Below, piece by piece: positions 1-64,000 of a stretch of 64,000 bases of DNA. Numbering within the stretch: the stretch's first letter is position 1; each line of letters opens with the position of its first letter. Origin of the DNA: Elainella saxicola E1 (GTDB lineage Bacteria; Cyanobacteriota; Cyanobacteriia; Elainellales; Elainellaceae); assembly GCA_002796835.1 (NCBI GenBank), contig LUGL01000013.1, forward strand, positions 1-64,000, read 5' to 3'. A program made the translations under genes and the position numbers. The notes under the pieces are model-generated. The model had not been told where the DNA came from. It did not search any database and saw only the letters and a list, made by a program, of their open reading frames with translations.

Positions 1-2
1 AG

Positions 3-385
3 ATTGGTATCACTTGAAAGAGAATTTGTACCATCTATCCGCTGCTGAAGTAGACCGAGAAGGCATCGAAACCTTGTTGTGGAAAGGCGATGTTCAGAGT
101 GCACTGATTGAGTTAGAAGATTGCACCTCTGAAGCTGCGGTCTGTTTTGGCAACTATCTGATCAAACATCGACATCGGATTCCAAATTATGATTACTATG
201 CTGCGGAAGATTTCTGTTCGATTGGTTCAGGTGCAGTGGAGTCTTTAGTCAAACAAATTGATCAACGACTCCAGATAGTAGGAAGTCGGTGGAAAGCCGA
301 ACATGTGCCGAACGTGTTGGCGCAACGGTGTGCTTATCTCAATGAGGAACTTGAACCGACTTCTTCTTTTCTCTCAAGAAGGTGA
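3..385 (+). CDS. ISKra4-family transposase, C-terminal part (cut by window edge)
   Basis: The reading frame is open at the left edge of the window and ends with TGA at 383-385. It begins DWYHLKENL and contains the block IGSGAVESLVKQIDQRL followed by RCAYLN, which I recognise as the C-terminal catalytic region of ISKra4-type cyanobacterial DDE transposases. The start of the gene lies outside the window, so I cannot tell whether the element is intact. No terminal inverted repeat is obvious in the next 130 bases. A transposase remnant of another kind lies about 600 bp downstream, so this end of the window looks like a site of repeated insertion. Confidence 0.8.
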   Translation, partial: WYHLKENLYHLSAAEVDREGIETLLWKGDVQSALIELEDCTSEAAVCFGNYLIKHRHRIPNYDYYAAEDFCSIGSGAVESLVKQIDQRLQIVGSRWKAEHVPNVLAQRCAYLNEELEPTSSFLSRR

Positions 386-517
386 CACGCTCCCCTCCCG
401 TTCTACTTCGCTTAAGCTAACGATGTACTTTTTGACCATACCAACACCTTTGAGGAACGGACTCAATCTTACTCCATCTACTCGTCATCCTTTGATTGAC
501 TGAACACTAGGCCAGAT

Positions 518-877
518 ATGAATCGCCGTCTCACGCCTGCGCTGATCAATCAAGATGTGGATGCTTACAACGGGTTGACAGCTATTGATAGCTACAGCAC
601 TAAACGCTCCAACGCCACTCCCGAAGCGTTACAGCAGGCTTATCAAACGATGTTGGCTCAGCAGCAAATTGAAACTGAAAAGCTGGCTCTCTATCGAGCG
701 GCTTCTGATGCGGCGCGTTTAGCCGAATGGGAGTTTCATAATGCCGTGTTGGCGATGAAGGAAGTCGTGAAGGGGCAGTTTGGCTCGGATAGCAATGAAG
801 CGCAATCGGTTGGCCTGAAAAAGAAATCGGATCGCAAGCGCCCTGTTCGGCAGAGAGTAGCTGTTGCAGCAGGATAA
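518..877 (+). CDS. conserved hypothetical protein, 119 residues
   Basis: The protein starts MNRRLTPALINQD and has a predicted helical middle (residues about 35-85, rich in Q, E, A and L). It ends in a basic tail with KKKSDRKRP. I believe short proteins with this opening and this KKKSDRKRPxR tail recur in filamentous cyanobacteria, but I know no function. There is no signal peptide or membrane segment. Composition and the basic C-terminus would fit a nucleic-acid-associated or structural protein, which is only a guess. It sits alone between two transposase remnants. The start ATG has no clear Shine-Dalgarno sequence. Confidence 0.6.
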   Translation: MNRRLTPALINQDVDAYNGLTAIDSYSTKRSNATPEALQQAYQTMLAQQQIETEKLALYRAASDAARLAEWEFHNAVLAMKEVVKGQFGSDSNEAQSVGLKKKSDRKRPVRQRVAVAAG

Positions 878-919
878 TCTAGCAGCAGAGCAGATCGCCA
901 GCACTCAGCCAGTCAATAG

Positions 920-1234
920 ATGTCATGGTCTATTAGTGACTGGGGTTGGCGATCGTTCAGTCTCTGCAAACTGCGGTCAGTGATTGAGCGATTGAACGAT
1001 TGCAGCAGGACAATTCACAACTTCGACTTAAAGCGTGCCAATGGCACCACAGCAGCCCAACATTTATTCAATCACTCGTTTTCTGATTTATTTGAGTCGA
1101 TTTTAGCGCAGACGGGTGAACTCCCTAAGGCAAAGATGTCTTCTAAATCACATCTATTATCAAGTCGGGTTAAACAACCACAATATACAAACAGAGTAAA
1201 ATGCCAGAATGCCTATCAAATAGACATTGTGTAA
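920..1234 (+). pseudogene. transposase-like C-terminal remnant (DUF6399-like)
   Basis: Roughly residues 30-72 of this frame (HNFDLKR, then NGTTAAQ, LFNHSFSDLFES and GELPKAK) resemble the C-terminus of DUF6399-type transposase-related proteins found in many copies in cyanobacteria, which read like (R/K)xDGTTAAQRLF...FPDLFEW...GELPLPRK. The residues before and after this block do not resemble the family, and no catalytic part is present. I read it as a short decayed fragment and not a working gene. The identification rests on motif memory and is moderate. Confidence 0.45.
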
Positions 1235-1366
1235 AGGCAGGTATTGTATGAATTTAAGGTACCAAACAAGCGTTCCCACACCACCAATAGCAAATATTGC
1301 AGCAATGATAGGAATTATGAAAACTATCTTTAATTTACTTCTTAGAAGTCTGAATCTAAGGTCCAA
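1160..1366 (-). CDS. possible small membrane protein, 68 residues
   Basis: The frame encodes a basic start (MDLRFRLLRSKLK) followed by two hydrophobic stretches, about residues 13-35 and 47-65, separated by a short loop. This is the layout of a two-helix inner-membrane protein. I do not recognise a family. It partly overlaps the opposite-strand transposase remnant, and no clear ribosome binding site precedes it. It may be a chance frame in AT-rich DNA. Confidence 0.25.
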   Translation of the reverse strand: MDLRFRLLRSKLKIVFIIPIIAAIFAIGGVGTLVWYLKFIQYLPLHNVYLIGILAFYSVCILWLFNPT

Positions 1367-1939
1367 AGCTGTAAGATGCCTTACCTCCCATCAGTCATAA
1401 TTGGATGCTAATGCTTGCATTCGATGATTAATTGACAAATCGTACTGATGAATGCAAAGCTCACTCGCACGCTTTAATATTATCTATGAAGATACTATTT
1501 AACCCCTATGCTTCTGATAAAATATAAAACTTTACAATTAGTTGTTTCTGTCATAGCGTTTCTAAGCACCAAAGTGCAAGAACAACAAGTTAATGCACAG
1601 CAATAACAGACAAAGCATAAACACGAATTGCTTGATTCTGAAAGATTCCCATTGCCCATACCTCCTGCCAAAACTAATTTTTTGCAAAAGGTCTATTCAT
1701 TAGTGAAATCTAGGATTACTCTTTCAAGCCCAGAAAACCACCCAAAAACCGGATCTTTAACACGAAGTTAAGCACTTTCTCGGAAAATATCCACCTAACA
1801 GACAGCGATTGTATAAAAGAATTACAAGTGGTATTGCCCTCCTTCCTATTCAATTGAAACTGCCTTAAGATCGCAAAGATCAAGATCTTTCTAAAAATCA
1901 GTTAAATCGTGATTTCCTGTAATTAAAGCTACAAAAAAT
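1367..1939. other. gene-poor intergenic stretch
   Basis: No convincing gene. One short frame at 1508-1606 (+) encodes 32 residues that begin like a signal peptide (MLLIKYKTLQLVVSVIAFLS) and end NAQQ; it may be the remnant of a secreted protein. The stretch is AT-rich compared with its neighbours, and the last 100 bp must hold the promoter of the NB-ARC gene. Confidence 0.4.
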
Positions 1940-3325
1940 ATGACATCAGGGGATTCTATCAATAAACGTAAGAGGGGAGTTGTGTTAACTCCTCGCGGAC
2001 TGCAAAAGCTTCGAGACGCGATTGCTAACCTAGAAGACGAAGAAAACTTTGCACAAAAACTGACCCTTGCAGAACTGAGCATCCGTACTCGTCTCACAGC
2101 CGATACCGTTGCCAAAGTCTTGGATGCAGAACAAGCTGTCGATCGCCGCACCCTCGATAGCTTTTTTCGTGCCTTACATCTACAACTCAGCGAAAGCGAC
2201 TTCTGCCGCGCTGACCTCCGGCAAGCTCAGCATCCCCCACAAAGCCTTCCAAAACAATCCGCCAATGTTCTAGTTCAAATCGATTGGGGCGAAGCCGTCG
2301 CCACCTCCAGCTTCTACGGTCGCACTCAAGAACTAGAAACCTTAACCCAGTGGGTTCAAACCGATCGCTGTCAATTAATTACGGTGTTGGGCATGGGCGG
2401 CATCGGCAAAAGCAGCCTCGTTGCCAAACTGATCGATCAGCTAGCCAAGAGCAACAGTTCACCTACCGCACCCTCATTTCAATATGTCATCTGGCGATCG
2501 CTGTCCCATGCCCCAACAGTCGAAGAAACGCTGATCGGACTAATCCATACCCTTTCAAACCAGCCAGACATCGATTTACCCAAGGCGCTGCATCCGTTAA
2601 TTTCCCAACTGATGCAATATCTCATTCAAATGCGTTGCCTACTGGTGCTGGATAATACAGAAACTATTTTGCAAGCCGGAGAACAAGCCGGCTCTTATCG
2701 GGAAGGCTTCGAAGGCTATAGAGACTTAATTCGCAAAATCGGGCAATCCCCCCACCAGAGCTGTGTCATTCTCACTGGCCGTGAACTCCCCAGACAGATG
2801 AATTTGCTGGAGAACAAACCTTACCCAACTCGCACCCTCCTGCTCAAAGGGCTCCAACTCCAAGACGGCCTCCAGCTCCTTCAATCTCAAGCCATTGACG
2901 GAACCGAAGCAGACCATCACACCCTCTTCCATCACTATGCAGGCAACCCCCTAACGCTCAAAATTGCTGCCGCCACGATTCAGCTTCTGTTCTTGGGCAA
3001 TCTCGCTCGCTTCCTCGCCGAAGGCATCACCGTCTTTGGCGCAATCTATGAGCTGCTAGACCATCAATTTAAACGCCTATCCCACCTAGAAAAAAACATC
3101 ATCCACCAGCTAGCACTTCATCGTGAACCCATGCCCCTGCCCCACTTAACCCAGGCAATCACGCCCCCAATCAGCCCCCAAACGCTATTAGAAACGCTAG
3201 AAAACTTGGGCTGGCGATCGCTAATCGAATGCAGCCCCACCGGATTCACACTACAACCCCTCTTGATGGAATATGCCACCATCCAACTCATCAAACAGCC
3301 CAACGATCAGCCACCAATCGAATAA
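1940..3325 (+). CDS. STAND-class NB-ARC NTPase without C-terminal repeats
   Basis: This 461-residue protein has an N-terminal helical domain (about residues 10-95, with RGVVLTPRGLQKL and LAELSIRTRLTADTV). The same domain opens many cyanobacterial NB-ARC/WD40 proteins. An NB-ARC NTPase follows: Walker A GMGGIGKSS at 151-159 and Walker B-like CLLVLDN near residue 235. The winged-helix region runs to the end (LQPLLMEYATIQLI). In relatives that last motif is usually followed by WD40, TPR or pentapeptide repeats that sense ligands. Here the protein stops about 20 residues later. It may be a naturally short form, a truncated gene, or one partner of a separately encoded sensor. STAND NTPases generally act as ATP-driven switches in signalling or antiphage defence; the specific role here is unknown. 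Confidence 0.8.
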   Translation: MTSGDSINKRKRGVVLTPRGLQKLRDAIANLEDEENFAQKLTLAELSIRTRLTADTVAKVLDAEQAVDRRTLDSFFRALHLQLSESDFCRADLRQAQHPPQSLPKQSANVLVQIDWGEAVATSSFYGRTQELETLTQWVQTDRCQLITVLGMGGIGKSSLVAKLIDQLAKSNSSPTAPSFQYVIWRSLSHAPTVEETLIGLIHTLSNQPDIDLPKALHPLISQLMQYLIQMRCLLVLDNTETILQAGEQAGSYREGFEGYRDLIRKIGQSPHQSCVILTGRELPRQMNLLENKPYPTRTLLLKGLQLQDGLQLLQSQAIDGTEADHHTLFHHYAGNPLTLKIAAATIQLLFLGNLARFLAEGITVFGAIYELLDHQFKRLSHLEKNIIHQLALHREPMPLPHLTQAITPPISPQTLLETLENLGWRSLIECSPTGFTLQPLLMEYATIQLIKQPNDQPPIE

Positions 3326-3432
3326 CCAAACTCCAAAAAAGCATTGTCATGCCCCACAATGCCATTGCCATCACTCACAAAGCGATTAGCAGTCATCACA
3401 ATCCTGCTGTAGCTGCTGCAATCAGACTGCGA

Positions 3433-3681
3433 TCACTCACAATTCTGCTGCAAGTTAATACAACTCCAACGCAACGACCACAATTGCTGCACCACTTGCG
3501 TTAAACGCAACAAAGATAAGAATTCTGCTAGTTCAACCAGCCTCTCCGCTTCCTGTCGCTCTGCCTGAGATAGTATATTTCCCTCATCTTGGCGATTCAG
3601 CAGAAATTGCAAATGTGCTTGCACCACTTGGGGCAGTTGAAATCGGGTCAGTTCAATCGGGATTTCGATGATTCCGGGCAT
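3433..3681 (-). CDS. small conserved cyanobacterial protein (82 residues)
   Basis: The segment QAHLQFLLNRQDEGN...LSQAERQEAERLVELAEFLSLLRL is characteristic of small cyanobacterial proteins often encoded next to an HNH endonuclease gene, and thought of as partner or antitoxin-like proteins. I chose the ATG at 3681 (MPGIIEIPIELTRFQLP) because similarity begins there; the frame is open further upstream. No HNH gene is visible beside it, so it may be an orphan. The C-terminus after LLRL looks unlike the family and may be altered. Confidence 0.5.
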   Translation of the reverse strand: MPGIIEIPIELTRFQLPQVVQAHLQFLLNRQDEGNILSQAERQEAERLVELAEFLSLLRLTQVVQQLWSLRWSCINLQQNCE

Positions 3682-3963
3682 AGCACAATTAGGAGCGGCC
3701 TGCAACCTTGTCATCAGTTTAGTGTAAGCGCAAGCGTCAGAGTCGGGGTCGCGATCGAACAAATCGTTGGAGCTGATCGCCAAAAAGTTCACTGTGAGAA
3801 TCAGAAGATATCTGCGGCGGCTCAACTCAATCGTTGTACCGCTTAGGTGATCTGGTTTAGGCGATCTGTGGAGCGATAAGCATTTGCAGTGCGATCGCCC
3901 TCTTTTTCGGGGAATCCTAAAGACGATTCAACCAGATTAAGGGCATGCGGCCCACCCAAACCT

Positions 3964-6900
3964 ATGGAACCTTCTGCAAACACCTGTCCTCACATTTCTG
4001 GCTATGCCATTGTTGAGCAACTGTATCTGGGTTCTCGCACGGCAGTCTATCGAGCGCTACAAACGGCGACTCAGCGTCCAGTGGTGATTAAGGTGTTGCA
4101 GCGGGACTATCCCAGCCTTGGTGAGTTAGTGCAGTTTCGCAATCAATATGCGATCACCAAAAACCTCTCTATTGCTGGCATTGCCCAACCCTTGAGCCTG
4201 GAACCCGTGGGAAGTCGCTATGCCCTGGTGATGGAAGATTGGGGTGGAGTGGCTTTAGCAAAGTATCTCCAGCAACAGACGTTGGATCTATCAGAGGTGC
4301 TGGCGATCGCCATCCAAATCGCTGACATTCTCCATGATCTCATTCAACATCGCGTGGTGCATAAAGACATTAAACCCGCTAATATTCTGATTCATCCTGA
4401 TACGAAACAAGTCAAACTGATCGACTTTAGCATTGCCTCCTTGCTGCCCAAGGAAACGCAGGAAATCCAAAGCCCCAACATTCTGGAAGGCACCTTGGCC
4501 TATCTGGCTCCAGAACAGACCGGACGGATGAATCGCGGCATCGATTATCGCGGTGATTTTTACGCTTTGGGTGTAACCCTGTATCAACTACTGACTGGAC
4601 AACTGCCCTTTACCTCAGACGATCCGTTGGAGTTGATACATTGCCATATTGCCAGGGTGCCCCTGTCCGCTGAGCAGGTGAATCCGGATGTGCCTGAGCA
4701 GGTGGCGGCGATCGTCGCTAAACTGATGGCAAAAAATGCCGAAGATCGCTATCAAAGTGCTCTGGGGATTAAACATGATTTGACCGAGTGTTTGACCCAG
4801 TGGCAAGAAACCGGCAGAATCACGGCATTTGAATTGGGGGCAAGGGATTTGAGCGATCGCTTCCTGATTCCCGAAAAACTCTACGGTCGCGAAACTGAAG
4901 TGCAAACGTTGCTCGATGCGTTCGATCGCGTTGCCGCAGGTGCTTCAGAACTGATGCTGGTGGCAGGGTTTTCAGGAATCGGCAAAACCGTTGTGATCAA
5001 TGAAGTGCATAAGCCCATTGCCCGACAGCGTGGCTACTTCATCAAAGGCAAGTTTGACCAGTTCAATCGTAATATCCCCTTCTCAGCCTTTGTGCAGGCA
5101 CTCCAGGATTTGATGGGGCAGTTGCTCTCAGAGTCCGACGAACAACTGGCCCAATGGAAAGCCCAGATTTTGGCGGTGGTGGGAGAGAATGGACAGGCTC
5201 TGATTGAGGTGATTCCAGAGCTAGAGCAGATTATTGGTAAACAGCCGCCTATCCCAGAACTCTCAGGTAGCGCAGCTCAGAATCGCTTCAACCTGCTGTT
5301 CCAAAAGTTTATTGAAGTGTTCACCACAGCAGACCATCCGTTGGTGATCTTTTTAGATGATTTGCAGTGGTCAGATGCGGCCTCGCTGCAGTTGCTCAAA
5401 CTGCTGATGAATGACAGTGGCTATCTTCTAGTCTTGGGGGCTTATCGCGATAATGAAGTGTCGCCAGTGCATCCGTTTATCCTAACGATCGAAGAACTCA
5501 AGAAGGCCCAGGCGATCGTCCATACCATTACCCTGGCTCCGCTGGCGTTTGGCGATACTAACCATCTGATTGCCGATACGCTGAATTGTTCGCTTGAACT
5601 GGCACAACCCTTGACCGAATTAATCGATCGCAAAACCCAAGGAAATCCTTTTTTCACCACCCAGTTTCTGAAAGCGTTACACGAAGATGGCTATATTCGC
5701 TTCGATCGCGATCGCCGCTATTGGGAGTGCGATATTACCCAAGTGAATGCCTTGGCATTGACCGATGATGTCGTGGAATTTATGGCGCTGCAATTGCAGA
5801 AATTGCCATTCGAAACGCAACAAGTACTCAAATTAGCAGCTTGTGTCGGCAACCAGTTTGATTTGGCAACCTTGGCGATCATCTCGGAACGATCGACTAC
5901 TGATGCCGCAACTGTCCTGTGGAAAGCCTTGCAAGATGGCTTGATTTTACCCACTAGCCAGGTCTATAAGTTCTTCCAAGATGCGGAACAAGATGCGGAA
6001 CAAACGGATGTTCAGAGTCCTGTTAATCCGACCTATCGGTTTTTGCACGATCGCGTTCAACAAGCTGCTTATTCGATCATTGCCGCAGATCAAAAACAGG
6101 CCACTCATCTCAAAATCGGACAATTACTTCAACAAAATCTATCCGAGCTAGAAAAGGAGGAAAAGCTGTTTGATATTGTTGGACATTTAAACTTAGGGCG
6201 AGATTTGATCGTTGATGACCTACATAGAATTCAACTGATCAAATTAAATGTATCTGCTGGAGAAAAGGCTAGGAAATCAACTGCTTACGAAGCATTTAAG
6301 AATTATTTAGTGATTGCCAAGCAGAGTTTGGTTAATTCTGAATGGGACAATCAGTATGAACTGATGTTTAAAGTCCATAGATTGTTGGCAGAGGCAGAAC
6401 AATTAAATAATAATTTTCAGGAGTCAGAAAAATTAATTTTGACGACCTTAGAGAAGGCAAAAACAGACTTAGAACAAGCTGAATTGTATGCTTTATGGAT
6501 TGTGCAGTATACCACTCTGGGACAGGGTGGTATGGCCATCAATACTGGGAGAAAAGCGTTAGCTCTACTCAATGTCAGCTTGCCGCAGCCGGAAACGATT
6601 GAACAATGCCTTAATGCTCTCTTTGAAGATGTAAAGATAAGAATTGAAGAGACCTCTGCTGAAGACTGGTTGAGTTTACCAGAGGTCGCTATTCCCCAAC
6701 AAAGAATGGCAATTCAATTATTAAATAGCCTCTTGCCTGCTGCTTATATTTCTCAGCAAGAGAAGCTCTATTTCTGGCTGGGAGTCAAAATAGTTGAACT
6801 TTCTCATCAATATGGGACTGCACCAGCTTCGTCAGATGGTTTTATTTCTTACGGAATGTTTCTGGGTTCTGAGTTGAGCAACTACCGGGCCGGATACGAT

Positions 6901-9360
6901 TTTGGCCTATTAGGACTACAGTTAAGTCGGAAGTATAACAAGCTAGATGATGTTTCTCGGAGCTGCTACACTTTTGCGAATAACATCTATCCCTGGTATA
7001 AGCCCTTAAAGGAAACAGAGAAAATCTTTGATGAAGGAATTCGAGCTGGGCTAGAATCTGGTAACTTCCTATTTGTTGGTTATAGTCTGGTTTACAAGCT
7101 GCTCAATCCCTTCCTTCAGGGGAATAATCTATCAGAAATTCTCTCATCTTTGCCTCAATATTTATCGTTTGTTCAAAAGAACAATCATAAAGTGGGAGAA
7201 CATGCAATTTTGGCGATCGAAATAATCGCTAAAAATCTGGCAGATCAGAAGAACTCACTGCTAGAGATTGAGGATGGCATTGAACAGAAGTATCTAGAGG
7301 ATTGCAATCGCCATCAAAGTATTTATGCACTCTGCCACTACTATATCTTAAAGTCAATGACGCTTTATCTATATGGTAAGTCATCAGATGCTCTCTCTGC
7401 TTCTCAAGCAGCGGAAAAGATGGTTGCGGCCTTAGTTTCTAAATATCAGGTCGCAATTCATGCATTTTATAATTCTCTCAGCATTCTTGATCTCTATCTG
7501 AAAGCTCCATTATCTCAACAGCAGGAATATTGGCAGAAAATATCTCATAACCAGCAAAGAATGCGAATTTGGGCCGAGCAATGTCCAGAAAATTTTCAGC
7601 ATAAATATTGGTTGGTGAAGGCTGAAATTGCTCGTGTTACCGGGAAACGATTGGCAGCAACAGAATTATACGATCGCGCGATCGCTGGAGCTAAAGCCAA
7701 TGGATATATCCAAGAAGCAGCCCTAGCCAACGAACTCGCCGCTAAATTCTACCTAGATTGGGGCAAAGAAAAAATTGCTCAAGAGTATCTCACCAATGCC
7801 TACTATGGCTATGCTCACTGGGGAGCCAGGGCCAAAGTCCAAGACCTAGAGCATCACTATTCCTCTCTGCTGGCACCGATTTTGCAACCCCACCTCATTG
7901 CCTTATCGACTACAGAAACTATGGCTTCCCTCAGTGCCAGTCATTTATCCAAGCCAAGTGGCACTACAATCCTTCACTCCCTTGACCTGGCAACTGTTCT
8001 AAAAGCCTCCCAGACCCTTTCTAGCGAAATCCACCTTGACAAACTCTTATCTACCCTGCTGCACACCGTGTTAGAAAATGCTGGGGCAGATAAGGCAGTC
8101 TTGGTGATGCCCCATAACAATCAATGGTTTGTCGAAGCGGTTGCTAGTGTCGATCAACCAGTGCGGGTACAATCTATTGCTTTATCCGACAGCCCAGAGC
8201 TTCCCCACAGTTTGATTTACACCGTCAAACATAGCCTGCAACCCGTGGTGATTGTGGATGCCAAGGTCCATCCCACCCTGGTCGGGGATATTTATGTAGT
8301 GCAACAGCAGCCTAGCAGTTTGCTCTGTACACCCATTCTGCATCAGGGCAAACTTGTGGCGATTTTGTATTTGGAGAACCGGGTTACCGTTGGGGCGTTT
8401 ACGAGCGATCGGGTGGAACTCTTGAACTTTCTCTGCGCCCAAGCTGCAATTTCCCTAGAAAATGCCCGCCTCTATCAACAAGCTCAGACTTATGCCCAAC
8501 AGCTTGAACAATCTCATTTGCAAGTGATCCAAAGCGAAAAAATGGCATCGTTGGGAAATCTTGTTGCTGGGGTAGCGCACGAAATCAATAACCCGCTCGG
8601 ATTCCTCAACGGCAGTATCAACAATGCTCAAGAATGTGTGCAGGACTTACTCGACTATCTTGCCCTCTACCAGCAGCACCATCCCAACCCAGCCGCACCA
8701 GTTCAAGGCAAGGCAGAAGACATTGACCTGGAATTTCTGAGTGAAGATTTACCCAAACTCCTCGCTTCGATGAAAGGAGCCACCGATCTCATCAAAGGCA
8801 TCAGCACCAGCCTGCGCACCTTTGCACGCGCTGATACTGAGCGAAAAGTGAGTGCCAACCTGCACGAAGGTCTTGATAGTACGTTGTTAATTCTGAAATA
8901 CCGACTGAAAGCCAACGAACATCGCCCCGCCATTGATGTGATTCAAGACTATGGTGAGTTGCCACTCATTGAATGCTTTCCTGGGCAGTTAAATCAGGTA
9001 TTTATGAATGTCTTGGCAAATGCAATTGATATGTTTGATGAGATGGCACAAACTCAAACTTTTGAAGAACTTAAAACCAATCCTCAGAAAATTACTATTC
9101 GTACCACAGTCGAAGCAAATCATGTTCTGATTCAAGTGCGTGACAATGGTAAAGGCATGACTAAAGAGGTACAAGCCAAAATCTTTGATCACCTGTTTAC
9201 AACCAAAGCTGTAGGTAAGGGGACGGGATTGGGACTAACGATCGCCCGACAAATTGTGACGGAAAAACATGGTGGCAGCCTGGATGTTTGGTCTGAGCTA
9301 AATCAAGGCACCGAGTTCTGCATTCGGCTACCGATAGATGTTGCGCATGGTTGTTCCTAG
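3964..9360 (+). CDS. hybrid Ser/Thr kinase – AAA ATPase – GAF – histidine kinase
   Basis: A protein of about 1,800 residues of the multidomain signalling family common in filamentous cyanobacteria. The N-terminal eukaryotic-type kinase (about 10-290) has the lysine in VVIKVLQ, the catalytic loop HKDIKPANIL and APEQTGRMNRG. DFG is replaced by DFS (IDFSIAS). An AAA_16-type ATPase (about 310-680) has LYGRE and the P-loop GFSGIGKT. A long helical, TPR-like region follows, then a GAF domain (about 1330-1500). The protein ends with a HisKA/HATPase module: phosphoacceptor VAHEINNP, then DNGKGM and GKGTGLGLTIARQIV. I take ATG 3964 because the conserved ISGYAI...YLGSRT opening lies just after it; a GTG at 3889 is in frame. 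The signal is unknown. No response regulator is encoded nearby. Confidence 0.9.
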   Translation: MEPSANTCPHISGYAIVEQLYLGSRTAVYRALQTATQRPVVIKVLQRDYPSLGELVQFRNQYAITKNLSIAGIAQPLSLEPVGSRYALVMEDWGGVALAKYLQQQTLDLSEVLAIAIQIADILHDLIQHRVVHKDIKPANILIHPDTKQVKLIDFSIASLLPKETQEIQSPNILEGTLAYLAPEQTGRMNRGIDYRGDFYALGVTLYQLLTGQLPFTSDDPLELIHCHIARVPLSAEQVNPDVPEQVAAIVAKLMAKNAEDRYQSALGIKHDLTECLTQWQETGRITAFELGARDLSDRFLIPEKLYGRETEVQTLLDAFDRVAAGASELMLVAGFSGIGKTVVINEVHKPIARQRGYFIKGKFDQFNRNIPFSAFVQALQDLMGQLLSESDEQLAQWKAQILAVVGENGQALIEVIPELEQIIGKQPPIPELSGSAAQNRFNLLFQKFIEVFTTADHPLVIFLDDLQWSDAASLQLLKLLMNDSGYLLVLGAYRDNEVSPVHPFILTIEELKKAQAIVHTITLAPLAFGDTNHLIADTLNCSLELAQPLTELIDRKTQGNPFFTTQFLKALHEDGYIRFDRDRRYWECDITQVNALALTDDVVEFMALQLQKLPFETQQVLKLAACVGNQFDLATLAIISERSTTDAATVLWKALQDGLILPTSQVYKFFQDAEQDAEQTDVQSPVNPTYRFLHDRVQQAAYSIIAADQKQATHLKIGQLLQQNLSELEKEEKLFDIVGHLNLGRDLIVDDLHRIQLIKLNVSAGEKARKSTAYEAFKNYLVIAKQSLVNSEWDNQYELMFKVHRLLAEAEQLNNNFQESEKLILTTLEKAKTDLEQAELYALWIVQYTTLGQGGMAINTGRKALALLNVSLPQPETIEQCLNALFEDVKIRIEETSAEDWLSLPEVAIPQQRMAIQLLNSLLPAAYISQQEKLYFWLGVKIVELSHQYGTAPASSDGFISYGMFLGSELSNYRAGYDFGLLGLQLSRKYNKLDDVSRSCYTFANNIYPWYKPLKETEKIFDEGIRAGLESGNFLFVGYSLVYKLLNPFLQGNNLSEILSSLPQYLSFVQKNNHKVGEHAILAIEIIAKNLADQKNSLLEIEDGIEQKYLEDCNRHQSIYALCHYYILKSMTLYLYGKSSDALSASQAAEKMVAALVSKYQVAIHAFYNSLSILDLYLKAPLSQQQEYWQKISHNQQRMRIWAEQCPENFQHKYWLVKAEIARVTGKRLAATELYDRAIAGAKANGYIQEAALANELAAKFYLDWGKEKIAQEYLTNAYYGYAHWGARAKVQDLEHHYSSLLAPILQPHLIALSTTETMASLSASHLSKPSGTTILHSLDLATVLKASQTLSSEIHLDKLLSTLLHTVLENAGADKAVLVMPHNNQWFVEAVASVDQPVRVQSIALSDSPELPHSLIYTVKHSLQPVVIVDAKVHPTLVGDIYVVQQQPSSLLCTPILHQGKLVAILYLENRVTVGAFTSDRVELLNFLCAQAAISLENARLYQQAQTYAQQLEQSHLQVIQSEKMASLGNLVAGVAHEINNPLGFLNGSINNAQECVQDLLDYLALYQQHHPNPAAPVQGKAEDIDLEFLSEDLPKLLASMKGATDLIKGISTSLRTFARADTERKVSANLHEGLDSTLLILKYRLKANEHRPAIDVIQDYGELPLIECFPGQLNQVFMNVLANAIDMFDEMAQTQTFEELKTNPQKITIRTTVEANHVLIQVRDNGKGMTKEVQAKIFDHLFTTKAVGKGTGLGLTIARQIVTEKHGGSLDVWSELNQGTEFCIRLPIDVAHGCS

Positions 9361-9367
9361 GAAGTAC

Positions 9368-10492
9368 TCAGATGACATTGTGATTGAGCTTAAGGCAAGC
9401 ATCACTAAACTCGCGCACAACTTCTGAAAACTGCTGATTGCGCTCCATCAAAGCCATGTGTCCCCCTGGCGCTAACACACTCATTCTGGCTTGGGGAATT
9501 TCCCGACCCATCCGTTCATTCGCAAAAGGACGGGTTGCAATATCAGATTTGCCAAAAATCACCAGCGTCGGCACTGAGATTTCAGTTAATGTCGCTGTTT
9601 CTTCAAACCGGAACATCGCCAAAACGCCTCTTGCCAAAATTCCTGGCGATGCCTTGATGCCGATCAAACTTGAGAAATTCAACTGTCCTCGCGTTTCTCT
9701 GCCCGTAAAACCAGAAATTTCTGTTGTGATTAAGGTTGAACCATTCAAGTAGCTGAGCCAGCTCATTAGCCACAGCAGCGGCGAAAGGGCGATCGCCAAA
9801 TAAAGCAGAGGTAGCAATAAGGGCTTTTGCAAGGCCAGCAACAGCTTATTGAGAATAGTGGTTCTCAGCGGATTGGTGTAAGTGCCATCCACCAAAATTA
9901 AACCTGCGACCTGTTGTCCTAACCGTTCTGGAAACAAGCGGCTATAGGTCAGCAGAATCATTGCACCCATACTGTGGCCCAACAAGATTACGGGCTGATC
10001 TCCTGCCACTGCCACCACCGCATCCAGATCCCGTGCATATTTTTCCAGCGAATAGTCCCGGTTTTTCGGCTTTTTAGACTTGCCCAATCCGGGCAAATCC
10101 CAAACGATCACTCGAAACTGATCGGTCAATTGCTTTTTAGCGTAATACCACACCGTACTGTCAGGTCCCCAGCCATGGGTCAAAATGATGGTTGGAGCCC
10201 GATCCGGACCGTAAAACTCAACGTGAATTTCGCTGCCATCCGGTCGAGTCAAACGCTGCACTCGATTGCTTCGCAGTGGCTTTGGTTCATCCCGTCCGGC
10301 ACGGCGCATCAGCAACAGCGGCAGGCAACCCAAAAACGACCACAGCAACAGTGCAGCTCCCAGATAGAGCCAGTAATCATCTACAAGTTCACCTTCATAC
10401 CATTGATAGAGAATATAGGCTCCACTTCCGAGAATGCCTATGGAGATTAAGCTGGTCAGCAACCGTAACAAAAAATCGATCGGCATGAACAT
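9368..10492 (-). CDS. membrane-anchored alpha/beta hydrolase
   Basis: The 374-residue protein has two N-terminal hydrophobic segments (about residues 6-28 and 40-62). An alpha/beta hydrolase fold follows: the oxyanion motif HGWG, the nucleophile elbow GHSMGAM and a late catalytic-histidine motif GGHMALMER. A hydrophobic cap region (LLLPLLYLAIALSPLLW) lies between them. The substrate is unknown; lipase, esterase or haloperoxidase-like activity is possible. It converges with the kinase gene, with only about 8 bp between the two stop codons, and lies 120 bp upstream of no other gene on its strand, so it is probably transcribed alone. Confidence 0.8.
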   Translation of the reverse strand: MFMPIDFLLRLLTSLISIGILGSGAYILYQWYEGELVDDYWLYLGAALLLWSFLGCLPLLLMRRAGRDEPKPLRSNRVQRLTRPDGSEIHVEFYGPDRAPTIILTHGWGPDSTVWYYAKKQLTDQFRVIVWDLPGLGKSKKPKNRDYSLEKYARDLDAVVAVAGDQPVILLGHSMGAMILLTYSRLFPERLGQQVAGLILVDGTYTNPLRTTILNKLLLALQKPLLLPLLYLAIALSPLLWLMSWLSYLNGSTLITTEISGFTGRETRGQLNFSSLIGIKASPGILARGVLAMFRFEETATLTEISVPTLVIFGKSDIATRPFANERMGREIPQARMSVLAPGGHMALMERNQQFSEVVREFSDACLKLNHNVI

Positions 10493-10587
10493 GGTCTAGT
10501 TTAACCTCTGTCACTGCAACAACGAATTTCGCATTGAATAATGAAATTGGATGCGGTATGGGTTGAGGCTAAGGGAAACTATGAAAC

Positions 10588-10615
10588 AAAAGGAACCCTC
10601 TGAGGTTAGAACCTC
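10588..10615 (-). terminator. possible weak terminator after the NRPS operon
   Basis: Directly after the NRPS stop codon the sequence contains the perfect inverted repeat GAGGTT-AG-AACCTC (10602-10615). On the minus strand it is followed by a T-rich stretch (TTCCTTTTG). The stem is only 6 bp, so this is a weak candidate. Confidence 0.35.
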
Positions 10616-13600
10616 TATGTGAGATATTGCCGCAGTTGTTGAGCCAGGATTTGTACATGCGGTTGTTTCAACAAAGATAAATGATTGCCAGGAATTCGAT
10701 GCAGTTGGATATCTTTTGTCAAGGTACCCCAGCCTAAGCTCAAATCTTTGCCGATCGCCTCTGAGGTTTCCATAGCCTTAAATAAGGTGATGCGATCGGG
10801 ATAGGGTTGGGGGGCATAACGATAGGTCGCTTGAGCATTCGCATACACAATTCGCAGCATTGGTCCGATCGCAGATTCATCCAAAAGCCGCAAACGGGAT
10901 TCTTCCGGAATGAGACGGGCGATCGCGGACCATTGCCAGTGGGTCAACCGGGAAGATTGGAGCTGCCCCGCTGCCAGGGTGCCGTAGTCGAGCAAAAAGG
11001 GCACAATCGACCAGAGTGCCGTTCCCAGCAGAAACTTGAGGCTTTGGGCTACGGAGGGCTTGTGGCAGGGTGCAGGCGTATCAAAAATGGCCAGCAGTTC
11101 GATCGATTGCCCAGCTTGAATCAGCTGTTGAGCCATCTCAAAGGCCACTAATCCCCCAAAAGACCAGCCGCCCAGGAAATAGGGGCCTTGGGGTTGAACG
11201 ATCTGAATTGCCTGAATATAGTAAGCGGCGATCGATTCAATCCGATTCAATGGGGGAGATTGACCATCCAATCCCAGCGGTTGCAGGCCATAGAAACTGC
11301 GATCGATGCCCAAGTGATGTGCCAGTTCTAGATAAGGAAACACAAAACCAAACATGGGGTGTACGCAGAAAAAAGGTGGCTTGTTTCCCCCCAGCGTTAA
11401 AGGCACCAGTGGCGATCGGGAAACAGTTTCTATTGGTTTTGGGTTGGGTGCTATTTCCAGATCAGAGGTGGATGGCAAAGTTTGAGCTGGAGCAGAGCTG
11501 TTACGTAAAGCCGATCGCTTGTATCGATGAGTCGTTCGATCTAACCGGACTAAAGGAGGAGTGGTTGGCGCTGTCTGGGTGTGACGCAGCGATTCCAGTA
11601 AGGGAGCCAGTTGGGCGATTGTTGGTGCTTCGAACACGCTTTTCAAAGGCAATTCCAGCGCAAAGGCATCGCGCACACGGGAGGTCATTTGAGTCGCCAG
11701 CAGGGAATGCCCCCCTAGTTCAAAAAAGTTGTCGTGGATACTAATTTGCTTACATCGTAATAGTTCCTGCCAAATCTCAATCAATGTGCTTTCTGTTCGC
11801 GTGAGTGTGGTATCTACTGTATTTAATGGGTGGTTCCAATTTTCGTTGAGTGGTGGCAAAGCTCGACGATCGACTTTGCCATTCGTAGTCAGCGGCAGCA
11901 TTTCTAAAGGGACAAAAGCAGTGGGCACCATATAATCCGGTAAGGTTCGCTGCAGGTGTTGCCGCAGTTCGGGAATGAGCCGACGTGCCAATTCTGCCTG
12001 AAGCGGATCGTTGGTGTAAGTGTAACAGGTTGGACGAAGGGTTTGAAAATTGGACCAATCAATCTTTGCCTCAACCCCATGCCGAATCAACAGTACATCA
12101 TAGTTTCCCGTATCGGTCGGCGTTGACCAGGTGATCTCTACACGATAAGGCAGCACTGTTTCTAAATCCCACCAATCCTGCGGATCGATCGCTAAATCCC
12201 TAGCATTTTGCAGCAATTCCCGCATTCTTCCAACCGTTTTTGGTGATTCTCGATTGCGTAACCAATTAGCGGCTTTAACCGCAGTATGAACGCGACTATT
12301 CGCTATATTCTTGATTAAGAGTATCTCAGACTGATTCTCAGCAAGCTGCTGCTGAATTGCTGCAACCGTAATCGGAGTAACTTTCCAGTCCAGTTGATTC
12401 TCTCTTTCTATCTTCGGAAATGCTTCAAAACGAGGACTTTGCTTGGATGAGCAGGGTTCGAAATGTAGCAAGACATTATAGCGAAATTGGGTCATTTCAT
12501 TGGAGCTATGCCCTCGCGATAGGCGAATTTGCACCTGACGGATTTGGGGAAATCGATCGCGCAAGGCTTCAAAGAAAGCTGGATCGATCGTCAATTCAGG
12601 CTCTTCAAATCGCGATCGTTCAACTTTTTGCTGAAGTTGGGTGCGTTCCATGCCTGCATCTGCCTGACAAAACTGCATCCAGCCATGAAAAGCCGTGAGT
12701 AGCGGCAAACTGCGGACATCGCCAATGAACAAAACGCCCCCTGCAGCTACTTTCTGCATCGCTCCTTCTAAAACCTGGAGCAAATAATCCACACTCGGAA
12801 AATACTGCACGATCGAATTAAGAATCACCACATCAAATGCTGTTGGGTCGATCTCATGAAAGTCTGTAGCTATGCGATGTAACAACTTTACCTGAGGCAG
12901 ATCGAGTCGATCGAGTTGATTTTGGATCGATGTTAGAGCAACTGTTGAAAAGTCGGTGGCCAGATATTGCTGACAGTGAGGGGCAATTTGAAATAAAAGT
13001 AATCCGGTGCCACAGCCAATTTCCAGTACGCGTTGCGGTTTCAGGGCGAGAATTTGCTGGACACGATCGTTTACCCATTCCTGCATTTGTGCCAGCGGAA
13101 TCGGTTCTCCAGTGTAGCTGCTGTTCCAACCATTGAAGTTTTGAGTGGGGTTATCGGGACTCAAAGATTGGGCGTTTTGAGTTGGATCGGTAGATTGGTA
13201 GGTGGCATCATAAAGAGTCTGCCATTGTTGAATTTGCTGGGTTTGCAGCGATCGGAGAATGGGTTGCTGGAGGCGTTCATGGTTGGCGATCGAAGCGAGA
13301 CTAAAGTAGGCAACCAGGCGCATTTCATTTGATGATTCTCCAGTTGTAATGACGGCAGCATCTTGAATGGATGGATGACTTTGTAGTGTTGCTTCGATCT
13401 CGCCTAATTCAACTCGAAATCCTCGAATTTTGATTTGATGATCAATGCGGCCCAGAAATTCGATCGTACCATCGCTGCGGTAGCGGGCTCGATCACCTGT
13501 TTTGTAAAGACGGATGGATTTTGGATTTTGGATTTTGGATTTTGGATTGGGTTTTTGAGGAGGTGAAGTGGGTAGGTTGAGATGAATGAACTGTTCGGCT

Positions 13601-16314
13601 GTTAATTCAGGACGGTTGAGATAGCCACGAGCCAACCCTGTGCCTGCGATGTATAATTCACCGGGAATGCCTACGGGAAGAAAGTTTAAGTCAGTATCTA
13701 AAATATAAATTTGAGTATTGGAGATAGCATGACCGATCGTCTGCGGATGATCGCCGGGATGCAGTTCGGCAACGGTGGCCCAAATCGTGGTTTCTGTAGG
13801 ACCGTAAGCATTGAAGAAGTGACGATTGGTGGCCCAGCGATCGACCACTTGACTGGAGCAGGCTTCTCCGCCCGTAATTAGCACTTGCAGGTCGGGCAGT
13901 TCCGTAACAGGAAGAACGGCTAACACGGCTGGAGTGAGCAGTGCATGGGTAATGGCATTGTCCTGGAGAAATTGCACGAGCGCCATGCTTGGAAGTTGAG
14001 CAGATTGGGGTGGAATATACAGGGTGCCACCTGAACCGAAGGCAAGGGCAATCTCGAAAATAGAGGCATCAAAACTGAGAGAGCTAAATTGCAGGATGCG
14101 GCTATTGCGAGTGAGATGAAAAGTTTGCCGTTGGGCTTCTACTATATTACATAAACCGCGATGAGTCAAAAGAACACCTTTGGGTATGCCGGTAGAACCG
14201 GAGGTGTAAATTATATAAGCAAGCTGATCTGGTTTGATTGGAGGAGATTCACAGTGGTCTGGATTGGTTAGTCGAGGCTGATCCAAACAAACGATCTGAG
14301 CCTGCGATCGCGTCAGTTTCTCGACCAACCAGGATTGCGTCAGCACAATAGATACCTGCGTGTCGGTGAGCATGAAATGCAGGCGATCGATCGGATAATT
14401 GGGATCGAGTGGCACATAGGCTGCTCCAGCTTTAAGAATGCCTAGAATACCAATCACCATGTCGGCAGAGCGATCGACACATAGCCCAACTAGCGCATCG
14501 GCCTGAACTCCCATTTGCTTCAGGCTTTTCGCCAGACGATCGGCCTTTTGATTGAGGGCTTGATAGGTGAAGGATTCCCGTTCTGTAACTAGGGCCATGG
14601 TTTCAGGGGTTTGTTTAACCTGCGATTCAAAAATCTGGTGAAAACAAAGCTCCGGTAAGTTAGTTTGGTTGGCTGACGGTTGCAGAGATTCATTTTCCCC
14701 CGAAATCTGCTGATATTCTCCAGGAGTCAGGAGCGGCAATTCTGATAGCCGAGCCTCTGGATGGGCCACAATACCTTCCAGTAAGGTTTGGAAATGTCCA
14801 ACTAGTCGTTCTATGCGATCGCGATCGAACAAATCGGTGCTGTAGGTGATAAAGCCGCTCAAACCTTCCTGAAATTGCCATAAACTTCGCAATCCATGAG
14901 CCGGTTCCCAGAGGTGGACTTCCAGATCAAAGCGGGTACTGGTTGATGCGAAAGGGGTTGGCTCTAATCTTAATCCTGGCAGTTCTAGCGGCTGCATCGG
15001 AGCGTTTTGCAGCGCAAAGGCAACTTGAAACAGAGGATTACGGCTGAGATCTCGTTCAGGCTCTAATTCTTCTACCAGTTTCTCAAAGGGCAAATCCTGA
15101 TGTTCATAGGCTGCCAGGGTAACATTCCGAACTTGTTGCAGAACCTCTTGAAATGTAGGGTTTCCAGATAGGTCTGAACGAATTACCAGACTGTTCACAA
15201 AAAAACCGATCAACCCTTCTAATTCACTGCGGTGACGGTTGGCAATGGGAGAACCGATCGCCATATCTGTCTGCCCCGTGTAGCGATAGAGCAGTACTTG
15301 AAAGGCCGCCAGTAGGGTCATAAACAGCGATACGCCTGATTGTTGACTCAGGGTAGTTAATGCTTGCGACAACGTTGACGAAAGTTGTATTGGATAAGTT
15401 GCACCTCGATAGGTTTGAACCGCAGGACGCGGACGATCGGTGGGTAAGTCCAGCCCTGGCAAATCCTCTAATTGTTTGCGCCAGTAAATGAGCTGCTCTT
15501 CTAAAACGGCTCCCTGCAACCAGTTGCGCTGCCAACGGGCAAAATCAACATATTGAATCGGCAGGGGTGGCAATGTGGGCGATCGAACTTCTACCCATGC
15601 AGTGTAGCAATCAGCCAACTCTCGAATCAGGACCCCTAATGACCAACCATCTGCCACAATATGATGGAGGGTTAGTAACAGAACCGCCTCAGTTTCATCA
15701 AATTGCAATAACGTGACTCGCAGCAACGGATCGGTGGTCAAATTAAAGGGACGTTGGGCTTCGGCAGTTGCTAATTGCTGGCTAATCGATGCTCGATCGC
15801 AGGTTGCGACAGTTTGTAGATTCACAATCGATAAATCTACTTTGGCATTGGGCTGAATGATTTGAATCGGTTGACCATCACGAGTATCAAATGTGGTCCG
15901 AAGAGCGGTATGGCGCTGCAAAATTTGATCAAACGATCGCGCTAATGCGATTGAGTCCAGGTTTCCAATTAAGCGAATGGCCGTAGGTACATTGTAAAAT
16001 GGGTTGTCTGGTTCAAGCTGATATAAAAACCAGAGGCGCTGTTGGGCAAAGGAAAGCGGAAATTCAAGGGTCTGAATAGCGGGTTGAATGTTTACAGCTT
16101 GTCGGTGGCAGAGATAGGAAATCAATTCGGCTTTGCGATCGGCCAATTCCTGACGTAATTCGCGAGTTAAGACTCCTTCAGGAGCATTACAGCGCAACCG
16201 TATTTTCTCAGCCGCATCTTCGCACTGTGATTCTAGAGTATTTCCTTCAATGGATAGCTGTACGTCTAAGCTTTTGAGATGAGATACCCATTCTGCGATC
16301 GTTCCATGTGTCAT
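10615..16314 (-). CDS. NRPS: docking-C-A-NMT-PCP-TE (terminal module)
   Basis: A 1,899-residue synthetase. An N-terminal TubC_N-type docking domain (about 5-70) is followed by a condensation domain with intact HHIVADG. The adenylation domain has YIIYTSGSTGIPKG and NAYGPTETT. An N-methyltransferase with EIGCGTG is inserted between the A8 region (GRIDHQIKIRGFRVELGE) and A10 (NGKVDRR). A PCP (FFELGGHSLLATQ) and a type I thioesterase (GWSFGG; late His in GNHLSLL) complete it. My manual ten-residue binding-pocket code is DAFLIGAIWK, which suggests a hydrophobic or aromatic amino acid, but I cannot name it. The module therefore adds an N-methylated residue and releases the product. It overlaps the upstream NRPS gene by 4 bp (ATGA), so the two are translationally coupled. 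A short-repeat expansion lies within the A domain. Confidence 0.93.
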   Translation of the reverse strand: MTHGTIAEWVSHLKSLDVQLSIEGNTLESQCEDAAEKIRLRCNAPEGVLTRELRQELADRKAELISYLCHRQAVNIQPAIQTLEFPLSFAQQRLWFLYQLEPDNPFYNVPTAIRLIGNLDSIALARSFDQILQRHTALRTTFDTRDGQPIQIIQPNAKVDLSIVNLQTVATCDRASISQQLATAEAQRPFNLTTDPLLRVTLLQFDETEAVLLLTLHHIVADGWSLGVLIRELADCYTAWVEVRSPTLPPLPIQYVDFARWQRNWLQGAVLEEQLIYWRKQLEDLPGLDLPTDRPRPAVQTYRGATYPIQLSSTLSQALTTLSQQSGVSLFMTLLAAFQVLLYRYTGQTDMAIGSPIANRHRSELEGLIGFFVNSLVIRSDLSGNPTFQEVLQQVRNVTLAAYEHQDLPFEKLVEELEPERDLSRNPLFQVAFALQNAPMQPLELPGLRLEPTPFASTSTRFDLEVHLWEPAHGLRSLWQFQEGLSGFITYSTDLFDRDRIERLVGHFQTLLEGIVAHPEARLSELPLLTPGEYQQISGENESLQPSANQTNLPELCFHQIFESQVKQTPETMALVTERESFTYQALNQKADRLAKSLKQMGVQADALVGLCVDRSADMVIGILGILKAGAAYVPLDPNYPIDRLHFMLTDTQVSIVLTQSWLVEKLTRSQAQIVCLDQPRLTNPDHCESPPIKPDQLAYIIYTSGSTGIPKGVLLTHRGLCNIVEAQRQTFHLTRNSRILQFSSLSFDASIFEIALAFGSGGTLYIPPQSAQLPSMALVQFLQDNAITHALLTPAVLAVLPVTELPDLQVLITGGEACSSQVVDRWATNRHFFNAYGPTETTIWATVAELHPGDHPQTIGHAISNTQIYILDTDLNFLPVGIPGELYIAGTGLARGYLNRPELTAEQFIHLNLPTSPPQKPNPKSKIQNPKSIRLYKTGDRARYRSDGTIEFLGRIDHQIKIRGFRVELGEIEATLQSHPSIQDAAVITTGESSNEMRLVAYFSLASIANHERLQQPILRSLQTQQIQQWQTLYDATYQSTDPTQNAQSLSPDNPTQNFNGWNSSYTGEPIPLAQMQEWVNDRVQQILALKPQRVLEIGCGTGLLLFQIAPHCQQYLATDFSTVALTSIQNQLDRLDLPQVKLLHRIATDFHEIDPTAFDVVILNSIVQYFPSVDYLLQVLEGAMQKVAAGGVLFIGDVRSLPLLTAFHGWMQFCQADAGMERTQLQQKVERSRFEEPELTIDPAFFEALRDRFPQIRQVQIRLSRGHSSNEMTQFRYNVLLHFEPCSSKQSPRFEAFPKIERENQLDWKVTPITVAAIQQQLAENQSEILLIKNIANSRVHTAVKAANWLRNRESPKTVGRMRELLQNARDLAIDPQDWWDLETVLPYRVEITWSTPTDTGNYDVLLIRHGVEAKIDWSNFQTLRPTCYTYTNDPLQAELARRLIPELRQHLQRTLPDYMVPTAFVPLEMLPLTTNGKVDRRALPPLNENWNHPLNTVDTTLTRTESTLIEIWQELLRCKQISIHDNFFELGGHSLLATQMTSRVRDAFALELPLKSVFEAPTIAQLAPLLESLRHTQTAPTTPPLVRLDRTTHRYKRSALRNSSAPAQTLPSTSDLEIAPNPKPIETVSRSPLVPLTLGGNKPPFFCVHPMFGFVFPYLELAHHLGIDRSFYGLQPLGLDGQSPPLNRIESIAAYYIQAIQIVQPQGPYFLGGWSFGGLVAFEMAQQLIQAGQSIELLAIFDTPAPCHKPSVAQSLKFLLGTALWSIVPFLLDYGTLAAGQLQSSRLTHWQWSAIARLIPEESRLRLLDESAIGPMLRIVYANAQATYRYAPQPYPDRITLFKAMETSEAIGKDLSLGWGTLTKDIQLHRIPGNHLSLLKQPHVQILAQQLRQYLT
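13516..13548. repeat. heptanucleotide tandem repeat (GGATTTT)n inside the NRPS gene
   Basis: Four perfect GGATTTT units plus a partial fifth lie in tandem within the A domain of the terminal NRPS module, just before the A7 motif (LYKTGDRARYR). They encode a low-complexity P/K/N/S/I loop (PNPKSKIQNPKS). Heptamer short tandem repeats are known in cyanobacterial genomes but are mostly intergenic. Confidence 0.9.
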
Positions 16315-19300
16315 AGCTCGATTTCCTCACGCTGTTGCGAACTCATTCGCTTTCGGTAATTCTCGACCCATCCCAGTAATTCTATTTTCTGAGCCAATTC
16401 TGCAATGGTCGGCATTTCAAATACTGTTCGCAATGGCATTTCCACCTGAAACCGATCGCGAATGCGGGAAACCAGTTGAGTCGCCAGCAAGGAATGTCCA
16501 CCCAGTTCAAAGAAGTTGTCGTAAATGCCCGCCTGTCGTCCTAGCAGTTGAGACCAGAGTTCAACCAGGGCTGCTTCCAGGGAGGTGGTGGGTGCGATTG
16601 GCGGATGATTGGCTGGGGCGATCGTGAGACTGGGGAGTGGCAAGGCCTTTTGATCCACTTTGCCATTCGCAGTCAGGGGTAGTTTGTCTAATACCACCCA
16701 GGCCGCAGGCAGCATATAGTCTGGTAGCTTAGTTTTGAGGAAGGATCGCAAATCCTGTTCTGATGGCAAGGATGCTTTGGGAACAACATAGGCGATCAGT
16801 TGACTGAACCGCTCTGCCGAAGGACTCTGTTCAATTTCTCGCACCATGACTACAGCCGTTTGGATGTTGGGATGTTGAGCGATCACGGTTTCAATCTCTC
16901 CCAACTCTACGCGAAACCCACGCAGCTTAATTTGATCATCTGTACGCCCTAAAAACTCCAAATTGCCATCCGATCGGTAAAGGGCGCGATCGCCAGTCTT
17001 ATAAAGTTTTAGGGTGAGGGACGCCGTGGAGTGAGCATTGAAAGTTGAGAAGTCACAGTTGATAAACCGTTCTGCTGTGAGTTCCGGACGATTTAAGTAG
17101 CCCTGCGCTAATCCATTGCCGCCCAGATAAATCTCGCCGCTGACATTTGCTGGAACGGGTCTGAGCTGATCATTTAACAAGTATACTTGAGTATTCGCAA
17201 TTGCTTGACCGATCGGAATCGTTATTGCGTTCTCTGGAACTTCCTGAATCTCATGCCAGGTTGAAAAGGTCGTGTTTTCTGTCGGTCCATAAACATGGAT
17301 CAGGTGTTGAGGTTTGCCTTGCTGCACGACCGATCGCACATGCTCAACTGTTGCCCGTTCGCCGCCAAACAGGAGATACTTCAGCGATCGAAAGGCCGTT
17401 GGTACTTGATGGACGGTTTGATTGAACAATGCCGTGGTGAGAAACAGGATGCTGATTTGCTGGCGCTGCAATTCGGCCACAAAATCTGGTGGCGAAAGTG
17501 TTGTGGTTCGATCAAAGCCGATTAATTGAGCCCCATTCAGCAAAGCTCCCCAGACCTCGAACGTTGCAGCATCAAAAGCAAGATTCGCCACCTGGGCGAT
17601 CCGATCGCTAGACTCGATCTGCACATAATTCGTAGCGCCAGTCGCACGAACCAGCCGATTCACTGCCCGATGCGCCACCATCACGCCTTTAGGGGTTCCA
17701 GTTGACCCAGAAGTATAAATTACATAGGCAAGCTGATCGGCAGTGCAGACCATCGACAAATTTTCATCCGACTCCTGTGCGATCGCATCCCATTCCTGTT
17801 CTAAGCAAATAACCTTAACTTTATCGGTTTGTAGTGCATCTGCGTAATCCGATTGCGTTAGCAAAACGGTAATTCCAGCATCTGCTAAGATGAAGCGCAG
17901 CCGTTCCAGAGGATAATTTGGGTCGAGTGGCACATAGGCTCCACCTGCCTTAAGCACAGCCAGCATTGCTGCGATCGCTTCCACACTACGCTCTAAACAG
18001 ATGCCAACGGGCATGCCATCGCCAATTCCCAAGGACTGCAAATATCGCGCCAGTTGATTACTGCCCTGGTTTAACGACTCGTAGGTAAAAGATCGATCGC
18101 CAAACTGGATAGCGATCGCGGTTGGTCTTTGTTTGACTTGGGCTTCAAATAGCTGATGAATACAACAGTTTGTAGGATAGCTGAATTGGTTGTGATGCCA
18201 TTTTTGAAATAGTAACTGTTGTTCTGCCTGGGTCAATAGTGATAATCTAGAGAGATTCGTTGTAGGATTGGCAACAATCCCTTCTAACAGAGTTTTGAAA
18301 TGATGCTTGAAGGATGCGATCGTGGATGAGTTAAATAAATGAGCGTTGTAGACAATCACTCCCCGCAATCCATCTGATTGCTGCCAACCCTTGCCCCACA
18401 AATTCCTGAAGTTATCTGTACTTTTCCAGAGATACAGCTCCAGATCGAAGCGTGAGGTTTTTGTCTCCAGTTCCACCGGGCTAAGCACTAATCCGGGCAG
18501 TACCAATTGCTCCATTGGCGTATTTTGCAAGGCAAATACCACCTGAAACAGTGGATTTTGGCCAAGACTGCGAACGGGTTGTAACTCCTCTACCAGCTTT
18601 TCAAAAGGCAGATCCTGATGGGCATAGGCAGCTAGCGTGACCTGCCGCACTCGCTCTAACAGCTCCTGGAAAGTGGGATCGCCTGCTAGATCCGTGCGCA
18701 ACACCAAGCTATTCACAAAGAAGCCAATCAGTCCTTCTAATTCCCGGTGGTGACGATTCGCAATGGGAGAACCGATCGCAATATCCGTTTGGCCAGTGTA
18801 GCAGTACAGTAATGTCTGAAATGCTGCCAGTAATGTCATAAATAAGGTAACGTCCGCTTGCTGGCTTAATTCTTCTAAAGCGTCGAGTAAGCATTGCGGC
18901 AATTCCAGGAGTTGGCTAGCCCCTTGATGACTTTGCGCTAAGGAATGATCGGATGGATTTGAACGTGAATCAGAATAAAGATGAGATAAATCGAGTGATG
19001 CAACATTCTGAAGCTGTTGCTTCCAATATTGTAACTGGTGATTCAAAACCTCCCCCTGCAACCACTCCCGCTGCCAGTGAGCAAAGTCAGCATATTGAAT
19101 CGGTAATTCTAGTAGCCCATCCGGCTTATCTTCCACTAAAGCGGTATATCGATCGCTTAATTCCTGAATCAGCACCCCACTGGACCACTCATCAAAAATG
19201 ATGTGGTGTAGCGCCATGAGCAGCAGATGTTCATCATCCTGCAATTGCCAGAGTTGGAAGCGAAATAGAGGGCCTTTGGCTAAATGGAATGGCGGCTGCA

Positions 19301-19655
19301 CCGTTTGCCAAATTTGATCGATCGCAGTTTGTTCACGAATGCCAGTCGGCAATGCCTGTAAATCAACAACATCACAGGGAACGGACAACACAGGCCTGAT
19401 CACCTGAGCGAGTTGCCCCTCAACTTCCTCGAAAGTAGTTCTTAAAATTTCATGCCGGGAGACGATCGTTTCTAGGCTTTGATGCAGGTGCGATCGATGC
19501 AGTAGGCCAGTCAGTCGAAAGATCAGCGGAATAATGTAGAGAGAATTTCCAGGTAATAGCTGTTCAATAAACCACAACCGTTGCTGGGCAAACGAGGCTG
19601 GAAAGAAAAACAGATCTTCTTCGACATCACCATAACCTGAGCTATCTGAAATCAT
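16311..19655 (-). CDS. NRPS: C-A-PCP (Ile/Val-like module)
   Basis: A 1,114-residue single-module synthetase. The condensation domain (about 15-450) begins SFAQQRLWFIEQ, as in LCL-type C domains. Its active motif is HHIIFDEWS, with the catalytic histidine and aspartate kept and the usual glycine replaced by glutamate. The A domain (about 475-985) has YVIYTSGSTGTPKG and VYGPTENTTFSTW. The manual binding-pocket code is DAFFLGVTFK, matching codes I recall for isoleucine and close to valine. The PCP has FFELGGHSLLATQL. There is no docking domain of the TubC type at its start, only about 12 residues. It must receive an acyl or peptidyl chain from another protein, presumably the synthases encoded at 29-60 kb. 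It precedes, and overlaps by 4 bp, the gene for the N-methylating terminal module. Confidence 0.93.
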   Translation of the reverse strand: MISDSSGYGDVEEDLFFFPASFAQQRLWFIEQLLPGNSLYIIPLIFRLTGLLHRSHLHQSLETIVSRHEILRTTFEEVEGQLAQVIRPVLSVPCDVVDLQALPTGIREQTAIDQIWQTVQPPFHLAKGPLFRFQLWQLQDDEHLLLMALHHIIFDEWSSGVLIQELSDRYTALVEDKPDGLLELPIQYADFAHWQREWLQGEVLNHQLQYWKQQLQNVASLDLSHLYSDSRSNPSDHSLAQSHQGASQLLELPQCLLDALEELSQQADVTLFMTLLAAFQTLLYCYTGQTDIAIGSPIANRHHRELEGLIGFFVNSLVLRTDLAGDPTFQELLERVRQVTLAAYAHQDLPFEKLVEELQPVRSLGQNPLFQVVFALQNTPMEQLVLPGLVLSPVELETKTSRFDLELYLWKSTDNFRNLWGKGWQQSDGLRGVIVYNAHLFNSSTIASFKHHFKTLLEGIVANPTTNLSRLSLLTQAEQQLLFQKWHHNQFSYPTNCCIHQLFEAQVKQRPTAIAIQFGDRSFTYESLNQGSNQLARYLQSLGIGDGMPVGICLERSVEAIAAMLAVLKAGGAYVPLDPNYPLERLRFILADAGITVLLTQSDYADALQTDKVKVICLEQEWDAIAQESDENLSMVCTADQLAYVIYTSGSTGTPKGVMVAHRAVNRLVRATGATNYVQIESSDRIAQVANLAFDAATFEVWGALLNGAQLIGFDRTTTLSPPDFVAELQRQQISILFLTTALFNQTVHQVPTAFRSLKYLLFGGERATVEHVRSVVQQGKPQHLIHVYGPTENTTFSTWHEIQEVPENAITIPIGQAIANTQVYLLNDQLRPVPANVSGEIYLGGNGLAQGYLNRPELTAERFINCDFSTFNAHSTASLTLKLYKTGDRALYRSDGNLEFLGRTDDQIKLRGFRVELGEIETVIAQHPNIQTAVVMVREIEQSPSAERFSQLIAYVVPKASLPSEQDLRSFLKTKLPDYMLPAAWVVLDKLPLTANGKVDQKALPLPSLTIAPANHPPIAPTTSLEAALVELWSQLLGRQAGIYDNFFELGGHSLLATQLVSRIRDRFQVEMPLRTVFEMPTIAELAQKIELLGWVENYRKRMSSQQREEIEL

Positions 19656-19781
19656 TCACACCTACATTTGCTCTACTCTACTCTGTTTTACAGCGAAGAG
19701 TGATTGAAGGATTATGCTTTAAGATGGATTTTTGGTAAAAACCATGTGTTTTTTTGTTGCGTCCTCTCATCTTGGCGTATC

Positions 19782-19826
19782 AAAAAAATCTGTAAGGGCA
19801 CTGAGCTTAGCACCCCTACGATTTTT
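19782..19826 (-). terminator. bidirectional terminator-like hairpin downstream of ftsH
   Basis: The imperfect stem AAATCTGTAAGGG / CCCCTACGATTT has an A-run on one side and a T-run on the other. On the minus strand it follows the FtsH stop codon by about 80 bp and ends in TTTTTTT. It separates ftsH from the NRPS operon, which therefore must have its own promoter between 19656 and 19782. Confidence 0.6.
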
Positions 19827-19907
19827 GTTGTTTTGATCACAGAATTGGAGATCAGCACCTTCCTTCGCTTGAGAGACAGAGTATGCCTTTTTTGCACTGG
19901 ATAGAGC

Positions 19908-21680
19908 TTATCCGTTTGCTAGCCAGGTCGTCAGTTTTTCAGGAGCCTGCACTTGGGTCAGAATCTCTTCCAAAATCTTGCCTTCCAACACTTCTGTCTT
20001 CAGCAGAACTTGAGTTGCAGATTCTAATAGACCCCGGTTGAGCCGCAAAATCTCCAACGCCATCTCACGCGCCTGATCGATACTTAACTTCACCTGGCGA
20101 TCGATCTCTACGGCAACTTCTGAACTGATGGCTCGACGGGTGCTGCCCCCTTCTAAAAATTGAGCGGCGTTTTTCTCGAAGGCGATCGGTCCCAGCGTTG
20201 CACTCATGCCATATTGGGTCACAGCACGTTCCGCTAAATCCGTTGCTTTCTGAATGTCATCACTAGCCCCAGTAGAAACCTTGCCAAAAACAATTTCCTC
20301 AGCCGCACGTCCACCCAGCAGCGTGGCGAGCTGCCCCCGCAGTTCATCTTCCAAAAGCAAAAAGCGATCGGTTTCGGGAGTTTGCAGCGTATAGCCCAAA
20401 GCACCTAATCCACGCGGCATGATCGAGATTTTTGAGACCTTGCTGTTACCAGGCATCAGTGCTCCCACCAGCGCATGACCCACTTCATGATAGGCCACCG
20501 TTTGCCGTTCCAGTGGCGTGAGAATTCGCGATCGTTTTTCTAAACCAGCAATCACTCGTTCCATCGCTTCGTTAAAGTCAGCCATCAACACAGCCTGACG
20601 ATTATTGCGAGCCGCCATTAGGGCTGCTTCATTCACGAGATTGGCTAAATCCGCTCCAGCAAACCCAGCACTTTTCGCAGCGATCACCTTCAGATCTACA
20701 TCTTCACCCAGGCTGACCCCTTGAACATGAACCTTCAGAATATCAATCCTGCCAATTTTATCAGGCCGATCGACCAGCACTTGACGATCGAAGCGACCGG
20801 GACGACGCAAAGCCGGATCCAGGGTTTCGGGACGGTTGGTAGCGGCAATCACAATCACGCCTTCGTTGCCATTAAAGCCATCCATTTCAGTCAACAATTG
20901 GTTTAGGGTTTGTTCCCGTTCATCATTGCCGCCATTCGGACCACCCCCACTGCGGGTCTTGCCGATCGCATCCAGTTCATCAATGAAGATAATGCAGGGA
21001 GCCTGACGTTTAGCCCGGTTAAACAGATCGCGGACCCGTGATGCCCCAACGCCAACATAAAGTTCAACAAATTCTGACCCCGACATGCTCAGAAAAGGAA
21101 CGCCTGCTTCACCCGCAACGGCCTTGGCTAGCAGCGTTTTACCCGTTCCCGGAGGCCCAACTAAAAGAACACCTTTGGGAATTTTGGCCCCAATTTTGCG
21201 ATACTTCTCGCCGTTTGTCAGGAAATCAACAACTTCTTGCAGCTCCTGCTTCGCTTCATCTACACCTGCAACATCAGCAAAGGTAATCCCGGTTTTACCC
21301 TGATTATAAATTCTGGCATTACTTTTACCCATTCCCATACCAAGTCCAATACCGCCACCTGCATTATTGAACTTTAGTAACCATGCAAATGCTCCAACTA
21401 GCATTCCTAGCGATAAGATCAAACTCAAAATTCCTGCATTCGTTTCAGCATTCGTTTGAGTATTTTCAGGAGGGGCGATTTCTACACCGTAGCTCTGCAA
21501 TAGATGAGTCAAGTCCTCAATCGATCCGTCGAGCTGGGTATAATATTGTTGGTTGCCAAATGCGGGCTTGAGACAGTATTCAATCCGATCGGGCTTGAAC
21601 GTCACCCGCTGCACCTGGGAGGATTTCACTTGCTCAATAAACTTGCTGTAGGCCGATCGGGAATAGGTCTCCGTTCTCAT
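19908..21680 (-). CDS. ftsH: FtsH-type AAA+ zinc metalloprotease, single membrane helix form
   Basis: The 590-residue protein carries an FtsH extracellular-like N-domain ([16 protein letters not shown]) and one membrane helix at about 83-102. The AAA+ ATPase follows with Walker A GPPGTGKT at 175-182, [11 protein letters not shown] and RRPGRFDR. The M41 peptidase has the zinc motif HEVGH in AYHEVGHAL and ends with the usual helical C-terminus. FtsH degrades misfolded membrane and soluble proteins in an ATP-dependent way. Most FtsH proteins have two N-terminal helices with the periplasmic domain between them. Here the first helix is missing, so the topology must differ. No in-frame upstream extension supplying it is visible. 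The gene is transcribed alone towards the NRPS operon and is separated from it by a terminator. Confidence 0.92.
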
Positions 21681-22021
21681 CGCATTGATTCCTAATAGAA
21701 ATGAGTGGTCGAAACAATAGAAGCAAGCATCACCCCAAAATTAGTTTTCTGCCACTTCTGCACGTTTCACTGTGTTGATTGTGCCGCGAGGGTGGAGAGG
21801 GCAACAGCCTGAAATTACGACAGAAGTTTTCGTGTCTTCCGAAATCACGGCCTGTCGCATCCCGCAGCATTCATGTTATTACCCTGATTGTTTCGGGTTT
21901 TCCGTACAAGACAGCGACGAATACAAAACCGCTCCTCTCAAAAATGTGTCGTTGGTTAGAGGGATGATTAGTTTCAAATTTCTAATATATAGCTTAAAAG
22001 ATAATGCTAAGGATGTGACTT
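21681..22021. other. divergent promoter region, ftsH / DUF2231 gene
   Basis: No gene is seen. The 341 bp must hold the promoters of both divergent genes. A -10-like TAATATATAG lies at about 21982, and an AAGGA Shine-Dalgarno sequence about 10 nt before the ATG at 22022. I see no riboswitch or strong hairpin. Confidence 0.4.
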
Positions 22022-22549
22022 ATGACGCAAACGCCGAACCTACCGCCCCTGATTGAAAGTAATAGCGAAGAATATGGAGATAGTGGAGTTGTCAGCACTG
22101 TGGCGATCGCGGGTCATCCCTTTCATCCGTTACTCGTTACTTTTCCGATCGCCTTTTTGGTTGGCGCTTTTGCAACAGATCTAGGATATTGGCTAACGAC
22201 GGATCCCTTTTGGGCAAGAGCTTCTGTTTGGTTGCTTGGTGCAGGCTTCATCAGCGGGATTGTTGCTGCTCTGACAGGAATGATGGACTTCCTGAAGATC
22301 GATCGCGTTCGTAAGCGTCGTGCGGGATGGTTCCACATGGTTGGCAATGTCGCTGCATTGCTGCTCACTTTGGTTAACTGGGTTTTACGGTTAAGAAATG
22401 GGATTATTGAACCGATCGTGCCAACGGGCCTATTGCTTTCCCTCGTCGTTGCTACATTGCTTGGGGTTACAGGCTGGTATGGTGCAGAATTAGTTTACCG
22501 CCACAAAGTTGCCGTCATTGGTTACAACAGCCGCCGTGAACCTTCGTAG
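22022..22549 (+). CDS. DUF2231 family membrane protein
   Basis: The 175-residue protein has HPFHPLLVTFPIAFL, the signature opening of DUF2231, and four hydrophobic segments (about residues 36-55, 65-88, 103-122 and 132-152). DUF2231 proteins are predicted inner-membrane proteins; some are described as small cytochrome-like or redox-associated, with conserved histidines (here GHPFHP and FHMVGN). No cofactor motif is proven. Its start has an AAGGA Shine-Dalgarno sequence, and a strong terminator follows, so it forms a single-gene unit. Confidence 0.85.
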   Translation: MTQTPNLPPLIESNSEEYGDSGVVSTVAIAGHPFHPLLVTFPIAFLVGAFATDLGYWLTTDPFWARASVWLLGAGFISGIVAALTGMMDFLKIDRVRKRRAGWFHMVGNVAALLLTLVNWVLRLRNGIIEPIVPTGLLLSLVVATLLGVTGWYGAELVYRHKVAVIGYNSRREPS

Positions 22550-22566
22550 ATAAATTTAGAAATTTG

Positions 22567-22600
22567 AAAGTCCCCTAGATCTGGCTCTGGGGGACTTTTT
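22567..22600 (+). terminator. rho-independent terminator
   Basis: AAAGTCCCC and GGGGACTTT form a 9-bp stem with a 16-nt loop, followed by TT. It follows the DUF2231 stop codon by 18 bp and also faces the convergent TspO-like gene. Confidence 0.85.
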
Positions 22601-22621
22601 GATTAGGGCTTTTTCAAGTTC

Positions 22622-23095
22622 CTAAACTGCATCTGGGTTCAAATCGATCATGCGTCTGGTTGTATAAGTGCCGATCGGACTCCACAGGAGATAGGGTAAA
22701 AGGAAAAGAGTCGCCCAGTGTGAGATTGGCCAAACCATCAAGGCTAAGATTGCTCCCGATAATAGACCGAGGGCTCCCAGCACAGTGCCAACCGCCAAGC
22801 TATGTGATCGTAGTGTCGCTGGAATGTAGGCTACCGTCACAATTTCGACCAGCAGGTAAATCCCCATTAAGAACCAGGTGGTGGCACTATTGGGATCCGC
22901 TTCCCAGACTAAGGTTGCCGAAATTGCTCCTGCTAGAAAAATAGCGACCCAAATAAACGGAATCGCCGGTTCAAAAAACAGCCACCGGGGTCGATCGAGA
23001 TGCTTTGCCCAGGGAATGTCACGTGGACGAATCAGAAAGCTGCCAAAGGCAACCAGTAGGGTCACGATGTTGATAATCAACCATGAGCGAATCAT
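22622..23095 (-). CDS. TspO/MBR-family membrane protein
   Basis: Five hydrophobic helices fill the protein, which ends in LLPYLLWSPIGTYTTRRMIDLNP, resembling the WxxYLxWxxxGTYxTxxxxxLN signature of the TspO/MBR family. Members bind porphyrins, haem degradation products or cholesterol-like ligands, and bacterial TspO is linked to tetrapyrrole and stress regulation. I chose the ATG at 23095 (MIRSW) because GGAGGT lies 7 nt upstream of it; the frame continues five codons further. It lies 69 bp downstream of the fasciclin gene on the same strand, so the two may be co-transcribed. Confidence 0.8.
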   Translation of the reverse strand: MIRSWLIINIVTLLVAFGSFLIRPRDIPWAKHLDRPRWLFFEPAIPFIWVAIFLAGAISATLVWEADPNSATTWFLMGIYLLVEIVTVAYIPATLRSHSLAVGTVLGALGLLSGAILALMVWPISHWATLFLLPYLLWSPIGTYTTRRMIDLNPDAV

Positions 23096-23163
23096 AAAAA
23101 ATACCTCCATGCAATTGCAGTTAAAAGAGGAACTTCAAGTGCAATGTGAACAATCAAAAATGA

Positions 23164-23580
23164 TTATTCTGGTGAAAGAATCGTTGGCATTAAGACGGTG
23201 TCGATCGTATGAATTACGCCGTTGTCAGCTAAAATATCCATCTGGCTAACCGTAATGTCATTTACAGTAATCCGACCGTTTTGCTCTACAATCACAACTG
23301 ACCCTTCCAGGGTGGGAGCTTCATGAATTTCCGCCAGGTCATCCGATCGCACATCTCCAAACAGCACATGATAAGACAGAATTTGTTTCAGTTTAGAGAG
23401 GTCTTGCTGCAATGATTCCAAGGTTTCTGGAGATAATTTTTGAAAGGCTTGATCAGAGGGAGCAAGTATTGTAAATGGACCTGGACTCTTTAGGACATCT
23501 GTTAACTCTGCTGTTTCAATCACCTGCAGTAATGTTGTAAACGATCCGACCTGTGCCGCAGTTTCAAGTAGATCAGCCAT
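23164..23580 (-). CDS. fasciclin (FAS1) domain protein
   Basis: The 138 residues are a single FAS1 domain: GSFTTLLQVIETAELTDVL, FTILAPSDQAFQKL, then the H-box-like ILSYHVLFGDV and the closing DNGVIHTIDTVLMP. No signal peptide is present, so it is probably cytoplasmic or exported by another route. FAS1 domains mediate adhesion or surface contacts. In cyanobacteria small FAS1 proteins are common and their function is mostly unknown. AGGA lies about 8 nt before the ATG. It is followed by the TspO-like gene on the same strand. Confidence 0.9.
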   Translation of the reverse strand: MADLLETAAQVGSFTTLLQVIETAELTDVLKSPGPFTILAPSDQAFQKLSPETLESLQQDLSKLKQILSYHVLFGDVRSDDLAEIHEAPTLEGSVVIVEQNGRITVNDITVSQMDILADNGVIHTIDTVLMPTILSPE

Positions 23581-23771
23581 AATTATCCTGTTTCGAAATC
23601 ACAACTTGACTACTGGGATATCGCAACTGAGTCAGCAATAGCATCCCTCATAAGACAGGCTATGCCGCATGGATATCAGTTGGAATTTTTAGTCCTGATC
23701 AATTCCGGATAATGCGGGACAGCAAGTGAGGTAATCTATTGATATTGCATCTTCTCAGAAGTCAAGAACCC

Positions 23772-24395
23772 ATGATGAGTGACGAGACCCGCCGAGATTC
23801 CTTGAAAGAAGAGCTTTTGCAACAAATTCAAGGTTTACATCGATCGCAAGCACTTTTTCCAGCCCAATCTGAGTCCACTCAAGCGATCGATGCCCTGGTG
23901 CAACAACTGGAAGAGCTCAACCCGAATCCAGAACCCTTACGGGCAGCTGCATTACCTCTGCTGCTGGGCAACTGGCAGTTGATCTACGCCTCTCAGGGAA
24001 CAGTGGTGACGCGACGGCTAGCAGATTCACAAAACATGCTACCTGATATCGAACTGAAACAAGTGTGGCAGAAATTAGTGATGTCCAGTGCCGGTACGCT
24101 TGCTGTTGATAATGAAGCAGAACTAGAGATTCCGTTCTTGGGCCATTGGCGCTTGACTGCGTCTGGAACCTGGCAGGTCAAAGATCCTCAGCTTGCCCAA
24201 GTTTGCTTTAGCGCTTTTTCACTACAGGCCATTCGTCTGTTTGGGCAAAAAGACTGGCAGTTGCCAGCATTAACCGTTCCCATTTTAGAAAATTTGAGAA
24301 GAGAAGCGGCTTGGACGACCTCCTATCTTGATTTTGATTTGCGAGTGGGGCGAGGAGCATCAGCAAATATTTTTGTGTTCTGCCGTCAATCATGA
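23772..24395 (+). CDS. PAP/fibrillin family protein
   Basis: The protein (about 207 residues from the ATG at 23772) shows the plastid-lipid-associated protein pattern: helical start with KEELLQQIQGL, AIDALVQQLEELNPNPEP, LLLGNWQLIYAS, then beta-rich sequence ending YLDFDLRVGRG and IFVFCR. PAP/fibrillins are lipocalin-like proteins that bind lipids or carotenoids at thylakoids and protect membranes under light stress. Two consecutive ATGs (23772 and 23775) could serve as start; the longer frame from 23739 has no conserved residues. It is divergent from the fasciclin gene. Confidence 0.85.
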   Translation: MMSDETRRDSLKEELLQQIQGLHRSQALFPAQSESTQAIDALVQQLEELNPNPEPLRAAALPLLLGNWQLIYASQGTVVTRRLADSQNMLPDIELKQVWQKLVMSSAGTLAVDNEAELEIPFLGHWRLTASGTWQVKDPQLAQVCFSAFSLQAIRLFGQKDWQLPALTVPILENLRREAAWTTSYLDFDLRVGRGASANIFVFCRQS

Positions 24396-24715
24396 GGATT
24401 GATCCATTGCTGTATGTGAGAGATAGAACAGGCGCTTCACAGAATTTGAGCGCTTCTTCATCAAAGGTTTACTCGCTTTACTTTTCCCGGCATATTCTTT
24501 TCAGCTATCCTCGTAGTTGATGCATCATACCATTCGTTCCCAGATGCGTAGTTGTAGATATCTATTTTGATCTACTGTATGCAGATGGTTGATCGATCTC
24601 TACTTTCAGAGATCTGGTATGAATTTCAAAGCTTCTGATTTCAGGGTTGCACAGCGTCGCTTAATTAACTGACTGTTTGGGTTCAGTCTCTTATAGCTGA
24701 TGCATTTCTCGCAAT
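24396..24715. other. intergenic stretch
   Basis: No gene seen. A small perfect hairpin GATCTCT-ACTTTC-AGAGATC lies at 24595-24614, too far from either gene to be an obvious terminator. The stretch is AT-rich. Confidence 0.4.
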
Positions 24716-25294
24716 ATGCAACAGACTACCAATTGTGTTTCCTGCAACCTCGAATATTTGATGACTGCTATGGCTACTCTTCCAAATCAACTAGATATTC
24801 GCACATTCGTCGTTTTTGATGCTCGTGTGACCGATCGCACTAAGCTGATTCAAGCAATGACGCCAGATGTAGAGTTATTAGTCCTCGATCCCCATCAGGA
24901 TGGGATTCAGCAAATTACCGATTTTCTATTTGCTCGGTTTCTGGCTAAGGGTGGCTGGGGCGATCTGGCATTGCATATCGTGGCTCAAGCTGCGCCCGGA
25001 GTGCTGTTTTTAGGCAATAGTGAACTGAGTCTGGACACGATGCAGTCCTACGCTCATCAGCTTTCGAGTTGGGTTTGCTCCTCTGTGTCACTTTATGGGG
25101 AGGGACTGGCCACAGGCGATGCAGGTGAAGAACTTCTGGCTAAATTACATGACCTGACAGGTGCAACCATCCATGCCCTCCAGGCAAGAGGAACGGTCCA
25201 GCAAAGCTTTTGGGAAGTGGTCATGACGATCGCAGAAGGGCAGATCATTCCTCACGCGACTATTCCCTTTGGTGCTGCCCAATCTTGTTCTTGA
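24716..25294 (+). CDS. stand-alone DUF4347 domain protein
   Basis: The 192-residue protein matches the DUF4347 pattern: FVVFDARVTDR, LVLDPHQDGIQQITDFL, LHIVAQAAPGVLFLGNSELS and LLAKLHDLTGATIHA. In cyanobacteria this domain usually sits at the N-terminus of very large surface or calcium-binding proteins with Calx-beta, cadherin or haemolysin-type repeats. Here it stands alone, with no repeats downstream. There is a CxxC (CVSC) near the start. The conserved part begins at about residue 27, so ATG 24761 (MTAMATLPNQ) is an alternative start. Function unknown. Confidence 0.7.
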   Translation: MQQTTNCVSCNLEYLMTAMATLPNQLDIRTFVVFDARVTDRTKLIQAMTPDVELLVLDPHQDGIQQITDFLFARFLAKGGWGDLALHIVAQAAPGVLFLGNSELSLDTMQSYAHQLSSWVCSSVSLYGEGLATGDAGEELLAKLHDLTGATIHALQARGTVQQSFWEVVMTIAEGQIIPHATIPFGAAQSCS

Positions 25295-25446
25295 GTGGAT
25301 CGCTCTACTGGTTGCGTCTCTGCCGCAGGCGAATATCAAATTCAGGCGGTAGATCCCAAAACAGAACTCGATGATCGGTCTCGCTGTAGAAAGGAAAGAT
25401 ATCGTCTCGACTCCACCAAAACGGATAGTTGCGATAGCGATCGCCG

Positions 25447-26277
25447 CTATTCGCCAACTCTGCCGCAGGAAGGTTCAGATGCTCCCTGTTGCCAAACGGC
25501 TTCAAACGATAACTTCAGCATTTGGGTCAGACCGGTGTGGGTAATGGCGAGAGCTGTAAAACTGGGGGTGCCAATCAGCGGATCTTGCAGGGACAGCAAC
25601 GTGGCCCGATCGTCAAACAACTGCATCTTAAACGGTAATTCCGGCACAAATCGCACCTGTTGGCCCCAATCCTGACATTGCTGAATAAATTCCCGACTGC
25701 TGGGGTCTTCCCAGATGCTTTGTTCATAGATCGTGCGGTAGGAGATGCCGCGTTGCAGGGGATCCTGGACTAGTTTCAGGCCCTCTTCATGGCTGAGTAG
25801 CGAGGGAAAGGTGAAAAAGACGCAGATACTTTGCTGAGCCGTTTCGGCTAAAACTGCGCCTCGTTCTACAATCCGATTCGGTTCCGATAAGACTTCGACA
25901 TAGGCAAGCGGATCTTGAGTCCGGTGCCCTGCGGCGTAAAGTGGAGCCAGTACCGTAATTAGTCCAGTTGCTTGCTGTTGCTGGCGAGCCAATTCCGTTT
26001 CGAACTGCCGCTGTTTTTCTTGCAGGAGTGTCGGTAACGCCAGGGCCGGATCCACTGCCTGGAATAACCGCTGTCTTCCAGAATGACGCTCGACGCAAAG
26101 TCCCCGATCGCACAAAGATTGCAATACGTCATAGATGCGCTGTCGGGGAACCTGGGCGCGTGTAGCCACCTGGGCAGGCGTAAAATCCTGTCGCTCTAGC
26201 AGGGCCAGATAGACCGCAGATTCATAGCGCGTTAAGCCTAAACCGATTAAGTTTTCTAGCGTTTGCAGCTCAGACAT
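25447..26277 (-). CDS. TrmB-family transcriptional regulator
   Basis: The N-terminus has a winged helix: LENLIGLGLTRYESAVYLALLE and TPAQVATRAQVPRQRIYDVLQSL, typical of TrmB. A coiled segment follows (residues about 95-125), then a PLD-like sensing region. TrmB proteins are sugar- or metabolite-responsive repressors or activators. I chose ATG 26277 (MSELQTLENL) over the upstream GTG because the HTH begins right after it. It is divergent from the aminotransferase gene, with an 18-bp palindrome in the shared promoter, so it probably controls that gene and itself. Confidence 0.85.
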   Translation of the reverse strand: MSELQTLENLIGLGLTRYESAVYLALLERQDFTPAQVATRAQVPRQRIYDVLQSLCDRGLCVERHSGRQRLFQAVDPALALPTLLQEKQRQFETELARQQQQATGLITVLAPLYAAGHRTQDPLAYVEVLSEPNRIVERGAVLAETAQQSICVFFTFPSLLSHEEGLKLVQDPLQRGISYRTIYEQSIWEDPSSREFIQQCQDWGQQVRFVPELPFKMQLFDDRATLLSLQDPLIGTPSFTALAITHTGLTQMLKLSFEAVWQQGASEPSCGRVGE

Positions 26278-26283
26278 TAGTGA

Positions 26284-26301
26284 CACCACTTGTAAGTGGT
26301 G
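26284..26301. promoter_or_regulatory. perfect palindrome, likely TrmB operator
   Basis: CACCACTT-GT-AAGTGGTG has 8-bp arms and a 2-bp spacer. It lies 6 bp before the TrmB-family start codon and 45 bp before the aminotransferase ATG. Binding by the neighbouring regulator is an inference from position and symmetry. Confidence 0.65.
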
Positions 26302-26346
26302 CTATTTTAGAATTCTTCCTGATGGTTTTGCAACCGGAGAAAACCG

Positions 26347-27318
26347 ATGACAACCGCTACGATGTCTGCTGCTGATCCGTTGGCTCCTTCCTTACCCGCT
26401 TTTTTGCCCCAGGCCTATTTCAAAGGTGAATTTTTGCTGTTTGAGCAAGCCCAACTGTCGATCGCAACCCATGCGTTGCATTATGGAACAGCCGTGTTTG
26501 GCGGCATTCGGGGTTTGCCTGATCCGTCCAATCCCAACCAAATTCTGCTATTTCGTCTGGATGCCCACTGTCAGCGTTTGAGCCATAGCGCCAAATATCT
26601 GGGGTATGAGGTGACTCCTGATTTTTTGCGATCGCGTTTAATCGAGTTTGTGCAACAAAACCAGCCCCGGTTTCCTTTTTACTTGCGGCCTCTGATCTAC
26701 ACGTCTGGATTAGGCATTGCGCCAAGACTGCATCAGATTGAAAAAGATTTGCTGATTTACGGGTTGCCCATGGGGGATTTTCTAGCGACCACTGGCGTCC
26801 GCTGCCGCATTAGTTCCTGGTATCGTCAGGAAGATCGCAGTTTTCCATTGCGGGGCAAAGTAAGTGCGGCCTATATTGCCTCGGCCCTGGCGAAATCTGA
26901 AGCGGTGGCCTCCGGATTTGATGAAGCGATCTTGCTGAACACCCAGGGCAAGGTGGGTGAAGCTTCGGCGATGAATTTGTTTATCGTCCGGAATCATCAG
27001 CTGATTACTCCCAGCGTTGATCAAGACATTCTCGAAGGAATTACGCGCGATAGTGTTCTGACCGTAGCACGCGATCTGAATCTGCCGATCGTAGAACGTC
27101 CCGTTGATAAATCAGAACTGCTGATTGCGGATGAAGTGTTTCTCTGCGGTACCGCAGCCCAGCTCACTCCAGTTCTGAGTGTCGAGAATTATGTTCTGCC
27201 AACCGATCGACCTATTACAACTCTTTTGCAAACGCAATTGCGATCGATCGTGACTGGACAAGAGCCCTGCTATCGGCATTGGCTAACGCCTGTTTGTTTA
27301 AAGGCTGAAGGAGAGTAG
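26347..27318 (+). CDS. ilvE: class IV aminotransferase, IlvE-like
   Basis: The 323-residue protein is a fold-type IV PLP enzyme. It has FLPQAYFKGEFL, HALHYGTAVFGGIRG, the catalytic lysine region RGKVSAAYIASALAKSEA, the EASAMNLFIV motif and the GITRDSVLTVA helix. This matches branched-chain aminotransferases, which make valine, leucine and isoleucine from 2-oxo acids; D-amino-acid transaminase or ADC-lyase relatives share the fold. GGAG precedes the start. It could feed the Ile/Val-selecting NRPS module at 16-19 kb, but it may equally be housekeeping. It is divergent from a TrmB regulator with a palindromic site between them. Confidence 0.85.
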   Translation: MTTATMSAADPLAPSLPAFLPQAYFKGEFLLFEQAQLSIATHALHYGTAVFGGIRGLPDPSNPNQILLFRLDAHCQRLSHSAKYLGYEVTPDFLRSRLIEFVQQNQPRFPFYLRPLIYTSGLGIAPRLHQIEKDLLIYGLPMGDFLATTGVRCRISSWYRQEDRSFPLRGKVSAAYIASALAKSEAVASGFDEAILLNTQGKVGEASAMNLFIVRNHQLITPSVDQDILEGITRDSVLTVARDLNLPIVERPVDKSELLIADEVFLCGTAAQLTPVLSVENYVLPTDRPITTLLQTQLRSIVTGQEPCYRHWLTPVCLKAEGE

Positions 27319-27345
27319 GAGCAGGGGAGCAGGGGCAGATTTGTG

Positions 27346-28194
27346 CTAAAGCATTTCTAAGGAGACGGGTTGAGCAGGAGCGGGGAAGGCGGCATCTAAA
27401 GCACTCATCGTATCCGGATCTAACTGCAAATTCAATGCCGCATAGTTCTCTTCGACATGCGCGATGCTGCTCGATTTTGGAATCACGATCACGTTCTCTT
27501 GGTGTAACAACCAGGCGATCGCAACTTGGGCAGGCGTTGTCCCCATTTGTTCTGCGATCGATCGCAGCCGAGGATTGCGCAGTAATCTACCCTGTTCAAC
27601 GGGTGAATAGGCCATGATCGGGATGTGATGCTGGCGACACCAGGGCAACAAGTCCCATTCGATGCCGCGTCGGGATAAGTTGTAGAGCACTTGATTAGTG
27701 GCGATCGCCTTGCCCCCTTCCAGCCCATCGGCTTCGGTCATATCTGCCAGATCAAAATTGCTGACGCCATAATCGCGAATCTTCCCGGCCTGCTGGAGCT
27801 GCTGAAACGCGGCAAGGGTTTCCGTTAAAGGAATCGAGCCACGCCAATGCAGCAAATACAGATCGAGATAGTCCGTTTTGAGGCGATGCAAACTGCGCTC
27901 ACAGGCTGCAATGACGCCCTGCCGAGAAGCATTGTGGGGATAGACTTTGCTGACCAAAAATACCGTCTCGCGTCGAGTGGCGATCGCTTCTGCAATCACG
28001 GTTTCTGCACCACCTTCCCCATACATCTCGGCAGTATCGATCAAGTTCATTCCCAGAGCCAACCCATGCTGAAGGGCCGTGACCTCTTCCTGCCGCCGTT
28101 TGGCCTGTTCGCCCATGCGCCAAGTGCCTAAACCCAAAACAGGGATCGATCGACCGGACGGTAAAAGAATGGTTCGCATCATGCCCTCCTGCAT
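27346..28194 (-). CDS. aldo/keto reductase
   Basis: The 282-residue protein has the AKR pattern: VLGLGTWRMG, the catalytic region NLIDTAEMYGEGGAE with Asp and Tyr, the Lys in FLVSKVYP, the His in YLLHWRG and the cofactor-binding VIPKSSS. It reduces aldehydes or ketones with NADPH; the substrate is unknown. It lies 10 bp downstream of the cyanobacteriochrome-like gene on the same strand and so may be in its transcript. It converges with the aminotransferase gene. ATGs at 28194, 28182 and 28179 are possible starts. Confidence 0.88.
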   Translation of the reverse strand: MQEGMMRTILLPSGRSIPVLGLGTWRMGEQAKRRQEEVTALQHGLALGMNLIDTAEMYGEGGAETVIAEAIATRRETVFLVSKVYPHNASRQGVIAACERSLHRLKTDYLDLYLLHWRGSIPLTETLAAFQQLQQAGKIRDYGVSNFDLADMTEADGLEGGKAIATNQVLYNLSRRGIEWDLLPWCRQHHIPIMAYSPVEQGRLLRNPRLRSIAEQMGTTPAQVAIAWLLHQENVIVIPKSSSIAHVEENYAALNLQLDPDTMSALDAAFPAPAQPVSLEML

Positions 28195-28203
28195 AATACT
28201 GGG

Positions 28204-28875
28204 TTAATCAGTTGAATTGCCGCTGATTGCCGGGGCGGTTGCCAGGGCTTTAGCTCCTTGCTGCATGGCAGTCATGTCGGACTCTGTCCAATGCCGAGCC
28301 GATTGGCAATGATGGGCAACCAGCAATCCCCACAGCCCCTGCGGGATCAGAACTGGCACCACCAAATTAGCCCGCACCTGGATGGAACGGAGAAAATCTC
28401 GATGACATTCGGCGATCGGCTCGGTTTCAATATCGTCGATCGCTCGTACCCGTCCTGCTAAATACAGCGCCGCATATTCTTCGTTAAAACAGTCGTCTGG
28501 TCCAGTGGAGCCAAAGATGGAAAATTCTGGATTAATCAGGGCTTCAAAAGTAACCTGCCCTTTCCAGGGGTAATAGAAATAATATAGAACTACTCGATCG
28601 ACGTTCAGTTGCTGCTGCAGATCGTGGGTGATTTGCTTAACGAGTTGATCTCGCTCAAGGGTAACAGTAAGGTGGGTGATTATCCGCTGCAATTTGGGGT
28701 CGCCACGGCCTGATGAATCAGGGTTATGTCCTTCAGGAGAGGGAATTTGCACAAGTTCAGACCATTGAAAGGGCAAGAGGGACAAAATCGATTCAATTTT
28801 GCAAATTTTCGCGAATACCAGTTTTGCCAAGGGTTTGGGCAAAAGTTGAGTAGGCTGAACCTGAAAATCGAGCAA
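28204..28875 (-). CDS. single-domain DXCF-type cyanobacteriochrome GAF protein
   Basis: The 223-residue protein has one GAF domain (about 70-215) and no kinase, HTH or other output domain. Residues 127-130 are DDCF, which fits the DXCF motif. Residues 157-158 are Cys-His in AECHRDFL, followed by RANLVVPV, as in bilin-binding cyanobacteriochromes. The two cysteines are 28 residues apart, the same spacing I recall for the two chromophore-binding cysteines of TePixJ-type DXCF photoreceptors. Such proteins bind phycocyanobilin or phycoviolobilin and sense blue/green-type light. The N-terminal 60 residues match nothing I know. It follows the KS-AT° PKS gene by about 175 bp and precedes the aldo/keto reductase by 10 bp. 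Bilin binding is inferred. Confidence 0.7.
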   Translation of the reverse strand: MLDFQVQPTQLLPKPLAKLVFAKICKIESILSLLPFQWSELVQIPSPEGHNPDSSGRGDPKLQRIITHLTVTLERDQLVKQITHDLQQQLNVDRVVLYYFYYPWKGQVTFEALINPEFSIFGSTGPDDCFNEEYAALYLAGRVRAIDDIETEPIAECHRDFLRSIQVRANLVVPVLIPQGLWGLLVAHHCQSARHWTESDMTAMQQGAKALATAPAISGNSTD

Positions 28876-29051
28876 AGATAAATGTAAAGATTTATTATAT
28901 CGGTCTTTGGCTGTTTAAGCTGAAACTCCTTCAATCGATGCCAAAAGCGATCGCTTCTATCATTGGCCTGGGAAAACCATTGGGATGAGAAAACGATCGC
29001 TCGACTTTTTGATCTAGCTTTTTGGTCCAGCGTTGGGCAAAGCAACCCGTC

Positions 29052-31562
29052 CTATTTGATCCAATACCGATGCCGCTCGAAGGGATAAGTCGGCAGTGGA
29101 ATACGACGGCGTTTGGGTTGATCTACAGCAGTTTGCAGCTTGGTCCACTGAAGCGGCACCCCAGCTAACCAGAGTTGTCCGATCGTATTGAGCAGAATAT
29201 TCGCTGCCGATTGCCGATCAGTCGGATGGCCCAATGAGGCAAATCTCAACTGTTGTGGCTCAGCAGCAGGTTGGTGAAGGAAAGAACGATCCGTCTGGTC
29301 TACGCCCATTTCCAGCAGCACACAGGTTGGATCTTTCAGGGTCTTTTCCAAAGTTTCGATCGATTGAATCGGCTGCTGCAGAAGATGGGCCCAATAGTCC
29401 GGATTGGCTGCTGTTTCTGCCGTCATCCAGGTGCCCGTTGTCGTCGAGAGATAAGGAATTTGGGGCGGATTGAAGGCAACATGCCCTAATCGATCATTGG
29501 TTTGCTGAGGTGGGTTGATTTGGGCGATCAGCAGCGACAAAGCCTCTTCCAGCGAGAACACTCCTGCCAAACAGGCTGCCACATACTCGCCAATTTGGCT
29601 GCCAATCATCGCTTTGGGTTGAACATCCCAGGCCATCCAGAGTTTTGCCAGGGCATATTCGACAACGAACACAGCTAACTGATTGAGAAGGCTGGTTTCC
29701 AAGGGCTGGAATTCTACCAGTGGCTGCTCGTTGGCATCGAGCCATTGCCGCAGATCCAGCTTGAACTCTGCTTCTACCCAGACGCAGGCGCGATCGACCT
29801 GTTCTCGAAAGATTGGTTCTGTTTGATACAGCGGTTGCGTCAATTTTGAAAGTTGAGGAATATGCTCTGGAAACAAAAATACAACGGGCCGATCGTCTCC
29901 CTCCTGAAAATAAGTTGAACATTGCTGGGGATTGAACTTTTCCAATGCTTCGATCGCGTCTTCTAAGCTGTGGCAAACCGACATCCAGCGATGGCTAAAT
30001 TCCTGTCGTCCTTCCTGTAAAGTATAGGCAATATCAGCAAGATTAAGGCCAGGATATCGCTGTAAATGTTGGATTAGATGAGTTTTAGCCGTTTCAAGAG
30101 CGGTAGCTGTTTTGGCCGAAAGCACCAAAAGCTGAGGCATTTGAGTCACCACATCTGCTGAAAATGGAGGAACAGGCGCAGCTTCCAGAACAATGTGGGC
30201 ATTGGTGCCGCTGAAACCAAAGGAGCTGATACCCGCGATGCGGGGCTGTTCGGAAGACCAAGGGGTAAGCGCGGTTGGGATCTGGACCGGCAGGCTGCCC
30301 CAGTGAATATGGGGATTGAATGACTGAAAATGCAGATGGGGCGGAATCGTTTGATGCTGCAGCGACAGCACCACTTTAATTAATCCAGCAATGCCTGCGG
30401 CTCCTTCCAGATGGCCAATATTGGTCTTGACTGATCCTAACCATAGGGGCTGATCGATCGATCGATCGGCAGCAAAGACCGCTGATAAGGCTCGTGCTTC
30501 GATCGGATCTCCCAAAGCAGTGCCCGTGCCATGGGCTTCAATATATTGCACCTGGGCCGGTTCAACCCCGGCATTCGCTAAAGCCTGCTGAATCACAGAT
30601 TGCTGAGCCGAACCATTCGGTACCGTAAGTCCACCGCTCCGTCCATCTTGATTGGTAGCAGAACCGCGAATTAGCGCCAGAATATTGTCCCCATCGGCGA
30701 TCGCATCAGACAGACGCTTCAGCACCACCACGCCGCAGCCTTCACCTCGCACATAGCCATTGGCAGTTGCATCAAAGGTTTTACAGTGGCCGTCCGGCGA
30801 CAGCATCCCCGCCTTAGAAAAATTGATGGTGACTTCAGGAGCCAGAATTAAATTCACGCCTCCTGCTAATGCCATCCGACATTCCTCATTGCGTAAACTC
30901 TGGCAGGCCAAATGTACTGCTACTAGCGAGGATGAACAGGCGGTATCCACCGAAATACTCGGTCCTTGCAGTCCCAAAACATACGACAATCGGCCCGATG
31001 CCACACTATGGGCGCTGCCCGTTCCCATATAGGCATTGATCGCGTCTTTACCTTGAGACAGCAGCAACTGCGAGTAATCATTGCTGCAAATGCCAACAAA
31101 TACACCAGTTTGGCTGCCAGATAGGTTGCTGGGCAACTGTCCGGCCTGTTCTAATGCCTCCCAACTCACCTCTAACAGCAGCCGCTGCTGCGGATCCATA
31201 CTCGTGGTTTCGCGCGGAGAAATCCGAAAGAAGAGGGAGTCAAATTGATCAACCTGATCGAGAAAGCCACCCCAGCGGCTCACCATTTTTCCCGCAGTTG
31301 TGGAGTCAGGATGGTAATAATCCTCAATGTTCCAGCGGTCTTTGGGGACTTCAGTAATGGCATCGCGGCCCTGCTGCAACAGTTGCCAAAATGCTTCTGG
31401 ACTGTTGGCCTGACCGGGAAACCGGCATCCCATGCCAATAATTGCGATCGGTTCAGTTTTAGCCCGTTCGATCGCCTCCAGTTTAGACTGCATTTTTTGC
31501 AGGGCCAGGTAAGCGCGTTTCAGGGCAGAAAGCTGATCGGTAGATTCAGGAGTTGTGTTCAT
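29052..31562 (-). CDS. PKS: KS with degenerate AT (AT°), no KR or ACP
   Basis: From ATG 31562 the protein has 836 residues. It begins with a helical docking-like segment (about 1-40: [19 protein letters not shown]). A complete ketosynthase follows with DTACSSS near residue 206, EAHGTGT and KTNIGHLEG. The AT region is abnormal: the nucleophile motif GHSxG reads GSQIG, placing Gln656 where the catalytic serine should be, and the small subdomain with the RxxLM and HAFHS motifs is absent. It ends with the usual post-AT linker (YPFERHRYW). It should therefore condense but not load extender units, and it has no carrier of its own. The LLM-KR-ACP protein at 57-60 kb is the natural partner. The frame continues upstream to 31685 through a repeat, with no conserved residues. 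Confidence 0.9.
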
Positions 31563-31646
31563 GATGATTTTGCGGATGTAGGAATAATATGAATTCGGTG
31601 AAAGTTGAGTCGATGTAGAGTTGATGAATTCGATCGGCCTAAGGTA

Positions 31647-31738
31647 TCGATATCTGGTAGGGGCGGGTTTTACTGTCAAAGCCATTGCAGGATGCAGATT
31701 GGTCTGCTAAACCCGCCCGTACAGTTTGCGGATTTATT
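31647..31738. repeat. dispersed hairpin repeat, copy 1
   Basis: About 90 bp that recur, same orientation and roughly 80% identical, at 47078-47168. It contains the inverted arms GGGCGGGTTT (31661-31670) and AAACCCGCCC (31709-31718), then GTACAGTTTGC. It lies between the FAAL-PKS stop and the KS-AT° start. It could attenuate, terminate or process the transcript, or be a small non-autonomous mobile element. Confidence 0.85.
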
Positions 31739-31751
31739 CAATCCACGACCC

Positions 31752-34700
31752 TCAAAGCAACGCTTCGATCTGGCTGAGCAGCAACGCCTCAACTTCGGCC
31801 TCCGAAAGCTGTTCGAGATTGGCAACTAGGGTTTGATCGTTTGCTGAGTCATTCACGACAGAATTCTCTGGAGCTTGCACAGGAGATGAAACCGTTGGGG
31901 CTGCTTCTCCGGCAAACAAATCTTGCGCTAGATAGGTGGCTAGAGCCTCGATCGTCGGATATTCGAAAATCAGTGTTGAGGGTAAGGGTTGGGCCAAACT
32001 GTTAACCAGCCGACTCTTAAGTTCGATCGCCGTCAGTGAATCCATGCCGAGATCAAAGAAGCCGCGCTGAGTATCGATCCGTTGAGGTGACCGATGATTT
32101 AACACGATCGCCACCTGTTCTCGAATGTGAGCCACCAAAAGGCCGGGTCGATCGCTGGCCGGGGCCGCATTCAGGCGTTGCCGAAATTCAGACATGGCTG
32201 GAATCGCGTCGGTTTCTGCTGAACTGGCAGAACGGGTTTCAGATTGCCCGAATTGAGCTAAGAAGGCTGGGATGCGATCGGTCGGGAACTGCTGCATGAA
32301 CTTCGGCCACTGCACCGGCAACACACCCACCTGGGTTGGATTTTCCTGAAGGATTTGTTCGAGAATTTGCAACCCTTGGGCCGGCGCGATCGTGCCCATC
32401 CCCTGCATCGTGATCCGGCTGCCGACATTACGCTTGGCCGCTGCCCCGATATTTGACCAGGCCCCCCAGTTGATGCTGATTCCCGGCAATCCCTGTAAGC
32501 GGCGATGATGGGCCAAAGCATCGAGAAAGGCATTGGCTGCGGCATGGTTGGCTTGACCGGGTGAACCAAGCAAGGCCGCCACTGACGAGAAGCAGACAAA
32601 GAAATCGAGCGGCTGATGCTGAGTGAGATGATGCAGATTCCAGGCTCCTTCCACTTTGGCCGCCATGACTGCCGCAAATCGGGCCGCATCCTGCTGCGTC
32701 AACACCCCATCATTTAGCACCCCGGCTGAGTGGATCACTCCTCGTAAGGGCGGCATGGACCGATCGATCTGGGCCAGCACGGTTCTCATCCGATCAGCAT
32801 CAGCCACGTCGGCCTGGGTGATCAGAACTTGTACGCCTGCTGCTGCGAATTGGCTTAAGGTGACCTGAGCTGCTTCAGTCGGTTGACTGCGTCCAGTCAA
32901 GACCAGATGCCTCGCTCCCTGCTCTATCAGCCACTGGGCCACGAGTAACCCCAGACCATTGAGACCTCCTGTAATTAGATAGGCTGCATCGGCTCGGACA
33001 GGTATGACAGGACGGGGCGCGTCTGTGGTTGGCTGATCGACTGGCTGATCAACTGACTGCGTTACCACAATTTTGCCGATATGTTTGGCATGAGCCATGT
33101 AACGGAAAGCGCTCGTCACGTCGGTCAGTGGGAAAACATGGCAGGGCAAGGGAGTCAACTGTCCTTGCTGGAAGGCCTGCATCAGTTCGACAAACATCGA
33201 CTGAATCAAGACCGGGTTCGATCGACAGAGCTGCACCAGATCCACCACGCTGTAAGCCAGAGTTGGATGCACTGCCTGCACCTGCTGCTCAGACCAGATG
33301 TTGGTTTTGCCGATTTCCAGGAAATGTCCGTGGTCAGCCATTACCGAGAGGCTCTGCGGAATGAACTCACCAGCCAGAGAATTCAGCACGATTGTGACTC
33401 CGGCTCCCTGGGTTTGCGCCTTCACCTGCTCGGCAAACTCGATCGATCGAGAGTTCGACAGATGCTGCACGCCCAAACTGCGCAGATAGTCTTGCTTTTC
33501 GGGACTGCCAACCGTGGCAAAGATCTCGGCTCCGGCTCGTTGGGCTAACTGCACGGCTGCCAAGCCAACCCCACCCGCTGCGGCATGAATCAGTACCCGA
33601 TCGCCTGCGGACAGGTTCGCGACTTGATGCAGCGCATAGTAAGTCGTCAGGAAGGTGACTGGAATCGTGGCGGCCTGCTCAAAGCTGAGCGACTCTGGCT
33701 TATGGACAACCAGATGGGCATCGGTGGTGACAAAGGTGGCAAAACTGCCTGCTGCGATCGCCATCACCGCATCGCCAACCTGAAAGCCATCGACGCCTTC
33801 CCCAACTGCGACGATCGTTCCAGCACATTCGCCGCCAAACCAGCCTCGCTCAAAGGGCAAAATCCCCAGAGCATCCATCACATCCAGGAAATTTAGTCCA
33901 GTGGCCTGCACCTGGATCTCCACCTCTCCGGCTGCGGGTGAGCGGCGATTCATGGCCTGTACGGTCAGGTTGTCCAATGTGCCGCGCTGCGGAATCGTGA
34001 GTTGACAGGGTTGTCCAGCCAAGGCTTGCAATGTTTGAGCGATCGAAGGTGAAGCAGCCGGAGATTGGTAAGGCAGCAAGCGAGCTACATAGCGATTGGA
34101 TGAGCGCAAAGCCACCTGATCTTCCGAGGAGCTGCTCCAGATTTCATCAAACAGGGCTTGATGGATTGAGGCATCCAGCGTATTGGGCAAGTCCAGTCGC
34201 ACACAGCCTAATTCCGGATGTTCCAGGTTAATCACTTTTCCCATACCCCACAAGGGAGTCTGACTGAGGGCAACTGCACTGGAACTCAGCTCAACTGCCT
34301 GGGCGGCCTGGGTGACGAGCCAGAGTCGAGGTGGCATGGTCGTACGGACCTGCGCTAATGCCTGCACTAGATGGAGAGCGCTAACGCAACCCCATTCGCG
34401 ATCGGTCTGGAAACAGGTAGGTGTCATTTGCTCGGTTGGGGTAGCCCGCAAGCTCCAGAGGTGCACAACGCCCTGCAAAGGTTGAGCGTCCAGTTCAACG
34501 ATCTGGTGCAATAGCTGTTTGAACCCAGCAGCATCAGCAGGATTGAGGCTGAATCGATCGGCACTGAGCGACGCAAAGGTTTTGCCAGGAACCACAGTCA
34601 CAACCGAAGCACCCTGATCTTTGAGCTGCTGCACCAGGGCATCTGCCACACCCAGCTCCTCATCCAAAATCAACCAGCGACCCTGGGCCGATCGTGCTAC

Positions 34701-37700
34701 AGACTGACTTTGCGGCATACGCGCCAGGAAGACAACTTGTTGAGATAATGCTCCACCTTGATCGGTTTGTTCTGGCAAGGTCACGGTTTCGGCAAATCCC
34801 ACTTCCTGCAAGGTTTGTACCCATTCAGCAGGCTTCAGCAAAGGATAGCTAGGCCGCAAATCCGTATCAGTGAACCGCCACCAGCCATCCGTGAGGCCAA
34901 AGATCAGGTCGAGCCAGCGTTGATGGCCTGCCCCTTCTAGCAGCACCAGCATTCCTTCAGGAGCCAGAAGCTGCTGGACATGCTGCAAGGTTTGCCGCAG
35001 ATCGCGAGTGGCATGCAGCACATTGGCTGCCAGAATCAAATCAAAGGAGCGATCGGTCAATCCCTGCGCCTGCGGATCCTGCTCGATATCCAGGATTTCA
35101 TATTGCACAAAAGGATAGTCGCAGAATTTCTCCTGAGCTTTGAGCGTGAATAAGGTAGAGACGTCACTAAACACATACTCAGTTTGCGGTTGGGGCAGAT
35201 GCGGCAGCACATAGGAAGTCGTACCACCTGTGCCTGCGCCAATTTCCAGGATCCGCACGGTGCGATCGGACGGTAACTGTTCCAAGGCCGTGACGATCGA
35301 CTGCTGCACCAAACGGTTTACGACCTGAGCCGCAGGAGAATCTTGATAGAGCCTTTCGGCACTGGTGAGGGATCCAGCCGGGAAAAGGAGTTGTAGCGGA
35401 TCGGTTTCTCCACGCAGCACTGCCGCCAGACGGGTGCCGCAACGCCCCAGCAGTGTCAATTCAGCTTCACAGGCGGGGTAGGCTTGCAAAAGGGCCTGTT
35501 GGAAGGCATCCGGGTCTACATCACCGGGACGCTGGCAGACCTGCCATTCAGTGCCGATCGCCTGCAAAATGCCCTCTTCTGCCAGAATTTCCAGCAGGCG
35601 ACCCAACAGCCGATAGTGCATGTCCAACACGCCGAATTGCTGAGCCAGTCCTGTCACTGATAGCCGCTGCTGCAAATGTAGCTCACAGCCCAGATCGCGC
35701 AGCGCCTTCACCGCATAGGCTGCACTCAAAGTATCCATCTGGGGAATTAGCGATCGATAGATCTCCAAGCCAACTGCGGCACTCCATTCGGCAATTTGAG
35801 GCTGCAAGGTTTGCACGATCGCACTGGGTGGCAACAGATGATCGGAGCTAGGGTTTGACAATTGAGCCAGCGCTTGGGGCACCCATTCCACCTGATAGAG
35901 CCAGTCAGTCAGCGATTCCGGTTCAGTCGATTCCGGTGCAGTGGATTCAGCAGGCTGCAACATGCGACGAGGCACATGCCGCAACAACAATCCTTCGACC
36001 GTGGCGATCGGTCCCGCTTCATCCCACAGCTGTAAATCTGCGATCAGGCGTTTGGCATTGGCTTCAGTTTGAGGCCGCACCTGAGCATATCCCCAAAGCT
36101 GCCTGGTCCCAGTCCGATACAGGTGCAGGTTTGCGATGCCGATTGGCAAATAGGTTTTGGCGGCCTCATCCGTCAATAAGGTGGCTCCGACGAGCTGGAA
36201 ACAGGCATCCAATAACACGGGATGGAGCTGATAGGCCGTTGCTTCAGCCTCTAAGCGGGCAGGCAACTGGATTTGACCGAATGCTTCAGTTTCGTTGCGC
36301 CAGAGTTGCTGAATCGCCCGGAAATTTGGACCATATTCCAAGCCCTGAGCCTGTAGCCGTTCGTAATAGGATTCAACGGATTGGGCCTGAAGTCGAGACT
36401 GAAGATCGGTGAGAGAAAACACTTCTGGAGGCTGGGGCGATCGGTCTACAATTTTCCCGGTTGCATGCAGCACCCATTCCTCATCTGTATTTGACTGCGT
36501 ATCTAATTCAGCACTCACTAACTGAAAATCAGTACTGCCCTCTGAATCGGCTGTCAGGATGAGCTGCAAGGTGCGAACCACACTGCTGGAAAACTGCATT
36601 GTTTTTTGAATTGACAGATTGGTCAACTCCGCAGACTTGATTCCCAGCGAGGCCGCTGCCGCCAAGGCAATTTCGACATAGCCTGTAGCAGGCAAAACGG
36701 CTGCCTCATAAACTCGGTGATCGGCCAGGAAAGGCAATGCATCCGTGCTTAAGTGATTTTCAAACCGCATCTCTGGAGAACGCGGCAAGCGCAACTGTTG
36801 ACCTAATAAGGGATGTCCAGATTGAGAGAGACGAGGAGCGACTTCAACAAAGGGTTGAGCGATCGCCGCATCGACCCAATAGCGTTCTCGCTGGAATGGG
36901 TAAGTGGGTATCTGCTGCCATTGCCGCTGATAGTCCTGATCGAATCCAGTCCAATTGACAGAGACCCCTTGCCGATATAGTGTTGCTAAGCTTTCCAGTA
37001 ACATCTGCCAATCCGATCGGCCTTTGCGCAATGAGGGCAGCCATTGTCCGGTCCAGTTTGGCAAACATTGACGACCCATGCCAATCAAAATCGGCTGTGC
37101 GCCTAACTCGATGGCCAGATCGATCGCCTGACGCTGCAAGGTTTCCAGGCTGGTGGCAAACTGTACCGTGCCGCGAATATGGCGACACCAGTAATCAGGC
37201 TGGGTGATTTCAGCCGTAACGATTTCGCCTGTCAGGTTGGAGATGAGCGGAATTTTAGGAATGGCATAGTGAATTTCAGTCGCAATTTGCGCGAATTCAG
37301 CCAGCATTGGCTCCATTAATGGGGAATGGAACGCATGAGACACATTGAGAGTTCTGGCTTCGATGCCACGTGCGGCCAGAGTTTGCAGCACGGTTTGGAC
37401 TGCCGATCGCTCTCCCGAAATCACGGTATTGTTTGGACCATTCAGCGCCGCAATTGCCACAGAATCGGCATAGGGGGCGATCGTCTGCTTCACCTGTTCT
37501 GTTCCGGCAAACACGGCGGCCATGCTGCCATTTTGAGGTAACGCCTGCATCAACCTTGCCCGATGCGCGATCAGTTTCAGACCATCTTCTAAGCTAAAAA
37601 CGCCTGCGACACAAGCCGCCACATATTCTCCAACGCTATGCCCCATCACCAGATCCGGCTCAATGCCCCAGGACTGCCAGAGTTCAGCCAGGGCATATTC

Positions 37701-40700
37701 CAGCGCAAACAGAGCGGGCTGAGCATAGGCGGTTTCGTTGACCAGCAGGGCTGTCGAATCCTGTTGTGGATAGAGCACCTCCAGCAGCGGTAGCTCCAGG
37801 TAAGGCCGCAAAATTGCATCACATCGATCGATCGTCTGACGAAAAGTCGGCTGGGTTTCATAGAGTTGCCATCCCATATTTGCGGCTTGAGAACCCTGAC
37901 CGGTAAACAGGAAGGCCAGTTTAGGCTGCTGATTCGCAATGCTGGATTGACTTGCAGGATGGGCTACAAAATCAGCGAGCTGTTGCTGCAATTGCGCCAC
38001 GGAATCGGCTGAGCTAGCAAATCGATAGGCAAAATGCGATCGGCCCGTATTGGCAGAGAAGCAGAGATCGGCCAGCGCCACATCCGGTTGCGTCTCCAAA
38101 CAGTTAGCATAGCGCTGCGCCAAGTCCTGTAAACCTGCTGCTGTTTTGGCTGAGAAAGTGAGCAAATGCATGGGCCGGTCGATTTCCGACGGACGAGCTA
38201 CCGCAACGGGAGCCTCTGCCACAATCACATGGGCATTCGTGCCGCCAAAACTAAAGGAACTCACCCCCGCTAAACGAGTAGACTCAGCAGCCCAGGCTTG
38301 TCGATCGATCGGAATAGCGAACGCTGTGCCTTCCAGCGGAATTTGAGGATTCAGCCGTTTCAGATGCAAATGGGCCGGAACTTCTTGATGTTGCAGCGAC
38401 AACACAACTTTAATTAATCCAGCAATCCCAGCGGCTGCCTCCAGATGGCCAATATTGGTTTTAACCGAGCCAATCCAGCAGGGATGAGTCATCGCCCGAT
38501 CGACATTCAGAGCATTCACGAGCGCATTCACTTCAATTGGATCGCCCAATGCCGTACCTGTGCCATGCGTTTCCACATAGCTGATCTGATCAGGGGTGAC
38601 GCCTGCCTGCTGAAGCGCCTGTCGAATCACCGCTTGCTGAGCAGTGCCATTGGGAGCCGTCAGACCGTTGCTGAGGCCATCTTGATTAACTGCCGATCCC
38701 TGAATCACCGCCAAAATCGGATCGCCATCTCGCTGCGCCTCAGAGAGCCGTTTCAACACCACCATGCCGCAGCCTTCACCCCGCACATAGCCATCTGCCT
38801 CGGCATCAAAGGTCTTGCAGCGACCATCTGCCGCCATCATGCGAGCCTGAGAAAAGCCGATTGTCAATTGGGGCGTCAAAATCAAATTCACCCCGCCTGC
38901 GATCGCCAATTGCGATTCTCCCTGCCGCAAACTTTGACAGGCCAGATGCAGCGCCACCAAAGATGAAGAACAGGCAGTATCAACTGCTAAACTGGGGCCA
39001 CGCAGATCGAGGAAATAGGACAGCCGATTCGCCACAATGCTATGAGCGTTACTCGTGCTGGTATAGGCATCGATCGCATCAGGATGACTAAATTGAAAGC
39101 GAGCGTAGTCACTGCTGCTAATGCCGACGAATACACCTGTGGCACTGCCTGCTAACTGAGTCGGAGCCTGCCCAGCTCGTTCTAGTGCTTCCCAGGCCAC
39201 TTCTAAAACCAAACGCTGCTGCGGATCCATGCTATCTGCTTCGCGCGGAGAAATCCCAAAAAAGTCTGGATCAAATTGGTCCACCTGATTAAGAAATCCG
39301 CCCCAGCAAGTATTCATTTTGCCAGAGACAGCGGGATTCGCATCATAATACTTTTCGGCGTTCCAGCGATCGGGCGACACTTCTGTAATTGCACTTTCAC
39401 CATTCCGCAATAATTGCCAGAAAGCCTCAAGATCTTCGCCACCCGGAAAACGACAGCCCATGCCAATAATGGCGATCGGTTCCAGCGATGGGGATTGAGA
39501 TGCATCCGTGATTTGCGTGGACTCGCCTGCCAAATGCTGGCTCAATGTTGCGATCGACGGATAATCATAGACCAGTGTGGGCGAAAGCCTCTGACCTAAC
39601 CAGGTTTCCAGATCGGCAACCAGACCGATCGCCTGTTTAGAATCCAGTCCGTACCGAGCAAAGGCTGCATGAATATCAATCCGATCGGGCTGAACTTTGA
39701 GCCGCTGGGAAAGCTGAGCTACTAACCAGGCCTGAAGTGCTTCGACGGAAACAGATGGTTGAGATGTGGATTGAGGATTTTCAATTAATGCAGTTGAGAT
39801 TAATTCAGGAGCGCTTACGGGAATTACAGTGGATGAGTCGCTGTTCTGATCGATCGACCAGGCATGAACGACATTCAAATCATTGGCGAGGAATCCAGTT
39901 CGACAAGCATGACGCTGAATCTTGCCGCTGGAAGTTTTGGGAATGCTGCCAAATTTCAGCAGAACGATGCTGTAAGTCTGAAGTTCATGCTGCTCTGCTA
40001 TGGCCTGACGAATTGTGTCGATCAGATCTTCTAAATTGAGTTTGCGATAATGGCGATCGATCTCCTGCACAACCACAAGCTGTTCGTCGCCATCCACGTC
40101 AACAGAAAAAGCGGCACCGCTATTGGGCAGCAGGGCAGAATGGCTTTGTTCAACCGTCAATTCAATGTCTTGGGGATAGTGATTGCGTCCGCGAATAATA
40201 ATCAGATCCTTCAACCGACCCGTGACAAATAACTCATCGCCTTGTAAAAATCCTAAATCACCCGTTCGCAAGAATGGTCCTTCTTCTGTATCTGCTAAAT
40301 AGGCTTGAAATGTCTCTGCGGTTCTTTCGGACTGATTCCAGTAGCCCTGGGTTACACTGCCACCAGAAACCCAAATTTCGCCGGTTTGATTGGCTACACA
40401 GCGTTGCCTGGTTTCCGGATTGACGATCAACACTTGATGATCCAGGCGCTTATAGCCGCACCCCACCAGCGTTTGACTGCGAGTAGAATCTTGATCGACA
40501 GAATCCCGATCGATCGAAACCACTTGATTTTGTTCGATCGCTGCCGCTTCTACCGTTTTCAGAATGGGCGATCGGCCTTTTTGATTGCCTGAAACGAGGA
40601 GGGTGGTTTCCGCCATGCCATAGCAAGGATAGAAAGCTTCGCGACGAAATCCACAGGGTTCAAAGGCTTCCACAAATCGATCGAGCGTTTCGGCCCGAAT

Positions 40701-41600
40701 CGGTTCTGCGCCATTAAATGCCACGGTCCAACTGCTCAGATCCAACGTGGCTCGCTGTTCTGGCGTAATTTTCTGAACACAAAGGTCATAAGCAAAATTG
40801 GGTCCGCCGCTGGTTGTAGCCTGATATTGAGAAATTGCCTGTAGCCAGCGGAATGGACGTTGCAGGAATGCCACCGGCGACATCAGAATGCAGGGAATGC
40901 CAACATAAAGGGGCTGAAGCATGTTGCCCACTAAGCCCATGTCGTGAAACAGGGGCAACCAACCCACGACGCTCGATCGATCGGTATGCTCAAAGGCAGT
41001 TTGAATCGTCTGTTCGTTATCCAGCAAATTACCGTGACTGACCATGACGCCCTTAGGCAATCCAGTCGAACCTGAAGTGTATTGCAGAAACGCCAGGGTA
41101 TCGCTGCTGAGGGGTGGAATCTGCAAATCAGGAATGACGGCAGCAGACACATCGTCTGTGGTTAACCAGCTCAGCGTCGCCAGATCGGCCTCTTCGGCAA
41201 ACTGTCGCATTACATCGGATAGGATTGAAGTGGTCGTCAATGCAATTTTGGCTTGAGCATCTGCCACAACGGCCTGTAAACGCGACAGGGATCGATTTGC
41301 TCGTGGTGGATAAGCTGGGACTGCGATCACCCCTGCATAGAGACAGCCAAAAAATGCCGTGACAAACTCGGTTCCCGGTGGATAAAGCAACAAGGCCCGA
41401 TCGCCCGGAAGTGTCTGATGATAAAGCTGAGCTGCGATCGCTCTTGCTTGTCGATCGAGTTCCTGATAGGTGAGCTTGCTTTCTTCAACTTCTCCATCGC
41501 GTAAGAAGGTGTAGGCGGTATGATTGGCCTGATGAATGGCACGATATTGCAGCAGTTCGATCAGTGTTGAAAATTGGGGAATAGATTGTGATGATAGCAA
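31752..41600 (-). CDS. FAAL-ACP-KS-AT-DH-cMT-ER-KR-ACP polyketide synthase
   Basis: About 3,282 residues, numbered from TTG 41600, which has GGAGG 8 nt upstream. Order: fatty acyl-AMP ligase (about 10-585; LQYTSGSTGLPKG); ACP (YGLDSKQ); KS (DTACSSS near 872, ETHGTGT, NIGHLEA); AT (GHSVGE, HAFHS, so malonyl-specific); DH (HRVYEAAVLP and HPVLLDACFQ); C-methyltransferase (LEIGAGTGG near 2120); ER (HAAAGGVGLAAVQLA); KR (TGGLNGLG); ACP (GMDSL); C-terminal docking-like helix (SEAEVEALLLSQIEALL). It loads a free fatty acid as acyl-AMP and extends it by one C-methylated malonate unit, nominally fully reduced. Two substitutions question full reduction: the DH motif glycine is Glu1632, and the KR tyrosine is His3019 (GQANHAAANAF). 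It begins the assembly line and is read before KS-AT°. Confidence 0.95.
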   Translation of the reverse strand: MLSSQSIPQFSTLIELLQYRAIHQANHTAYTFLRDGEVEESKLTYQELDRQARAIAAQLYHQTLPGDRALLLYPPGTEFVTAFFGCLYAGVIAVPAYPPRANRSLSRLQAVVADAQAKIALTTTSILSDVMRQFAEEADLATLSWLTTDDVSAAVIPDLQIPPLSSDTLAFLQYTSGSTGLPKGVMVSHGNLLDNEQTIQTAFEHTDRSSVVGWLPLFHDMGLVGNMLQPLYVGIPCILMSPVAFLQRPFRWLQAISQYQATTSGGPNFAYDLCVQKITPEQRATLDLSSWTVAFNGAEPIRAETLDRFVEAFEPCGFRREAFYPCYGMAETTLLVSGNQKGRSPILKTVEAAAIEQNQVVSIDRDSVDQDSTRSQTLVGCGYKRLDHQVLIVNPETRQRCVANQTGEIWVSGGSVTQGYWNQSERTAETFQAYLADTEEGPFLRTGDLGFLQGDELFVTGRLKDLIIIRGRNHYPQDIELTVEQSHSALLPNSGAAFSVDVDGDEQLVVVQEIDRHYRKLNLEDLIDTIRQAIAEQHELQTYSIVLLKFGSIPKTSSGKIQRHACRTGFLANDLNVVHAWSIDQNSDSSTVIPVSAPELISTALIENPQSTSQPSVSVEALQAWLVAQLSQRLKVQPDRIDIHAAFARYGLDSKQAIGLVADLETWLGQRLSPTLVYDYPSIATLSQHLAGESTQITDASQSPSLEPIAIIGMGCRFPGGEDLEAFWQLLRNGESAITEVSPDRWNAEKYYDANPAVSGKMNTCWGGFLNQVDQFDPDFFGISPREADSMDPQQRLVLEVAWEALERAGQAPTQLAGSATGVFVGISSSDYARFQFSHPDAIDAYTSTSNAHSIVANRLSYFLDLRGPSLAVDTACSSSLVALHLACQSLRQGESQLAIAGGVNLILTPQLTIGFSQARMMAADGRCKTFDAEADGYVRGEGCGMVVLKRLSEAQRDGDPILAVIQGSAVNQDGLSNGLTAPNGTAQQAVIRQALQQAGVTPDQISYVETHGTGTALGDPIEVNALVNALNVDRAMTHPCWIGSVKTNIGHLEAAAGIAGLIKVVLSLQHQEVPAHLHLKRLNPQIPLEGTAFAIPIDRQAWAAESTRLAGVSSFSFGGTNAHVIVAEAPVAVARPSEIDRPMHLLTFSAKTAAGLQDLAQRYANCLETQPDVALADLCFSANTGRSHFAYRFASSADSVAQLQQQLADFVAHPASQSSIANQQPKLAFLFTGQGSQAANMGWQLYETQPTFRQTIDRCDAILRPYLELPLLEVLYPQQDSTALLVNETAYAQPALFALEYALAELWQSWGIEPDLVMGHSVGEYVAACVAGVFSLEDGLKLIAHRARLMQALPQNGSMAAVFAGTEQVKQTIAPYADSVAIAALNGPNNTVISGERSAVQTVLQTLAARGIEARTLNVSHAFHSPLMEPMLAEFAQIATEIHYAIPKIPLISNLTGEIVTAEITQPDYWCRHIRGTVQFATSLETLQRQAIDLAIELGAQPILIGMGRQCLPNWTGQWLPSLRKGRSDWQMLLESLATLYRQGVSVNWTGFDQDYQRQWQQIPTYPFQRERYWVDAAIAQPFVEVAPRLSQSGHPLLGQQLRLPRSPEMRFENHLSTDALPFLADHRVYEAAVLPATGYVEIALAAAASLGIKSAELTNLSIQKTMQFSSSVVRTLQLILTADSEGSTDFQLVSAELDTQSNTDEEWVLHATGKIVDRSPQPPEVFSLTDLQSRLQAQSVESYYERLQAQGLEYGPNFRAIQQLWRNETEAFGQIQLPARLEAEATAYQLHPVLLDACFQLVGATLLTDEAAKTYLPIGIANLHLYRTGTRQLWGYAQVRPQTEANAKRLIADLQLWDEAGPIATVEGLLLRHVPRRMLQPAESTAPESTEPESLTDWLYQVEWVPQALAQLSNPSSDHLLPPSAIVQTLQPQIAEWSAAVGLEIYRSLIPQMDTLSAAYAVKALRDLGCELHLQQRLSVTGLAQQFGVLDMHYRLLGRLLEILAEEGILQAIGTEWQVCQRPGDVDPDAFQQALLQAYPACEAELTLLGRCGTRLAAVLRGETDPLQLLFPAGSLTSAERLYQDSPAAQVVNRLVQQSIVTALEQLPSDRTVRILEIGAGTGGTTSYVLPHLPQPQTEYVFSDVSTLFTLKAQEKFCDYPFVQYEILDIEQDPQAQGLTDRSFDLILAANVLHATRDLRQTLQHVQQLLAPEGMLVLLEGAGHQRWLDLIFGLTDGWWRFTDTDLRPSYPLLKPAEWVQTLQEVGFAETVTLPEQTDQGGALSQQVVFLARMPQSQSVARSAQGRWLILDEELGVADALVQQLKDQGASVVTVVPGKTFASLSADRFSLNPADAAGFKQLLHQIVELDAQPLQGVVHLWSLRATPTEQMTPTCFQTDREWGCVSALHLVQALAQVRTTMPPRLWLVTQAAQAVELSSSAVALSQTPLWGMGKVINLEHPELGCVRLDLPNTLDASIHQALFDEIWSSSSEDQVALRSSNRYVARLLPYQSPAASPSIAQTLQALAGQPCQLTIPQRGTLDNLTVQAMNRRSPAAGEVEIQVQATGLNFLDVMDALGILPFERGWFGGECAGTIVAVGEGVDGFQVGDAVMAIAAGSFATFVTTDAHLVVHKPESLSFEQAATIPVTFLTTYYALHQVANLSAGDRVLIHAAAGGVGLAAVQLAQRAGAEIFATVGSPEKQDYLRSLGVQHLSNSRSIEFAEQVKAQTQGAGVTIVLNSLAGEFIPQSLSVMADHGHFLEIGKTNIWSEQQVQAVHPTLAYSVVDLVQLCRSNPVLIQSMFVELMQAFQQGQLTPLPCHVFPLTDVTSAFRYMAHAKHIGKIVVTQSVDQPVDQPTTDAPRPVIPVRADAAYLITGGLNGLGLLVAQWLIEQGARHLVLTGRSQPTEAAQVTLSQFAAAGVQVLITQADVADADRMRTVLAQIDRSMPPLRGVIHSAGVLNDGVLTQQDAARFAAVMAAKVEGAWNLHHLTQHQPLDFFVCFSSVAALLGSPGQANHAAANAFLDALAHHRRLQGLPGISINWGAWSNIGAAAKRNVGSRITMQGMGTIAPAQGLQILEQILQENPTQVGVLPVQWPKFMQQFPTDRIPAFLAQFGQSETRSASSAETDAIPAMSEFRQRLNAAPASDRPGLLVAHIREQVAIVLNHRSPQRIDTQRGFFDLGMDSLTAIELKSRLVNSLAQPLPSTLIFEYPTIEALATYLAQDLFAGEAAPTVSSPVQAPENSVVNDSANDQTLVANLEQLSEAEVEALLLSQIEALL

Positions 41601-42726
41601 GTTGAAATCCTCCTGGATGGAAAATAGAAGACAGGTAAAACTTACAGACAATGCTGCCTGCTGAACTTAAAAAATTTTGTGCAGATGGATGGGTGACTAG
41701 TTGCTGCTAGATATGGGACTCGACAGATATGGCGATCGAGTATGACGAACTCATTGGAAACATTGAACGATTCTGATGTTAGGACCAGCTTAATGAAAGG
41801 CAAATTGGTTTTCAATAGACAATCTTGAGGTGTAATTATCTATTCCTTTGGTGACCGCCAATCGGTAATGTTCCACGGCAAGTGACGCGATCCGTCTTGT
41901 CTCAGGAGACCACTAACCTGCATCAATTGATGGAGGCAAACCTATCTATGAAGTTTAGTGACAAAGCAGGTAATGATCGATCGATCCTCTAATAGCTCTG
42001 TAGTAAGGGTTATCTGATCTGTTCTCAAAACGAGTCTGTCTAGAATTTTGTGTCGATTCAACAGTCTGCTTCGTCGTTCTCCTGCCCACAGATGAATGAT
42101 GGGCCAGTAAGGCAAGTACACTGAACTGCTTACCCAGTCTGCTTTAGCGGACTTTCCTAATTAGCCGCCGTTTACTTGCTTGCGGGTGGGTTGGGCAACT
42201 AAGCTTCATTCCCTGTCAGGAGCAGTCACCCTGAGTTTCACCCTGAGTTTTGTCCAATCATTACTCTAGATCTATCTTTTTGCCTCATACCATGATGTTT
42301 TTGTATGATCTGATCCTTGAAACAGGCTTGACAATCGATTGTTGAGCGAGTAATTCTTCTGCTGGCAAAGCGAGTATCCTTTTTCAGTTCTGCCATCTAT
42401 CAGGTCTAATGGTAAGTTCTGACCTTATCTGACCTTGTCAGACTGCCTTCCATCAGGGTTTTCGCTACTCTGAAGTACAGTCAGACAGAATACAGTCCAT
42501 CCCAGAACAAGCTGAATCCAAAGTAAATAAATAATTCTCATCTCTCTTGGAAGAACGATCGATTTTGCATAAAAATCAAAACCCTCTCCTAAACAATCCA
42601 AGACCGATGTTCGCAGCACTCCATTGATTCGGAGCAACGAGCAAGATCCAACGCCTTTTCAGCTTGTAGAAATTACAGTGTTCCACTAACCAAGCTAACC
42701 CTGTCTTAATACTGGAGAAAATCAAG
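41601..42726. other. 1.1-kb control region between the FAAL-PKS and AraC regulator
   Basis: No convincing gene. It contains two short direct-repeat pairs: tandem CACCCTGAGTTT twice (42227-42250), and TCTGACCTT twice with 10-bp periodicity (42418-42436), both on the AraC side. A hairpin AGTCTGC-TTTA-GCGGACT lies at 42136-42153 inside a stretch resembling dispersed cyanobacterial intergenic repeats. A 10-bp-phased pair is a plausible AraC-family operator. Length and repeats suggest complex regulation of the PKS. Confidence 0.45.
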
Positions 42727-43671
42727 GTGAATGAGTACGCTGATCTGAAACTGTTTCCAACTCTTTACAGCGTGATTTCTGCTTTACGGATCTGCCCAAT
42801 TTCTCTCATCTCTCCCACAGGCACAAATATTAAAGCCTCCTATTTGACCGATGAACAAAGAATGTCTCACGCTAATTTCCAACTCCTCTGGATCGAAGCA
42901 GGGGAAGGTTATTATCGAGTCAACGATCGCAATCTGTGGGCTGATCCTGGTTCTTTGTTTCTGCTGACTCCTGATGATGTTCTAGACCCTAGTGGTTTAG
43001 CAGGAACTCAATATTGGCAGATTGTTTTTGAAGTAGACCTCTCGACCACTGCAACCTGGACTCAAGCTGAGGTAGACCCTAACCAATCTGAAGAGCGACT
43101 GCTGGTTTCGCTATTACGCCTGCAATCGATCGAATCTCGATGTTTTCAAGTGTCTCCTGATGCCCATGCGAGCTGGCTGGCACGGCTGCAACAGCTCAAA
43201 TTTGAGTTATCCCATGCGCCGATCGGCTTCACGACCGTGGCCCAACTGCTGCTGATTCTGTTGTTGCGAGATGCGGCAAAGCTAGCGAAACCACAGCTGA
43301 ATCAATGTTCAATTCAATCTCATCAGTTGCTAGCTAACGTATTTTGTTTCATTCAAGAAAACTATCAGAAGGGGATTAGTCTTTGTGATGTCGCGAAGGC
43401 AGTTGGACGTTCTCCAACCTATTTAACGGATTTGATGCGGCGGGAGACAGGGCAAACGGTGCTCAGTTGGATTATCGAATATCGTCTATCAGAAGCACGT
43501 CGGTTGCTGTTATCGACGAATGAGTCAGTTGAACAAATTGCCAAACTAATTGGCTATCCTGACACCGGATATTTTATTCGACAATTCCGCAAGCATAGTG
43601 GCGTTCCACCTAAAACCTGGAAACAGAATCAATTGAGAACTGCTATGCCCCTTTTACAGCAGACCGGTTGA
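42727..43671 (+). CDS. AraC-family transcriptional regulator
   Basis: The 314-residue protein has an N-terminal cupin-like effector region (LLWIEAGEGYYRVNDRNLWADPGSLFLLTPDD). Its C-terminal double HTH of the AraC type (about 215-305) shows ISLCDVAKAVGRSPTYLTDLMRRETG, and VEQIAKLIGYPDTGYFIRQFRKHSG followed by PPKTW. Translation begins at GTG 42727, with GGAG about 9 nt upstream. It is divergent from the FAAL-PKS across a 1.1-kb intergenic region, so it is the best candidate for the pathway-specific activator. The ligand is unknown. Confidence 0.9.
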   Translation: MNEYADLKLFPTLYSVISALRICPISLISPTGTNIKASYLTDEQRMSHANFQLLWIEAGEGYYRVNDRNLWADPGSLFLLTPDDVLDPSGLAGTQYWQIVFEVDLSTTATWTQAEVDPNQSEERLLVSLLRLQSIESRCFQVSPDAHASWLARLQQLKFELSHAPIGFTTVAQLLLILLLRDAAKLAKPQLNQCSIQSHQLLANVFCFIQENYQKGISLCDVAKAVGRSPTYLTDLMRRETGQTVLSWIIEYRLSEARRLLLSTNESVEQIAKLIGYPDTGYFIRQFRKHSGVPPKTWKQNQLRTAMPLLQQTG

Positions 43672-44224
43672 GCTTAAATGGTTGTTCCCTGTTGTGTCTC
43701 AAGTAATCTCAAAAGGTTTCATGCTCGATCGCTATCTTCATTTAAATTCAAAATATCTCTTCGGCTGAGCAAGCTTCAGTAATTCTTCAGAGGTGGGAGG
43801 TGCTTGAACACTTGGACAGATGGTTCCTTTGGACGATCGCCCCACTAAAACCGATCACCCTACTCCACCTGAAAAATCGATCGATCTCACTCAATCCTCA
43901 AATTCGATCGCCCTACTCCACCTGAAAAATCGATCGGTCTTTGCTTCCACTCTATTCCTACACTTGATAATATGAAAGGTGATATAAAGCTGATCGACCA
44001 ATAATTATATAATGTGCTTTGTTGCTGGTAGAGAGCGATCGTAAAGGTGTTGAAATTCTTATGGCGAGAGACGATCGAGCTTTCAGCTGATGGTGAAGTT
44101 TTGCAACGGCATATAAACGCGAACTTCCATCGATAACCTCTATATCATTGCATCAACGCAACGTTAGATGCTGCTATAACAGGTGGCCTTTATGAAGAAA
44201 CTAAGGCTGAAGCAAAAACGAGTA
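43672..44224. other. intergenic stretch rich in CGATCG motifs
   Basis: No gene is seen in these 553 bp. It holds the 32-bp repeat pair annotated separately and an AT-rich part around 43970-44010 (ATTATATAATG). The end at 44190-44240 contains a very short frame (MKKLRLKQKRVLYIV) that I do not regard as a gene. Confidence 0.45.
43834..43936. repeat. 32-bp direct repeats, right of the ATPase/TOPRIM pair
   Basis: Units 43852-43883 and 43905-43936 are identical except for one base: CGATC(A/G)CCCTACTCC followed by ACCTGAAAAATCGATCG. A shorter related unit begins at 43834. Degenerate copies in the same orientation lie on the other side of the ATPase/TOPRIM cassette at 46294-46362. Confidence 0.8.
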
Positions 44225-44875
44225 TTATACATCGTATAATTGCCTAAACCAACTCACAAAAGTTTGTGCTTTAGGATGGGATGGGTTGAAAATTCTTTCC
44301 ATAACTGCATTATGTAATTGCCGCCCTGGCGGATCTTGCCAAGCTAACCAAGTATAGATATATGCTTTATCACAATGAGAATCTATGAAAGTAGCTCCTT
44401 TGTCTTTGGCTTTTTGAGCAGCTTCCTGAGCATGTTGCCAAAGAGATTCGCTTTCATCTGGAATTAGATACATTAGGAAGGTTTCTAACATTCCTTGGGT
44501 TTTATTATCTGGCATTATCCAAACCCCAAATTTGACACCAGCAGTAGTCAGACAAATTAGCCCTGACTCTGGTATTTCTTCAGGGAGATCAGCAATACTC
44601 TTAGAACAAGCATTCTTAATGCTAGCCCATCGTGCATTAAAATCATTGTCTGCATCTATGATCAAGCCTAATGCAGTTCGACCAGATTCTTTTAACTCAG
44701 TAGAAATAAAAGTTTCATCGACAAATTGATCGCTACCATAGGATTCTATATAAACAATGGCTGTCTCTTTAGTTTCTCCCCACGCAATTCCGTTTGCTTC
44801 TATTAATTGAGGTATAACTCTTTTATCTTGATCTCCCTCAACAATAAGCTTTTTAGGTCTATATTTACTTATCAT
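44225..44875 (-). CDS. TOPRIM-like protein (DUF3226 type)
   Basis: The 216-residue protein shows TOPRIM-like motifs: the first acidic residue in KKLIVEGDQDKRV and the DxD-type ALGLIIDADNDF. IWIMPDNKTQGMLE follows, as in DUF3226 proteins. TOPRIM domains bind divalent metal and cut or handle nucleic acids. It starts 2 bp after the upstream ATPase gene ends, so the two are one operon. Separate ATPase and TOPRIM subunits resemble split OLD-type nucleases and defence systems such as PARIS (AriA/AriB) or Gabija-like GajA. I cannot assign it to a named system. Confidence 0.75.
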   Translation of the reverse strand: MISKYRPKKLIVEGDQDKRVIPQLIEANGIAWGETKETAIVYIESYGSDQFVDETFISTELKESGRTALGLIIDADNDFNARWASIKNACSKSIADLPEEIPESGLICLTTAGVKFGVWIMPDNKTQGMLETFLMYLIPDESESLWQHAQEAAQKAKDKGATFIDSHCDKAYIYTWLAWQDPPGRQLHNAVMERIFNPSHPKAQTFVSWFRQLYDV

Positions 44876-44877
44876 TG

Positions 44878-46020
44878 CTAACGCACCTCAATACCTCTAT
44901 CGGCAGCAACGACAATCTCACGTTCACTAAAGACTATACCCACATCTTTATCTCTCTCTATTCTTTGAATAGTAATTCCATCCTCTGTAGGATCTTTCCG
45001 GCTGGCAATACTAGCCAAACTAGTCCAACAGTCACTGCTATGCGTAGTTGCAAAAACTTGTACGTTTAACCTTTTAGCAGTTTCCCATATCATTCTCCAC
45101 ATATCAGACATTGTACTGAAGTGTAAGCCTGTATCAATTTCATCCACAAACAGAACTCCATTCGCTGAACCTACAGTGGCTAATGCAAGCCCCAACATAC
45201 GCCATATCCCATCCCCCATACTGCCAATAGGAACTCGTTGATGGCTGTTAGACAGGCGCACTACAAATCCCTCACGCGCTTCCGAACGCCGGTATTTTTC
45301 AGAACCAACTGAGGCAATTCGTTCAATTTTAGGTTCAATTGTTTGAAGGGCTTCTTGTACAAGGTTCTCTTCAGGTGTTAAAACAATTTGATCAAATAGC
45401 TCAATCATTTTCTCAGATGTCAGTGCAGAGGAAGTGACAAATTGGGTTTTCGTTTCAATATTCTTAGGCACACCTATCTTTGTTAACCGACGAATATATT
45501 CGTCAGACAATCCGCCATTACTGGATAAAGGGCGATCCCAACTTTCTTGTTCACTTCCATGCATCCATCTAATAGCAAAATCGAGCACTTTAAAGTCTTC
45601 TGAGCTATCATCAAAATCCCCATTATCAAGAATCCTTAGTTGCTCAGAACTGCCGGAAGATGAATCATAACGACGCCGAATTTGGCGAATTCCTACCGTT
45701 GCTAAAAGCGCATCCTCGCCATTTTCATGAACTCCTAATACTGAAAACTCGCTACCTGGTTCAATATCATGACCATAGAAAAGATGACGAATGTCTAGCT
45801 CTCGCTCCCTTCTGCGTTCATCCCAAAAATATTCACCTCGGCTTTTCATGACATCTCTAAGAGGTTCAAGATTATTACGTGAACATAAAAGCTGAATTGC
45901 CTCTAAAACAGACGTTTTACCACTATTATTAGTGCCAACCAATAAGTTTAATCTACCGAGGTTGTTAAGCTCGAAAGACCGGAATCCACGAAAATTTTGG
46001 ATTCTTACTGTCCTTAGCAT
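44878..46020 (-). CDS. OLD-like AAA/ABC-type ATPase
   Basis: About 380 residues from ATG 46020 (MLRTVRIQNFRGFRSFELNNL). Walker A is GTNNSGKTS and the Walker B region is VLFVDEIDTGLHF. There is a signature-like GSMGDGIWRMLGLALA and the H-loop ATTHSSDC. This is the SMC/OLD-like ATPase fold of AAA_15/AAA_21 proteins. It lacks a fused TOPRIM, which is supplied by the next gene 2 bp downstream. Together they look like a two-component antiphage or plasmid-defence pair inserted between biosynthetic operons. The frame extends ten codons upstream of my start. Confidence 0.8.
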   Translation of the reverse strand: MLRTVRIQNFRGFRSFELNNLGRLNLLVGTNNSGKTSVLEAIQLLCSRNNLEPLRDVMKSRGEYFWDERRRERELDIRHLFYGHDIEPGSEFSVLGVHENGEDALLATVGIRQIRRRYDSSSGSSEQLRILDNGDFDDSSEDFKVLDFAIRWMHGSEQESWDRPLSSNGGLSDEYIRRLTKIGVPKNIETKTQFVTSSALTSEKMIELFDQIVLTPEENLVQEALQTIEPKIERIASVGSEKYRRSEAREGFVVRLSNSHQRVPIGSMGDGIWRMLGLALATVGSANGVLFVDEIDTGLHFSTMSDMWRMIWETAKRLNVQVFATTHSSDCWTSLASIASRKDPTEDGITIQRIERDKDVGIVFSEREIVVAADRGIEVR

Positions 46021-46293
46021 AGGATTAATCTCACGGATAAAATCAACCAAAGTTGTAAAAATATGGCTTTATAAAAAAACGATTCTGCATAACACTCCTA
46101 CAATGGACGTTAAACCGACTTCGATCGCCATAGCATCTCCAACAAGGGTTTAAAGCTGCGATCTACATAATATCCCCTACAGAGGAATTCGCACAAACTT
46201 GTATCTTAATACTAGTCCTTTGAAGTAGAGTTAGGCTGATGATTTCACTTATCTCTTTGCAAGATTTTTGAAACGATTAAGTGTTTTTACAAA

Positions 46294-46362
46294 AATCGCC
46301 CCACTCCACCCAAAAACTGATCGATCACACCTTCACTCAAAAATCTGATCGCCCCATCCAAA
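46294..46362. repeat. degenerate copies of the 32-bp repeat, left of the ATPase/TOPRIM pair
   Basis: ATCGCCCCACTCCACC, then CAAAAACTGATCGATC, and a second CTCAAAAATCTGATCGCCCC follow the pattern of the 43834-43936 repeats, same orientation, with several mismatches. The ATPase/TOPRIM cassette therefore lies between related repeats. Confidence 0.6.
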
Positions 46363-46444
46363 TCCCACTTCTCCTTCCCCAATGTTGCTTCAAGGATTTC
46401 GTTAATAAGTTCTATTTAAGTAAAAATTAACTATATATAAGTTA

Positions 46445-46513
46445 AATCGATTATAAGTCACTAAATCGATTTTCGGGTTCATGGAATCGATAAATTAGTT
46501 GGCAGAATCGATT
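46445..46513. repeat. four phased AATCGAT(T) boxes
   Basis: AATCGATT occurs at 46445, 46464 and 46506, and AATCGATA at 46485. Starts are 19, 21 and 21 bp apart, so all boxes lie on one face of the helix at two-turn spacing. The array follows an AT-rich segment, a layout like protein-binding iterons. No replication gene is near. Confidence 0.65.
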
Positions 46514-46639
46514 ACAGCGTTGCCAGCAGCAAGTTCAAAGTTCGAGCGGATCGATCCACTCCATGAGAATCATCACAAAATATTGACAAATGCTTTAGTA
46601 CGCTTGTAGGTAGCCAAACTTTGGTCTATGCTAAACAAC

Positions 46640-46816
46640 ACTGGTTTTTTCGATCAACTTAGACAACCAGTAGATCTGTTCAAGGTATGGCGCTGACTAT
46701 AAGTGATTGAGCCCACTCATAGCCAGCTGTCTAACGCTCTGTTTTGCTCAGAGGCTAGCCTGCTGCGATCTTAATCGATCTTCAGCGGTTCGCAACGGCT
46801 AGACAGCCATACCTTG
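46640..46816 (-). ncRNA. candidate structured RNA with a zero-linker three-way junction
   Basis: The outer stem is CAAGGTATGGC (46681-46691) with GCCATACCTTG (46806-46816), 11 perfect pairs. Directly inside it are a 36-nt hairpin (46692-46727) and a second stem TGTCTA/TAGACA (46728-46733 with 46800-46805), with no unpaired base at the junction. The second arm contains further hairpins (CTCTG/CAGAG at 46737-46753; GCTG.GATC/GATC..CAGC at 46762-46786). On the plus strand the 36-nt hairpin has two A·C mismatches. On the minus strand these become G·U wobbles, giving a continuous 14-bp stem, so I assign the minus strand. A further hairpin ACTGGTT/AACCAGT (46640-46671) follows on that strand. I do not recognise an Rfam family. 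Confidence 0.6.
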
Positions 46817-46859
46817 GGCTTTTCTTCCCACAAACCCAACCTCAGCGAGGGAAAATAAT

Positions 46860-47057
46860 ATGTCTACAGAGTTCAACGAACTGCTGAAAGTTTCGCATAC
46901 CGATCAATCACAGATTTGGATTATTGGCACTAGAGAACAGGTGTTGCATACGATCAACGAATTTTATGTGAAACGGATTGCCACCGATCGCGTTAAATTC
47001 ACGCCGATCATTCCAGCCCCGTTTGAAGGCAAATACATGTCTGTACTGGTACGTTAA
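46860..47057 (+). CDS. small conserved cyanobacterial protein, 65 residues
   Basis: The protein reads MSTEFNELLKV, QIWIIGTREQVLHTINEFYVKRI, then ATDRVKFTPIIPAPFEGKYMSVLVR. I believe very similar 60-70-residue proteins exist in other filamentous cyanobacteria, with no assigned function. It has no membrane segment or signal peptide. GAGGGA lies about 8 nt before the ATG. It is preceded by a structured, oppositely oriented RNA element and followed by a hairpin repeat at 47078 that could end its transcript. Confidence 0.7.
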   Translation: MSTEFNELLKVSHTDQSQIWIIGTREQVLHTINEFYVKRIATDRVKFTPIIPAPFEGKYMSVLVR

Positions 47058-47077
47058 CGAATCAGAATTCAATCAGT

Positions 47078-47168
47078 TCGATATTTGGCAGGGGCGGGTT
47101 TTGCTGTTAGATCCCTTGCAGGAGGTAGATTGATCTGCTAAACCCGCCCGTACAGTTTGCTGGGTTAT
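47078..47168. repeat. dispersed hairpin repeat, copy 2
   Basis: Second copy of the 31647-31738 repeat. Its arms are GGGCGGGTTT (47092-47101) and AAACCCGCCC (47140-47149), again followed by GTACAGTTTGC. It lies between the 65-residue protein gene and the convergent Uma2 gene, a typical terminator position. Confidence 0.85.
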
Positions 47169-47290
47169 CTGACAGGTTGGGACACAGCCTGCGGTGCCCG
47201 TACGAGTTCATGGAAGCGCGATCGGCTGATCAGATTGGTCGATCGCTTACCTCAGTTTGCTCCAGTCAGGATCAGGTGATGTGGCGATCG

Positions 47291-47917
47291 CTATCTACCA
47301 GCCCTTAACACTTGTTCAGCGGTCAGCTTCAAGCCTGAGAAAGTTGCAGAAACGATCGCCTGGGTGCCTCGAAACTGTTGAATCTCATACTCTCCATCTA
47401 CTAGCGCACAAATAGAAAGCGTGGGTTGTTTGGGCTTGCCAATATGACGAGTCCCCCCCAGCCCTGCGTAGTCTGCAATCCAATATTCAGGAATGCCTAG
47501 CACCGCATAATCTTCAAGCTTCCGGGCATAATCGTTTTGCCAGTTGCTACTCACAACTTCCACGACGAATTTGATCGAACTGCCTAGCGTTAAGATCGAC
47601 TGGTCTGCCCAAAGCGGTTCTTTGATCAGTTCATCTCGATCGACTACTGTGATGTCAGGACGAAATGCCGTCATATCTGTATTAGAAGGGCGCAATAGTC
47701 CCCGCTGAAGGACAAGCCAAGGGAGGCTTTCTGCATCGATTTGGACACAAATCTTCGTTGTGATGAAGGCTGAAACCTCCTCATGCAGACCTGTCGGTTC
47801 CAAATCGTATACCTCTCCATCGATCAGTTCATAGCGGTTATCGTTCCCATAAAGGGCAAGAAACTCATCAACGCTCAGTGGTTGCTGTTGTATTCGTTGG
47901 CCGATCGTAGAAGTCAT
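47291..47917 (-). CDS. Uma2-family putative endonuclease
   Basis: The 208-residue protein shows the Uma2/DUF820 PD-(D/E)XK-like fold: LSVDEFLALYGNDNRYELIDGEVY, the acidic residue in FRPDITVVDRDE, the EVVSSNW motif with YARKLEDYAVLGIPEYWIADY, and a beta-rich end. The family is extremely abundant in cyanobacteria, often in many copies, and its biological role is not established. It lies 54 bp downstream of the thioesterase gene on the same strand and may be transcribed with the NRPS operon, but it is unlikely to be part of the pathway. Confidence 0.88.
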   Translation of the reverse strand: MTSTIGQRIQQQPLSVDEFLALYGNDNRYELIDGEVYDLEPTGLHEEVSAFITTKICVQIDAESLPWLVLQRGLLRPSNTDMTAFRPDITVVDRDELIKEPLWADQSILTLGSSIKFVVEVVSSNWQNDYARKLEDYAVLGIPEYWIADYAGLGGTRHIGKPKQPTLSICALVDGEYEIQQFRGTQAIVSATFSGLKLTAEQVLRAGR

Positions 47918-47971
47918 AGGTCAACTTAGCCCAATCAATCCTTTTAGTCTATCAAACTTGCCATTCTCCCA

Positions 47972-48763
47972 TTATTTGGGCATTCGATCGAAACATGAAT
48001 GATGCTGAAGCTGCTGGACGATCGCCTGTAACAGCTGCTCTCCCACTGTATTTAAGAAAAAATGATGGCCTGGAAACATCTGGAGCGAAAAGGTGCTGCA
48101 AGTTTGCTTTTGCCATGCTTGTAAAGAAGGCCGATCGGCATACTCATCCTGTAACCCGCCGAAAACAGCGATCGGGCAATCTAGAGGCGGTTCTTCGTGA
48201 TAAGCGTAGGTTTCACATAGGGTGAAATCGGCTCGCAAAACGGGCAGCAATAATTCCATGATTTCAGCATTTTGCAAAACCGCCTCTGGCGTGCCTTGAT
48301 AACGGCGTAAGGCATCCAGAAAAGCCAGTTGAGGTAGGCGATGAATCGGAGGCACGAGGGGCGCTAGCTGCGGCGCATGGCGAGCGGAAAGCAAGAGGCC
48401 AGTGGGACTGGGTGCCTGTTGTCGTCGCAATTCACGGGCTAGCTCAAAGCTGATTAAGGCTCCCATACTATAACCAAAGAAGGCAAAGGGCTGGTCTAAA
48501 TGGGGTCGCAAAGCAGTGGCTAATGCAGCAATCATGGCTTCTATTTGGGTGATCGGCGGTTCCTTAAGACGGCGTTCGCGACCGGGCAGGTGAATTGGGC
48601 AGACCTCGATTTGAGGACCTAGGATGTTGGACCAGAGGCGGAAAATAGAAGCGCTGCCGCCTGCATAGGGAAAACAGAAGAGGCGAAGCTGAGTTTGCGA
48701 ATGAGCAGGAGGAATACTCACCCATGGATTGGATAACATTGGTGGCTTCAGTATGGACATCAT
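47972..48763 (-). CDS. type II thioesterase (proofreading)
   Basis: The 263-residue protein has FCFPYAGGSASIFRLW, HLPGRERR, the nucleophile GYSMGALISFELAREL and a C-terminal catalytic His in MFPGHHFFL. This is the standard pattern of external (type II) thioesterases of NRPS and PKS pathways. These enzymes clear wrongly primed or stalled carrier proteins and can help precursor release. It is the last obvious biosynthetic gene in the operon starting at 60430, about 68 bp after the methyltransferase. With the AT° of the KS protein, loading errors on the LLM-KR-ACP carrier may be frequent, which would make such editing useful; that is an inference. Confidence 0.93.
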   Translation of the reverse strand: MMSILKPPMLSNPWVSIPPAHSQTQLRLFCFPYAGGSASIFRLWSNILGPQIEVCPIHLPGRERRLKEPPITQIEAMIAALATALRPHLDQPFAFFGYSMGALISFELARELRRQQAPSPTGLLLSARHAPQLAPLVPPIHRLPQLAFLDALRRYQGTPEAVLQNAEIMELLLPVLRADFTLCETYAYHEEPPLDCPIAVFGGLQDEYADRPSLQAWQKQTCSTFSLQMFPGHHFFLNTVGEQLLQAIVQQLQHHSCFDRMPK

Positions 48764-48831
48764 GTGAATCTTTTCCGGTTAATGCAAGGTTGGAGGATAT
48801 AAAGCATTAGGAGAGTATCCTCAAGCGTGTA

Positions 48832-49452
48832 TTATTCGACTTTTTGAGCTACCCCCTGATAGGTATACCCTACAGCATCGGGCATATATTCCATGTAAAA
48901 CCGTTTGAGGCTGACGATCGCCAATCCTGATTCTTCCACGAATGCTTGAATGTCACGATTCAAATGACAACCTTCCGAAATGAACTTTTGCACTGGAGTC
49001 AGGCGATTTTGCCAAACTTGAACGTCTGGTTCCGGGCTTAATCCATGTTCGATGAAGAGAAAAGAGCCGCCCGGTTTCAAAACCCGTTTGACTTCTCGCA
49101 GCGCTTGCTGAACATCCTGAATGCTGCATAAGGTCCAGGTGCTGACTACCGTATCAAAGGTGCGATCGGCGAAGGGGAGCGACTCTCCTTTCAAAACATG
49201 ATGATCAACTTGAATTCCAGATTCAGCCATGCGTCTGCGAGCTAAAGACCCCATGCCTCGATTTGGTTCGATCACCGTAATTTTTTTTACCGATTTGGGA
49301 TAGTGCGGCAAATTCAGTCCTGTGCCAAATCCAATTTCCAGAATATCCCCTTTGACATGAGATAGAAGCGTTTGGCGGTAGCTACCCTGAACCGGACCAG
49401 ACATACTCCAATCGAGCAAGCGGGGAAAGATGACCTGAGAGTAGAGATTCAT
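48832..49452 (-). CDS. class I SAM-dependent methyltransferase
   Basis: From ATG 49452 (MNLYSQVIFPRLLDWSM; AGGA about 9 nt upstream) the protein has 206 residues. Motif I is ILEIGFGTGLNLPHY, with VIEPNRGM, FDTVVSTWTLCSI and RVLKPGGSFLFIEHG. This resembles UbiE/METTL7-like enzymes that methylate small lipophilic substrates. The position within the NRPS operon suggests tailoring of the product, such as O- or S-methylation, but the target cannot be read from sequence. The C-terminus is moderately hydrophobic (RFYMEYMPDAVGYTYQG). Confidence 0.85.
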   Translation of the reverse strand: MNLYSQVIFPRLLDWSMSGPVQGSYRQTLLSHVKGDILEIGFGTGLNLPHYPKSVKKITVIEPNRGMGSLARRRMAESGIQVDHHVLKGESLPFADRTFDTVVSTWTLCSIQDVQQALREVKRVLKPGGSFLFIEHGLSPEPDVQVWQNRLTPVQKFISEGCHLNRDIQAFVEESGLAIVSLKRFYMEYMPDAVGYTYQGVAQKVE

Positions 49453-49552
49453 GATAGTTTCCTGAGTGAGTAGAGGTTTAGTGGACAGAATTATCAAGTA
49501 GAAAATCGATCGAGAAAACTAGACAAGGATTGTTGGTCGTTATTGTAACGGG

Positions 49553-49930
49553 TTAAGCTGCTTCACTGGGGGCCATGGTCCAGGTGGGGCTGAATTCAGT
49601 GCGGGTTGTGATGGCAACATTGCCGTCAATCAAAGTTAAGCACAGGCTGCATTTGCCATATTCCGAATTCCAGCAATAGATAGGGATGCCCGCTGCGGGT
49701 TCCTGGGCGGCCTTCAGCAGATCGCCAAAGGTGATAGATTTGACTAAATTCACCAGAGCGAGGGCTTCTGCCAGAATCAGAATTGAACCGATCTCACCTA
49801 AACGTTTGCTGCCCAGCGAAATAGTGTGGCCTGCTTGCAGCGCTTGCAAATCGGTTTCTGAGACTTTCAAGCCAAGCAAATTGATCCCTTTTTGAATTTG
49901 ATTGAGGTCGAGGCTGTAAGTAGAAGACAT
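49553..49930 (-). CDS. unrecognised 125-residue protein in the NRPS operon
   Basis: I do not recognise this protein. It starts MSSTYSLDLNQIQKGINLLGL and has a hydrophobic middle (ILILAEALALVNLV). A C-x6-C-x2-C cluster (CWNSEYGKCSLC) sits at about residues 88-97, and the C-terminus is beta-like. There is no signal peptide. It lies between cysE and the methyltransferase, about 50 and 100 bp away on the same strand, so it is very likely co-transcribed. The cysteines could bind metal or be redox-active. Its role could be as an accessory or tailoring protein for the pathway. Confidence 0.7.
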   Translation of the reverse strand: MSSTYSLDLNQIQKGINLLGLKVSETDLQALQAGHTISLGSKRLGEIGSILILAEALALVNLVKSITFGDLLKAAQEPAAGIPIYCWNSEYGKCSLCLTLIDGNVAITTRTEFSPTWTMAPSEAA

Positions 49931-49980
49931 GGTAGTGATGGAGGAGTGTAGGTTGATAAGGTTGACAGATGGAAGCGTGA

Positions 49981-50700
49981 TTAACGAGTGATCGTATAGG
50001 ATAATGCAGAAGCATGTTTGAGAGAATCCAAAGTATCTTCTAAAGTATCGATGCGTTCTGTGAGATTGCGTAATAAATCAGCGATCGGATCAGGAACTTG
50101 ATTATGGGCCAGTGGGTTAATGCGTTCGCCGGATTGGTAGACAACGCGACCGGGAATGCCGACGACGGTACAATCACTTGGCACAGAGCGCAGTACGACT
50201 GAACCAGCCCCAATTCGGGTGTTATGGCCAATTTCAATATCGCCCAGCACTAAAGCCCCTGCACCGATGACTACATGATTGCCTAGGGTCGGGTGGCGTT
50301 TTCCCTTTTGTTTACCGGTGCCGCCGAGGGTGACCCCCTGATAGATTAAAGCGCCATCACCGACGATCGCCGTTTCGCCAATTACAACGCCCATGCCGTG
50401 ATCGATAAATACACCAGCACCTAAGGTGGCTCCGGGATGGATTTCGATACCAGTTAACCAGCGGGCAATGTGGGATAAAAACCGCGCGAACCAAAAGAAT
50501 TGACGCTGATGCAGCAGATGGGCAATCCGGTAAATCGTAATTGCTTGCAAACCGGGATAACAAGTCAGGACTTCCAATAAGGAACGAGCGGCGGGATCTT
50601 TCTCGAAAGCAGCCTGAATATCGGCTTGAATCAGATCGATAAATTGCTTCCAGATGAGAGATCCAGGCCATTGAGGGGCGAGAGTTAATTTGATAGTCAT
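49981..50700 (-). CDS. cysE: serine O-acetyltransferase, pathway-linked CysE
   Basis: The 239-residue protein has the N-terminal helical region with IDLIQADIQAAFEKDPAA and YPGLQAITIYRIAH. The left-handed beta-helix hexapeptide repeats follow: IHPGATLGAGVFIDHGMGVV, GETAIVGDGALIYQGVTLGG, HPTLGNHVVIGAGALVLG and GHNTRIGAGSVVLRSVP. The reaction is acetyl-CoA plus L-serine to O-acetylserine, the committed step to cysteine. It lies 47 bp after an NRPS whose A domain has a cysteine-like pocket code, so it probably boosts that precursor. An alternative is supply of O-acetylserine for 2,3-diaminopropionate, though no partner enzyme for that is visible. Confidence 0.92.
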   Translation of the reverse strand: MTIKLTLAPQWPGSLIWKQFIDLIQADIQAAFEKDPAARSLLEVLTCYPGLQAITIYRIAHLLHQRQFFWFARFLSHIARWLTGIEIHPGATLGAGVFIDHGMGVVIGETAIVGDGALIYQGVTLGGTGKQKGKRHPTLGNHVVIGAGALVLGDIEIGHNTRIGAGSVVLRSVPSDCTVVGIPGRVVYQSGERINPLAHNQVPDPIADLLRNLTERIDTLEDTLDSLKHASALSYTITR

Positions 50701-50747
50701 GGTTTTGGAGAGATAAAGTGACGGTAAAATTTGTGGTTTACTCAGAA

Positions 50748-53700
50748 TCAGTTGATCGAAGATGAATCGATCGAAGATGAATGCGTTTGCTCAGTAGTAT
50801 TGGGTGAAACCAGCAGCGGCGTTTCTTTGCGATGGGTGGCCCAGAAGGAAGCTCCCCAGAGGGATCCCACCAGCACAGAGAGCAACAGACTCTTTTTCAA
50901 GCGGCGCACCTGATTTTGTTTTTGCTGGAGTCGGACATTGCTCAGCAGCTTTTGCAAAAAGTTTTCGCGATAGGTGGTGGCCTCATGCATCAGCGTTGCT
51001 AAATCTTGGTCGGGATGAGCGGCGATCTCTTCCAAAATTCCCTGGAAGTAACCCAGCATGCTGATGATTTGAGCGGTGTCAAAGTGGCGCTGATAGTAAG
51101 AGAGATTCAGCAGCAACATGGAGCCTGGAACAACTTCGACTCTGAGCAAATGCTCTGTTTGTGCGAGGGATCGCACATAGTCAATGCCCCAGCGTTTGGC
51201 CTGATCCTGTACGGCTGTATCGATCGGGAAGTTTTCAAACACGAGATAACTTCTAAACAGCGGCAGATCTCCCGGAACTTCACTCCAGGCTTTGATCTGA
51301 GCCGGAGGACTATATTCATACTGGCTTAGCTCCACCTGTTGCGCTTGCAGTTCCTTTAACCAAGACAGGAATGAGGCCTGGGGTGGTACTTTTACCCTAA
51401 ACGGTAATGTATTAATGAACAGTCCTACCATAGACTCTATCCCGTTCAAGGAAGTCGGGCGACCAGAAACGGTTACGCCAAATACCACTTCGGATTCAGT
51501 ACTATAGCGACTGAGCAAAATCGCCCAGGCGGCCTGTACCAGCGTGTTCAACGTCACCTGCTGTTGTTTTGCCAAATCGCGCAAAGCGGTCGTGGTGGCT
51601 TCTGAGAGCACATTCAGCTGCTGCACATATTCATCTTCCGGCACCGGGCTGACGCAAGGAGTAGGCGATATCAGGGTGCGAACTCGCCGCATCAGCACTC
51701 TTGGCTTGAGTTGATTGAGCTGCTGCTGCTTGATCAGGAGCGATCGTAACGCCGTTGCTGGATCGGTTTGAGTGGCAGAGTTTTGAGTAGCTTGCAATTG
51801 ACCTGCTGATTGGAGCTGGAATGCAGTCGGGGTTTTGACGCCCTTGAGCGTTTGCCGCCAGAAAGCCTCTGCTTTGGATAAATCTTGCTGCTGCAACCAG
51901 TCGATATAATCCCGGTAGGAGCGGCTGTTTTCCAAAGGTAGGGCGTGCCCCTGAGAATGGGCTTCATAGCAGGCAAAGAACTCCTTCATCAGGAACGCGG
52001 AACTCCAGCCGTCCAGCAGCATGTAGTTATAAATCCAGACGAAGTAATAGGCATCGTTGGCAATCCGAAACAGACTGGTCCGCACTTGAGGCACCTGGGA
52101 CAGATCGAAATTCTGTACCCGGACGGCTTGAATGTAAGCCTCTAATCGATCGGTCTGCTGTTTAGCTGATAGATGCCGCCAATCCTGTTCTTCCAGCGAG
52201 AGGGTGGCTTGCTGATGGACGATTTGTAAGGGTTCCTGCTGATGTTTCCAGGCGAAAGAGGTCCGCAAGATCGGATGCGTATCCACTACCTGCTGCCAGG
52301 AGCGTTCAAAGATATCGCGATCGAGCACCACACCCCGTAACGGAAACACTTGATGCACCACGTTTAAGCCCGCTTCAGGCACATGCAGGCGATGCAACAG
52401 CATATTTTGCTGCATTGGCGTCAGCGGATAAATGGCTTCAACATCCTGTTCCACCAGCAGCAAGGCATCCAGGCTGGATTGGTCGAGCTTGACCAGCGGA
52501 AAATCAGAAGGCGTGTAGCCACCAGCCACCGGCGACAAACAATGGGCAATCAGCGACCGTAAAGCAGCCATTGCTGATTCTGCCAACCATTCGATCGTTT
52601 CTGCTTGATGCAAATTCTCGCTGTAAATCCAGTCAATTTGCAGTTGTTCGCCTGTGACGCAGCTATTAATTTCCAGCAGGTGAGTGCGGTGGCCGATCGG
52701 GCTATGCATCGGACCTGTAGGAGTGGCTGCATCGAGTTGGAATAGTGCCTGTTCTGGTAGCCCCAGATCCAACTGTCCTAGATAATTAAACACAATTTCG
52801 GCCTGGGGCAGGGTCTGCATCGTTTCACGCACGACTGAATCATGGCTGAGTGAACGCAGCAGACCATAACTTAAACCCTGTTGGGGAATATGGCGTAGTT
52901 GCTCTTTAATCGACTTAATCCGATCGCTCAAATCCTCAGAATGTCCTAGATCGATCGACACCGGGAATAGGGCTGTGAACCAGCCGACTGTACGAGACAA
53001 ATCGATGCCGGGAATCAGGTCTTCGCGGCCATGGCTTTCCAGATCGATCAGGACCGTGCGGGAGTTGAGCCAGGGAGACAGAGCTTCTGCTAATGCGGTT
53101 AACAGAATCTCGTGAATTTTGGTGCGATAGGCTTTGGGGACTTCTTGTAGCAGGGTCTGGGTTTCTGCCGCATCCAGTTTTACCGAGATTTTGCGAGCTG
53201 AGGCTGCTGTGTTGCTGCCATGCACATGATCGATCGGCAGTCGCATCGTGGGTTTCCAGCTTTTCGCCAACCAATCCTGGAAGTCTTGCCACAGAGAAGC
53301 TGATTGGGCATATTCCGTGAGCTGCTGACTCCACTGCTGGAAAGAGGTCGTTTTCAAAGGCAATTGCACCGTTTCTCCCCGCCAGAGCTGATGGTAGGCC
53401 AACTGCATATCTTCCAGCAGAATCCGCCAGGAAACGCCATCTACTGCCAGGTGATGAATCGCCCAGAAGAGTCGATCGGGCTGAGTCCCCAGCTTAAAAT
53501 AGGCAACGCGCAGCAGCGGACCCGTTGAGAGATTGAGACTGGCCTGCAATTTGGCGGTGGCTTCAGCGATCGCAGTAGCTTGTTCCTTACCGTTCAACTC
53601 GGATAGATCTATCAGACTGAATGGCACCTCGCTAACCCCCTCTGCATTGATTTGCTGCCAGCCATCCGCTTGCTGAGTAAATCGTAGCCGCAGGGCATCA

Positions 53701-56700
53701 TGGTGTTGCAACAACTGCTGCACAGCTTTTTCGAGCAAGTTGGGTTCTAGGGGCTGCCGCACTTGCAGCAAAATCGACTGGTTCCAATGGTGGCGCTCTG
53801 GCAGTTCTTGCTCGAAGAACCAATGTTGAATGGGCGTTAGCGGGACAGCACCCGTTACTAAACCTTGCTCTGCCTGAATCACCGGGCCCGTTCCCGCTAC
53901 GGTGGCTAATTCCGCGATCGTCTGACATTGGAAGATCTGCCGGGGAGTGAGCTGTAAACCCTGCTGCTGCGCCCGTGAAACCACCTGAATACTCAAGATC
54001 GAATCGCCACCCAATTCAAAGAAATTATCGTAAATGCTGATCGCGTCAAGGTTCAAAACCTGTGACCAGATATTCACTAAGGTTTCTTCGATCGGATTCC
54101 GGGGCGCAACAATTTGACGTTCCTGGCGGTTGATATCTGGAGCAGGCAAAGCCCGCCGATCGACCTTACCGTTAGCAGTCAGCGGCAGTGCAGGCAGCGA
54201 GACAAAGGCCGCAGGAATCATATATTCTGGCAGCTTTTGCTTCAGGAAGTTGCGCAGCTCGTTCGAGGTTGGTTCAGTTCCAGGTTCGGGCACGACATAG
54301 GCGACCAGTCGTTTATCTCCAGGCACGTCTTCGCGCACCAGCACCAACGTATCCTGGATATGCGGATGCTGATTCAGAACTGTATCGATTTCTCCCAGCT
54401 CAATTCGGAAGCCGCGCACCTTCACCTGATGATCGATCCGACCCAGGAATTCAATATTGCCATCAGGCAGGAAGCGAGCCAGGTCTCCGGTATGGTAGAG
54501 ACGGCGATCGGCCTCTGGGTAGAAAGGATCGGGAATGAATTTGGCAGCCGTTAGTTCAGGCTGATTGACATAGCCGGATGAAAGGCATTCGCCACCGATA
54601 TAGAGATGACCGGGAATACCGATCGGACAAGGCTGTTTATCATCATCCAGAACATAATACTGGGCATTTTGGATTGGCTTGCCGTAAGGAATGCTGAGCC
54701 AATGGGGCTCGACCTGGTGAATCGGATAATAGTTCGACCAGACGGTGGCTTCTGTCGCTCCACCCAAACTGATCACTTCCACGCCTGGAAATGTTTGCTT
54801 CAGCAAATCAGGCAATTTGACCGGAATCCAATCGCCACTCATAAACACCAGCCGTAGCTGATTATCTGAAGTCCGGGCCGTAGCAAAAAACGGAACGAGC
54901 TGTTGCAGGGTTGCCGGAGCCGAATCCCAGAAGGTAATTGGCTCGCGCTGCATTAGCTCCAGCAAGCGCTGTGGATCATGAACATCTTCATCGGAGACGA
55001 CCTGAATCGAACCCCCTGCCGCCAGCAGTCCGAAGATATCGTAAACAGATAGATCGAAACAAATTGAGGTAATGAACAGGACCCGATCGCGAGCATTGAT
55101 CTGGAACGTCCGGTTGACCCATTCGATTAAGTTGATCACCGGCTGGTGCTTCACCATCACGCCTTTGGGTGTGCCCGTTGAGCCAGAGGTGAAGATGATA
55201 TAGGCGATGTCTGTTGCTCGAGATTGGACCGGCAAATTATCAATTCCATAGTCCCGCACCTGAGCCATTGTCCAAACTTTCCGATTCGCGATCTGAACCA
55301 CTGGCGACTGGATAGACTGGACCGGATCTAAACAAACCACATGGCGCAAATCAGGCAGCTCGGTCAGATTAGCAATCGTTGGCAGCAAGGACTGTTGGGT
55401 CAGGATGCAGGGCACGTTGAGCGAATCGAGAATCCACTGCAATCGGGCTTCTGGAAAACTGGTGACGAGCGGAATATAGCCACCGCCCGCTTTCAAAATC
55501 CCCAGCAATGCCGTGATCATCTCTAACGATCGCTTCATATACACGGCAACCATCACGCCTGGTTTCACACCCAGTTTTTGCAGATGTCGCGCCAACTGAT
55601 TCGCCTGCTGATTCAGCTCGCGGTAGCTGATGGATTGCTGATCAAACACAACGGCGATCGCATCTGGGGTGCGTTCCACTTGCGCTTCAAACAACTGATG
55701 AATGCACATCTCGCGATCGTAGGAAGTTTCGGTCTGGTTCCAGTCAAACAGGACTTGCTGTTGTTCGGCAGGAGTCAGCAAGGGTAATTCTGATAAGCGC
55801 TGATCTGGATTGGCCACCAGACCTGTTAGCAACGTTTGGAAATGGCCGACCATGCGATCGATCGTGGCGGCATCAAACAGATCGGTGTTGTATTCAAACC
55901 AGCCCTGCACGCCCGTATCCGATTCTGATAAATCTAGCGTCAGGTCAAATCGCGCCATACCGCTAGCGATCGTCAACCGTTGCATTGTCACTCCAACCAG
56001 ATCGAGCGCCAGGGGCATCTGATCGTTCTGATAGACAAACATCACCTGAAACAGGGGATTGTGGCCCAGATCCCGCTGAGGCTGCAACTCTTCGACCAAT
56101 TTCTCGAACGGCACGTCCTGGTGGTCATAGGCTCCCAGCGCTACCTCGCGCACCTGCTGCAACAAACTACGGAAACTGGGATTCTCAGACAGATCGGTCC
56201 GCAAAACCAGACTGTTGACGAACAGACCGATCAATCCCTCCATCTGGCTGTTGGTGCGACCTGCGATCGGCGTTCCTACCGAAATATCATCCTGGCGAGT
56301 ATAGCGATGCAGCAGTGTCTTAAAGGCTGCCAGCAAAATCATAAATAGGGTGACGCCTTCTTGTTGGCCCAACTGCTTCAATGCCTGATAAAGCGGCGTA
56401 GAGAGGCGAAAGGGATGGGTGGCTCCTCGGAAGGTCTGCACGGCTGGACGGGGCTGATCGGTCGGTAACTCCAGCAGGGGTGGGGCGTCGGCCAACTGCT
56501 GTTTCCAGTAGTCGATCTGCTGATTCACTAATTCCTGCTGCTGACTTTGCCGTTGCCAGTGGGCGACATCGACATATTGAATTGGCAATTGGGGCAACGG
56601 AGAAGGGCGTCCCTGCGAGAAAGCATTGTAGAGCGTCACCAGTTCCCGCAGCAGAATGCCCATCGACCAGCCATCTGAAATGATGTGATGCATCGTAAAC

Positions 56701-57293
56701 ACCACTACATGTTCAGTTGCATCTAATTGTAGTAGCGTGGCGCGAATCAACGGGGCCTGGGCTAGATCAAAGGGTTGCTGCGCACTCTGGACAAACCACT
56801 GTTCGATCGCCGTTTCTCGTTCAGATTCGGGCAGATGGCTCAGATCGATCGGGTTGAGTTCGATCGTAGCTTGGTCGGCAATCACCTGGATGGGTTGACC
56901 TTCGATCGTTTTGAAAGAAGTACGTAAGACCTCATGCCGACGAATGATTTCGTTAATACTGGCTGCTAAGATAGGGATGTCGAGTAAACCCGTTAGCCGA
57001 ACAGCCGTGGGAATGTTGTAAACCGCACTATGGGCCGTGAGTTGATCGATGAACCAGAGCCGCTGTTGGGCAAAAGAGAGGGGTAAATTGCCATCTCGAA
57101 CGATCGGGCTTAACGGAGCAGTAGAGGAAGACTGGCGGAGGAATTGCAGAATCTCGGTTTTGTAGGCGGCGAGCTGGGCGCGAAGTTCTGGAGTAATGCC
57201 GCCTTTGGGAGTCCGGCAACGGAGACGATCGCCTTCAGCCGATAACTCAACCCCTGCCTGAGCACATTGCTCTAATAATTCAATCAGCGTCAT
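50748..57293 (-). CDS. NRPS: docking-C-A-PCP-E-C* with C-terminal membrane helix
   Basis: 2,181 residues. Domains: TubC_N-type docking (1-55); C with HHIISDG; A with YIIFTSGSTGTPKG and SLGGATEATVWSN; PCP (FFELGGDSILSIQ); epimerisation domain (HHLAVDGVSWRIL, NYLGQLD); a second C domain of DCL type (TPMQQNMLLHRL). The last domain has lost both motif histidines: HHxxxDG reads N1756-Y1757-xxx-D1761-G1762. No carrier follows. The protein ends with a basic stretch (RRLKK), a hydrophobic helix (about 2135-2154) and a polar tail, suggesting a membrane anchor. The manual A-domain code is DLYDFSLVWK, close to cysteine codes (DLYN-SLIWK) with Asp in place of Asn. It overlaps the upstream gene by 4 bp (ATGA) and is followed by cysE. 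Confidence 0.93.
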   Translation of the reverse strand: MTLIELLEQCAQAGVELSAEGDRLRCRTPKGGITPELRAQLAAYKTEILQFLRQSSSTAPLSPIVRDGNLPLSFAQQRLWFIDQLTAHSAVYNIPTAVRLTGLLDIPILAASINEIIRRHEVLRTSFKTIEGQPIQVIADQATIELNPIDLSHLPESERETAIEQWFVQSAQQPFDLAQAPLIRATLLQLDATEHVVVFTMHHIISDGWSMGILLRELVTLYNAFSQGRPSPLPQLPIQYVDVAHWQRQSQQQELVNQQIDYWKQQLADAPPLLELPTDQPRPAVQTFRGATHPFRLSTPLYQALKQLGQQEGVTLFMILLAAFKTLLHRYTRQDDISVGTPIAGRTNSQMEGLIGLFVNSLVLRTDLSENPSFRSLLQQVREVALGAYDHQDVPFEKLVEELQPQRDLGHNPLFQVMFVYQNDQMPLALDLVGVTMQRLTIASGMARFDLTLDLSESDTGVQGWFEYNTDLFDAATIDRMVGHFQTLLTGLVANPDQRLSELPLLTPAEQQQVLFDWNQTETSYDREMCIHQLFEAQVERTPDAIAVVFDQQSISYRELNQQANQLARHLQKLGVKPGVMVAVYMKRSLEMITALLGILKAGGGYIPLVTSFPEARLQWILDSLNVPCILTQQSLLPTIANLTELPDLRHVVCLDPVQSIQSPVVQIANRKVWTMAQVRDYGIDNLPVQSRATDIAYIIFTSGSTGTPKGVMVKHQPVINLIEWVNRTFQINARDRVLFITSICFDLSVYDIFGLLAAGGSIQVVSDEDVHDPQRLLELMQREPITFWDSAPATLQQLVPFFATARTSDNQLRLVFMSGDWIPVKLPDLLKQTFPGVEVISLGGATEATVWSNYYPIHQVEPHWLSIPYGKPIQNAQYYVLDDDKQPCPIGIPGHLYIGGECLSSGYVNQPELTAAKFIPDPFYPEADRRLYHTGDLARFLPDGNIEFLGRIDHQVKVRGFRIELGEIDTVLNQHPHIQDTLVLVREDVPGDKRLVAYVVPEPGTEPTSNELRNFLKQKLPEYMIPAAFVSLPALPLTANGKVDRRALPAPDINRQERQIVAPRNPIEETLVNIWSQVLNLDAISIYDNFFELGGDSILSIQVVSRAQQQGLQLTPRQIFQCQTIAELATVAGTGPVIQAEQGLVTGAVPLTPIQHWFFEQELPERHHWNQSILLQVRQPLEPNLLEKAVQQLLQHHDALRLRFTQQADGWQQINAEGVSEVPFSLIDLSELNGKEQATAIAEATAKLQASLNLSTGPLLRVAYFKLGTQPDRLFWAIHHLAVDGVSWRILLEDMQLAYHQLWRGETVQLPLKTTSFQQWSQQLTEYAQSASLWQDFQDWLAKSWKPTMRLPIDHVHGSNTAASARKISVKLDAAETQTLLQEVPKAYRTKIHEILLTALAEALSPWLNSRTVLIDLESHGREDLIPGIDLSRTVGWFTALFPVSIDLGHSEDLSDRIKSIKEQLRHIPQQGLSYGLLRSLSHDSVVRETMQTLPQAEIVFNYLGQLDLGLPEQALFQLDAATPTGPMHSPIGHRTHLLEINSCVTGEQLQIDWIYSENLHQAETIEWLAESAMAALRSLIAHCLSPVAGGYTPSDFPLVKLDQSSLDALLLVEQDVEAIYPLTPMQQNMLLHRLHVPEAGLNVVHQVFPLRGVVLDRDIFERSWQQVVDTHPILRTSFAWKHQQEPLQIVHQQATLSLEEQDWRHLSAKQQTDRLEAYIQAVRVQNFDLSQVPQVRTSLFRIANDAYYFVWIYNYMLLDGWSSAFLMKEFFACYEAHSQGHALPLENSRSYRDYIDWLQQQDLSKAEAFWRQTLKGVKTPTAFQLQSAGQLQATQNSATQTDPATALRSLLIKQQQLNQLKPRVLMRRVRTLISPTPCVSPVPEDEYVQQLNVLSEATTTALRDLAKQQQVTLNTLVQAAWAILLSRYSTESEVVFGVTVSGRPTSLNGIESMVGLFINTLPFRVKVPPQASFLSWLKELQAQQVELSQYEYSPPAQIKAWSEVPGDLPLFRSYLVFENFPIDTAVQDQAKRWGIDYVRSLAQTEHLLRVEVVPGSMLLLNLSYYQRHFDTAQIISMLGYFQGILEEIAAHPDQDLATLMHEATTYRENFLQKLLSNVRLQQKQNQVRRLKKSLLLSVLVGSLWGASFWATHRKETPLLVSPNTTEQTHSSSIDSSSIN

Positions 57294-60200
57294 AGTTCGA
57301 TCTCCTCATGTTCGTCGCTAGCGGTGGCCAAAGAGAATTCAGATGGGCAAAGTGAGGCCAGTTTGCGTTGGGTCAGGACATGGTTGGTGACCTGGACCAG
57401 ACTGCTGCCTTCTAACAGCTTGCCGAGCGGTAAATCAACTCCCAAATCCAGCAGCAGCCGGTTTTTCATTTCCACTGCCATTAACGAATCGATACCAAAG
57501 TCTGTTAAAGATTGGTGAATGTTGAGCTGAGCGGGCTCCAATCCCAGCACTTTGGCGACCTGAATCCGCAAATAGGCCATAATTAGCTCTTCTGCTTCCG
57601 CCGTGGGTGCTGCTGCCAGTTGACTGGCCAAATCTACTGTGGCAGGGGTTGAGGTTGGCAGGGCTGGAATCGTCGCAACCTGATCGGCCAGTAAGGGAGA
57701 CACGACTGCGGCTGGATCGGCGGCAACTAACTGCGGCCAATCGATCGCCACAATCCCTAGCTGAACGGCATCCGATCGCAACACGGCCTGCATTGCGGCC
57801 CGACCTTGAGCCGGAGAGAGTCGGCCAATCCCATTGCGTTCTAAGCGACTGTGGGAGCGGATTCCTGCGGCGGTGGTGGCAAATCCGACTTCGGACCAGG
57901 GACCCCAGTTGATACTGACTGCAGGCTGGCCTTGGGCTCGACGATAATGTGCCATGGCATCCAGAAACGCATTCGCTGCGGCATAGTTGGCCTGTCCATG
58001 CGTGGTCATCAACGAGGCGATCGAAGAACAATACACCATAAAATCCAGGGCTGTATTTTCGAACAGGCGATGCAACACCCAACTGCCTGCTACTTTGGGC
58101 TGCAATACGGCTGACAGCGCCGTTTGATCGAGTTGCAATAAGGCCCGATCCTGCCAGATCCCGGCGCTATGCACCACCCCTCGAATGGCGGGACAACCCT
58201 GCTGCGATAAAGTCGCTAAAGCGGCAGCCATTTCTGCTTGATTGGCTACATCAGCAGTGACCAGATGCAGGGTTGCACCTGCGGCTTCCATCGCCTGAAT
58301 TGCGGCAATTTGTTGAGCCACTGCACTGCCTGCCTCGACTTGCGACCACTGCGATCGATCGGGTAATGGCGTGCGTCCGACCAGGACCAGATGCTGCGCT
58401 CCCGCTTCAGCGAACCACTGGGCTACTTCCAGACCAATGCCGCCGAAGCCACCCGTAACCAAATAGGCGCTATCCGATCGCAAAGTGGGCACTGCAGAAT
58501 GGTCGGAGGCATGATCAGAAGCAGCTTGACGCACCAACCGCGCCACATATCGCTGTCCCTGCCGGAAGGCCACCATATCCTCGCCATCCGTGTTCCAGAT
58601 CGCATCCAGCAGCAGGAATACAGTTTGATCGATCGGTGAGGCTGCATCCAGGTCAATCAAGCCACCCCAGAGAGCAGGATGTTCCACCGGAATAGCGCGG
58701 CTGAGGCCCCAGAGCGGCGATTGAGCTACGGCTAAGGGAGCAGAATTAGCAACAGCTTGAGCAGACTGAGTCACGAGCCAGAGACGTGGCGGTTCGGTGA
58801 GGCTACGCTCCTCAATGGTTCGTTTGGCCAAGGCTTGCAGCAGATGTAAAGCACTGCCCGTTCCCAAAGCGACCACTGCATTGAGTTCCGCTACCGAAAG
58901 CGAATCGGAAGCCGCAATATCTAAACTCCAGAGATGAATCACCCCCTGACAGGCAGGCTGATCGGCTCCTAAAGCGTCTTGCAGCAGTCGATCGATCTGT
59001 TCTGGTTGCGCTGGATTTAAGCGAAACTGATCTTTAGCCACCTGTTCATAGGTATCGCTTGCAAAGACCAACACGCAGGGATTGCCTGCCGATCGCAATT
59101 GAGCTGCGAGGCGTTGTCCGGTGCCACCCTGGTCGGCAAAAATCAACCAGCTGCCCCAGCGTTTGCGATGTGCCATGGTTGGACTGGCGATCGGTTTAGG
59201 TTGCCATTCAACGGCATAGAACCAATCGGATTCAACGGTCTCCTCTACAGTCAGTTCGACGGTGGTGTAAGAATCAGATAAATGAATTGTTTCCGTCATA
59301 TGATTCTGATGTTTGAGTTCTTGATGGTTTCCGTTGGCGATGCTGTCATTACAAGCATTCTTAAACTCGTTCAGATAAGGCAGATTTTTCAGAATTAGCT
59401 CCGGCTTGACGCCAAAATCTAATTGACAGGCAATCTCATCGACCCCAACTGCCTTCAGTTTGGTAATGGTTTCGAAACAGGACTCCTGAGTGCCAAACAA
59501 AACGCGATTTTCATTGATCAAGCGATTGATCACAAAGTTGAGATAGTCATCCAGATCGCGCTGCGATAATCGAGAGAGGTCCAGATTTTGACCCCGACTG
59601 ACGCCCACGCCCTTGAGGAAATCGGTGCCACCAGATTGGAGATAGCGACCAAAGGCTTCTCGCACCTGCGAATTCACTTCATCGAGATGTTCGCCAATAA
59701 AGGTATGCAACATTAACGCCACCTGTCCGGCCTCTGGATCATGGCCATGTTCAGCGCGCGCCTGACGATAGAGGCGGATTTTCTCTGCAACTTCATCGAT
59801 GCTTTGGTTAAATAAATGGGTTAGTAAATTCGCCCCAACTTCTCCAGCTCGGATAAAGGTTTGCGGATTTCCGGCTGCGGTCACCCAAATTGGCAAACTG
59901 GGCTGAATCGGCGTTGGGTGAATTTTGACCTCGGCCATCTCGCCATTGCCGTTGATTAAGCGAATGCTCTCTCCCTGCCAGAGTTGCTGCACGGTTTGAA
60001 TTTGGCGAAACAGAGCTTCTTGGCGATCGCTATATTGCTCAGGAGCTAACACGAAATCATTGGGATGCCACCCGGAAGCTGCGGCAATGCCCGCTCGGCC
60101 TTTCGAGAGGTTATCCACCATGGACCATTCTTCGGCAATGCGCACGGGATGATGCAGGGGCAGCACCACACTTCCCGCTCTGAGTTGAATCTGCTGCGTC

Positions 60201-60430
60201 ACTTGAGATAAGGCGGCTTGCAGCACTGCTGGATTGGGATAGAGACAACCCGCAGCCGTAAAATGCCGTTCCGGCAACCAAATCGCTGAGAACCCATGGC
60301 GATCGGCAAATGTGGCGCTTTCCATCAACAGCCGATACTTATCTGCGCTGGTGGGATCTTCTCCACTGGCGAAAAACAATAAACTAAACTGCATACCATC
60401 AGACTGCGGTGAGTGAGTAGAAAATGTCAT
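57290..60430 (-). CDS. LLM-type monooxygenase – KR – ACP (module without KS or AT)
   Basis: From ATG 60430 (AAAGGGA upstream) 1,046 residues. Residues 10-350 are a luciferase-like flavin monooxygenase of the MupA/Atu3671 type (FSAIWLPERHFTAAGCLYPNPAVL; GASGW-like AAASGWHPNDFVL; IWVTAAGNPQTF). A ketoreductase pair follows: a structural half, then a catalytic half with TGGFGGIGLEVA and intact tyrosine in GQANYAAANAF. An ACP (FGIDSLMAVEMKNRLL) ends the protein. Known relatives of the oxygenase act within PKS/NRPS lines, for example MupA in mupirocin; the MOX domains of puwainaphycin-type synthases are thought to hydroxylate the acyl chain. There is no KS or AT, so it must pair with the separate KS-AT° protein. 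It is the first gene of the operon and is coupled (ATGA) to the NRPS. Confidence 0.92.
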   Translation of the reverse strand: MTFSTHSPQSDGMQFSLLFFASGEDPTSADKYRLLMESATFADRHGFSAIWLPERHFTAAGCLYPNPAVLQAALSQVTQQIQLRAGSVVLPLHHPVRIAEEWSMVDNLSKGRAGIAAASGWHPNDFVLAPEQYSDRQEALFRQIQTVQQLWQGESIRLINGNGEMAEVKIHPTPIQPSLPIWVTAAGNPQTFIRAGEVGANLLTHLFNQSIDEVAEKIRLYRQARAEHGHDPEAGQVALMLHTFIGEHLDEVNSQVREAFGRYLQSGGTDFLKGVGVSRGQNLDLSRLSQRDLDDYLNFVINRLINENRVLFGTQESCFETITKLKAVGVDEIACQLDFGVKPELILKNLPYLNEFKNACNDSIANGNHQELKHQNHMTETIHLSDSYTTVELTVEETVESDWFYAVEWQPKPIASPTMAHRKRWGSWLIFADQGGTGQRLAAQLRSAGNPCVLVFASDTYEQVAKDQFRLNPAQPEQIDRLLQDALGADQPACQGVIHLWSLDIAASDSLSVAELNAVVALGTGSALHLLQALAKRTIEERSLTEPPRLWLVTQSAQAVANSAPLAVAQSPLWGLSRAIPVEHPALWGGLIDLDAASPIDQTVFLLLDAIWNTDGEDMVAFRQGQRYVARLVRQAASDHASDHSAVPTLRSDSAYLVTGGFGGIGLEVAQWFAEAGAQHLVLVGRTPLPDRSQWSQVEAGSAVAQQIAAIQAMEAAGATLHLVTADVANQAEMAAALATLSQQGCPAIRGVVHSAGIWQDRALLQLDQTALSAVLQPKVAGSWVLHRLFENTALDFMVYCSSIASLMTTHGQANYAAANAFLDAMAHYRRAQGQPAVSINWGPWSEVGFATTAAGIRSHSRLERNGIGRLSPAQGRAAMQAVLRSDAVQLGIVAIDWPQLVAADPAAVVSPLLADQVATIPALPTSTPATVDLASQLAAAPTAEAEELIMAYLRIQVAKVLGLEPAQLNIHQSLTDFGIDSLMAVEMKNRLLLDLGVDLPLGKLLEGSSLVQVTNHVLTQRKLASLCPSEFSLATASDEHEEIEL

Positions 60431-60901
60431 AGAAATATCCCTTTTATAGGGCGTGGGGTTGATTGTGACGTGATGCAATCCAACTGGAGCAGTGAATGCA
60501 GCAGGCTGCAAGCAGGCTACTCAGATGAGAATGCTTGGATGAATAATGGGGACTGCCGCCGCAAGAAAGCTGTAACCGCTCTGTCCTTGCTTGGTACCAG
60601 CTTAGTCAATGCATCGATTCCATTCAATGGACAATCCTGTGATGCAACTATCCATTTTTCTGGTGTGAGGCTGGATCGTCCTATCAATCATCAGAAAGCT
60701 GGTTTTATCAAGCATTTCAGGTTGTTTGAGAAGCGCTCCTAGACAAGGATGCGATCGAATCAAAAGAAAAGCTAACTGCATCATAAAATCGTCCATTGAA
60801 TCTATGGCCTGCATTGACTAAATTCAGGACAGTAAAGGCAGTACGGTTTGTTCGGCTTCTTTGCAAACGGCTGCAATGATTCAATCAATGAGGTGATAAC
60901 G
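60431..60901. other. divergent promoter region of the LLM operon and devBCA
   Basis: No gene I trust is found. An 11-bp inverted repeat, ATTCAATGGAC (60622-60632) and GTCCATTGAAT (60791-60801), spans the middle of the region and could be paired operators for both operons. GAGGTG at 60891-60896 serves the devB TTG start. Confidence 0.45.
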
Positions 60902-62059
60902 TTGAATCTCTATCCACCTTTAAAGCCCCCTGCCAAAGGATTGATCACCTTATTGATCACCGGAATTTTTGGCACCAGTACTTTGGGAATCTATTTGGCT
61001 TCCCGCCCACGACCTGCAACCACCAATCCATTACCTGCCGTTGCTCAAACTGAGGTGAAAGCGGAAGCAATTACTGCGCTAGGCCGAATCGAACCACAAG
61101 GAGAAGTCGTGACGATCGGTGGTCCGCAGGAAGAACGAATTGGTCAGTTATTTGTGAAGGAAGGCCAGCAGGTACAAAAAGGGGAAGTCTTAGCTTATTT
61201 GGACAGCTATGAAGAACAACTCGCCCAGAAGAATGCGGCAGCTAGCCAGCTAGAAGAAACTCGCGCCCGGTTTGCCACTGAAAGCAGTTCGGGTGAAGCC
61301 CAAATTCAGGAGGCAAAATCTCGGATTGACCAGATCGATCAGCCACAGCAATTGGAAATTGCAGCCCAGCAAGCCTCGGTGGAACGGGTAAAGGCAGAAT
61401 TAGAAACGGCCCAACGGGAGCTGCAACGGTTTGAATATTTGCAACAGCAAGGTGCCGTCTCCAACCAGGCGCTTGATGATAAGACGCTGAATTTTCGCAG
61501 CAAGCAAGAGGAACTTGCCCATGAACAGGCCACCCTGTTGAAACTGGAGCAAGCTCGCCTCACAAATCTGCAAAATGCCAAGATGCAGTTGCAAACGGCT
61601 CAGGCTAATTTAAAGCGATCGCAAAGCCAGGTTCAGGTAGAGTCGGCCCAGCGCAATCTAGAGTTAGCATCAGCGCGATTAGAACGCACTATCATTCGGG
61701 CACCTCAAGCCGGTCAAGTCTTGAAGGTTTTTTCCCATGCTGGAGAATCGATTTCCACTAAAGGGATTCTGGAATTAGGCAATACCCAAACCATGTACGT
61801 GGTCGCTGAAGTCTATGAAACCGATGTCAGCCGGATCAAAGTCGGTCAAACGGCAACCCTGACCAGCAGTGCTTTTCCGGCTGAGTTGAAAGGGGTAGTG
61901 AAACAGATCGGGTTAACGGTGTACAAAAATGATGTTTTGAATACTGATCCGGCAGCCCAAACCGATGCCAGAGTGGTCGAGGTCAAAATTCAGTTGCTCA
62001 ATAGTCAACCTGTTGCCGGATTGACCAATTTACAGGTTCGGGTTGCGATCCATCCTTAG
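60902..62059 (+). CDS. devB: DevB-type membrane fusion protein of an ABC exporter
   Basis: I start at TTG 60902, preceded by GAGGTG. About 385 residues: one membrane helix (13-33); a barrel half with ALGRIEPQGEVV and LFVKEGQQVQKGEVLAYLD; a long coiled coil (about 110-250, rich in Q, E, A and L); and the second barrel half with RAPQAGQVLKVFSHAGE and MYVVAEVYETDVSRIKVGQTA. In heterocyst-forming cyanobacteria DevB links the DevCA ABC pump to TolC and exports glycolipids. Paralogues occur near lipopeptide clusters. The divergent position next to the FAAL/NRPS operon supports export of its product. Confidence 0.9.
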   Translation: MNLYPPLKPPAKGLITLLITGIFGTSTLGIYLASRPRPATTNPLPAVAQTEVKAEAITALGRIEPQGEVVTIGGPQEERIGQLFVKEGQQVQKGEVLAYLDSYEEQLAQKNAAASQLEETRARFATESSSGEAQIQEAKSRIDQIDQPQQLEIAAQQASVERVKAELETAQRELQRFEYLQQQGAVSNQALDDKTLNFRSKQEELAHEQATLLKLEQARLTNLQNAKMQLQTAQANLKRSQSQVQVESAQRNLELASARLERTIIRAPQAGQVLKVFSHAGESISTKGILELGNTQTMYVVAEVYETDVSRIKVGQTATLTSSAFPAELKGVVKQIGLTVYKNDVLNTDPAAQTDARVVEVKIQLLNSQPVAGLTNLQVRVAIHP

Positions 62060-62079
62060 CAGTGTTTTAAAGCCTTCTT

Positions 62080-62195
62080 GATCCCCCCTGCCCCCCTAAG
62101 CCCCTACGGGGATGCGCCTACGGCGTAGAAAAAAGGGGGAGCCGAACCTAAAAACGTCTTGAAGTCCCCCTTTTGAAGGGGGATTTAGGGGGATC
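62080..62195. repeat. palindromic repeat between devB and devC
   Basis: GATCCCCCCTGCCCCCCTAA at the left end and TTTAGGGGGATC at the right end form an inverted pair around inner CCCC/GGGG hairpins. G/C-run palindromic repeats of this look are scattered through many cyanobacterial genomes. It lies inside the presumed devBCA transcript and could lower expression of devCA relative to devB. Confidence 0.7.
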
Positions 62196-62270
62196 GAACC
62201 AGAACTATTGTCGTGGCAAAAGAGCTTTAAAGCATTACCTAATATTATTTCCTTCCTGGGTTTACCTCCT

Positions 62271-63425
62271 ATGATCTATGCCATTCCGCTCGCGTGGTTA
62301 CAGCTCACTCGCCGCAAAAGCCGTCTGATTATTGCCCTTGCCGGGATCGCTTTTGCCGTGATTCTCATGTTCATGCAGCTTGGATTCAGCGATGCGCTCT
62401 ATGATAGTAACGTGCGGGTTCACAGTCAGCTTCAAGGTGAAATCGTTTTAATTAGTCCCCAATCGATCGCCCTCAGTGGTTTAAAGAGTTTTTCGCAACG
62501 TCGTCTCTATCAAGCCGCAGGGTTTGAGGGGGTCAAATCTGTCAGTCCCTTATACCTGGATTTTGCTTTTTGGGAGAATCCTGAAAACCACAGCAGCCGA
62601 GGCATTATGGTGATTGGCATCGATCCAGATGACAAAGTGTTTGGCTTGCCGGAATTACAGCAGAATATCAACAAAATCAAATATCCTGATGTGGTGTTAT
62701 TTGATCAGGACTCTCGGCCTGAATTTGGACCGATCGCCGCTGAATTTAACCAGGGTAAATTAGTCGATACGGAAGTGGGAGGTCGGCGGATTATTATTGG
62801 TGGCTTGTTTAAGTTGGGCACTTCGTTTGCCGCAAACGGAACGATGATCACCAGCGATCTCAATTTTTTGCGTCTGTTTACTCGCCGCCAGGAAGGGTTA
62901 ATTGATGTGGGCCTGGTGACGCTGAAACCGGGGACCAATGTGGAGAAAGTGCTTCAGGCTCTGCGAGCCAATTTACCGAATGATGTGCGAGTGCTGTCCA
63001 AGCAAGAATTCATTCAATTTGAAAAAACCTACTGGAAAAGCTCAACGGCGATCGGCTTTATTTTTGCCCTGGGAACCACGATGGGATTTATGGTGGGAGC
63101 GGTAATTGTATACCAGATTCTCTATTCTGATGTCTCCGACCATTTGATGGAATACGCCACGCTAAAAGCAATGGGCTACAAAAATTCCTATCTGGTTTCG
63201 CTCGTGTTTCAAGAAGCCGCCATTCTTTCTGTGCTTGGTTACATTCCTGGATTCGCGCTTTGTTTGGGTCTGTATGACCTTACCCGGAATGCCACATTGC
63301 TGCCGATCAGCATGACCTTCAGTCGCGGTTTAATGGTGATTATTCTAGCGATCGTCATGTGCTGCATTTCCGGAGCCATTGCTATCCGTAAAGTTCAATC
63401 TGCCAACCCCGCTGATATTTTTTAG
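62271..63425 (+). CDS. devC: DevC-type ABC permease
   Basis: The 384-residue protein from ATG 62271 starts MIYAIPLAWLQLTRRKSRL, the usual DevC opening. It has one N-terminal helix (about 18-38), a large extracytoplasmic domain (about 40-270) and three C-terminal helices of the MacB/FtsX-like fold (GFIFALGTTMGFMVGAVIV, LVSLVFQEAAILSVLGYIPGF and LMVIILAIVMCCISGAIAI). It forms the membrane core of the DevBCA-TolC type exporter. A TTG frame extension upstream to 62208 would run into the palindromic repeat and is unlikely. The devA gene starts 2 bp after its stop. Confidence 0.9.
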   Translation: MIYAIPLAWLQLTRRKSRLIIALAGIAFAVILMFMQLGFSDALYDSNVRVHSQLQGEIVLISPQSIALSGLKSFSQRRLYQAAGFEGVKSVSPLYLDFAFWENPENHSSRGIMVIGIDPDDKVFGLPELQQNINKIKYPDVVLFDQDSRPEFGPIAAEFNQGKLVDTEVGGRRIIIGGLFKLGTSFAANGTMITSDLNFLRLFTRRQEGLIDVGLVTLKPGTNVEKVLQALRANLPNDVRVLSKQEFIQFEKTYWKSSTAIGFIFALGTTMGFMVGAVIVYQILYSDVSDHLMEYATLKAMGYKNSYLVSLVFQEAAILSVLGYIPGFALCLGLYDLTRNATLLPISMTFSRGLMVIILAIVMCCISGAIAIRKVQSANPADIF

Positions 63426-63427
63426 CC

Positions 63428-64000
63428 ATGCGATCTCATTCTGTCATTACCATTAACCAAGTTAACCATTACTACGGCAGTGGAAAACTGCGCAAACAAA
63501 TTCTATTTGAGGTGAGTACTGAAATTCGGGCCGGAGAAGTGGTGATCATGATGGGTCCCTCTGGTTCTGGCAAAACAACTCTTCTGACGTTAATTGGAGC
63601 CTTACGCGCCACCCAGGAAGGTAGTCTGAAAGTGTTTGGTCATGAATTAAATGGAGCCAGCGAAAATCTGTTGGTACGGGTTCGACACAATATTGGCTAC
63701 ATTTTTCAGGCCCATAATCTGTTGAATTCACTGACGACGCGGCAGAATGTGCAAATGTCGCTGGAACTGCATGAAAAGCTGCCCTTATCCATGCGGCAAC
63801 AAAAATCTGAAGCAATGCTAGAAGCGGTAGGTCTGGGTAAACAGATCCATGCCTATCCTGATGAACTATCAGGGGGACAAAAACAGCGAGTTGCGATCGC
63901 CCGTGCTCTGGTCAGTCATCCCAAACTGATTCTGGCGGATGAACCGACTGCTGCCTTAGATAAAAAATCGGGGCGGGATGTTGTGGAATTGATGCAGCAA
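63428..64000 (+). CDS. devA: DevA-type ABC exporter ATPase (cut by window edge)
   Basis: The 191 codons visible encode MRSHSVITINQVNHYYGSG, Walker A GPSGSGKTTLL, the Q-loop YIFQAHNLL, the signature LSGGQKQRVAIARAL and Walker B LILADEPTAALD. The frame runs off the window. This matches DevA/MacB-like ATPases of about 220-240 residues, so only the H-loop and C-terminus are missing. It starts 2 bp after devC and completes the devBCA operon. Confidence 0.93.
   Translation, partial: MRSHSVITINQVNHYYGSGKLRKQILFEVSTEIRAGEVVIMMGPSGSGKTTLLTLIGALRATQEGSLKVFGHELNGASENLLVRVRHNIGYIFQAHNLLNSLTTRQNVQMSLELHEKLPLSMRQQKSEAMLEAVGLGKQIHAYPDELSGGQKQRVAIARALVSHPKLILADEPTAALDKKSGRDVVELMQQ

Follow-up and report, generated by a model that had tools for sequence, protein, structure and literature searches.

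Organization of the repeated gene unit

The window, a stretch of 64,000 nucleotides from contig LUGL01000013.1 of Elainella saxicola E1, carries at 46604-47057 on the plus strand one copy of a gene unit composed of a sigma70-type promoter, a structured leader of ~190 nt, a terminator-like stem followed by a U-tract, and a 65-aa ORF. BLAST of the surroundings places the repeated unit at ~46573-47057, running from just 5' of the promoter to the stop codon of the ORF. A preliminary description of this DNA had singled out the stretch around 46640-46816 as a highly ordered RNA; the structured RNA is real and was placed correctly, but it is part of a larger gene unit, for which it forms the 5' leader of the plus-strand ORF at 46860-47057. 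The element is a dispersed multicopy gene unit that was previously undescribed both as RNA and as protein, and no account of such a gene family was found in open-access papers, most subscription papers lying outside the scope of that search. Upstream of the element, two adjacent minus-strand ORFs (44225-46050) resemble an OLD-type ATPase and a TOPRIM-like partner. Below, the genome of the window is coded G000, other genomes G001 and so on, and individual loci L001 and so on.

The predicted sense promoter (46604-46632, plus strand) consists of a -35 box TTGTAG (46604-46609), a 17-bp spacer and a -10 box TATGCT (46627-46632), with a start predicted by consensus only at ~46639; the spacing and the -10 box are kept in the copies of G000, G006 and G019. 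The leader opens with a 5' hairpin, ACTGGTT...AACCAGT (46640-46671, plus), which is paired in the subfamily folds and which, read on the minus strand, may serve in some subfamilies as a terminator of an antisense RNA (e.g. L085, GCTGG...CCAGCTTTTTT), the minus-strand T-run being clear in only some of them. There follows the outer stem P1 (46678-46690 with 46807-46819, plus), which closes a junction holding arms 1 and 2 and is followed directly by the U-tract TTTTCTTC (46820-46827, plus), giving it the character of a terminator. P1 and TTTTCTTC lie between the putative antisense target and the ORF, the arrangement expected of a pT181/pIP501-type antisense attenuator.

Arm 1 (46692-46727, minus) is a 14-bp hairpin fully paired on the minus strand only, with hypervariable loop 1, ATTGAGCC (46706-46713), at its apex. 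Arm 2 contains the hairpin CTCTG-TTTTGCT-CAGAG (46737-46753, assigned to neither strand), whose apex is hypervariable loop 2 (46742-46748), and a further conserved hairpin (ATCTTA on the plus strand) that corresponds to a -10 box when read on the minus strand. This box belongs to a candidate antisense promoter (46768-46795, minus) with a -35 box TTGCGA (46795-46790), a 16-bp spacer and a -10 box TAAGAT (46773-46768). In the three genomes scored, a minus-strand -10-like box (TAAGAT, TAAAAT, TATCAT, TACAAT or GATAAT) usually occupies the same place; some of the f13 copies lack an obvious one, and apart from G019 (TTGTCA-17-GATAAT) and some W-type copies no convincing -35 box accompanies it. Downstream of the U-tract, the Shine-Dalgarno sequence GAGG sits within a small CCTC/GAGG hairpin (46840-46852, plus), and hairpins pairing the Shine-Dalgarno sequence were also found by eye in distant families. 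The leaders of ten genome sets have the same hairpins in common.

Fold, covariation and strand-specific wobble pairs

The structural details first noticed in the DNA were all borne out by the sequence, among them an 11-bp outer stem (46681-46691 with 46806-46816), a 36-nt arm (46692-46727) whose exactly two A·C mismatches on the plus strand become G·U pairs on the minus strand, and the TGTCTA/TAGACA base of the second arm. When both strands were folded, the stretch 46640-46830 reached -76.1 kcal/mol (z -5.75) on the minus strand and -72.2 kcal/mol (z -5.17) on the plus strand, far better than shuffled sequence in each case, with none of 200 shuffles folding as well on either strand. The judgment that chance was an unlikely source also holds, because the genome contains ~30 DNA copies of the unit, mostly at 75-92% identity. 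The RNA was said to match no known family, and Rfam covariance models indeed returned nothing at the gathering threshold for the leader and nothing at E<0.5 for the distant loci.

Base pairs of the leader covary among 46 aligned copies, with 64 cells changed on both sides of a pair vs 22 +/- 4 in shuffles, a signal above all shuffles and slides; three pairs of P1 have changes on both sides. To compare the strands, the stem strands of 68 RNAs were aligned with equal weight for G·U and A·C. In these counts, whose cells are not independent events, P1 has 120 plus-strand G·U pairs vs 17 minus-strand G·U pairs (plus-strand A·C), while arm 1 has no plus-strand G·U pairs vs 117 minus-strand G·U pairs, beside 788 Watson-Crick pairs. 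The arm 1 bias recurs in distant families (37 minus-strand vs 1 plus-strand G·U), and the outer pairs of arm 2 lean the same way (46 vs 18). Fixed alignments give a matching picture: 96.2% of P1 cells are paired on the plus strand and 84.6% on the minus strand, and 98.2% of arm 1 cells are paired on the minus strand and 82.3% on the plus strand. The A·C sites occupy different stem positions in different subfamilies.

These wobble pairs show selection on both strands, acting on P1 in the plus strand and on arm 1 in the minus strand, and their simplest reading is that a sense RNA would require P1 and an antisense RNA arms 1 and 2. Because almost every copy has the A·C/G·U asymmetry, the earlier suggestion of a minus-strand RNA is retained as probable, but it was incomplete in that a plus-strand RNA is predicted as well. 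The roles then envisaged for the fold, namely a small RNA, the leader of a minus-strand transcript or a mobile element, likewise missed a predicted plus-strand RNA with its promoter, terminator-like stem and conserved small ORF.

The 65-aa protein

The ORF (46860-47057, plus) encodes a small-protein family with a predicted beta-alpha-beta fold (AlphaFold model, pLDDT 81). With a median dN/dS of 0.051 it is under strong purifying selection; by genome, the median is 0.05-0.06 for G000 and G019 and 0.19 for G006. Searches of Pfam, NCBIfam and PADLOC with the protein and its distant homologues gave no meaningful match, PHROGs gave one weak match, to an entry of unknown function, and Foldseek against the PDB with the model gave a best E of 0.63 and no interpretable match. 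VIA-align matches to the papillomavirus E2 DNA-binding domain, MinE and PII reached a Z of at most 4.1 and were set aside as not interpretable, as were pentatricopeptide matches from the profile search, which look like repeat artefacts. Three plasmid homologues (L246, on Trichormus variabilis plasmid D; L247; L248) adjoin replication/partition, HTH or tyrosine-recombinase genes, and no such leader is apparent in the regions inspected upstream of these three. The W-type protein has no match in IMG/VR, in plasmids (PLSDB) or in phages.

Distribution and association with an integron-type integrase

A protein-level search of the genome of the window yields 63 matches to the 65-aa protein. The family occurs in 25 of 60 related genomes, some of which have 40, 22 or 14 matches and others none, and a search for relatives across cyanobacteria, as had been proposed at the outset, recovered related units by profile search in 107 of the 291 genomes sampled, with 70 matches in G200. 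Copies are usually more alike within a genome than between genomes, and the unit therefore seems to amplify within lineages. Multiple identical copies with target-site duplications had been named as the sign of a mere mobile repeat. Copies are indeed many, but they are diverged, both RNA and protein are under selection, and no target-site duplication was obvious at the boundaries inspected by eye.

In G000, G003, G006, G012 and G019, a minority of copies have an integron-type integrase gene, or remnants of one, 300-1500 bp upstream in the same orientation. In the genome of the window, an intact IntI (TIGR02249, 470 bits) is located just upstream of one copy and remnants at others; the loci concerned, with integrase genes intact or internally deleted, are C8:60228-61169 (L142, L104), C61 (L092) and C214 (L018). 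Equivalent loci, again with integrase genes intact or internally deleted and in the same orientation as the copy, are L107-L115 in G006, L182, L184 and L185 in G012, and L125, L134 and L137 in G019. The intI-bearing units have a precise left end, a conserved segment of ~94 bp that opens with an RnnYAAC triplet resembling an integron core site; the flanks beyond it are unrelated (L109, L112, L113 and L115 in G006; L127, L130, L132, L133 and L138 in G019). Together, the IntI genes or remnants and the RnnYAAC left end suggest, without proving, that an IntI-bearing unit may have dispersed some of the copies. Almost all of the distant-family loci examined are without intI nearby.

Several further features of the copies and their surroundings were observed. 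Palindromic repeats of several classes lie 3' of the ORF stop in many copies of the genome of the window (e.g. L011, L012, L013; one follows the stop codon as GGTAGGGGCGGATCGCGATCCGCCCTTAC) and are common to members of a subfamily. In most of the G019 copies L126-L138, the last Arg codon of the ORF enters a HIP1 site (GCGATCGC) and, with no stop there, the reading frame stays open into unrelated flanking sequence. On the complete chromosome of G006, the elements are mostly on the minus strand up to 2.0 Mb and mostly on the plus strand after 3.5 Mb (12/14), and GC skew sampled from this chromosome gave no replichore signal.

Hypervariable apical loops

In ten genome sets, nearly every copy has its own version of the two apical loops (~7 nt each), and the stems barely vary. 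The 40 copies compared in the genome of the window have 39 different sequences for loop 1 and 34 for loop 2, and no loop pair occurs twice; the 16 copies of G019 have 16 different loop 2 sequences, again with no pair repeated, and near-zero variation in their stems. Loops are ~40% different between copies whose remaining RNA differs by 3%. The hypervariability is repeated in the distant family of G200 and in G001, G012, G014 and G022, and the same pattern was seen by eye in copies of G020, G147 and G273. A ligand-binding RNA, by comparison, is expected to conserve its loops.

The G+C count of loop 1 is nearly constant (variance 0.36 vs 1.41 expected for 7-mers, P<0.0005; 6-mers and 8-mers behave similarly), and that of loop 2 is more weakly so (1.07 vs 1.55, P 0.03). 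Constant G+C in loop 1 is expected if pairing strength is held constant, and constant pairing strength with changing sequence would fit a recognition loop and is not the outcome expected of neutral hypermutation. Loop 1 is identical in 1 of 780 pairs within the genome of the window vs 14 of 2674 between genomes; strict orthogonality predicts lower identity within than between genomes, and these numbers are only suggestive of it. A loop can also be common to paralogues: loop 2 is identical in 7 of 780 pairs within that genome, and in G006 young duplicates have both loops in common. Across distant genomes, identical loop 1 sequences recur above chance (10 vs 2.6, P 0.001).

Loops match their own flanks no better than do the loops of other copies, and they have no complementarity to the copy's own flanks or ORF; pairing of loop 1 with loop 2 of the same or another copy was also null. 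Given these null comparisons, loops acting as guides to an insertion site or to the copy's own ORF were rejected, as was a guide of the bridge-RNA (IS110) type.

Proposed antisense control and its alternatives

We consider it fairly probable that each leader is regulated by an antisense RNA of its own, with recognition by kissing loops that have diversified against cross-regulation of paralogues. The dispersed cassette would comprise the promoter, the structured leader RNA, the terminator-like stem and the gene for the 65-aa protein. A cis-encoded antisense RNA would start inside arm 2 on the minus strand, contain arms 1 and 2 as hairpins, and recognize its own sense leader by kissing of both apical loops. 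Expression of the small-protein gene would hinge, in one direction or the other, on this loop-loop pairing; if sense and antisense RNA formed a full duplex, it would extend over the 5' strand of P1 as well and so open P1. Because the loops differ among paralogues, each antisense RNA would act mainly on its own copy, in the manner of plasmid incompatibility groups. We infer the antisense transcript, the kissing and the copy-specific control from the sequence of the copies. A cis-encoded antisense RNA is complementary to its own loops by construction, and sequence therefore cannot test the pairing. Against antisense control we count the poor consensus match of the candidate antisense promoter outside G019, a minus-strand terminator that is clear in some subfamilies only, and the loops that some paralogues, among them young duplicates of G006, have in common.

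Hypervariable loops on a constant scaffold, together with the constant G+C of loop 1, would also suit the seeds of a family of trans-acting small RNAs, made from either strand and aimed at different host or phage transcripts, with the small protein binding the conserved scaffold; the recurrence of loop 1 sequences in distant genomes could then mean shared targets. We regard this as unlikely, in that, taken alone, it leaves unaccounted for the selection of arm 1 on the minus strand and of P1 on the plus strand, as well as the protein gene that follows in the copies found, and the loops lack complementarity to the targets compared, namely their own flanks and ORF. The strand bias enters differently if the structure is an attC-like folded single-stranded site of the integron-type integrase, in which the bottom strand folds and the loops are a variable terminal structure mutating upon hairpin processing: the bottom-strand-specific pairing of arm 1, the IntI genes or remnants directly upstream of some copies and the RnnYAAC left end of the intI-bearing units all agree with such a site. 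It is nonetheless made improbable by the selection of P1 on the plus strand, by the scarcity of intI at the distant-family loci examined, by a constant loop G+C that mutation alone does not predict, and by RYYYAAC/GTTRRRY cores that are not kept, some copies having GTCTAAC or ACCTAAC and others ATCCAGG or ATCCGGA.

A type I toxin-antitoxin module would have the 65-aa protein as putative toxin, the antisense RNA as antitoxin and loops diverged to keep paralogous modules independent. A small ORF with a Shine-Dalgarno hairpin, a probable antisense RNA, many paralogues, and plasmid homologues, one neighbouring an HTH regulator and another next to partition and replication genes, are all in keeping with it. 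The protein, however, is predicted to be a soluble beta-alpha-beta domain instead of a short hydrophobic peptide, PADLOC gave no match, and 63 toxin copies under purifying selection would be unusual; we think such a module improbable.

Relation to known RNA regulators

Control by kissing loops has precedents on plasmids. Initial binding of the pT181 antisense RNA is believed to proceed by loop-loop kissing (PMC4878617), and diversified RNAI loops make ColE1 origins compatible, the loop sequence setting specificity (PMC9458437). Like the antisense attenuators in the rep leaders of pT181 and pIP501, the element has sensing hairpins in its leader and a terminator before its ORF, and an overlapping antisense RNA is probable and loop-loop recognition is proposed. 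Unlike them, it is found on chromosome-scale contigs in tens of paralogues per genome with loops diversified within one genome, and its ORF encodes not a Rep initiator but a protein lacking Pfam or NCBIfam matches, whose W-type is absent from PLSDB. With the ColE1 RNAI/RNAII copy-number control it would share specificity set by loop sequence, but it has two loops and a downstream ORF, and neither a primer RNA nor a replication origin was seen. The Downstream-peptide motif (RF01704) also precedes small unclassified cyanobacterial ORFs as a structured 5' leader (PMC2864571), and differs from the element, which has hypervariable loops and no covariance-model match. Finally, an intact IntI just upstream of one copy recalls integron IntI/attC systems, whereas the units are dispersed instead of arrayed and the structured stretch has no conserved attC core.

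Implications

More tentatively, and with somewhat less than an even chance in our estimation, the units may constitute a cyanobacteria-wide family of chromosomal incompatibility groups, in which tens of paralogues per genome would each have a private antisense RNA, the code of two 7-nt kissing loops would be selected for mutual non-interference, and spread would be due in part to an integron-integrase-bearing unit. With 40 distinct loop pairs in the 40 copies sampled, such a set would make antisense specificity directly testable. The small-protein family newly brought to light here can number tens of copies in a single cyanobacterial genome, and antisense control may be linked to an integron-type integrase. 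If the proposal is true, these cyanobacteria would hold a natural large library of RNA regulators built on one scaffold and working side by side in one cell.
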